From a bacterium (GTDB lineage Bacteria > JAJVIF01 > JAGGVT01): a DNA stretch of 27,921 bases. Below are positions 1 through 27,921 of the stretch, in pieces. The first letter of the stretch is position 1. Every line of letters begins with the position of its first letter. The stretch is taken from the NCBI GenBank assembly GCA_021157815.1, contig JAGGVT010000180.1, positions 1 to 27,921 on the forward strand, written 5' to 3'. The translations under genes and the position numbers were made by a program. The notes under the pieces are model-generated. The model saw only the letters and a program-made list of their open reading frames with translations, did no database searches and was not told where the DNA came from.

Positions 1-567
1 GTGATTCTAGTGCTTGCATGCGCGTTTTTAACATTCGCATGTTCAAAGGCTAAATCACCAGTAACACCTGCGACCGATGATTCATCCAGCATCACAAATG
101 ACCTGCCGGAATCATTAAACGCAGATGTTCATAATCGAAGTTTGCTTGCAGCTTATGATGCGGTCATAGACCCCGTTGCTAAAACGTTCACTGTTGAGCC
201 GATGAATAGAAGCGGGGATTATCACTTTCCGATGTCACAAATTTATCGATATGCACTGGAAATCACAGATTATAACTGGGCACCAGAATTTTGGGCTGAT
301 ATCAAACTAATACACCCATATCCAAGTACGGTGATAGCTGGATATGATCCACGTGTCATTGCCATTCTTCCTGCCAATCCAGGTGTAAGTTTTAACTATC
401 CGTTATTTGATGTAAATGGCAACAACACTGTATTGCTTGAACCTGATGGTTATACAGCTTTGTATGATGTTCTAGGTAGTTCAATTATTGGTAACGTTAA
501 CCCATTTAAGGCTTATTTCAAAGACCAACCTTATCGTGTTTGGGATGGAATGGGCGTTACTGAGTAA
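1..567 (+). CDS. Secreted lipoprotein, N-terminal part (5' edge of window, ends at in-frame TAA)
   Basis: The reading frame is open from the first base, so the true start may lie upstream; the GTG at position 1 is only the first available codon. A hydrophobic stretch ends in T-F-A-C-S (Cys14), a plausible but imperfect lipobox, followed by a Ser/Thr/Pro-rich linker as in exported lipoproteins. The rest looks like a beta-sandwich domain with the motif IKLIHPYP; the large lipoprotein at 10331-13012 has a similar FSLRHPF segment, so the two may share a domain family. Translation stops at TAA 565-567, yet the same frame continues without any shift into the propeller ORF at 583-2412, so this is most likely the front half of one gene. 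The function is unknown; a surface or periplasmic location is inferred. Confidence 0.7.
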   Translation: MILVLACAFLTFACSKAKSPVTPATDDSSSITNDLPESLNADVHNRSLLAAYDAVIDPVAKTFTVEPMNRSGDYHFPMSQIYRYALEITDYNWAPEFWADIKLIHPYPSTVIAGYDPRVIAILPANPGVSFNYPLFDVNGNNTVLLEPDGYTALYDVLGSSIIGNVNPFKAYFKDQPYRVWDGMGVTE

Positions 568-582
568 ACTCAACGTTGGTTT

Positions 583-2412
583 ATGGATATTTCAGGTTTC
601 GGTGGACCATTTGTTTTTAAGCTTGTTGTTGATGTTTCAACCAACTATCCAAACCCGCCAACACCTATACTTGATAATGCACCTGAACCGGTGGAGATTG
701 ATGCTGAGATTGGGGATGGGCTTACTCAGAATGGAGGAGAGGCATCTGTTGAAGCGCGAGTTAAACACTGGAAGGATGTAACTGAAATAGGTGGAGTAGA
801 GCTGGAAGCACCGGATTTATTAAATGATACACTGCCACTTCAATATTATAGTTACAGCCCATATTATGCGGCAAGTGTTTTCAAAGGAACTCTGACAAAC
901 GATAATCTTGCACCCGAAGGTGATTATGATTTGATGATTAAGTCGTGGGATGAGGAAACTGGCATTGGATTGTACGATGAATTTATGACTCACGTGAATC
1001 ATGCGTCTCCTCTTGATGGCAACCTCATCTGGGCTAAACGTGCCGGAGGGACAAATTATGATTACGGCACAGGGGTCACAATGCTTTCGGACAATTCTAC
1101 AGTCGTGATCGGATACTTTCTTGGTTCAACCACATTTGGTCTGGGTGAGCCAAACGAAACAATCCTGACCTCTGCTGGAAGTTTGAATATCTTCATCGCG
1201 AGGTACAATTCTGATGGAACACTTGCATGGGCTAAACGCGCCGGTGGACCAGGTACAGGTGGTGATTATGGTACTGGGATTGCAACGCTTTCGGATAATT
1301 CTACAGTCGTGACCGGGTATTTTTATGGTTCAGCCACATTTGGTCTGGGTGAGCCAAACGAGACAGTTATTACTTCCACTGGAAGTTTGGATATCTTCAT
1401 CGCGAGATACAATCCGGATGGAACGCTTGCATGGGCTAAACGCGCCGGAGGGATAGCTGCAGCTTGGGGCTTAGCAATCACAACACTTTCTGATTACTCT
1501 ACAGTCGTGACCGGATGTTTTGGGGGCTCAGCAACATTCGGTCCAGGTGAATCAAACGAGACAGTCATTACTTCCGCTGGAGGGGGGGATACCTTCATAG
1601 CAAGGTACAATCCTGATGGAACACTTGCATGGGCTAAACGCGCCGGAGGGATAGGTGGAGAGGGGGGCAATGCAATCACGACGCTTTCTAACGATTCTAC
1701 AGTCGTGACCGGATTATTTACCGGCTCATCCACATTCGGTCCGGGCGAGTCCAACGAGACAGTCCTGAATTCCGCTGGAGGTTTATCATATTACGATATC
1801 TACATCGCGCAGTACAATCCGGACGGAACGCTTGCATGGGCTAAACGCGCCGGTGGTTTAGATCATGATTACAGTAATGGAATCACAACGCTTTCGGACA
1901 ATTCTACAGTCGTGACCGGAATTTTTACGGGCTCAACCACATTCGGTCCGGGCGAGCCAAACGAGACAGTCCTGATCTCCGCTTCCGTTGGAATTGGGGA
2001 TATCTTCATCGCGCGGTACAATACGGATGGAACGCTTGCATGGGCTAAACGCGCGGGAGGGAGATCTGATGATGAAGGTAAAGGAATCACAGCGCTTTCG
2101 GACAATTCAACAGTCGTGACCGGAAAGTTCGCGGGCACTGCCACATTCGGTCCGGGCGAGCCAAACGAGACAATCCTTACTTCCGCTGGAGGTTTCGGTA
2201 TCTTCATCGCGAGGTACAATCCTGATGGAACGCTGGCATGGGCTAAACGCGCTGGAGGATCAAGTTATGGAATCACAACACTTTCTGACAATTCGACAGT
2301 CGTGACAGGATATTTTTATGGATCAACCACCTTCGGTCCGGGTGAACCAAACGAGACAATCCTGACTTCAGCTGGGAATTGGGATATATTCATCGCGCGA
2401 TTCGAACCATAG
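583..2412 (+). CDS. Seven-repeat beta-propeller (SBBP-like) protein, C-terminal part of the interrupted lipoprotein gene
   Basis: This ORF is in the same frame as 1-567, separated by TAA and five sense codons (TQRWF), so it is probably the continuation of that gene and not an independent protein. ATG 583 is just the first Met after the stop; no Shine-Dalgarno precedes it and there is no signal peptide. Residues 1-145 form a domain beginning with GFGGPFVFKLVVDVSTNYP. After that come seven copies of a 66-69 residue repeat with consensus WAKRAGG...TLSDNSTVVTGYF.GS.TFGPGE.NETI..SAG..DIFIARYNPDGTLA. Seven copies is the usual blade number of a closed beta-propeller, and the first WAKRAGG strand could pair with the final DIFIARF strand to close the ring. 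SBBP-type repeats are common in secreted proteins of environmental bacteria. The ligand or partner is unknown. Confidence 0.8.
   Translation: MDISGFGGPFVFKLVVDVSTNYPNPPTPILDNAPEPVEIDAEIGDGLTQNGGEASVEARVKHWKDVTEIGGVELEAPDLLNDTLPLQYYSYSPYYAASVFKGTLTNDNLAPEGDYDLMIKSWDEETGIGLYDEFMTHVNHASPLDGNLIWAKRAGGTNYDYGTGVTMLSDNSTVVIGYFLGSTTFGLGEPNETILTSAGSLNIFIARYNSDGTLAWAKRAGGPGTGGDYGTGIATLSDNSTVVTGYFYGSATFGLGEPNETVITSTGSLDIFIARYNPDGTLAWAKRAGGIAAAWGLAITTLSDYSTVVTGCFGGSATFGPGESNETVITSAGGGDTFIARYNPDGTLAWAKRAGGIGGEGGNAITTLSNDSTVVTGLFTGSSTFGPGESNETVLNSAGGLSYYDIYIAQYNPDGTLAWAKRAGGLDHDYSNGITTLSDNSTVVTGIFTGSTTFGPGEPNETVLISASVGIGDIFIARYNTDGTLAWAKRAGGRSDDEGKGITALSDNSTVVTGKFAGTATFGPGEPNETILTSAGGFGIFIARYNPDGTLAWAKRAGGSSYGITTLSDNSTVVTGYFYGSTTFGPGEPNETILTSAGNWDIFIARFEP
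1030..2409 (+). repeat. Coding tandem repeat, 7 units of about 198-207 bp
   Basis: The codons for WAKRAGG start at 1030, 1228, 1432, 1630, 1837, 2041 and 2239, giving periods of 198, 204, 198, 207, 204 and 198 bases, all multiples of three. Blocks such as acagtcgtgaccgg and gggctaaacgcgcc are almost unchanged at DNA level between units, which suggests recent duplication or ongoing gene conversion. Confidence 0.9.
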
Positions 2413-2481
2413 GCAACACTTTTAAATTGCATATATAGATATCACACATCTAACCTTTTCATAGTTCCTACGGAGAATTAT

Positions 2482-2572
2482 CCGAGCCTCGAACGTGAGT
2501 GAGAGGTATTTCCGATGCATAATCAAGATCATCTGATGGCACATTTACCTCTCACTAACGTTCGAGGCTCGG
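2482..2572. repeat. Long inverted repeat, 27-bp arms
   Basis: Arms at 2482-2508 and 2546-2572 pair with a single mismatch (ccgagcctcgaacgt, then g or t, then agtgagaggta), enclosing a 37-base loop. The element lies in the 480-base gene-free stretch 2413-2892. The loop is too long and no T-run follows, so it is not a classical intrinsic terminator; a palindromic dispersed element or RNA hairpin is more likely. Confidence 0.85.
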
Positions 2573-2824
2573 TTTACTATATCTGATTTTCAATATCGTT
2601 CTTTACAATTTATCGTAGTTTCGGAGCCGGGTGCCGCCCATACAGCCGTCCCGGCTTTATGGGTGAAATTGCATGACTTCGCAGTAATCACCCACAAATC
2701 ACAAAAAGACGTGATGTGTGGGCGGCACCCGAGAATTATCAGGAAAATGGTATGTTTAAACAGGTTCTAACGTTCGAGGTTCGGTTTTCAATATCGGGGT
2801 TTACAATTTATCGTAATTTCGTGG
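2555..2824. repeat. Direct repeat pair flanking the second palindrome
   Basis: Copy A is 2555-2624 and copy B is 2767-2824. Both read ctaacgttcgagg, then tcggttt, ttttcaatatcg, tttacaatttatcgta and tttcg. Copy A carries about 12 extra bases and scattered substitutions. Copy A overlaps the right arm of the first inverted repeat. No coding potential is seen in 2413-2892. Besides these repeats, the stretch holds only the AT-rich leader of the next gene. Confidence 0.75.
2628..2731. repeat. Second inverted repeat (cgggtgccgccca arms) with internal hairpin
   Basis: Outer arms at 2628-2642 and 2717-2731 match at about 14 of 15 bases (cgggtgccgcccata versus the complement of tgtgggcggcacccg). Inside them a second imperfect pairing (tgggtga...tcaccca) can form, giving a nested cruciform. 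It is GC-rich against an AT-rich background. It sits between two copies of the direct repeat described for 2555-2824. Confidence 0.8.
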
Positions 2825-2892
2825 TAGTTTAAAATAACTTTTTAAGGAACGAGTATGATAGAATTTTAAGTAATCGAACTAAGGAAATTGGA

Positions 2893-4200
2893 ATGAAAAT
2901 CTTCATCGCGGGATATGATGTAATGGGTACGAACATGGCGGGACCGGGGATGCGCTCGTATGCCATCGCTAAGTTCCTTTCCTCTTATGCTGATGTTACG
3001 CTTTCGCATTGTGAGACATCGGATATTAAATTCACCAACGATTCCGTTAAATTAATCTCTGATGCTGATGTCGTTTGGGAGTCCGAGGATTTCTGGCGCG
3101 AGTATGATTTCGCTATTATGCCGGGCAGTCAGAATCTGAAAGTTACGCTTCCTGACAATTTCCCGATACCTCTGGTCGTTGACATCTACGACCCATACAT
3201 ACTTGAAAACATCGAACTGCTTTCAGACAAGAAGCCGTCCATTCGCGATTATGAATATCTCAGGCATCTAAAGTCAATGATAGAGATGCTTTTGAAAGGT
3301 GATAGATTTCTTGTAACAAGCGATATAACAAAGGATTTTTTCCTCGGTATGATGGCGGGCTGGGGCGTATTGAATCCCGTATCCGCATCTAAAGATAAAT
3401 CCGAGAAATTGTTTTTGGAAATCCCGTTTGGCGTTACTGATGAACCTTTTGATAGCGCATACTCCAAATCAAATAAAGAACTTCCCGGCGATATTTCACC
3501 CGATGATGATGTCATCCTCTGGGCTGGCGGACTTTGGGACTGGCTTGATCCTCAGTCTGTTATCAATGCGATGCCTGATATTTTACATAACCATCCCAAT
3601 GCAAAATTGATGTTCATGGGATACAAACATCCAAACAAGCATGTTCCAATCATGGATACGGCGTATCAATGCATCGACATGGCAAAGAAATCAGGACTGT
3701 ACGAGAAATCAATTATCTTCAGAGAATGGACACCTTTCGAGGAGCGAATCCCACTTCTGCACGTTTCAAAAATTGGAGTATCGCTGCATAAAAAGCACCT
3801 CGAAACTCGTTTCTCATTTCGCACCAGATTAATGGATTACATCTGGGCTGGAATTCCGATGGTTCTGTCAGGCGGCGATGTTCTTTCAAAGGAACTGGCA
3901 TCATCAGGCGTTGCTGAAATCGTTTTGAATAACAATCCAAAAAGCATTGCCGATGCTGTATCCAAACTCCTTGATAAATCCGACAAGATGGATATATCAC
4001 AAACATTCGATAATCTGCGATTGCAATACAGATGGGAAACAGTTCTTGCGCCAATAGCTGAAATGGCTGGGAACATTCAAAAAATCGAGAAATCAGATTA
4101 TCAGAATCTGTTCAAGGATTATCTAAAAGAATTTCCTGTCCCGCCTGCACCGGGATTGATTGACAGAGGGATTGAGAAGATAAAAAAGAAGCTACGATAA
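2893..4200 (+). CDS. Glycosyltransferase, GT-B fold (GT4-like)
   Basis: A 435-residue cytosolic or membrane-peripheral glycosyltransferase, predicted to move a sugar from a nucleotide-sugar donor to a polysaccharide or lipid acceptor. The N-terminal Rossmann half opens with MKIFIAGYD and a Gly-rich loop (GTNMAGPGMRSYA), as in GT4 enzymes that bind the acceptor there. The C-terminal half starts near residue 200 with VILWAGGLWDW and has the DYIWAGIPMVLSGGD segment near residue 320, corresponding to the donor-binding region. The usual EGFG-x-E motif of GT4 is replaced by a SFRTRLMDYI stretch, so it is a divergent member. The start is supported by AAGGA at 2881-2885, seven bases before ATG. The acceptor and linkage are unknown. 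It stands alone, with repeat-rich DNA on both sides. Confidence 0.85.
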   Translation: MKIFIAGYDVMGTNMAGPGMRSYAIAKFLSSYADVTLSHCETSDIKFTNDSVKLISDADVVWESEDFWREYDFAIMPGSQNLKVTLPDNFPIPLVVDIYDPYILENIELLSDKKPSIRDYEYLRHLKSMIEMLLKGDRFLVTSDITKDFFLGMMAGWGVLNPVSASKDKSEKLFLEIPFGVTDEPFDSAYSKSNKELPGDISPDDDVILWAGGLWDWLDPQSVINAMPDILHNHPNAKLMFMGYKHPNKHVPIMDTAYQCIDMAKKSGLYEKSIIFREWTPFEERIPLLHVSKIGVSLHKKHLETRFSFRTRLMDYIWAGIPMVLSGGDVLSKELASSGVAEIVLNNNPKSIADAVSKLLDKSDKMDISQTFDNLRLQYRWETVLAPIAEMAGNIQKIEKSDYQNLFKDYLKEFPVPPAPGLIDRGIEKIKKKLR

Positions 4201-4253
4201 GGTATTTAGATGACTCTGAAAAACCATGCTTCAAGTATGAGATAAATATTTAT

Positions 4254-4432
4254 CCTGGGAGCGCTGGTCTCTGACCGGCACCTGAATAGTCTAACTGAAA
4301 TTTAAAAACGTGAATCCTACAAATATAGATTAAATATTGAACTATTTTCTTTTGGTATTTTATCTGATAGATATACTATGTTGATTTCTATTAACCGAAC
4401 ACAGGTGCCGGTCAGAGACCAGCGCTCCCAGG
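4254..4432. repeat. Perfect 31-bp inverted repeat between convergent genes
   Basis: Arms at 4254-4284 and 4402-4432 are exact reverse complements (core ggagcgctggtctctgaccg) and enclose a 117-base AT-rich centre. It occupies most of the 298-base gap between the convergent glycosyltransferase and phosphatase genes. The long loop argues against a simple terminator. Arm composition is far more GC-rich than the surroundings. Confidence 0.9.
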
Positions 4433-4498
4433 TTAAGAAATTTTCAAAAACGTTTAAACAAGTAACCCAGTGTCTCTTCACCGTGATAATTCGCAAAC

Positions 4499-6583
4499 TT
4501 ACTCTGCTTCCGCATCAGTCATCACGGGAATATTCTTCTGAATCATAGCTTCCATCTCAGCAAGTTCATCAACGGGCCCACCGAGATATTCAAGAGAGAC
4601 AATCGCGACATCATCCGCAAGTTGCGCATTTGATTTAAACATCATAAGGCTGCGGTGAATGCCTGCCGCTGTTTCATCATCCTCTTTCATGCAAATCTCA
4701 TGGACAAGTTTAAACAGGTTCTCCGCGGTGAATCTTTTACCATTCTCATCGACAATATCAGTAGCGCCATCGGTGTACATTATTACCTTGTCGCCTGGAT
4801 TAAGAAAAACCTCATCCTCATTGAAGTTCCCTTCAGGGAACATGCCCAATGGGAATCCTCCTCCTGAAAGCATTCGTATTTTTCCAGTCTTTTTCTCGAA
4901 AAGAAATGGCCTTACATGCCCAGCGCTCGAATAGCGCATCAACCCACTAACAGGATCAAACATCATGAAGAAACAGGTTGCGTACTGTGAAATCTCGTCA
5001 CCTTCCGAATTTTCCCAGTCCAATTCATGGTTAAGTTTATTTAGAGCATCGATACTGGAATGCGCTTCCCGGCTTAGCTGTCTGATAATGCTTACAATTC
5101 GCATCATGGTTAGCGCTGCTGGAACACCTTTTCCTGAGACATCGCCAACTGCTATGCCAAGCATTCCATCCGACCTTGTTGCTATTTCGAAAAAATCTCC
5201 ACCAAGATAACGTGCCGCTGTGAATCTCGTTCCAATTCTGACTCTTTCAGTCATGAAATCCTGTGGAAGAATTTCCGCTTGCACCCTTGCCGCGTATGTC
5301 AATTCCTCGTTACGTTCGTTGTATTCCCGTTTCAAATCCTCATGAAGCCTCGCATTTGCCACGGCTCCACTTAACTCCTGCGCTATAAAATCAATTATCT
5401 CCTTTGATTTACCGCTGAAATTATCAGGATCTTTGGACATCAATGTAAGTGTTCCGATTTTCCTGGATTCAGTGCAAAGCGGGTATATGGCTATTGAACC
5501 TATGATGCATTTATCACAGAAATCGCAATCTGATGATTCTATCAATCTTCTAATTGCTTTTGGATTACTTGTCTGAAATGGCCTGTTCCTGTTCAAAACG
5601 CTTTTAAGAACCTTGTTGTAACGATATCCGAAAAGAAAACACCTCATTCCGTTCTTCTTATCCTCATTTACAGCTGAAGGTTGGCTCATCAAACCTGTAT
5701 CATCGCAAATGTGAACAGCGCTCAAGTCGCATTTATACATTTCTCTGATTCTTTCAGCCACTGTTTTTATTACGAATTTCATATCAAGGCTTGAATTGGC
5801 GGCAATAGCAATCTCTCGTTGCGCTTTTATCCTTTCAATGTTCTTATCCAGCTCTCTTTTGGTTACGCTCAATTCAATTGACTTTCGAATGAAGATCCAC
5901 AGGCCTATCATAAATACAAGGGGCGCTGCGAGTTCAATGATATCTGCCGGGTCATAAGATATGTAAATGTAGAATGCCAGAGGGGCGAATATAAGTTTCG
6001 CAAGGAAATCCCATTTTATCACGTTATAGAAATTGGAAATATTTATACTCTTTCCATGCCGAACAATCAATAGCGGATAAACCATTCCAATATTGAAACA
6101 GAAATGCGTTATCGCGCCTCCGAATATCGGCAGAAGAAACGTTGGATTGGTTATTCCGGTCTTTGAATCAAGTAAATCTATTCCTCCAAGATGAAGAAAA
6201 ACAAATCCTGCGGCTAAAATGGATATGACCTGAATCGCTGAATTCAGAAAATACCAGATTACATCTTTGTTTCTGCCTCTTATCCCCTGCCCTGCTATTC
6301 CTGTTACGGCTATCCACGCTGCGCTTACCGGTCCCAACAGCATTAACGCCAGATATTCAAAAGCGAATGCCTGTGTTATCTGCGCGTAACCCAGATTCAG
6401 AGGAATACAATTCGCGACTAAAATCGCTGCCGCGAGAAAAATAAATTCCTTCGTGATAATTGGATTGGTGACATCTGTTGTAAGTGCAAACAGCAAACCC
6501 CAACCAACAATAATCAAAGCAAAGCGGATTATGTTCTCCTTGAGTTTCATACTTCCTGAGATATTTCCATGAAAAGAATTCAT
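4499..6583 (-). CDS. Membrane-anchored PP2C (SpoIIE-type) serine phosphatase with GAF domain
   Basis: The protein is 694 residues from ATG 6583. A TTG at 6589 and an ATG at 6550 (with AGGA close upstream) are alternative starts. The first ~230 residues contain about seven membrane segments. A short coiled linker (SVTKRELDKNIERIKAQRE) leads to a GAF-type sensor domain (~255-420) and then the SpoIIE/RsbU-type PP2C domain. Metal-binding motifs are visible: YLGGDFFE, GDVSGKGVPAAL, SAGH, YTDGATD and DDVAIVSL. Such enzymes dephosphorylate anti-sigma-antagonist proteins or act in related partner-switching pathways. The GAF region has a C-x2-C-x2-C cluster (CDFCDKC) plus nearby cysteines, suggesting metal or redox sensing. 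No sigma factor, STAS or RsbW-like gene is adjacent, so the target is unknown. Confidence 0.9.
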   Translation of the reverse strand: MNSFHGNISGSMKLKENIIRFALIIVGWGLLFALTTDVTNPIITKEFIFLAAAILVANCIPLNLGYAQITQAFAFEYLALMLLGPVSAAWIAVTGIAGQGIRGRNKDVIWYFLNSAIQVISILAAGFVFLHLGGIDLLDSKTGITNPTFLLPIFGGAITHFCFNIGMVYPLLIVRHGKSINISNFYNVIKWDFLAKLIFAPLAFYIYISYDPADIIELAAPLVFMIGLWIFIRKSIELSVTKRELDKNIERIKAQREIAIAANSSLDMKFVIKTVAERIREMYKCDLSAVHICDDTGLMSQPSAVNEDKKNGMRCFLFGYRYNKVLKSVLNRNRPFQTSNPKAIRRLIESSDCDFCDKCIIGSIAIYPLCTESRKIGTLTLMSKDPDNFSGKSKEIIDFIAQELSGAVANARLHEDLKREYNERNEELTYAARVQAEILPQDFMTERVRIGTRFTAARYLGGDFFEIATRSDGMLGIAVGDVSGKGVPAALTMMRIVSIIRQLSREAHSSIDALNKLNHELDWENSEGDEISQYATCFFMMFDPVSGLMRYSSAGHVRPFLFEKKTGKIRMLSGGGFPLGMFPEGNFNEDEVFLNPGDKVIMYTDGATDIVDENGKRFTAENLFKLVHEICMKEDDETAAGIHRSLMMFKSNAQLADDVAIVSLEYLGGPVDELAEMEAMIQKNIPVMTDAEAE

Positions 6584-6698
6584 CCTCAATCAATCCGACA
6601 GGCAATTACATAAAATCGATTAAAAGCTATTCATTATTAATATCATGATGTTTAAGGGAAATTTTGTAAGAAAATTCAAGCATGAGGAAATATCTTGA

Positions 6699-7382
6699 TT
6701 AAGGTATCTTAAAACCAGTCTTTAAATCACTGTTTTCCATGCAAACCATCAATCCATTCAAAAGCACGGCCCTGCCTAAAGGTACAACATCAGCGTACTT
6801 TTCAATTGTTTTCATGAAACATTTGTTTTCAACAAGTCCCCCTGACAGGTAAAAACGCTCCCGACCGTCAACGAGCCGATAAACATTACGGGCTACTCCA
6901 TGAACGAATCTCGCTACCGCTTTATCCACTGAGACTCCATCAATTATCAAATCAAACGCACGTTCTATACCGAATACTCCGCACGTTACATTTATATAAT
7001 CATCCTCAGTATCGAGTGAATTGAAATCGATATCGAAATACCGTCCGATTATCTCAAGTGTAAATCCGGTATTTGCTCCACAAGCGGTGTTCCAATCGAG
7101 TCTTAACGGTTTGCCATCTTTAAATTCCACAAGTTTGGTATCACGCCCTCCAACATCGACCACACAAAACGTATCTGATTTAAGAATATTTTGCGTTCCA
7201 CGCGCGAGACAGACAAGTTCGTTCTTGTAATAGTCAGATTTCATTCTGCCTAGATGTCCGGTTGCGCCATCGAATTTCATCTGGGATACACGCAGAAGAT
7301 CCTTTGTCTGGATGATTTCAAGCTCATCAGATTCCGTATCGAGGATTTTTGTATATGTCGTACCGCAATCAGCTATTTTCAT
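6699..7382 (-). CDS. BadF/BadG/BcrA-HgdC family ATPase (2-hydroxyacyl-CoA dehydratase activator-like)
   Basis: A 227-residue member of the ASKHA ATPase superfamily. Visible motifs are the phosphate-1 loop DCGTTYTK (5-12), the phosphate-2 loop VVDVGGRDTK (74-83, matching DIGGQD in HgdC) and the adenosine loop LSGGLVEN. In HgdC a [4Fe-4S] cluster sits between two subunits, held by two cysteines in KCAAGTGRF and TCTVFAESE. The equivalents here are Cys101 (ACGANTGF) and Cys134 (TCGVFGIE), so the iron-sulfur electron-transfer role appears retained. It would use ATP hydrolysis to push a low-potential electron onto a partner enzyme. The gene follows 7401-8147 by 18 bases, so the two are probably co-transcribed. 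It is shorter than typical activators (about 255-270 aa). The substrate system is unknown. Confidence 0.85.
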   Translation of the reverse strand: MKIADCGTTYTKILDTESDELEIIQTKDLLRVSQMKFDGATGHLGRMKSDYYKNELVCLARGTQNILKSDTFCVVDVGGRDTKLVEFKDGKPLRLDWNTACGANTGFTLEIIGRYFDIDFNSLDTEDDYINVTCGVFGIERAFDLIIDGVSVDKAVARFVHGVARNVYRLVDGRERFYLSGGLVENKCFMKTIEKYADVVPLGRAVLLNGLMVCMENSDLKTGFKIP

Positions 7383-7400
7383 AAATACTCTATCTCGCTA

Positions 7401-8147
7401 TTATATGTTTAGCTCAAGAAAAGCCTCTATTCTCGCTTGAATTCCCATTCCGATTTTCCCATCAGCATCGATATACAACCCGCCATACTTATCCGCCAGA
7501 TGCTTCGCGAGTTGCGATTTGGCACAGAAACTTTGCGTATAAAAAACAGTTGGAATATCCGGGACCACAAAACACTCCAAGTCTATATCAGCAGGCCTGG
7601 ATGCCTCCACGGTTCGCGTCCAGCCGTAAACGTGCGTTGAATCAGGAAAGAGGCGCAATAGATTAAAATCGTTTGGTGGCACGCCCCAGAATCCATGCGT
7701 TGGTTTAACCTGCATGAATGTTTCAGTTGAATCAATCAAAACCGTATCCATGATCTTTTCCACTTTCTCAACAAGCGGAATGGAACTGGTTGATATTGGA
7801 ACATCTACCTTTTCAGGATTTTGGCAACTTAAAATATCATCATTTTTCGATTCAACAACATCAAATCCCATCTTTTGAAGAATGTAAGATGCGTAGCGTC
7901 CGCCCTCGCATTTATCAGCCCCGACAGATGCGACAATAATTCTCATGTTCTCTTTTAAGCTAAACGCGTTGTCGATAATATTTCTAATGATTTTGCAATA
8001 CGCTCTGGGCATAATCCCGCTGTCAGGTTTGCCATAATCAATATCCAAATCCACCCATTCACATTCGGGAAACCGTTGCCGAATCTCCCCTGTCACCTCT
8101 TTTTTAGGGCAACCGTAAAATCCTATCTTTCCTTGTGAATTATTCAT
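7401..8147 (-). CDS. Unrecognised cysteine-containing protein paired with the activase
   Basis: A 248-residue soluble protein with no signal peptide or membrane segment. It starts at ATG 8147 behind AGAGG five bases upstream. Seven cysteines are present, several in potentially ligand-like settings: FYGCPKKE, RAYCKII, ADKCEGGRY, ILSCQNP and QSFCAKSQ. The N-terminal half has alternating strand/helix character (RIIVASVGADKCEGGRY) faintly reminiscent of the HgdB/DUF2229-type iron-sulfur partners of BadF activases. It is much smaller than HgdB (about 380 aa), and I cannot assign it to that family. Co-directional placement 18 bases upstream of the activase suggests it is the activase's electron acceptor or a subunit. 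Treat the function as unknown. Confidence 0.75.
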   Translation of the reverse strand: MNNSQGKIGFYGCPKKEVTGEIRQRFPECEWVDLDIDYGKPDSGIMPRAYCKIIRNIIDNAFSLKENMRIIVASVGADKCEGGRYASYILQKMGFDVVESKNDDILSCQNPEKVDVPISTSSIPLVEKVEKIMDTVLIDSTETFMQVKPTHGFWGVPPNDFNLLRLFPDSTHVYGWTRTVEASRPADIDLECFVVPDIPTVFYTQSFCAKSQLAKHLADKYGGLYIDADGKIGMGIQARIEAFLELNI

Positions 8148-8167
8148 TTAGACCTCTAAAAAAATAG

Positions 8168-8222
8168 ATTCCGGCTTTCGCCGGAATGACAAGCTACTGT
8201 CATTCCGGGCTTGACCCGGAAT
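8168..8222. repeat. Double-hairpin dispersed repeat (attccggc...gtcattccggg type)
   Basis: Two short palindromes lie in tandem: attccggc/gccggaat (8168-8175, 8180-8187) and attccggg/cccggaat (8202-8209, 8215-8222). They can also pair with each other through ccggaatgac and gtcattccgg. This gtcattccgg word is familiar from dispersed palindromic repeats of many bacteria (compare Neisseria dRS3). The same element recurs at 16680-16746. The rest of the 313-base gap 8148-8460 is AT-rich and shows nothing else recognisable. Confidence 0.85.
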
Positions 8223-8460
8223 CCATTCTTTTTTCTTATTAACGCTGGCATCATTTCTTCGTTTTCAGAATCTCATTGATAAATACATGCTCGAACCTCT
8301 TTTTAGTTGCAAAATGATATTATACAATATTACTAAGAACCATTCGGGCAACTGATTGTTAATCCTCATAACAGATTCAGTTGTCTTATAAATGTATGAT
8401 TAAAATAAAGTTGCTGATTAGCCGAATGAAATCAGCATCATATGTTAAAAAGGTGAAAAA

Positions 8461-9126
8461 ATGAAAAAAGCGCTTTTAACAATAATCGCATTTCTTCTGG
8501 TATGCTTTCCGACAATATCAGCATCAGCCCAAAGTGGTTCAAAGGCAAGTGTGGTCCAAAAGGACACCGGCACTATTTTCGAAATTGAAATTTCAACTCC
8601 CGGCAAACCATCTGTAACATGGAAAAACTGGCTCGATAAAGGCATGTATTTTGGCGAGGCAACCATTGACGGCAACAAGTCAATGATTATTATCAGAGAT
8701 GGTTTCAGCTACAGCCTTTCACCGGACATCAAAGTCGCGAGGAAATCCAAAATCGAATTTGACGAAAAAAAGAATCCCCTTGCAAGCAAGTACGGCGTCC
8801 TTGCAGACATACCACAGATTGACCCCGTAAGTTACCTTTCCACAATCAGGCGTCTAAACGCTAAATTACAGGGGCCAACCATGCTAGATGGCAACCGTCG
8901 CGCTGATATCTACAGTCTTACGATAACTCAGAAAAACAAATTCCCATGGAATAATTTCATGTTCTGGATTGACAAGGAAACATTGCTGCCAATCAAGATT
9001 ACATACTCCGAAGGCTCTGAGAAAAGGACGCTTACATTCAAAAATATTCAAAAAGGCGTTAAGATTAATCCATCGAAATTCACTGTTCCTGATGGCTACA
9101 AGGAAATATTTTTCGAGTGGGATTGA
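8461..9126 (+). CDS. LolA-like periplasmic lipoprotein-carrier-fold protein
   Basis: A 221-residue exported protein. A signal peptide is clear (MKKALLTIIAFLLV..., cleavage after ASA before QSGS, about residue 24). The mature part has the all-beta alternating pattern of the LolA/LolB/RseB-type half-barrel: FEIEISTPGKPSVTWKNW, then MIIIRDGFSYSLSP, and near the end FWIDKETLLPIKITY followed by FKNIQKGVKINPSKFTVPDGY. That ending is typical of LolA-like outer-membrane lipoprotein-sorting proteins. It may carry lipoproteins or lipids, or sense envelope state; the exact role is inferred from fold only. AAGGTG lies about five bases upstream of the ATG. It is convergent with 9325-9918, with a hairpin array between them. 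Confidence 0.8.
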   Translation: MKKALLTIIAFLLVCFPTISASAQSGSKASVVQKDTGTIFEIEISTPGKPSVTWKNWLDKGMYFGEATIDGNKSMIIIRDGFSYSLSPDIKVARKSKIEFDEKKNPLASKYGVLADIPQIDPVSYLSTIRRLNAKLQGPTMLDGNRRADIYSLTITQKNKFPWNNFMFWIDKETLLPIKITYSEGSEKRTLTFKNIQKGVKINPSKFTVPDGYKEIFFEWD

Positions 9127-9141
9127 TATATTTATAAAATT

Positions 9142-9325
9142 CAATTGTAACCCGGCGTCCCTTCGCCGGGGTTTTCCTGCCAAATCGCAATTGTAACCCG
9201 GCGTCCCTTCGCCGGGGTTTTCTTGGCAAATCACAATTGTAACCCGGCGTCCCTTCGCCAGGGTTTTCCTGCCAAATAGCAATTGTAACCCGGCGTCCCT
9301 TCGCCGGGGCTTTCCCAAGAAATCT
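9142..9325. repeat. Tandem array of four 46-bp units, each with a terminator-like hairpin
   Basis: Units begin with caattgtaacccgg at 9142, 9188, 9234 and 9280, giving an exact 46-base period. Each holds cccggcg-tccctt-cgccggg followed by gtttt or ctttc; the first stem is 9151-9157 with 9164-9170. Unit 3 has an uncompensated mismatch (cgccagg). The array fills the gap between convergent genes and runs into the stop codon of the minus-strand gene, so it may terminate transcription. A related hairpin on the opposite strand is at 19532-19551. Confidence 0.9.
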
Positions 9326-9918
9326 CAAAGATTGTAATAATCGATATATTTCTCAATGCTTCTATCATGCAGTTCTATGTCACCCTCAAATCGCTTGATT
9401 AGCCATTGACCGTCAATATTGCAAAGTTCAGCTGTGCCATACACTTCACATGGAAAGCCTGGAATGTCAAACGCTTCTTTAATTTTCAAATTGAATTCAA
9501 ACACCACAAATGCGCGGCCTGGCTCGGATTTTCCAATATGGGTTTCCATCGATTCGACCTCAAACGATGGCACATGTCCTCTCGCGCATGGAATGTATGA
9601 TCTCGCCATACCCTCAATGTTATTTACATCATTCCCCCACAGGTCTTTCAGATTTTTTCCCCCTGAATCAATGATGACACTATCCGCTATGAACGTGCCA
9701 AACGAACTATCGATAAGGTAATCCGCAGCCGCATCAACATTTCCTCTTCTTACTTGATTTATAAAGTCGCGAACTACAGTTTCCTGAGGTGTCGGGCGTG
9801 TGAAAAACCAGTAACCGAGGAATCCAATCACTACAATAATCAAAATAATGCTGAATACAGATCTTGCGCTCAATTCATGCCTCCATTCATTCGGGTTCGT
9901 AAACTGATTATTAGACAC
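9325..9918 (-). CDS. Membrane-anchored NTF2-like (DUF4878-like) protein
   Basis: A 197-residue protein with a short cytoplasmic N-terminus, one membrane segment (~20-40, VFSIILIIVVIGFLGYWFF) and an external domain. That domain opens with TPQETVVRDFINQVRRGNVDAAADYL, the helical start typical of NTF2/DUF4878-type folds, and ends with beta strands including IDGQWLIKRFEGDIEL. The start is GTG at 9918 with no good Shine-Dalgarno; I see no closer in-frame ATG before the membrane segment. The stop codon overlaps the last unit of the 46-bp array. It is an uncharacterised envelope protein; its ligand is unknown. Confidence 0.75.
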   Translation of the reverse strand: MSNNQFTNPNEWRHELSARSVFSIILIIVVIGFLGYWFFTRPTPQETVVRDFINQVRRGNVDAAADYLIDSSFGTFIADSVIIDSGGKNLKDLWGNDVNNIEGMARSYIPCARGHVPSFEVESMETHIGKSEPGRAFVVFEFNLKIKEAFDIPGFPCEVYGTAELCNIDGQWLIKRFEGDIELHDRSIEKYIDYYNL

Positions 9919-9951
9919 CAGTTAAGCTCATTGGTTTGGACATGTGTTTCG

Positions 9952-10248
9952 CTATTTTCTTTTAAATCCAAGTCCGGAGCTATCCCTCCGAAGAAACCAC
10001 ATTATTCCAGGGATTATAAAACTTCCAACAAGTGAGGAAATCACCGGTATTCCGACAATATACAGATATTTGGAGAGGTTAAAAAAAGGCAGAAGGTGCT
10101 TACCTATGATAATTCCAACCACGCCAATCGATAATGTGATAAATCGATTATCACGCTCGTACTTGAGCACATGTTGCACTATTGCGCCATAGAGATACGC
10201 CAGCAGAATGATAATTATCCATTTGATTATTTCATTGTCAATTGCCAT
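9952..10248 (-). CDS. Small three-helix membrane protein
   Basis: About 98 residues with three hydrophobic segments: IIKWIIIILLAYLYGAIV, FITLSIGVVGIIIGKHLL and YLYIVGIPVISSLVGSFIIPGIMWFL. It ends in a basic tail (FLRRDSSGLGFKRK). Size and glycine-bearing helices resemble the GlsB/YeaQ/YmgE (transglycosylase-associated) group, but I would not name it on this alone. GTG at 10251 directly precedes the chosen ATG. There is no Shine-Dalgarno, and a TAAAAT box seven bases upstream suggests a leaderless transcript. Confidence 0.6.
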   Translation of the reverse strand: MAIDNEIIKWIIIILLAYLYGAIVQHVLKYERDNRFITLSIGVVGIIIGKHLLPFFNLSKYLYIVGIPVISSLVGSFIIPGIMWFLRRDSSGLGFKRK

Positions 10249-10255
10249 CACGAGT

Positions 10256-10261
10256 ATTTTA
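10256..10261 (-). promoter_or_regulatory. -10-like box (TAAAAT) directly upstream of a start codon
   Basis: Read on the minus strand, TAAAAT is followed by seven bases and then the ATG at 10248. Transcription would start at or within a few bases of the start codon, as in leaderless messages. No clear -35 is seen. Confidence 0.35.
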
Positions 10262-10273
10262 CTACATGAAATG

Positions 10274-10298
10274 AAAAAAGCGCCTCCTTTCGAAGGCG
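10274..10298 (-). terminator. Intrinsic terminator after the large lipoprotein gene
   Basis: On the minus strand, a CGCCT/AGGCG stem (10281-10298) is followed by six Ts (10279-10274). It lies about 33 bases beyond the stop codon at 10331 of the 893-aa lipoprotein gene and before the small membrane protein gene. Confidence 0.65.
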
Positions 10299-10330
10299 TA
10301 TTTCACTAAATCTGATTTAAGATCTAATCT

Positions 10331-13012
10331 CTATTCGTAATTATGTGTGTAGAATATTTCTCCACCTGACATGAAAGTATTGTCTCGATATATCATGTAT
10401 ATCTCACCATTCGAATTACCTGCGAATCTCGGCATATCCTGATCCGCAAAGAATTCTGTCGGTTCATTGATATGCGCATATTCCTCGAAATAATGTGAAT
10501 ATACTGATCTGTAAACATAGACATCCTGTCCGTGTGTCGTGTCAACGCTATCCAGCTGGTTCCAGCAAATATAGGTGTTTCCTGATGGCATGGAATGGAT
10601 ATCGAGGTCACCAAACAGTTGATCATCTGCTGATTTTAGAACAAAAGACTGAAATATAAATTCATTGTTCCCTATGTTTTCTCCATAGCTGATCGATATT
10701 CGTGATTCTGCCCCCATGTGTTCGTTAACTTTATAAGCGCAGAAGATATTGCCATTGTAATCCATTGTAGCTCGTGGATTGGATGCATATTCATATGATC
10801 CTTCCGAACTTAATTCCATATCATCTTCGAATGAGATTCCTCCATCAACAGTAACAATGTAATTAATATCCGGATTAAAAATACTCGCTTGCCGCCAGAT
10901 TACCGCCATAAATTGTTGGTCTTCTCCCGGCTCAGGATGTGTAAGAATAACGGGGTTTCGATAATTGTGTGGGCTGTTATCAAGTTTTTCCACTTCTTCA
11001 AATGTATCCCCATAATCATTGCTCATGCAGATTATAAGGTCAGTGGTGTTATCGGGGTAATACTCCATATATCTTCTGAAAACGGCCCAAACATATCCAT
11101 CGCTGCCAGCTTTTATAACTGCCTGATCTGAAACGCGGTATGAATCTGAATTCAATTGAATTGCAGGCTCGCTGAATGTCATTCCATTATCAGTCGAACG
11201 CCTGTAGAAAGATTGCGTTCTGTTTACGCCATATCGATTGCATGATGCATCGGTAAATGTTACATGCACATAACCTGTATCCGGCGAAACGCTGATACAT
11301 GGCTCTGATTGTTTCCCCAGATGTCCAAGTTCCCAGTCCTTGCTAATCATTATTGGCATTTCAAAGTTCATGCCGGAATCCGTGGATCTATATAAGAAAA
11401 CGTCCCAACCGTCGCCATTCACCGAACTGGCAACACTGCCAGACACATAGACATTATTTTCAAATACCGCGATATTGTTACCGCTCGGACTGTCCAAACT
11501 TACAGCGCTGCCAAAATACTGTCGTGATGAACCATCTTCGCCATACATGTTGAATCCTGATGAGAAAGAACCACCGCCGCGATCAATTACGTTTATGTTG
11601 AACATTGCATATGTTACAAACTGGTTCATATCAAACAAAGTTACGCCATCTCGTTCGACACCATAGTTTTCAAGATTAGTGCCATGAAGCTCATCGGTAA
11701 CTCCAACCATGCCAAGATACTGATTCTCCAGTGCGGCAAGATCATTATTTACCCAAATTTTATAACACAGCGGGTCATCTCCCCATCCTGTTCCTGAAAT
11801 CGGCTCTAATACTGAATCAAGATTACTGACTCCCGGAATTTCAACATATACGCCGTTCACCTTGCTTGAGCGTCTCAGTGAATCTTTCGGTACAGCAAAA
11901 GGGTCATAATCTCCTATAACGGTTCCGTAATCATGCTGCCAGTCATATACATAAACCTGAAGAAGTGACCTTGATTCAGTATCACCGGATGAAAGCATAT
12001 CTTCATCAGGAGGAATATACACATCAACTTTCCATGGTTCCTTTCGGTTAAATTCAGGAAGCATATATACGGGATTTCCTCTCTGCCCCAGTTCATTACC
12101 CCACAAACGCCCAGATTGCCCATAAGCCGCTGAGATAAGGACGATAAAACCCATCTCTCCACCGATTGGAGAACCGAAATTTACCGTTTGACGATCCGGG
12201 CCGCCACCCTGTGGAAAAACATTGTGTCCGCTTGGATTGAAGAGATCTGTTATTCCGTTTGGATTTGATGCATCCACATTACCGCGTGATGGATCCTCGA
12301 AAAATATCAGGTAAGGATGCAAATTCGAGTTGGTCTGCCAGAATCCATCGACATAATCGTCAAAATGATTTGTAGCGCCATCCCAATCCTGTGATGCCCA
12401 GAATCCCGAGTTGTCGGATTCCATAGTTTCAGCGCCGCCAAGTGATCCCAGCACGGATGATGATATCTGGGGAAAAGCCACTGGATTTCCGCTATCCTCA
12501 AAGAAAAATATCGCCTCAGTGTCGAACACGTGTAGGTTTAAACGTTCAGCCCCTGTGGGCGGATTACTCCTGGGAAGATCAAAAGGATGCCTTAGCGAGA
12601 AATCAATCAATATCTCTCCTGCGCTGTTTAACTGAATTGATTCCATTTTGAAACAGTCACCGCAGGGTGAGCCGTTGAGGAAATTTGTAATATCCACAAT
12701 GTAAGCATCACCAACCGCCTCAACATTCCTTATGGGAGTCATTTCTCCCGTAAGATCATCCGTGTCGATGGAAACATAATATGTTCCCATGGAACCATAT
12801 CCGGTTGATATATCTCCATCATATTCACCAGTAACATAGACTGGAGAATTATTGGATATTTCACCATCAGATGGAGTCGCAGGAGTCAGGTCGCCTTCAA
12901 TTGGATTCAATCGACTTCTGCTTTGGCATGAATATACAACAAGAAAAACATCGATAAGAATCAAAGCAAGAATCACTAATTTGATGTGGATGCCACCGGT
13001 CTTTGAAATCAT
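10331..13012 (-). CDS. Large lipoprotein with Asp-box (BNR/sialidase-like) repeats
   Basis: An 893-residue exported protein. The N-terminal hydrophobic segment ends in the lipobox V-Y-S-C (Cys29), and a Ser/Thr/Pro/Asp linker follows. Residues ~80-480 form one or more beta-rich domains including FSLRHPFDLP, similar in style to IKLIHPYP in the interrupted lipoprotein at 1-567. From ~500 to the end come Asp-box-like motifs: STDSGMNF, STDNGMTF, SNDYGDTF and TVDGGISF, separated by 40-60 residues. This is the signature of sialidase-type beta-propellers. Asp boxes are structural and do not prove glycosidase activity, and no catalytic Arg triad/Tyr set was identified. GGAGG eight bases upstream supports ATG 13012. 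It is probably surface-exposed; carbohydrate binding is a guess. Confidence 0.85.
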   Translation of the reverse strand: MISKTGGIHIKLVILALILIDVFLVVYSCQSRSRLNPIEGDLTPATPSDGEISNNSPVYVTGEYDGDISTGYGSMGTYYVSIDTDDLTGEMTPIRNVEAVGDAYIVDITNFLNGSPCGDCFKMESIQLNSAGEILIDFSLRHPFDLPRSNPPTGAERLNLHVFDTEAIFFFEDSGNPVAFPQISSSVLGSLGGAETMESDNSGFWASQDWDGATNHFDDYVDGFWQTNSNLHPYLIFFEDPSRGNVDASNPNGITDLFNPSGHNVFPQGGGPDRQTVNFGSPIGGEMGFIVLISAAYGQSGRLWGNELGQRGNPVYMLPEFNRKEPWKVDVYIPPDEDMLSSGDTESRSLLQVYVYDWQHDYGTVIGDYDPFAVPKDSLRRSSKVNGVYVEIPGVSNLDSVLEPISGTGWGDDPLCYKIWVNNDLAALENQYLGMVGVTDELHGTNLENYGVERDGVTLFDMNQFVTYAMFNINVIDRGGGSFSSGFNMYGEDGSSRQYFGSAVSLDSPSGNNIAVFENNVYVSGSVASSVNGDGWDVFLYRSTDSGMNFEMPIMISKDWELGHLGKQSEPCISVSPDTGYVHVTFTDASCNRYGVNRTQSFYRRSTDNGMTFSEPAIQLNSDSYRVSDQAVIKAGSDGYVWAVFRRYMEYYPDNTTDLIICMSNDYGDTFEEVEKLDNSPHNYRNPVILTHPEPGEDQQFMAVIWRQASIFNPDINYIVTVDGGISFEDDMELSSEGSYEYASNPRATMDYNGNIFCAYKVNEHMGAESRISISYGENIGNNEFIFQSFVLKSADDQLFGDLDIHSMPSGNTYICWNQLDSVDTTHGQDVYVYRSVYSHYFEEYAHINEPTEFFADQDMPRFAGNSNGEIYMIYRDNTFMSGGEIFYTHNYE

Positions 13013-13101
13013 GGATTTTACCCTCCATGGGTTAAGCTGCGCTGAACGAAAACAGCGTCTCCTGAGTAAAACAGTTCAAATCTCCTAAAATAGTATCGGG
13101 G

Positions 13102-14649
13102 TTATATGTTCGATGTTTTTCCTTGAGGCTTAATAGAAATAAGATATGAAGCGATTATTCCTGAAGCGGCATATATGGAAAACATTAACCGCATGTTATA
13201 TATCGCGTCAGTATTCAGGAAAATAACCAGCGAAAGCAGGCAGAAAGCCAGATTTGCACTGGCAATCTGATGATATTCAACCGGAATATTTTTGGTTTGT
13301 AAAACTCGTATCATGAGCAGAACAATATGTGCTATTATCGCCAAACCAAAAAAAAGCCCGACTACACCAAACCTGAAAACCAAACTAAGATATGATGATT
13401 CAAAAGGATTCTTAAACTTCTCCTCTTCCGACAAGTAATAACTCTGTTCATGAAGAATACTCTTTGATGGGCCAAACCCAAGTATTGGCGACTCTATCAG
13501 TTTAGGCATCATATACATAACAGGTGCCATTCTACCAACACTTGTCTCATCCAATACCTCTTCCATTCTTACATTAGCGCCATATCTGGCAATATTCATC
13601 ACGCTGTCCTGAACGGATTTCAAGCGCTGCATCATGAAAGTTTCACCAATAAAAGGCATTGAAATAATCGAGATAACAACCAGCGCGGTTACCGACACAA
13701 CGGTTCCTATTATTTTCTTCGATGTTTTAACGAAAAATACTGCGGGGAATATTAGAATCAGCATAACGAAAACGATAAAAGCGCCCTTGGAACCAGTCAT
13801 AAACACAGCAACAACAGCTAACATGAAAATGATTATGGTTGGAATTCGTCTTATCGCATTTTCGGAAAACAGCTTTGCCATTAGGTAGGAGCATAAGCAA
13901 ATCAGGAATATTCCAAAGCTTCCAGCTGAGTAGTACGTTGAAAAAACCCGTCTGGCATCAGGTTTCATCAGCTCTATCAGATGATGTTTCTCTGTCCAGA
14001 ATGAAAATACCGGCTCGTTGATACCGGCGAAATTGAAATACTGCACATATCCAATAATAATCGTGGCAAGCCCGCCATAAATAATTGGCGCGATAAAATA
14101 CCGTTTGACTTCATCCGCACGCCAATCCATCTGATAGAAAAGATTGAAAGTAAGAAAATAAAACACAGGTTCCTTGATTATCAGTATATCTCTGACATTA
14201 AATGGCACTCCCTTTGTGGCATAACCATATATCATGGATAGCAGAATTGACCCTATAATAGCTAATATCCAGATATTCGCCCTCGCGCTGCGCCATTTGA
14301 AATCACGGTATTTCAACGCGTAATAGTTCCCAACAATCAGAATCAGAAGCGGCACTGTAAATTCAATCACGAGTCCTATATCTCCAAGCTTGTAGAACAA
14401 ATGAGGCATGAAGATATATAACAGAATTGAAATCACAGCAAGCCGTTTGGGATAAACACTCGCGAAAGAATCATCATTGGAAATCGGTGATTTCAGGTAG
14501 TTATGAACAAGGATGGCAATTATTGCTAATATGGAAAAAACAATGCCAAAATCGGGCCATTTTGATGACAACGCTCCAAGGATTAAAAGCAGCACCCCAA
14601 TCCAGAGAAATCCGATAAATGACAAATTATATTTCAGGCTCTTATTCAT
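13102..14649 (-). CDS. O-antigen ligase / polymerase family membrane protein (Wzy/WaaL type)
   Basis: A 515-residue integral membrane protein with about 11-12 hydrophobic segments. A large loop lies between later helices, as in the Wzy_C/O-antigen ligase family. Family-typical features are MTGSKGAFIVFV after a hydrophobic helix and the loop segment SPILGFGPSKSI, matching the P-x-x-G-x-G pattern. Members either polymerise repeat units or join glycan to lipid or protein on the outer face of the inner membrane; sequence alone does not tell which. The start ATG overlaps the stop of the upstream glycosyltransferase (ATGA), indicating coupled translation. The 893-aa lipoprotein lies 89 bases downstream with its own Shine-Dalgarno and may be co-transcribed. 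Confidence 0.85.
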   Translation of the reverse strand: MNKSLKYNLSFIGFLWIGVLLLILGALSSKWPDFGIVFSILAIIAILVHNYLKSPISNDDSFASVYPKRLAVISILLYIFMPHLFYKLGDIGLVIEFTVPLLILIVGNYYALKYRDFKWRSARANIWILAIIGSILLSMIYGYATKGVPFNVRDILIIKEPVFYFLTFNLFYQMDWRADEVKRYFIAPIIYGGLATIIIGYVQYFNFAGINEPVFSFWTEKHHLIELMKPDARRVFSTYYSAGSFGIFLICLCSYLMAKLFSENAIRRIPTIIIFMLAVVAVFMTGSKGAFIVFVMLILIFPAVFFVKTSKKIIGTVVSVTALVVISIISMPFIGETFMMQRLKSVQDSVMNIARYGANVRMEEVLDETSVGRMAPVMYMMPKLIESPILGFGPSKSILHEQSYYLSEEEKFKNPFESSYLSLVFRFGVVGLFFGLAIIAHIVLLMIRVLQTKNIPVEYHQIASANLAFCLLSLVIFLNTDAIYNMRLMFSIYAASGIIASYLISIKPQGKTSNI

Positions 14650-15785
14650 TTTTCAGATTTCACCGATAAAAGCTCTCGATATAAATCCTCATATCTTGCC
14701 GATGTATGTTTAACGTGAAACTTTTCAAGCGCTGTAGTTTTACCCGCGATGATGAATTTCTCAACCATTTCCTTATCTGACTTAATAGATTCAACCGCTT
14801 TGGAAATCGAACCCTTCTGCTTTACATCAACAAGAATGCCATTTTCTCCATCGCTGATTATTTCAGGAATCCCGCCTGTCTTGTTGGCTATAACAGGAAT
14901 ACCATTCGCCATTGCCTCCAGAATTGTAATTCCAAATCCCTCTTTTCGCGATGCCAGCACAAAGCAATCGGATGCCCGCATCAATTCTGATGGGTTATCG
15001 ATTTTGCCAGTGAAAATCACATGTTCAGCAATATTCAATTCAGACGCTTTCTCTTTTAGTTTACCGGATTCCTGCCCATCGCCGATTATAATTAGCTTAC
15101 CGCTCCCTTCTTTGTTGCGATATGTTTTAAACTCATCCAGAAGAATGTCAAATCCCTTTTCATGAATAAGCCGTCCTATTGAAACGACAACGAATTCATC
15201 CTCGGATATGCCCAGATTTCGCCGTACTGCATCCCTATTCACAATATTTTCAGGACACACACGCTCCGGATCAATTCCATTGTAGATTAGCGTTATGTAA
15301 TTCGGATTAACATTGCCGAATTTCTTAATATACTCCCCTACCCCTTTTGATATCACCACGAAATGGCTGGCATATCGAACAACGAAATATTCGATTAACC
15401 CTTCGTGAAGCGGCATTGAATCAAGAAAATACATGCCAGCTGCGTGAATTGTTATAATCCGTGTTTTAACTCCAGCCCGCCTTCCACCGTAAAGACCAAT
15501 CAAATCGCTGAATCTGGTATGAGTGTGAATCAAATCCGGCTTCAATTCACGAATCTTATCCACACCCTGCCTAAAGAGTTTTATTTTACCCATTGATTTA
15601 TCACCATCAAGGTAATGAAGATTAATGCCGTATGATTCGGCTCGGTAGTCGAGTTCACCCTTGCCATAGGGCAGAAGGATATGATAATCGAATTCATCCC
15701 GGTTGGCGTATTTCAGGATATCCAGAAGCATGACCTCGGCGCCACCGATGTCGAGTTTGTTGATTATGTGAAGGATTCTTGGCAT
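14646..15785 (-). CDS. Glycosyltransferase family 4 protein
   Basis: A 379-residue GT-B enzyme of standard GT4 length. The acceptor-side loop is HIINKLDIGGAEVML (5-19), HTHTRFSD lies near residue 90, and VVSIGRLIHEKGFD near 205 marks the start of the donor domain. The retaining-GT4 signature is present as SRKEGFGITILEAMANGIPVI (~280-300), including the E-x7-E glutamate pair. It is predicted to add a hexose-type sugar to a lipid-linked glycan at the cytosolic face. It is translationally coupled to the O-antigen ligase-like gene, so the pair likely works on one surface polysaccharide. No Shine-Dalgarno precedes the ATG; TATAGA lies five bases upstream, and a GGTACC palindrome sits just beyond that. 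Confidence 0.92.
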   Translation of the reverse strand: MPRILHIINKLDIGGAEVMLLDILKYANRDEFDYHILLPYGKGELDYRAESYGINLHYLDGDKSMGKIKLFRQGVDKIRELKPDLIHTHTRFSDLIGLYGGRRAGVKTRIITIHAAGMYFLDSMPLHEGLIEYFVVRYASHFVVISKGVGEYIKKFGNVNPNYITLIYNGIDPERVCPENIVNRDAVRRNLGISEDEFVVVSIGRLIHEKGFDILLDEFKTYRNKEGSGKLIIIGDGQESGKLKEKASELNIAEHVIFTGKIDNPSELMRASDCFVLASRKEGFGITILEAMANGIPVIANKTGGIPEIISDGENGILVDVKQKGSISKAVESIKSDKEMVEKFIIAGKTTALEKFHVKHTSARYEDLYRELLSVKSEK

Positions 15786-15800
15786 TCTTTTCTATAAATT

Positions 15801-15969
15801 TTAATTGGTACCGGGTACAAATTAATATTTCATGTGTTGACAATTTGAAATATATTTCACCAATACTCCCCGCTTCGCCCATCAGATGCCGTAATGACAC
15901 ATTTTGCCTTATCAACAATAACCGGTCATACTAAAGTCAATTTAATTTGTACCGGGTACAAATTAATAT
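15801..15969. repeat. Direct repeat pair of a GTACC-centred palindrome flanking 110 bp
   Basis: A block of about 28 bases (ttaattKgtaccgggtac, then aaattaatat) occurs at 15801-15828 and 15942-15969 with one mismatch. Each contains a 21-bp palindrome with arms aattKgtacc / ggtacaaatt. The first lies just upstream of the GT4 gene, between its candidate -35 and -10. The second overlaps the stop codon of the hydrolase gene. A third related palindrome is at 21292-21310. Confidence 0.8.
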
Positions 15970-16613
15970 AAGCCCAGCTCAGCCTCGCTCATTTTTAGAA
16001 GCTGATTATGTTTCCTCTCATTTCCTATTGTCGATTCCGGTCCGTGTCCCGGATAAATCTTTATATCATCGCCAAGTGGAAGAATACGTTCCTTTATACT
16101 CTTGAAAAGCTGTTTGCCATCACCACCGGTTAGATCCCATCTGCCAACTGAACCAGCGAATAATGTATCTCCGGTAATCAATATTTTATCCATCAGAAAA
16201 CAGACACCGCCGGGAGTGTGTCCCGGTGTGTGAATCACCTTTATTTCGTCATCACCCCATTTGATTATTTCACTGTCAGTCAGATTCTTTTCAACTTTTA
16301 TATCCTTCATGGGAATATCAATCCCAAATTCAGATCGAGCTTTCTCTGAAATACGTTGAAGATATTCCTCATCTTTCTCATGAATCCAGATTTCCGCGCC
16401 AGTTTTTTCCTTTATATACGGGACTGAAAGGCAGTGGTCGAAATGGCCATGAGTCAGCAGAATCAATCCAATCGGCTTGTGTTTTCCCTCAGATTCCTGA
16501 ACGATAAACTCATCCTCCCATGCGGGATCAACCACGATTGACTTCTCATAATCGTTGACTAGAAGGTAAACGTTATTTGCCATAGGACCAAGAGTCCAGG
16601 TTATTATTTCCAA
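15963..16613 (-). CDS. Metallo-beta-lactamase-fold hydrolase (glyoxalase II-like)
   Basis: A 216-residue cytosolic hydrolase with the zinc motifs LTHGHFDHC (H-x-H-x-D-H), HTPGHTPGG, GDTLFAGSVGRWD and a final YPGHG. The order and spacing fit the glyoxalase II/YcbL branch that cleaves thioesters such as hydroxyacylglutathione. The C-terminal substrate domain of true GloB is absent, which is typical of the short YcbL-like forms. The start is TTG at 16613, well supported by AAGGAG six bases upstream; no nearby in-frame ATG fits. The stop codon overlaps a GTACC palindrome. It is upstream of, and co-directional with, the glycosyltransferase but 177 bases away, so it is probably independent. Confidence 0.9.
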   Translation of the reverse strand: MEIITWTLGPMANNVYLLVNDYEKSIVVDPAWEDEFIVQESEGKHKPIGLILLTHGHFDHCLSVPYIKEKTGAEIWIHEKDEEYLQRISEKARSEFGIDIPMKDIKVEKNLTDSEIIKWGDDEIKVIHTPGHTPGGVCFLMDKILITGDTLFAGSVGRWDLTGGDGKQLFKSIKERILPLGDDIKIYPGHGPESTIGNERKHNQLLKMSEAELGLY

Positions 16614-16679
16614 GTTTTTCTCCTTAATTAAATTTAATTCAGATTTATGAGTATATCACAGCCGGGAAAAAACATTGTC

Positions 16680-16746
16680 ATTCTGAATTTGATTCAGAAT
16701 CCATTCTTTTCCGTTTGGCAAATGGATTCCGGGTCAAGCCCGGAAT
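16680..16746. repeat. Double-hairpin dispersed repeat, second copy
   Basis: Two palindromes, attctgaa/ttcagaat (16680-16687, 16693-16700) and attccggg/cccggaat (16726-16733, 16739-16746), are joined by ccattcttttccg. This is the same architecture and wording as 8168-8222. It occupies part of the 332-base gap 16614-16945 between divergent genes. Confidence 0.85.
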
Positions 16747-16883
16747 GACATTAATACCAATCGTTATGACATTAATCCCAACCGGAATGACATTAATCCC
16801 AACCGGAATGACATTAATACTAACCGGAATGACATTAATTCCAACCGGAATGACATTAATCCCAACCGGAATGACATTAAAAT
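16744..16883. repeat. 21-bp tandem repeat, seven units, growing from the dispersed repeat
   Basis: The word aatgacattaat recurs every 21 bases from 16744 to 16870 (starts at 16744, 16765, 16786, 16807, 16828, 16849 and 16870), with unit consensus aatgacattaatcccaaccgg. The first unit is the tail of the double-hairpin element, so the array seems to have expanded from it. Because 21 is divisible by three, both strands show accidental open frames; I do not call them genes. Confidence 0.9.
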
Positions 16884-16931
16884 CCATCTGCATAACATCA
16901 AAATCAATCGCGGTTTTTCAGTATGATTAGG

Positions 16932-16937
16932 TATAAT
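16932..16937 (+). promoter_or_regulatory. -10 box (TATAAT) eight bases before the dus start codon
   Basis: A perfect TATAAT is followed by gctacgtt and then ATG 16946. The expected start of transcription falls almost on the start codon, and no Shine-Dalgarno lies at a useful distance, suggesting a leaderless mRNA. No convincing -35 is seen. Confidence 0.45.
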
Positions 16938-16945
16938 GCTACGTT

Positions 16946-17974
16946 ATGAATCTTATTGATGATTTGAAATCAGGGAAATATCCGGTTATTGCAGCGCCGC
17001 TTGCGGGTTATGTTGACCCGCCGTTAGTCTCTATTCTTCTTGAACTCGGTGCTCAATATATGATATATCCGTTCATTTCATCAGAGGGATTAATCAAACG
17101 CAGCATTTACCGTAATCAGGTTGCCGGAAAGCTGAAAGCATGGCGCGAAACAATGCACGATGGCTGGAATCACTTTCAGTTATTCGGACGAGACCAGTCA
17201 ATTATGGCTGAAGCCGCAATCATTCTTGAAAAGGAAGAGAACGCTGACGCAATTGATTTAAACATGGGTTGCAGTGTTAAAAAGGTCTGGAAAGCTGAAA
17301 GCGGAAGCAGCCTTCTAAAAACACCTGAAATAGCTTTAAATATAGTTGAATCAGTTATCGAAGCTGTGGATATCCCTGTAACTTTGAAAACGCGCACCGG
17401 ATGGTCTCGCGAAGACGAAAACGGTTTTTGGCTCATAAGAGAATCCGCGAAACTTGGCATTGCCGCTGTTACTCTTCATCCGCGTCGAGGAAAGGATCAA
17501 TGGAATTCTGATGCCATATGGGATGAGATAAAACAAATAGTTTCAGAGGTTGATGTTCCCATTATTGGAAACGGAGACATAAAATCTCCATCCGATACCG
17601 TTAAAATGCTCAACCAAACCGGCTGCAATGGAGTCATGATTGGAAGGGCATCGACTGGAAATCCGTGGATATTCCCTCGATGCCAATCGCTGATTCATGA
17701 CGGCTTTGATATGCCTGAGCCATCCGCGGTTGAACGAATTGATATATGCATTCTTCACATCGAAAGATTGGTGCAGTTCAGAGGTGAAGATATCGGAATC
17801 AGAGAATCACGAAAGCATGTTGGGCGATACCTTAAAGGATTACCGATAGCATCGAAGATACGAAAGGAAATAGTTCTTTTTAATACGCTTAATGAAGTCA
17901 GAAATAAGCTAATAGAATATAAACATTATCTTCAGCAATTGAATTCGGAGAACACAAATGAAATCATCAAATAA
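16946..17974 (+). CDS. dus: tRNA-dihydrouridine synthase
   Basis: A 342-residue FMN-dependent TIM-barrel enzyme that reduces uridine to dihydrouridine in tRNA. The barrel opens with PVIAAPLAGYVDPPL, an FMN-binding opening strand. The catalytic cysteine is in LNMGCSVKKV (~residue 107), followed by SGSSLL, then LKTRTGW, VPIIGNGDIKS and VMIGRASTGNPWIF, the phosphate-binding end of the barrel. The C-terminal ~80 residues form the helical tRNA-binding domain. The usual HGRTR segment reads HPRRGKDQW, a divergence worth noting but not obviously inactivating. It is closest in style to DusB, though I would not fix the subtype. The gene overlaps gpsA by 17 bases. Confidence 0.92.
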   Translation: MNLIDDLKSGKYPVIAAPLAGYVDPPLVSILLELGAQYMIYPFISSEGLIKRSIYRNQVAGKLKAWRETMHDGWNHFQLFGRDQSIMAEAAIILEKEENADAIDLNMGCSVKKVWKAESGSSLLKTPEIALNIVESVIEAVDIPVTLKTRTGWSREDENGFWLIRESAKLGIAAVTLHPRRGKDQWNSDAIWDEIKQIVSEVDVPIIGNGDIKSPSDTVKMLNQTGCNGVMIGRASTGNPWIFPRCQSLIHDGFDMPEPSAVERIDICILHIERLVQFRGEDIGIRESRKHVGRYLKGLPIASKIRKEIVLFNTLNEVRNKLIEYKHYLQQLNSENTNEIIK

Positions 17975-18965
17975 GAGAATTTCGATACTCGGCGCAGGCA
18001 TGTGGGGACGCACTATCGGATTGCTACTGTCTAGAAAAGATATTGATATATCACTGTGGGACATTCGCGACAATTTGGCAGTTGAGTTGCCCGATTTCTA
18101 TTCAGGCATGAAATCAAACGGGCATGAAATAATAAGCGAACCTGTATTCACAAGCGACCTTTCCGACTCACTGCAAAATGCGGAACTCGTATTTTTCGTT
18201 CTGCCAACCAGCGCTGTTAGTCCGGTTGCCAAACAAATCAAAAACCTAATACCTTCAGAATGTCCAATCATCGTAGCAACCAAGGGCATTGAGGAATCGG
18301 GTGATGATTTCCATCTTATGTCCGGCGTTATTGGTGAAGAACTTGGCGATAATCATCCTGTCGGAATTTTAAGCGGACCTAATTTATCACTCGAAATTCA
18401 AGCAAGGCATCCAGCAGTCAGCCTGATAGCATCAGCTGATAATTCTCTGGTTGAACTGGCAATGAGCCTGCTGGCATCTGATAATTTCAGAGTTTATGGT
18501 TCCCGCGATGTTATCGGTGTTCAAATTGGAGGCGCTGTGAAAAATGTAATCGCTCTTGCCGCTGGAATGGTCGATGAACTCGGATATGAGCACAACACAA
18601 AAGCCGCGCTTCTCACAAGAGGACTGGTTGAAATTACTCGCATGGGTGAAAAAATGGGAGGACAATCAAAGACATTCACCGGAATAAGCGGTTTGGGTGA
18701 TTTGATATGCACAGCGTCAAGCCCGACATCCCGCAACTATCGCGCCGGAAGAATGTTCGGAAAAGGCATGAAACGTGAGGAAATAGAAATTGAAATCGGC
18801 CAGGTTATAGAGGGAATACAAAATGCCAGAACTGTGAACAGAATGTCCGATAAGCTTGATGTCGAAATGCCGATATCTAAAGGTGTGTACAATATAGTCT
18901 GGGAGGGAAGAAATCCTCTGGACGCCATCAAGGAACTTATGACAAGGGAACTTAGATTTGAATGA
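17958..18965 (+). CDS. gpsA: Glycerol-3-phosphate dehydrogenase [NAD(P)+]
   Basis: 335 residues, standard family length. It reduces dihydroxyacetone phosphate to sn-glycerol 3-phosphate, the backbone of phospholipids. The NAD(P)-binding loop GAGMWGRTIG is at 12-21, with VATKGIEE near 110 and LSGPNLSLEI near 140. The catalytic lysine segment GGAVKNVIALAAGM follows near 195, then NTKAALLTRGL and FTGISGLGDLICT with SRNYRAG, which together are diagnostic. The ATG overlaps the end of dus by 17 bases and exbD starts 21 bases downstream, so the three are likely one operon. The linkage is probably housekeeping and not functional. Confidence 0.96.
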   Translation: MKSSNKRISILGAGMWGRTIGLLLSRKDIDISLWDIRDNLAVELPDFYSGMKSNGHEIISEPVFTSDLSDSLQNAELVFFVLPTSAVSPVAKQIKNLIPSECPIIVATKGIEESGDDFHLMSGVIGEELGDNHPVGILSGPNLSLEIQARHPAVSLIASADNSLVELAMSLLASDNFRVYGSRDVIGVQIGGAVKNVIALAAGMVDELGYEHNTKAALLTRGLVEITRMGEKMGGQSKTFTGISGLGDLICTASSPTSRNYRAGRMFGKGMKREEIEIEIGQVIEGIQNARTVNRMSDKLDVEMPISKGVYNIVWEGRNPLDAIKELMTRELRFE

Positions 18966-18986
18966 AATCGCTTTTGAGGATAAATA

Positions 18987-19406
18987 ATGAAAGATGACAT
19001 GAAACTTGTTAGCGAAATTAATATCACACCACTAACTGATGTCATGCTGGTTCTTTTGATAATTTTCATGATAAGCGCTCCCTTCATTGTGCCACGCGGT
19101 AAAGAGGTTCATCTGCCCAAGGTAAAGGAATTCAAAACGCTAAAAAGTGAAAATAATCTTCTTTTAATCAACAATGACGGCGCAATGGAACTTAACGGTG
19201 TCGCTGTTAACGCCGGTGAATTTCAAATGAGCCTTGAGAATATCGTTGACGCATCCACCGAACCGGTCAACCTCTTTATTCGCGGCGATGAGAATGTTGG
19301 ATACGGCATTATCGTAAATGCGATGGATATAGCGAAAATGGCTGGCGTTGAGAGAATCAGCCTTGTATCGGAGGTTGAGGAAACGGAGGTAGAAAAGGAT
19401 GGTTAG
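18987..19406 (+). CDS. exbD: ExbD/TolR family biopolymer transport protein
   Basis: A 139-residue single-pass inner-membrane protein. The N-terminus EINITPLTDVMLVLLIIFM matches ExbD closely, with the proton-path aspartate at Asp18 in the membrane helix, followed by a periplasmic domain ending in VERISLVSE. ExbD works with ExbB in a proton-driven motor that energises TonB or TolA. GAGGA sits six bases before ATG. It follows gpsA by 21 bases. No ExbB/TolQ gene is present anywhere in this window, so the motor partner must be elsewhere. A TonB-type gene lies 200 bases downstream. Its stop codon is the first part of an 8-bp tandem repeat. Confidence 0.92.
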   Translation: MKDDMKLVSEINITPLTDVMLVLLIIFMISAPFIVPRGKEVHLPKVKEFKTLKSENNLLLINNDGAMELNGVAVNAGEFQMSLENIVDASTEPVNLFIRGDENVGYGIIVNAMDIAKMAGVERISLVSEVEETEVEKDG

Positions 19407-19486
19407 TAAGTTAGTAAGTTAGCAGGTTAGTAAGTTAACAGGTTAGTAAGTTAGCAAGTTAGCAGGTTAGTAAGTTAGTAAGTTGG
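19402..19486. repeat. 8-bp tandem repeat (GTTAGTAA/GTTAGCAG), about ten units
   Basis: Ten octamers run from 19402 to 19481: variants gttagtaa, gttagcag, gttaacag and gttagcaa, then gttgg. The first unit supplies the stop codon of exbD. The variants alternate semi-regularly, as if longer composite units were duplicated. Confidence 0.9.
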
Positions 19487-19603
19487 ACTAAAAATGTAGC
19501 CGGGGAAACAGGTGGCTAAATCGCGCGAAACCCCGGTGAAGGGACACCGGGTTACTGGTTAGACGTTGGACTAAAAATGTAGCCCGGAAATCCACTTACC
19601 GGG
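19482..19603. repeat. 20-bp direct repeats and hairpins between exbD and the TonB-like gene
   Basis: gttggactaaaaatgtagcc is repeated exactly at 19482-19501 and 19565-19584. Between the copies is a cccggtg-aaggga-caccggg hairpin (19532-19551), which is the minus-strand form of the 46-bp array hairpin at 9142-9325. After the second copy, cccgg/ccggg (19583-19587, 19599-19603) forms another short stem ending three bases before ATG 19607. Confidence 0.85.
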
Positions 19604-19606
19604 AAA

Positions 19607-20704
19607 ATGCAAGTTGATAAGCTTTTACTGATGAATGATAGTTTTGAAATACTGAACAATTACCCAAAGCGATTGGTTGTTTTTTACGTCATCTCGATAG
19701 TTCTGCATGTCATTTTTATCGGTGGAAATATCGCATATTCATCTATCTTTGTTACCGATGGTGATTTTTCAATTACCACATATCAAGCTGGCAGTGATGA
19801 GAATATCGAGGAAATATCGGGAAATCCGCTTGATTCAGATGAGCAGATAAAATCAACACGCCGTAAGATTTACCGAGTGGATTATTTCAACACTCTCCTG
19901 CTGGAAACACCAATTAAAAACAAGATTGTTCCAGAGCCGACTAAACCTATTGAGCCGGTTATTCCGGACAAGCCGGTTGAACCTTCCAAACCTGAATTGC
20001 ACACTGATGATCCATCTGAAATTGGCGAAGATTCTGAATCCCTTATCGCCGACGAACTTACCGGAAGCATCATGACTTTCGATGAGCTTAAAGAAAGCAG
20101 AAATTCGCTTCACTTTCCACCGTATGTTTTCAACCTGATTCCACATAACGAGAACAACTGGATTTCATTCAAATCGAGATCATGCAGGGGACATGACATT
20201 GTTTATTTCATGGCTGACATTTCAAAAAAGGATGGTTTTGAGGAATATTTCGAATGGGCGATATTCTGGGATTCTATTTTGTCCATGCCGGGGGTAAAGG
20301 ATCCCCCCACTCCTATCGGCATAGCTCAGATAATCGAGGATCCCTATTTTCTCACACCTCAGCTGGCATCTGATGCCATGAAACGTCGAATTGAAAAACT
20401 TGAATATAGTAAACCCTTAAATAGAAACTACAATTTCATTGACGTAAATGGGCAGGTTCTTGATGCGCTTGGAATAGAGGAACTTCCCATGCCACAGGTA
20501 TATTTAGTAGATTATCAAGGTTATGTCAGGTTGAAACTAGAGGGCAGAATCCAGGATATTCCGATTGATCAGATAAAAAAGGCGGTTCTTGTCATAAAGG
20601 AATTATGGGACATGAACGAAATTGAATCAGCTTTTGCAACCGCGGCGATAATTTCATATCAGCAGAAAATAATCAATGAGAAGAAAAACGAATTGAAAGA
20701 TTAG
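19607..20704 (+). CDS. TonB-type membrane anchor with C-terminal thioredoxin-like domain
   Basis: 365 residues. One membrane helix (~23-44, LVVFYVISIVLHVIFIGGNIAY) contains S30-x3-H34, the same spacing as the Ser/His pair of the TonB helix that contacts ExbB/ExbD. A Pro/Lys/Glu-rich periplasmic spacer follows (108-128, PEPTKPIEPVIPDKPVEPSK), also TonB-like. The C-terminal ~180 residues are not a TonB beta domain. The segment LGIEELPMPQVYLVDYQG with V-R-L-K-L-E-G-R next looks like the cis-proline end of thioredoxin/TlpA folds, but no CxxC pair is present. It is predicted to be a proton-motor-driven periplasmic arm with an atypical head. The start is uncertain: ATG 19607 abuts a repeat and ATG 19631 is possible. 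Convergent with pspC. Confidence 0.7.
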   Translation: MQVDKLLLMNDSFEILNNYPKRLVVFYVISIVLHVIFIGGNIAYSSIFVTDGDFSITTYQAGSDENIEEISGNPLDSDEQIKSTRRKIYRVDYFNTLLLETPIKNKIVPEPTKPIEPVIPDKPVEPSKPELHTDDPSEIGEDSESLIADELTGSIMTFDELKESRNSLHFPPYVFNLIPHNENNWISFKSRSCRGHDIVYFMADISKKDGFEEYFEWAIFWDSILSMPGVKDPPTPIGIAQIIEDPYFLTPQLASDAMKRRIEKLEYSKPLNRNYNFIDVNGQVLDALGIEELPMPQVYLVDYQGYVRLKLEGRIQDIPIDQIKKAVLVIKELWDMNEIESAFATAAIISYQQKIINEKKNELKD

Positions 20705-20711
20705 TTTTCAT

Positions 20712-20900
20712 CTAAGACGGTTTAAACGGTGTAACCAAAGAAGCAATTATGTAGAGAAGAATCCCCAGACCGAAACCCGCTAGTGTTATAGCCACAAACA
20801 GCAACCTGAACAGAATCGGGTCGATTTTAAAATACTCTCCAAGACCGACACAGAATCCGAAGAATATTTTGCCTTCTTTTATCCTGTAGAACTTTTTCAT
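20712..20900 (-). CDS. PspC domain protein
   Basis: A 62-residue stand-alone PspC domain. The N-terminal amphipathic part KKFYRIKEGKIFFGFCVGLGEYFKIDP has the conserved G-V/L-G-x-Y-F-x-I-D-P pattern. It leads into two membrane segments, LFRLLFVAITLAGFGLGILLYIIASLVTPF. In well-studied bacteria PspC senses envelope stress or recruits PspA, but stand-alone PspC proteins are widespread and poorly defined. The stop is seven bases from the stop of the convergent TonB-like gene. A perfect TATAAT seven bases before ATG and no Shine-Dalgarno suggest a leaderless message. Confidence 0.9.
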   Translation of the reverse strand: MKKFYRIKEGKIFFGFCVGLGEYFKIDPILFRLLFVAITLAGFGLGILLYIIASLVTPFKPS

Positions 20901-20907
20901 TTGGTGG

Positions 20908-20913
20908 ATTATA
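20908..20913 (-). promoter_or_regulatory. -10 box (TATAAT) seven bases before the pspC start codon
   Basis: On the minus strand TATAAT is followed by ccaccaa and then ATG 20900, placing the transcript start at or next to the start codon. No -35 match is obvious. Confidence 0.45.
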
Positions 20914-21004
20914 GCATAGTGAATGTAAATCTCAGAAAGTAAATGTGGCGCTTCAATAAATTGTGTGGGTTATTTGTCCCCCCGTAAAAAAAGGGGAATA
21001 AATG

Positions 21005-21280
21005 GTAGCCCGGTTTCTCATTAACCGGAGTAATGCGTAGATATTACCCATGTTTTCCCGGTTAATGAGAAAACTGTATCAGAACTAAAAAACATCTAGT
21101 AATTATCCTGTGAATATCTAACAATTTTGTGCTGCTGTTTGTGCTGCGGGCATCCTGCCTGCATTTTCTAATTTAACTTAAGATTTGAAAAGATGCAGGC
21201 AGGATGCCCGCAGCACAAAATTACTGGTTATTTGCACATTTCAATTAGTTCTTAGACAGTCTCATGAGAAGCCGGGCTAC
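21005..21280. repeat. Nested palindrome cluster with GTAGCCCGG ends
   Basis: gtagcccggtttctcat (21005-21021) can pair with atgagaagccgggctac (21264-21280), 16 of 17 bases. It can alternatively pair locally through tttctcattaaccgg with ccggttaatgagaaa (21012-21028, 21058-21074). The 27-bp perfect repeat at 21138-21219 lies inside. This cluster fills most of the 487-base gap 20901-21387; the rest holds a G/C-run hairpin near 20978-20997, a GGTACC palindrome and the operon terminator. Confidence 0.8.
21138..21219. repeat. Perfect 27-bp inverted repeat, 28-base AT-rich loop
   Basis: Arms 21138-21164 and 21193-21219 are exact complements with core gctgcgggcatcctgcctgc. A partial extra copy of the end (attttgtgctgctg, 21123-21137) gives an alternative pairing register with the right flank. 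Confidence 0.9.
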
Positions 21281-21291
21281 AATAAAGCAGC

Positions 21292-21310
21292 ATTGGTACC
21301 TGGTACCAAT
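21292..21310. repeat. 19-bp GGTACC palindrome
   Basis: attggtacc-t-ggtaccaat is a perfect palindrome and the third member of the family seen at 15801-15828 and 15942-15969. It lies about 20 bases past the terminator of the downstream operon, not at a promoter. Confidence 0.75.
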
Positions 21311-21331
21311 TTACGAAGTCAGGAAACATAG

Positions 21332-21356
21332 AAAAAACCCCGCATAACGCGGGGTT
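21332..21356 (-). terminator. Intrinsic terminator of the DUF6754 operon
   Basis: On the minus strand AACCCCGC / GCGGGGTT forms an 8-bp stem around a five-base loop, followed by a run of Ts, 32 bases beyond the last stop codon. This is a textbook rho-independent terminator. Confidence 0.9.
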
Positions 21357-21387
21357 GTGTTTTCATAATTGCCAATCTAAAGCTATG

Positions 21388-22143
21388 TCATCCGAGTTGA
21401 CGTCCCATCCACTGTTCAAGGAGGAATTGCATTCGTCCGATTAGCAGTGAAATACGAGCCATAACCGTGTATCCAAATGCTGTACCGAAGGTTACCATCA
21501 GATACAGGATTCCAACCTGAGAGATTTTCCCAATTGCTCCCTTGTGTTCAAGTGAGAAGAAGAAATAAATAAGAACAGAAAGGACGCCAACAATAATAAC
21601 AATGCTTGAGAAAATCGACATAAATGTGTATCCGGTTTGACCGCCCCAGAGAGGGACAAACGTCGACCACATGTGCCGCAATATCATCGCCTGTATCATA
21701 GCCGGGATCGCAAGACCTGCACCACTTGCAACCATGTACGCGAGACCGTACCTGCTAATCCATGAATACTGCCTTGATAATCTGAAAAGCATTGATACTC
21801 CAAACAATGCCGGAATTATAAGGATTTTGTTGTAGGAAAAATCAGTGAACAGCGGATCATACAAGTTTGGTTTCATTACATTGAACCATGTAATGCAGAT
21901 GAAATACCCAACGCTGATGCCAACATAAAGATGTTCCGCGAATTTATAGACAACGTTATCCTTATAAAGGAACGAATACATCGCGAATGTGAGGAGAGCG
22001 GCAATCCAGATTCCAATCCAATGCATTGTCGGATTATAAATCCAGGTTATATGTTGATCAGCAGGAAGGTTGGCATAAATCTCAGTTATTCTATCAGGTA
22101 TTAGCTGTGCGAAAAGTACAGTGTTAGCCATAAAAGTATCCAT
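21388..22143 (-). CDS. Polytopic membrane protein, fourth gene of the DUF6754 operon
   Basis: 251 residues with about seven hydrophobic segments, for example WIGIWIAALLTFAMYSFLY, VGISVGYFICITWFN and IVIIVGVLSVLIYFFF. No enzyme motif was recognised. The start ATG 22143 lies one base after the stop of the preceding gene and is served by AGGAGG inside that gene's last codons, so translation is coupled. It is expected to be part of the same membrane complex as the other three genes. The intrinsic terminator follows directly. The function is unknown. Confidence 0.85.
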   Translation of the reverse strand: MDTFMANTVLFAQLIPDRITEIYANLPADQHITWIYNPTMHWIGIWIAALLTFAMYSFLYKDNVVYKFAEHLYVGISVGYFICITWFNVMKPNLYDPLFTDFSYNKILIIPALFGVSMLFRLSRQYSWISRYGLAYMVASGAGLAIPAMIQAMILRHMWSTFVPLWGGQTGYTFMSIFSSIVIIVGVLSVLIYFFFSLEHKGAIGKISQVGILYLMVTFGTAFGYTVMARISLLIGRMQFLLEQWMGRQLG

Positions 22144-22144
22144 C

Positions 22145-22996
22145 TTACACTTCCTCCTCTTTTTTTATTCGACGTTGCATAAAGAAGAGGATATTCGTAA
22201 CGATAACGATGATAACTGTCATAAGATGCACAATGGACTGGGCATCCATACCCATCGTAGCAGCGCCGGGCTGTTTTGTGTAACCGGCATCTGTAATCAT
22301 TTTCTCATATTCCGCAGCGCCTTTAAGTCCGCCAAGCATGCCGTCAAGCTGTCCCGTATTGAGGTATGGATAATACTGAGTCGCGCTAACTGCGGTACAA
22401 CCGGCGCCCATCGGGAATTTGTATCTTTCCTTGCCGTAGGCAATCCAGACTTCCACGCTTGCACCAGCAGCCAGGTCCACCATAAAATCATAATCGTTCA
22501 GTTTATCCACATTTTCGAAAATCGGCATTTCACCAGTCGAATTACCATTCGCATCCTTTGGGAATGTGTTTTTAATACTTTCCCCCATTGTAAGAATAAC
22601 GATGGCAAATCCGGCTTTATATCCCAGGAAAACATAATCCTCTCCACTTACAGCCCCGAATTCCTCGGCAATAGTTTTTGTCGCTTTCTCGGCAAGTCCC
22701 ATCCCTGAGGGCCAGAGAGTCAATAATGTAATCTTTATTTTCTTATAGAAACAATGTCTCAAAAGAGCCAGTGTCATTGGATAAAGTTCCGGTTTGGATG
22801 CCGGGTCAAAGTCCATTGCAATAAGAATATTTCCCCCTTCGGGAATGGCGTCGACTTTATCAAAAATTGCCTGCGCAGGTGGTGTAATCTTTATAGGCAT
22901 TCCCATTGGTTTGAGAAGTGGAATGACAACAGCAAGAAGAACCAGCAGGAAAATCCAGCGCCTGTCAATCTGCATCATTCGATCATAGAATGACAT
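22145..22996 (-). CDS. Bitopic protein with large extracytoplasmic domain, third gene of the DUF6754 operon
   Basis: 283 residues. Membrane segments lie at ~14-30 (WIFLLVLLAVVIPLLKP) and ~253-272 (SIVHLMTVIIVIVTNILFF). Basic residues flank both on the outer ends of the protein (DRR, RRIKK), so by the positive-inside rule the ~220-residue middle faces outward. That middle has Rossmann-like alternation: GNILIAMDFDPASKPELYP, then KIKITLLTLWPSGM, FAIVILTMGES and YDFMVDLAAGASVEVWIAY. The start codon directly follows the previous stop with no gap. Asp/Glu-rich loops could bind a metal or ligand, but no known catalytic motif is seen. The function is unknown; it is always read here as part of the four-gene unit. 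Confidence 0.85.
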   Translation of the reverse strand: MSFYDRMMQIDRRWIFLLVLLAVVIPLLKPMGMPIKITPPAQAIFDKVDAIPEGGNILIAMDFDPASKPELYPMTLALLRHCFYKKIKITLLTLWPSGMGLAEKATKTIAEEFGAVSGEDYVFLGYKAGFAIVILTMGESIKNTFPKDANGNSTGEMPIFENVDKLNDYDFMVDLAAGASVEVWIAYGKERYKFPMGAGCTAVSATQYYPYLNTGQLDGMLGGLKGAAEYEKMITDAGYTKQPGAATMGMDAQSIVHLMTVIIVIVTNILFFMQRRIKKEEEV

Positions 22997-23641
22997 TTAA
23001 TCACCACCTCCACCCATGTAGGTTCGTTCTATGCCGAAGATTATTCTCAATGCCGTTGCGATTGCCGCAAGGCCGACACCAAGCAGAATTCCTCTTTGTG
23101 CCGCCATTGATGGTGTTGCCAGCAGCCATTCCGTAAACACTGGAAGCCCTTTTCCGAACATAACCTCTCCGATTGGCACTCGTCCAAGCATAACCACAAT
23201 TGCTGTAACAAGAAGGATTGTCGCTTCCTTTGTTCTTGCGCGGAATGCTCGATACGCAGCCGATACGATGTAGAACGCAAGAATGGAGAACATCGTTGAC
23301 TGCATAGGCACCTGCATATTGTCAAACAACCACATCAGCGGTCCGCCAGCTTCCATGTGTTTGGAATCAATCAAACCAGCACCGACCATTGTGAACATTG
23401 CGATATAAACAACAACGCTGAAACCCCACTGTGGCGTCTTTCTTTTAATCTTCTGTGCATGATGATTAAGCAGTGAGTAGATTCCCACAATCAGCGTAAA
23501 ACCGATAATTATAAGAGACCAAAGGTTTATAGTACGATATATTTCCTGAACGTCATGGTTTGGCAGATAGTTCTGCAGCCACATGAACATACCAATAAAG
23601 AACGCTAGTGTGATTGGGATTTGTTTCTTTACCAGATTCAA
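22997..23641 (-). CDS. Polytopic membrane protein, second gene of the DUF6754 operon
   Basis: 214 residues with about six hydrophobic segments, including LWSLIIIGFTLIVGIYSLL and ILLVTAIVVMLGRVP, and a Gly-rich C-terminus (ERTYMGGGGD). The start is TTG at 23641: GGAGG lies six bases upstream and overlaps the stop of the first gene, and no ATG fits. No known family motif was recognised. Operon position and size suggest a structural subunit or channel-like partner of the DUF6754 protein. Confidence 0.85.
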   Translation of the reverse strand: MNLVKKQIPITLAFFIGMFMWLQNYLPNHDVQEIYRTINLWSLIIIGFTLIVGIYSLLNHHAQKIKRKTPQWGFSVVVYIAMFTMVGAGLIDSKHMEAGGPLMWLFDNMQVPMQSTMFSILAFYIVSAAYRAFRARTKEATILLVTAIVVMLGRVPIGEVMFGKGLPVFTEWLLATPSMAAQRGILLGVGLAAIATALRIIFGIERTYMGGGGD

Positions 23642-23652
23642 ATGGAGCCTCC

Positions 23653-25620
23653 TTATTTAGCAGCAAATACATTGCTGATGTGATTTAAGTAAATTGGTAT
23701 ATCAACATATTTCATGCCCAGAATTGTTACCCAAATAACTCCTATAACCAGCATAACCATCAGGAACATCTTGCCTACATCCTGGCCCTTAAGGCTGCCA
23801 AGAAGCAGCGGCTCGCGTGCCAGATACGCACTTGCGGCGTATAGTTCCTCTCCGATTAGCGTATAGTCGCATGTTGTAATAAAGAACGGAAGCTGCGCGA
23901 GTGAGTCAGTTCCCGCGATTTGAATCGCGCCAGTTGATGCGCCTGTTTCAGCAAGAATTAAACTCTCCGCGTAATAGTATCCCATGAATATATTCGTTGC
24001 AGGTTTTTCGCGAACCATGATACCGTCAACCGCAGCAGTGAAACTGAACTGGTCGTCAGTTACAAAGAAAATATTATCAGGATTGTAGGCATCTGGACGG
24101 CCTGCATCCATGTATGCCTCTTTCACAACCTCCTGACATACTGACATAACCACCGGATCACGATTCGGGTTGATAATCTTTGAGTCGTAATCGGCGACTT
24201 TCTTCGCAACCTGCCCCAGTATGTTGATAGCGGCGATTGTTGATACGTTTGATAACGAGTCAAGTCCTGTCAGATAGAGAATAGGTTTTCCCATCTCAGT
24301 TGCTCGCCCGATTGCCTCATCGACAGCATCAAGTCCGGCTATCTTTCTAATGAACAGCTCTTTTCCCCTCTTTGCCTGCGAGATGAACAAGAGAACGATC
24401 ATACAATATAAGAAAGAAATAAAAACATTATTGATTCCGAGTATATCGAATGCATTTGAAGTCGAAACCAGATTCTGAGCAGTGCCGATATACTTAACGT
24501 TTCCGGAATCATCCACTGCTGCCAGTTGGAAATAATGCATCTTTTTGAAATCAGGATATTCCTCAGGCTCTCCATTTGTTTTAAAACGAGGAATTAACGC
24601 AGAAGGAATGATTTGGCCGATATTTTTGGGCAATTCAAGAGTAAGACTTCCATTCTCAAGCGATATCGATTTAATAATTCCATCCCGTCTAAAGCCATCA
24701 ATATCAAGACTAAGATTCACATCTTGAATTTTATCAGGTTCCTTTGCCTGCTCCTTAATGAATTTTTTCTCAGCTATTCTAATCATTCTTGATTTAAATG
24801 AGAATGTAAATTCATAAAGATATTTACCGTCTTCAGCTTTTATAAGTTTTCCGTTTTCCAGTTGATTCTTTTCATAAATTGGAATATTAGGAAACTCTTT
24901 TGAGTACGCATGGAAATCTGCATCAAAACGACTGGGCCAGAAATGAGTTCTGACAGTAGCCAGAGTATCACTCAAAGGTTCGAAATCCTCATAATTGACC
25001 TCGATTTCAGCTTCTTCGTCAGCTTCAATATGACGGATATTCCCATCAATCACATCTTCTGGATTAAGTGTTTGATAGATTCGATAAGTGTAACTTGAAG
25101 TAAAATCGGCTATTGCATCAAGTTTGCCGTTAATCTGCTCCAACTCATTTAACACACCGTCGCGTTTTCTGTTAATTGGCTCCAACTTTTTCAGCAGACC
25201 AGCACGTTTAGGGCTATCTTCTTCTAAAGCATCCAATTGTTTTTCTAGCGACATCATCTTGCTAGTCAGAGGGACCAACCGTTTATCCACTCGTCCTTTC
25301 TCGTTAGTTAGCTTATCCCTTTCAGCAAGAAGTTCCTTTTCCTTGTCGCTAAGAGGCCAAGTTATAAGGAAAACACCACCCTCATCCGATGGAAAGTCCT
25401 TTAATTCAAAAACCGCCGGTAAATCGATTTCAGCGGAAGCGCTCTTTTGTGGCTCCTCCGACTCCTCATTAATTATCTGATCTTGCTGAACCTCTGCTGC
25501 GCCCTCATCAGGCTGTGGATCGCCCGCGTCCTGAGCATAAAGAGGAAGTATGAGAAAACAAGTAAGTGCAATAAATGACGAAGCGATAAATATCGCTTTA
25601 AAATCTCTGAGTTTTGTCAC
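23653..25620 (-). CDS. DUF6754-type membrane protein with exported coiled-coil/beta region
   Basis: 655 residues. A signal-type N-terminus ends near LYA-QD (residue ~30) and an acidic linker follows. A charged coiled coil (~90-170) precedes a beta-rich region (~175-385). A first internal membrane helix lies at ~395-413 (FISFLYCMIVLLFISQ), with basic residues straight after it (AKRGKELFIRK), placing residues ~420-620 in the cytosol. This is the DUF6754-like domain: GKPILYLTGLDSLSNVSTIAA, NPDNIFFVTDDQFSF, IFMGYYYAES and TCDYTLIGEELYAASAY. A final helix is at ~622-640. The start GTG 25620 has GGGAGGT upstream. It is the first gene of the operon and may be a sensor/transducer with domains on both membrane faces. 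The DUF assignment is from memory of the family. Confidence 0.85.
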   Translation of the reverse strand: MTKLRDFKAIFIASSFIALTCFLILPLYAQDAGDPQPDEGAAEVQQDQIINEESEEPQKSASAEIDLPAVFELKDFPSDEGGVFLITWPLSDKEKELLAERDKLTNEKGRVDKRLVPLTSKMMSLEKQLDALEEDSPKRAGLLKKLEPINRKRDGVLNELEQINGKLDAIADFTSSYTYRIYQTLNPEDVIDGNIRHIEADEEAEIEVNYEDFEPLSDTLATVRTHFWPSRFDADFHAYSKEFPNIPIYEKNQLENGKLIKAEDGKYLYEFTFSFKSRMIRIAEKKFIKEQAKEPDKIQDVNLSLDIDGFRRDGIIKSISLENGSLTLELPKNIGQIIPSALIPRFKTNGEPEEYPDFKKMHYFQLAAVDDSGNVKYIGTAQNLVSTSNAFDILGINNVFISFLYCMIVLLFISQAKRGKELFIRKIAGLDAVDEAIGRATEMGKPILYLTGLDSLSNVSTIAAINILGQVAKKVADYDSKIINPNRDPVVMSVCQEVVKEAYMDAGRPDAYNPDNIFFVTDDQFSFTAAVDGIMVREKPATNIFMGYYYAESLILAETGASTGAIQIAGTDSLAQLPFFITTCDYTLIGEELYAASAYLAREPLLLGSLKGQDVGKMFLMVMLVIGVIWVTILGMKYVDIPIYLNHISNVFAAK

Positions 25621-25746
25621 ATTTACCTCCCATGGATTTTATTCATTAAGGGAACTAAAAATAATGATGCAATTCTATCATATTGGGCATTAATTGTCTT
25701 TAGCTTTTAATTGGTGATTTGTGCCGGTAAAAATCCTGATATTATA

Positions 25747-25776
25747 TTTACGCGAACTGAAAACACAGGATATAAT
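25747..25776 (+). promoter_or_regulatory. Promoter of the sugar transferase gene, in the divergent intergenic space
   Basis: TTTACG (25747-25752), an 18-base spacer and a perfect TATAAT (25771-25776) lie just upstream of ATG 25782, leaving only five bases between the -10 box and the start codon. Transcription would begin on the ATG (leaderless). If translation instead starts at ATG 25794, a short leader would exist. Confidence 0.5.
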
Positions 25777-25781
25777 CATAA

Positions 25782-27161
25782 ATGTGTGAATTGATGACCT
25801 ATCGTAAATTAAAAAAGACAACGTATCTGGGGCTTATCCTTCTTGATTTTTTGGGGATACTTCTGGCATTCATGCTGGCATTCCTTCTAAGGCACTATAT
25901 TCATGATGACAACTACTATCTGCCTGAATACGAATACTCTATCATCTCAATAATTCTCGGTGTTTTTTATGTTCTAATCCTTCACAGCGCAGGCACACAG
26001 AAACGCCATCCGTTTGGTTCGTGGCAGGTTGAGGTTTGGGCGATTAGTTCTGGAATTTTCAAAGGTACTGTTCTCTTCATGGCTCTGGCGTTTTTATATC
26101 GTGAGTTCTCTATCTCAAGACTGATAGTGTTTTTTCATCTTGTGCTGGCAATTTCCATTGTTTCGCTAATACGTCTTCTATGGCGACTTGTCATTATACA
26201 GCCATCTCTTCGAAAGGGTGTAAAAAAACGGATTCTCGCGATTGTGCCTTCTGATGAAAATCAATCTGACATAGCAGACAATGTTGGACATTCACAGATT
26301 GTTATCACAAAGAGATTTCAATCTGAGCAGGACATAAATAAGCTTGAGTCTTTAATTACTGAGAAGGCAATCGATGGAATAGAAGTAGCGGAGCGTGGTT
26401 TCCCGTCTGAGACTATTTTAAAAATCGCACTGACAGCATCCAGATTGGGACTTGATTTAAGAATCAAACCCGACCTTCCGGGACTGCTTCCTTTGAATTT
26501 CACTCTTGAGGAGATAGACGGCGAATTATTCTGGACAGCGGGCCGCGGATTGCGTGAGCTATATCCGAGAACATTAAAACGTATTATAGACATTCTGCTC
26601 TCCACAACATTATTGATTCTGTTTTTCATTCCCGGTTTGGTATTCATTCTGCTGATAGGAATAGGCAGTCGAGGTGGCGTATTTTATAATCAGGAGCGAA
26701 TCGGTAGAAAGGGACATGGTTTCAAACTGTTGAAATTCCGCACTATGTATAAGGACGCAACTGAACGATTGAAGAAAGAGCCGAAACTTTATGACGAGTT
26801 TCTAAAGGGGTTCAAGCTTAAAATTGATCCGAGGATTACTCCCATTGGCAATTTCCTCAGGCGATACAGCCTGGATGAACTTCCGCAATTGATTAACATT
26901 TTGATTGGCGAAATGAGTTTCGTGGGACCTCGGCCTGTTGTTCAGGAGGAACTGGAACGATATGGAGAATTGAAAGACCTTCTGATGAGCGTTCCTCCAG
27001 GCCTGACAGGACTATGGCAGGTATCCGGCAGGAGTGATTTGACATATGATGAGCGAGTTCGCCTTGATTTGTATTATGTGGAAAACTGGTCGCTGTCTCT
27101 TGACAGTCAAATCATTGTACGAACGCTGCCTGCTGTTTTGTTTTCCAGAGGAGCATATTAA
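25782..27161 (+). CDS. Polyprenyl-phosphate sugar-1-phosphate transferase (WcaJ/WbaP-like)
   Basis: 459 residues, typical length. Four N-terminal membrane helices (within ~12-130), a Rossmann-like CoA-binding-type domain (~145-235), a further helix (~268-292) and the C-terminal bacterial sugar transferase domain are in the usual order. Catalytic-domain signatures are visible: FYNQERIGRKG, FKLLKFRTM, DPRITPIGNFLRR, the active-site Asp-Glu in YSLDELPQL, MSFVGPRP and PGLTGLWQVSGRS. It transfers a sugar-1-phosphate from a UDP-sugar to undecaprenyl phosphate, starting repeat-unit synthesis. This is the initiating step for the surface polysaccharide that the glycosyltransferases and O-antigen ligase elsewhere in the window could extend. 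It is divergent from the DUF6754 operon (161-base gap). The start may be 25782 or 25794; no Shine-Dalgarno. Confidence 0.93.
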   Translation: MCELMTYRKLKKTTYLGLILLDFLGILLAFMLAFLLRHYIHDDNYYLPEYEYSIISIILGVFYVLILHSAGTQKRHPFGSWQVEVWAISSGIFKGTVLFMALAFLYREFSISRLIVFFHLVLAISIVSLIRLLWRLVIIQPSLRKGVKKRILAIVPSDENQSDIADNVGHSQIVITKRFQSEQDINKLESLITEKAIDGIEVAERGFPSETILKIALTASRLGLDLRIKPDLPGLLPLNFTLEEIDGELFWTAGRGLRELYPRTLKRIIDILLSTTLLILFFIPGLVFILLIGIGSRGGVFYNQERIGRKGHGFKLLKFRTMYKDATERLKKEPKLYDEFLKGFKLKIDPRITPIGNFLRRYSLDELPQLINILIGEMSFVGPRPVVQEELERYGELKDLLMSVPPGLTGLWQVSGRSDLTYDERVRLDLYYVENWSLSLDSQIIVRTLPAVLFSRGAY

Positions 27162-27403
27162 ATTGGAATTTCTCTTGTGGAAATTTTCACGAAATATTTG
27201 GAAATCTAATCAACAGGTAGTATCATTATATTTGTAAATTGCGAATCATGAATTTAAACGGATTGAAGATTAAGATTTAATCATGCAAACAGACAATATG
27301 AAAATGTCTGATAGAGTTCTTATAAGTGTCATGGACAAGTGGATTGTCCCGTATGTTTTCCTGCAATGCTATCAAACTATCTCAAACAGGTACTCGATGA
27401 ACA
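27162..27403. other. AT-rich intergenic stretch with a possible short leader ORF
   Basis: 242 bases with no recognised RNA or repeat. A 37-codon frame (ATG 27298 to TGA 27411) begins MKMSDRVLISV and overlaps the HNH gene start by eight bases. It resembles the start of the next protein (MSDERVLVL), which may reflect a local duplication. I do not call it a gene. Confidence 0.4.
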
Positions 27404-27921
27404 ATGTCTGACGAAAGAGTATTAGTATTGAACGCCGATTATCAACCCCTTAATGTATGCGCCATGCCTCGCGCGGTATGCCTTATTTATCTTGGCAAAG
27501 CCCACATTCTTGAAACATCGGACAGGCTTTTAAGGACTATCAACAGAGATTACCCCTGTCCTACCGTAATTCGCCTTCAGACATATATTAGAAAACCATA
27601 TACACCTGTGAAACTCAGCCGTAGAAGCATTCTGACTCGCGACAATTACAAATGCCAGTATTGCGGTAAAGTGGAAAAACACATGACAGTTGATCATGTA
27701 ATCCCCAAACGCAATGGAGGGAAGACTGAATGGGAGAATCTTGTATGTTCATGCAGGGCGTGCAATTCCAGAAAAGGCGGTAGGACATTAAAAGAATCAA
27801 ACATGAAACTTAGACGCCAGCCGTTTAAACCCAGTTTTGTGCTTCCCAACCATTACAATCAGCTTGCGAATAATAATTTCGATACATCATGGTGGAAGTA
27901 TCTTGAGTATTTCATAAAGAA
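27404..27921 (+). CDS. HNH endonuclease (3' end beyond window)
   Basis: 172 complete codons are visible and the frame is still open at the window end. An in-frame TGA at 27398 makes ATG 27404 the first possible start; only a weak AGGT is upstream. The protein begins MSDERVLVLNADYQPLNV. The HNH core is CQYCGK, then MTVDHVIPKRNGGKTEWENLV and C-x-A-C-N, with paired CxxC zinc ligands and the catalytic His in VDH. Stand-alone HNH proteins of this type (COG1403-like) are common in bacterial chromosomes and their cellular role is mostly undefined; a nicking or repair-related activity is possible. No mobile element or restriction partner is next to it here. Confidence 0.9.
   Translation, partial: MSDERVLVLNADYQPLNVCAMPRAVCLIYLGKAHILETSDRLLRTINRDYPCPTVIRLQTYIRKPYTPVKLSRRSILTRDNYKCQYCGKVEKHMTVDHVIPKRNGGKTEWENLVCSCRACNSRKGGRTLKESNMKLRRQPFKPSFVLPNHYNQLANNNFDTSWWKYLEYFIK

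Follow-up and report, generated by a model that had tools for sequence, protein, structure and literature searches.

A co-inherited DUF6754 membrane cassette as the possible inner-membrane module of an ATP-driven envelope machine

Four adjacent genes, here called g1 to g4, encode membrane proteins that recur together, in constant order, across many bacterial phyla and that are frequently preceded by genes for an ASKHA-type ATPase and a putative adaptor. We propose, with a probability of about 0.5, that an ATP-driven envelope machine built from several proteins has g1–g4 as its inner-membrane module. Together with its cytosolic partners the module amounts to six to eight proteins that are inherited jointly, and three of the four membrane components have no family model.

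In the window (the whole 27,921-nt stretch of DNA that was analysed), an ORF check confirmed four minus-strand reading frames at positions 21388–25620, separated by 11, 0 and 1 nt. They encode a DUF6754 protein (g1, 23653–25620, 655 aa, GTG start), a polytopic membrane protein (g2, 22997–23641, 214 aa, TTG start), a protein in which an extracytoplasmic Rossmann-like domain is predicted between two transmembrane (TM) helices (g3, 22145–22996, 283 aa, ATG start) and a second polytopic membrane protein (g4, 21388–22143, 251 aa, ATG start). Reading of the sequence revealed a GGAGG-type Shine–Dalgarno site before every start; the sites of g3 and g4 fall within the 3′ end of the preceding gene, and that of g2 immediately follows the g1 stop codon. 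An intrinsic terminator with a 9-bp stem and a T-run is located 3′ of g4 on the same strand (21336–21356), in a region containing 14 terminator-like sites against 4.3 +/- 2.1 in shuffled sequence. All the elements of the tight operon described in an earlier note, namely the frames, the short gaps, the coupled Shine–Dalgarno sites and the strong terminator, were thereby found. The genome assembly to which the window belongs is 90.9% complete and contains a single DUF6754 match.

The g1 product belongs to the DUF6754 family (PF20539; 399 bits, E 7.2e-120, curated cut-off 27 bits), a name that the earlier note had given correctly. No mention of DUF6754 or PF20539 was found in the literature searched, and a search of g1 against plasmids returned no matches. 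The protein comprises, in order, a signal peptide, an FN3-like ectodomain, a TM helix, the Rossmann-like DUF6754 domain, predicted to be cytosolic, and a final TM helix. According to our reading of the sequence and to Pfam matches in relatives, the ectodomain (24472–25413, minus strand) extends from PSDEGG..W to YFQLAAVDDSGN and is broken in the window protein by a coiled-coil insertion and extra material. FN3 (PF00041) exceeds its Pfam cut-off in one g1 relative (L113, 1e-6) and is sub-threshold in four others. The total length of g1 homologues ranges from 258 to 943 aa. The DUF6754 domain with its flanking helices (23719–24459, minus strand; Pfam, alignments and AlphaFold2 model) is very conserved, with a mean column identity of 53%, conserved E, R, C-D and E-E positions and almost invariant Cys-Asp and Glu pairs. 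Its model is a confident Rossmann-like fold (pLDDT 89.6, pTM 0.80). Among 109 g1 homologues the K+R count is 4.49 after the first TM helix versus 1.28 before it, a charge bias that supports an inward orientation of the domain.

The three remaining membrane proteins gave no match above the cut-offs of Pfam or NCBIfam. The domain of g3 (22268–22888, minus strand; residues 37–243 of the AlphaFold2 model) is also a confident Rossmann-like domain in a model of pLDDT 95.4 and pTM 0.90. In 92 g3 homologues, the distal sides of the two helices have K+R counts of 3.39 and 3.52 and the sides next to the domain 1.67 and 1.57, and this bias supports exposure of the domain to the outside. A simple hydropathy count, in which helix numbers are approximate, gave four TM helices for both g2 and g4 in the window, mostly five to six in g2 homologues and mostly three to five in g4 homologues; the latter keep the motif SFLYKDN..YKFAEH. 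No convincing relation between g2 and g4 was found when the two were compared. The layouts proposed earlier, an exported coiled-coil part joined to a cytosolic DUF6754 domain in g1, a large outward Rossmann-like domain between two helices in g3, and polytopic g2 and g4, agree with the signal peptide, the FN3-like ectodomain, the models, the charge bias and the hydropathy counts.

Both the g1 and g3 models consist of a TM helix, a six-strand alpha/beta domain and a second TM helix, with the elements in identical order, and support the presence of a similar Rossmann-like fold on the two membrane faces, inside for g1 and outside for g3. Profile–profile comparison of the two domains did not detect sequence homology (probability about 1–2%), and consequently their likeness is limited to element order and overlapping nearest folds. 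In the structure search, which had been suggested in the earlier note, the best solved fold for the g1 domain was 1ma3 (Z 11.3, rmsd 3.6, 144 aligned) and that for g3 was MT0777 (1kjn; Z 10.2, rmsd 3.6, 140 aligned), the latter also matching g1 (Z 9.7, rmsd 3.6, 134 aligned). CODH epsilon (3cf4) was retrieved with both g1 (Z 9.2, rmsd 3.2, 137 aligned) and g3 (Z 9.5, rmsd 3.2, 149 aligned), as was transhydrogenase domain III (Z 9.8 and 8.5, respectively; rmsd 3.4 and 142 aligned in each case). Many unrelated Rossmann proteins fell within about 2 Z, and no single family took the lead. Foldseek searches with the g1 and g3 domain models gave no match at E <= 0.001, and PDB sequence searches with g1, g2, g3, g4, the adaptor and the ATPase produced nothing significant.

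That the four membrane proteins are inherited as a set is shown by their distribution. In a presence profile of 59 genomes, almost every one from a separate family, independent profile searches placed g1, g2, g3 and g4 each in the identical 14 genomes, representing 14 families (Fisher p 7.5e-14, kinship ignored). Copy numbers are also equal: G010 and G012 carry every gene three times, G019 and G037 twice, and the single surplus copy is a g4-like sequence matched weakly in G033 (E 4.7e-8). The order g1–g2–g3–g4 is kept at all 20 DUF6754 loci of these 14 genomes. A wider genome scan covering 84,980 species yielded at least 577 relatives, the best 80 of which were fetched. Carriers among these 80 include Nitrospira, anammox planctomycetes, Methylomirabilis, WOR-3/Stahlbacteria, Latescibacterota, Edwardsbacteria, Eisenbacteria, Zixiibacteriota, Armatimonadota, Fermentibacteraceae and others. 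Over 98 loci we counted 97 complete cassettes in the order g1–g2–g3–g4, and loci lacking a complete cassette are mostly explained by contig ends or broken frames. What looked like a g2–g3 fusion (L087) is explained by a break in the g2 frame, and what looked like a deviant gene order (L105) by an over-extended ORF start. Three WOR-3/Stahlbacteria contigs (L103, L106 and L130) carry g1 without detectable g2–g4 alongside and appear to be true cases of lone g1. Independent occurrence of the four families, the outcome that the earlier note had named as speaking against its proposal, was therefore absent from the 59 genomes and seen elsewhere as these three lone g1 genes, and the idea of a co-inherited, uncharacterised envelope unit is upheld by matching presence, copy number and gene order.

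A gene-neighbourhood search across phyla, also suggested earlier, showed that the cassette often follows two further genes, mutL and bsh, encoding the ATPase and the adaptor. The fuller operon, found in many phyla, reads small protein–mutL–bsh–g1–g2–g3–g4 and was seen with these cytosolic partners in Nitrospira, anammox planctomycetes, Methylomirabilis, Latescibacterota and others; the stretch from mutL to g4 is uninterrupted at 35 loci. The small protein, of about 125 aa, is present in many genomes, with 33 of its 35 matches no more than 1.2 kb from mutL, and some lineages encode an eighth protein, about 150 aa long, upstream. In the genome of the window these genes lie on another contig (C34), where the eighth protein and the small protein are encoded upstream of adjoining mutL and bsh; this contig stops about 165 nt past bsh, leaving room for a second cassette beyond its end. 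At one Fermentibacteraceae locus (L154) a single 920-aa ORF fuses mutL and bsh. Other adaptor-profile matches sit in frames of about 870–940 codons, which may represent more such fusions.

The association persists at the level of genome content. The adaptor is encoded in 36 of the 37 tested genomes with g1 versus one of 45 without it. Within the 59-genome set, bsh was detected in 14/14 genomes with DUF6754, the G033 match being weak, versus 1/45 of the others (p 1.1e-12, kinship ignored), and the sole bsh genome lacking DUF6754 is an 82% complete relative (G003) whose contig ends inside bsh. Of 23 further genomes, nearly all picked because the cassette has no adaptor next to it on the fetched DUF6754 contig, 22 encode one elsewhere; in the remaining genome (G078) membrane modules are present and bsh was not found. 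The ATPase family PF13941 was detected in 13 of the 14 DUF6754 genomes, being absent from G010, a 100% complete genome with three modules and bsh; its other clear matches are in G003, in G034 and, as an OR-4-type protein, in G053. The exceptions G010 and G078 suggest that the cytosolic partners may be replaceable. Operon structure and phylogenetic profile assign mutL, bsh and the small protein to one system with g1–g4. The earlier note had regarded the four genes as a complete transducer or transporter of no known function; an uncharacterised envelope unit stands, and its completeness does not, since these partners belong to it too.

The MutL-like protein is a member of PF13941 (MutL, ASKHA), matching the full profile (positions 1–450) with E values of about 1e-122 to 1e-121. 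Its homologues carry the ASKHA motifs DCGSTTTKA, DIGGATTD and GSGG, and the phosphate-1, phosphate-2 and adenosine motifs are intact in nearly all full-length members. Scores against the NCBIfam GlmL, OR-4 and GlmL-family models were 223, 194 and 156 bits, below the respective cut-offs of 475, 600 and 204, whereas the OR-4 protein of G053, used as a positive control, reached 687 bits. Consequently, the ATPase appears to form a separate branch. In the adaptor, a barrel-sandwich N-terminus is suggested by sub-threshold RnfC_N and NQRA_N matches, the best being 24.8 bits for a cut-off of 25.6 (L031) and 20.6 for a cut-off of 25, which places the protein outside the Rnf/Nqr families as defined; an RraA-like middle part and a KOW-like C-terminus are hints only.

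The surroundings of the operon do not point to a substrate. Among 125 neighbouring proteins, 210 Pfam families were represented and none occurred in more than three proteins, so no common theme was found and no cargo is named by context. A PADLOC search with all eight components gave no defence-system match at E 0.01. A Memo-like gene lies downstream at 22 loci; the loci inspected belong to Nitrospirota, and the feature seems lineage-specific.

In the machine that we propose, the adaptor would dock the ASKHA ATPase onto the inward DUF6754 domain of g1, and the ATP cycle of the ATPase would shift the conformation of the g1–g2–g3–g4 complex. The membrane path would be formed by g2 and g4, and the outward domain of g3 together with the FN3 ectodomain of g1 would handle a substrate or partner on the outer side of the membrane. 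Many genomes encode two or three membrane modules and usually one adaptor, and tandem modules follow a single mutL–bsh pair at three loci (L110, L142 and L152). The modules therefore probably differ in specificity, through the variable g1 ectodomain, and draw on one common energiser. Such a machine would most likely move a substrate across the membrane or do mechanical work of another kind across it. What the analysis shows is gene content and order, co-occurrence, predicted folds and charge sidedness; the physical complex, its coupling to ATP, its direction and its cargo are inferences. To our knowledge, known GlmL relatives serve cytosolic B12 enzymes, not membrane machines, which counts against this reading. 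At somewhat under even odds, we suggest that the system represents a new class of bacterial envelope machine powered by ATP: a GlmL-like ASKHA protein would drive interchangeable four-protein modules that carry a similar Rossmann-like fold inside and outside the membrane.

The same ectodomain variability, combined with a highly conserved cytosolic domain and with several modules per genome sharing a common set of cytosolic partners, would also suit a transmembrane sensor, in which the g1 FN3 domain and the outward domain of g3 detect a ligand or the state of the envelope and DUF6754 passes this on as an output through the nucleotide state of the ASKHA protein. Two conserved polytopic partners, g2 and g4, nevertheless exceed the needs of a receptor, and the neighbour survey found no recurrent kinase, cyclase, receiver or regulator near the operon, which makes a sensor unlikely in our view, if still a serious contender. 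GlmL, EutA and DdrA reactivate or load B12 enzymes, and the ASKHA protein and adaptor could by analogy serve a membrane-bound enzyme whose g1 and g3 domains bind a cofactor or substrate. The full-length PF13941 match close to GlmL and OR-4, although under their cut-offs, the cofactor binders among the nearest folds of both domains (transhydrogenase domain III and CODH epsilon) and the almost invariant residue pairs of DUF6754 fit this explanation. However, the fold matches are scattered, the g3 domain would lie outside, where nucleotide cofactors are scarce, and no B12 or radical enzyme recurs beside the operon in the neighbour survey; we give an enzyme a rather small chance.

It could also be argued that g1–g4 form one complex and that their link with mutL and bsh reflects merely shared ancestry or operon drift, as mutL and bsh are unlinked from the cassette in the window genome and in many WOR-3 genomes and one or the other is missing from G010 and G078. 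Such drift is improbable: the linkage recurs in distant phyla, and co-occurrence survives where linkage is lost, as in the 22 of 23 further genomes.

If the envelope machine exists as proposed, a GlmL-type ATPase would have a new use in a previously undescribed molecular machine. Its components span many phyla, including the environmentally central Nitrospira, anammox planctomycetes and Methylomirabilis, and the seven-gene Nitrospira-type operon makes the system directly testable as a single construct.

Comparison with known systems reveals partial likenesses. The N-terminus of the adaptor resembles RnfC/NqrA (PF13375, PF05896) through its sub-threshold barrel-sandwich match, whereas the remainder of the protein differs and Rnf/Nqr subunits are absent among the partners. 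As in the proton-translocating transhydrogenase, a Rossmann-like cytosolic domain lies by membrane helices, and domain III of that enzyme is among the nearest folds; unlike it, the present system has a second Rossmann-like domain, predicted outside, and an ATPase partner, and no sequence relation between the two was found. With GlmL/MutL, the methylaspartate mutase accessory protein, and with ornithine protein OR-4 (PF13941), the ATPase shares the ASKHA core over all 450 positions and intact nucleotide motifs, but an extra C-terminal part makes it about 600–640 aa long instead of about 450, and its partners are an adaptor and a complex in the membrane, not a B12 mutase. In the PilM-N-O-P and GspL platforms of type IV pili and type II secretion, a cytosolic ASKHA protein is tied to an inner-membrane assembly. 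The Pfam families of PilM, PilN, PilO and GspL were not among the matches of any component, which sets the system apart from these platforms. Here too, by gene order and co-occurrence, a cytosolic ASKHA protein goes with a membrane module, and in contrast to PilM and GspL its ASKHA motifs are complete.

In the seven-gene operon, genes for a small protein, the GlmL/MutL-like ATPase (mutL) and the barrel-sandwich adaptor (bsh) precede the membrane-protein genes g1 to g4; in locus L121 the operon is followed immediately downstream by a gene for a Memo-like protein (PF01875; 13285–14532). This gene recurs in 21 further loci, and those inspected, where it has this placement, belong to Nitrospirota. 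The DUF6754 gene g1 appears to stand alone, with no g2–g4 detected beside it, on three Stahlbacteria/WOR-3 contigs (L103, L106 and L130). The two cytosolic partners are fused in L154, where mutL and bsh form a divergent protein of 920 aa (17486–20248). Additional adaptor matches, placed within long open frames, were detected in genomes G081, G071 and G070, and some lineages contain several such matches per genome.

Near the cassette, the window holds a 30-nt inverted-repeat hairpin, TGTGCTGCGGGCATCCTGCCTGCA (21138–21219), belonging to a dispersed family: a pattern search of the window's genome allowing up to three mismatches returned 56 matches, and none for the reversed control pattern. Tandem repeats make up an ORF of the DUF5122 beta-propeller type (583–2412; approximately 6.6 copies of a 198-nt unit, 76% alike), and three mostly intergenic arrays have units of 46 nt (9142–9315), 21 nt (16740–16880) and 8/24 nt (19402–19484).

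The window also encodes a BadF/BadG-type ASKHA activator, assigned by Pfam (PF01869), with an adjoining 248-aa protein (together 6699–8147). A Pfam search with this neighbour gave no match; it resembles a 2-hydroxyacyl-CoA dehydratase subunit. The activator and the MutL-like partner of g1–g4 represent separate ASKHA families.
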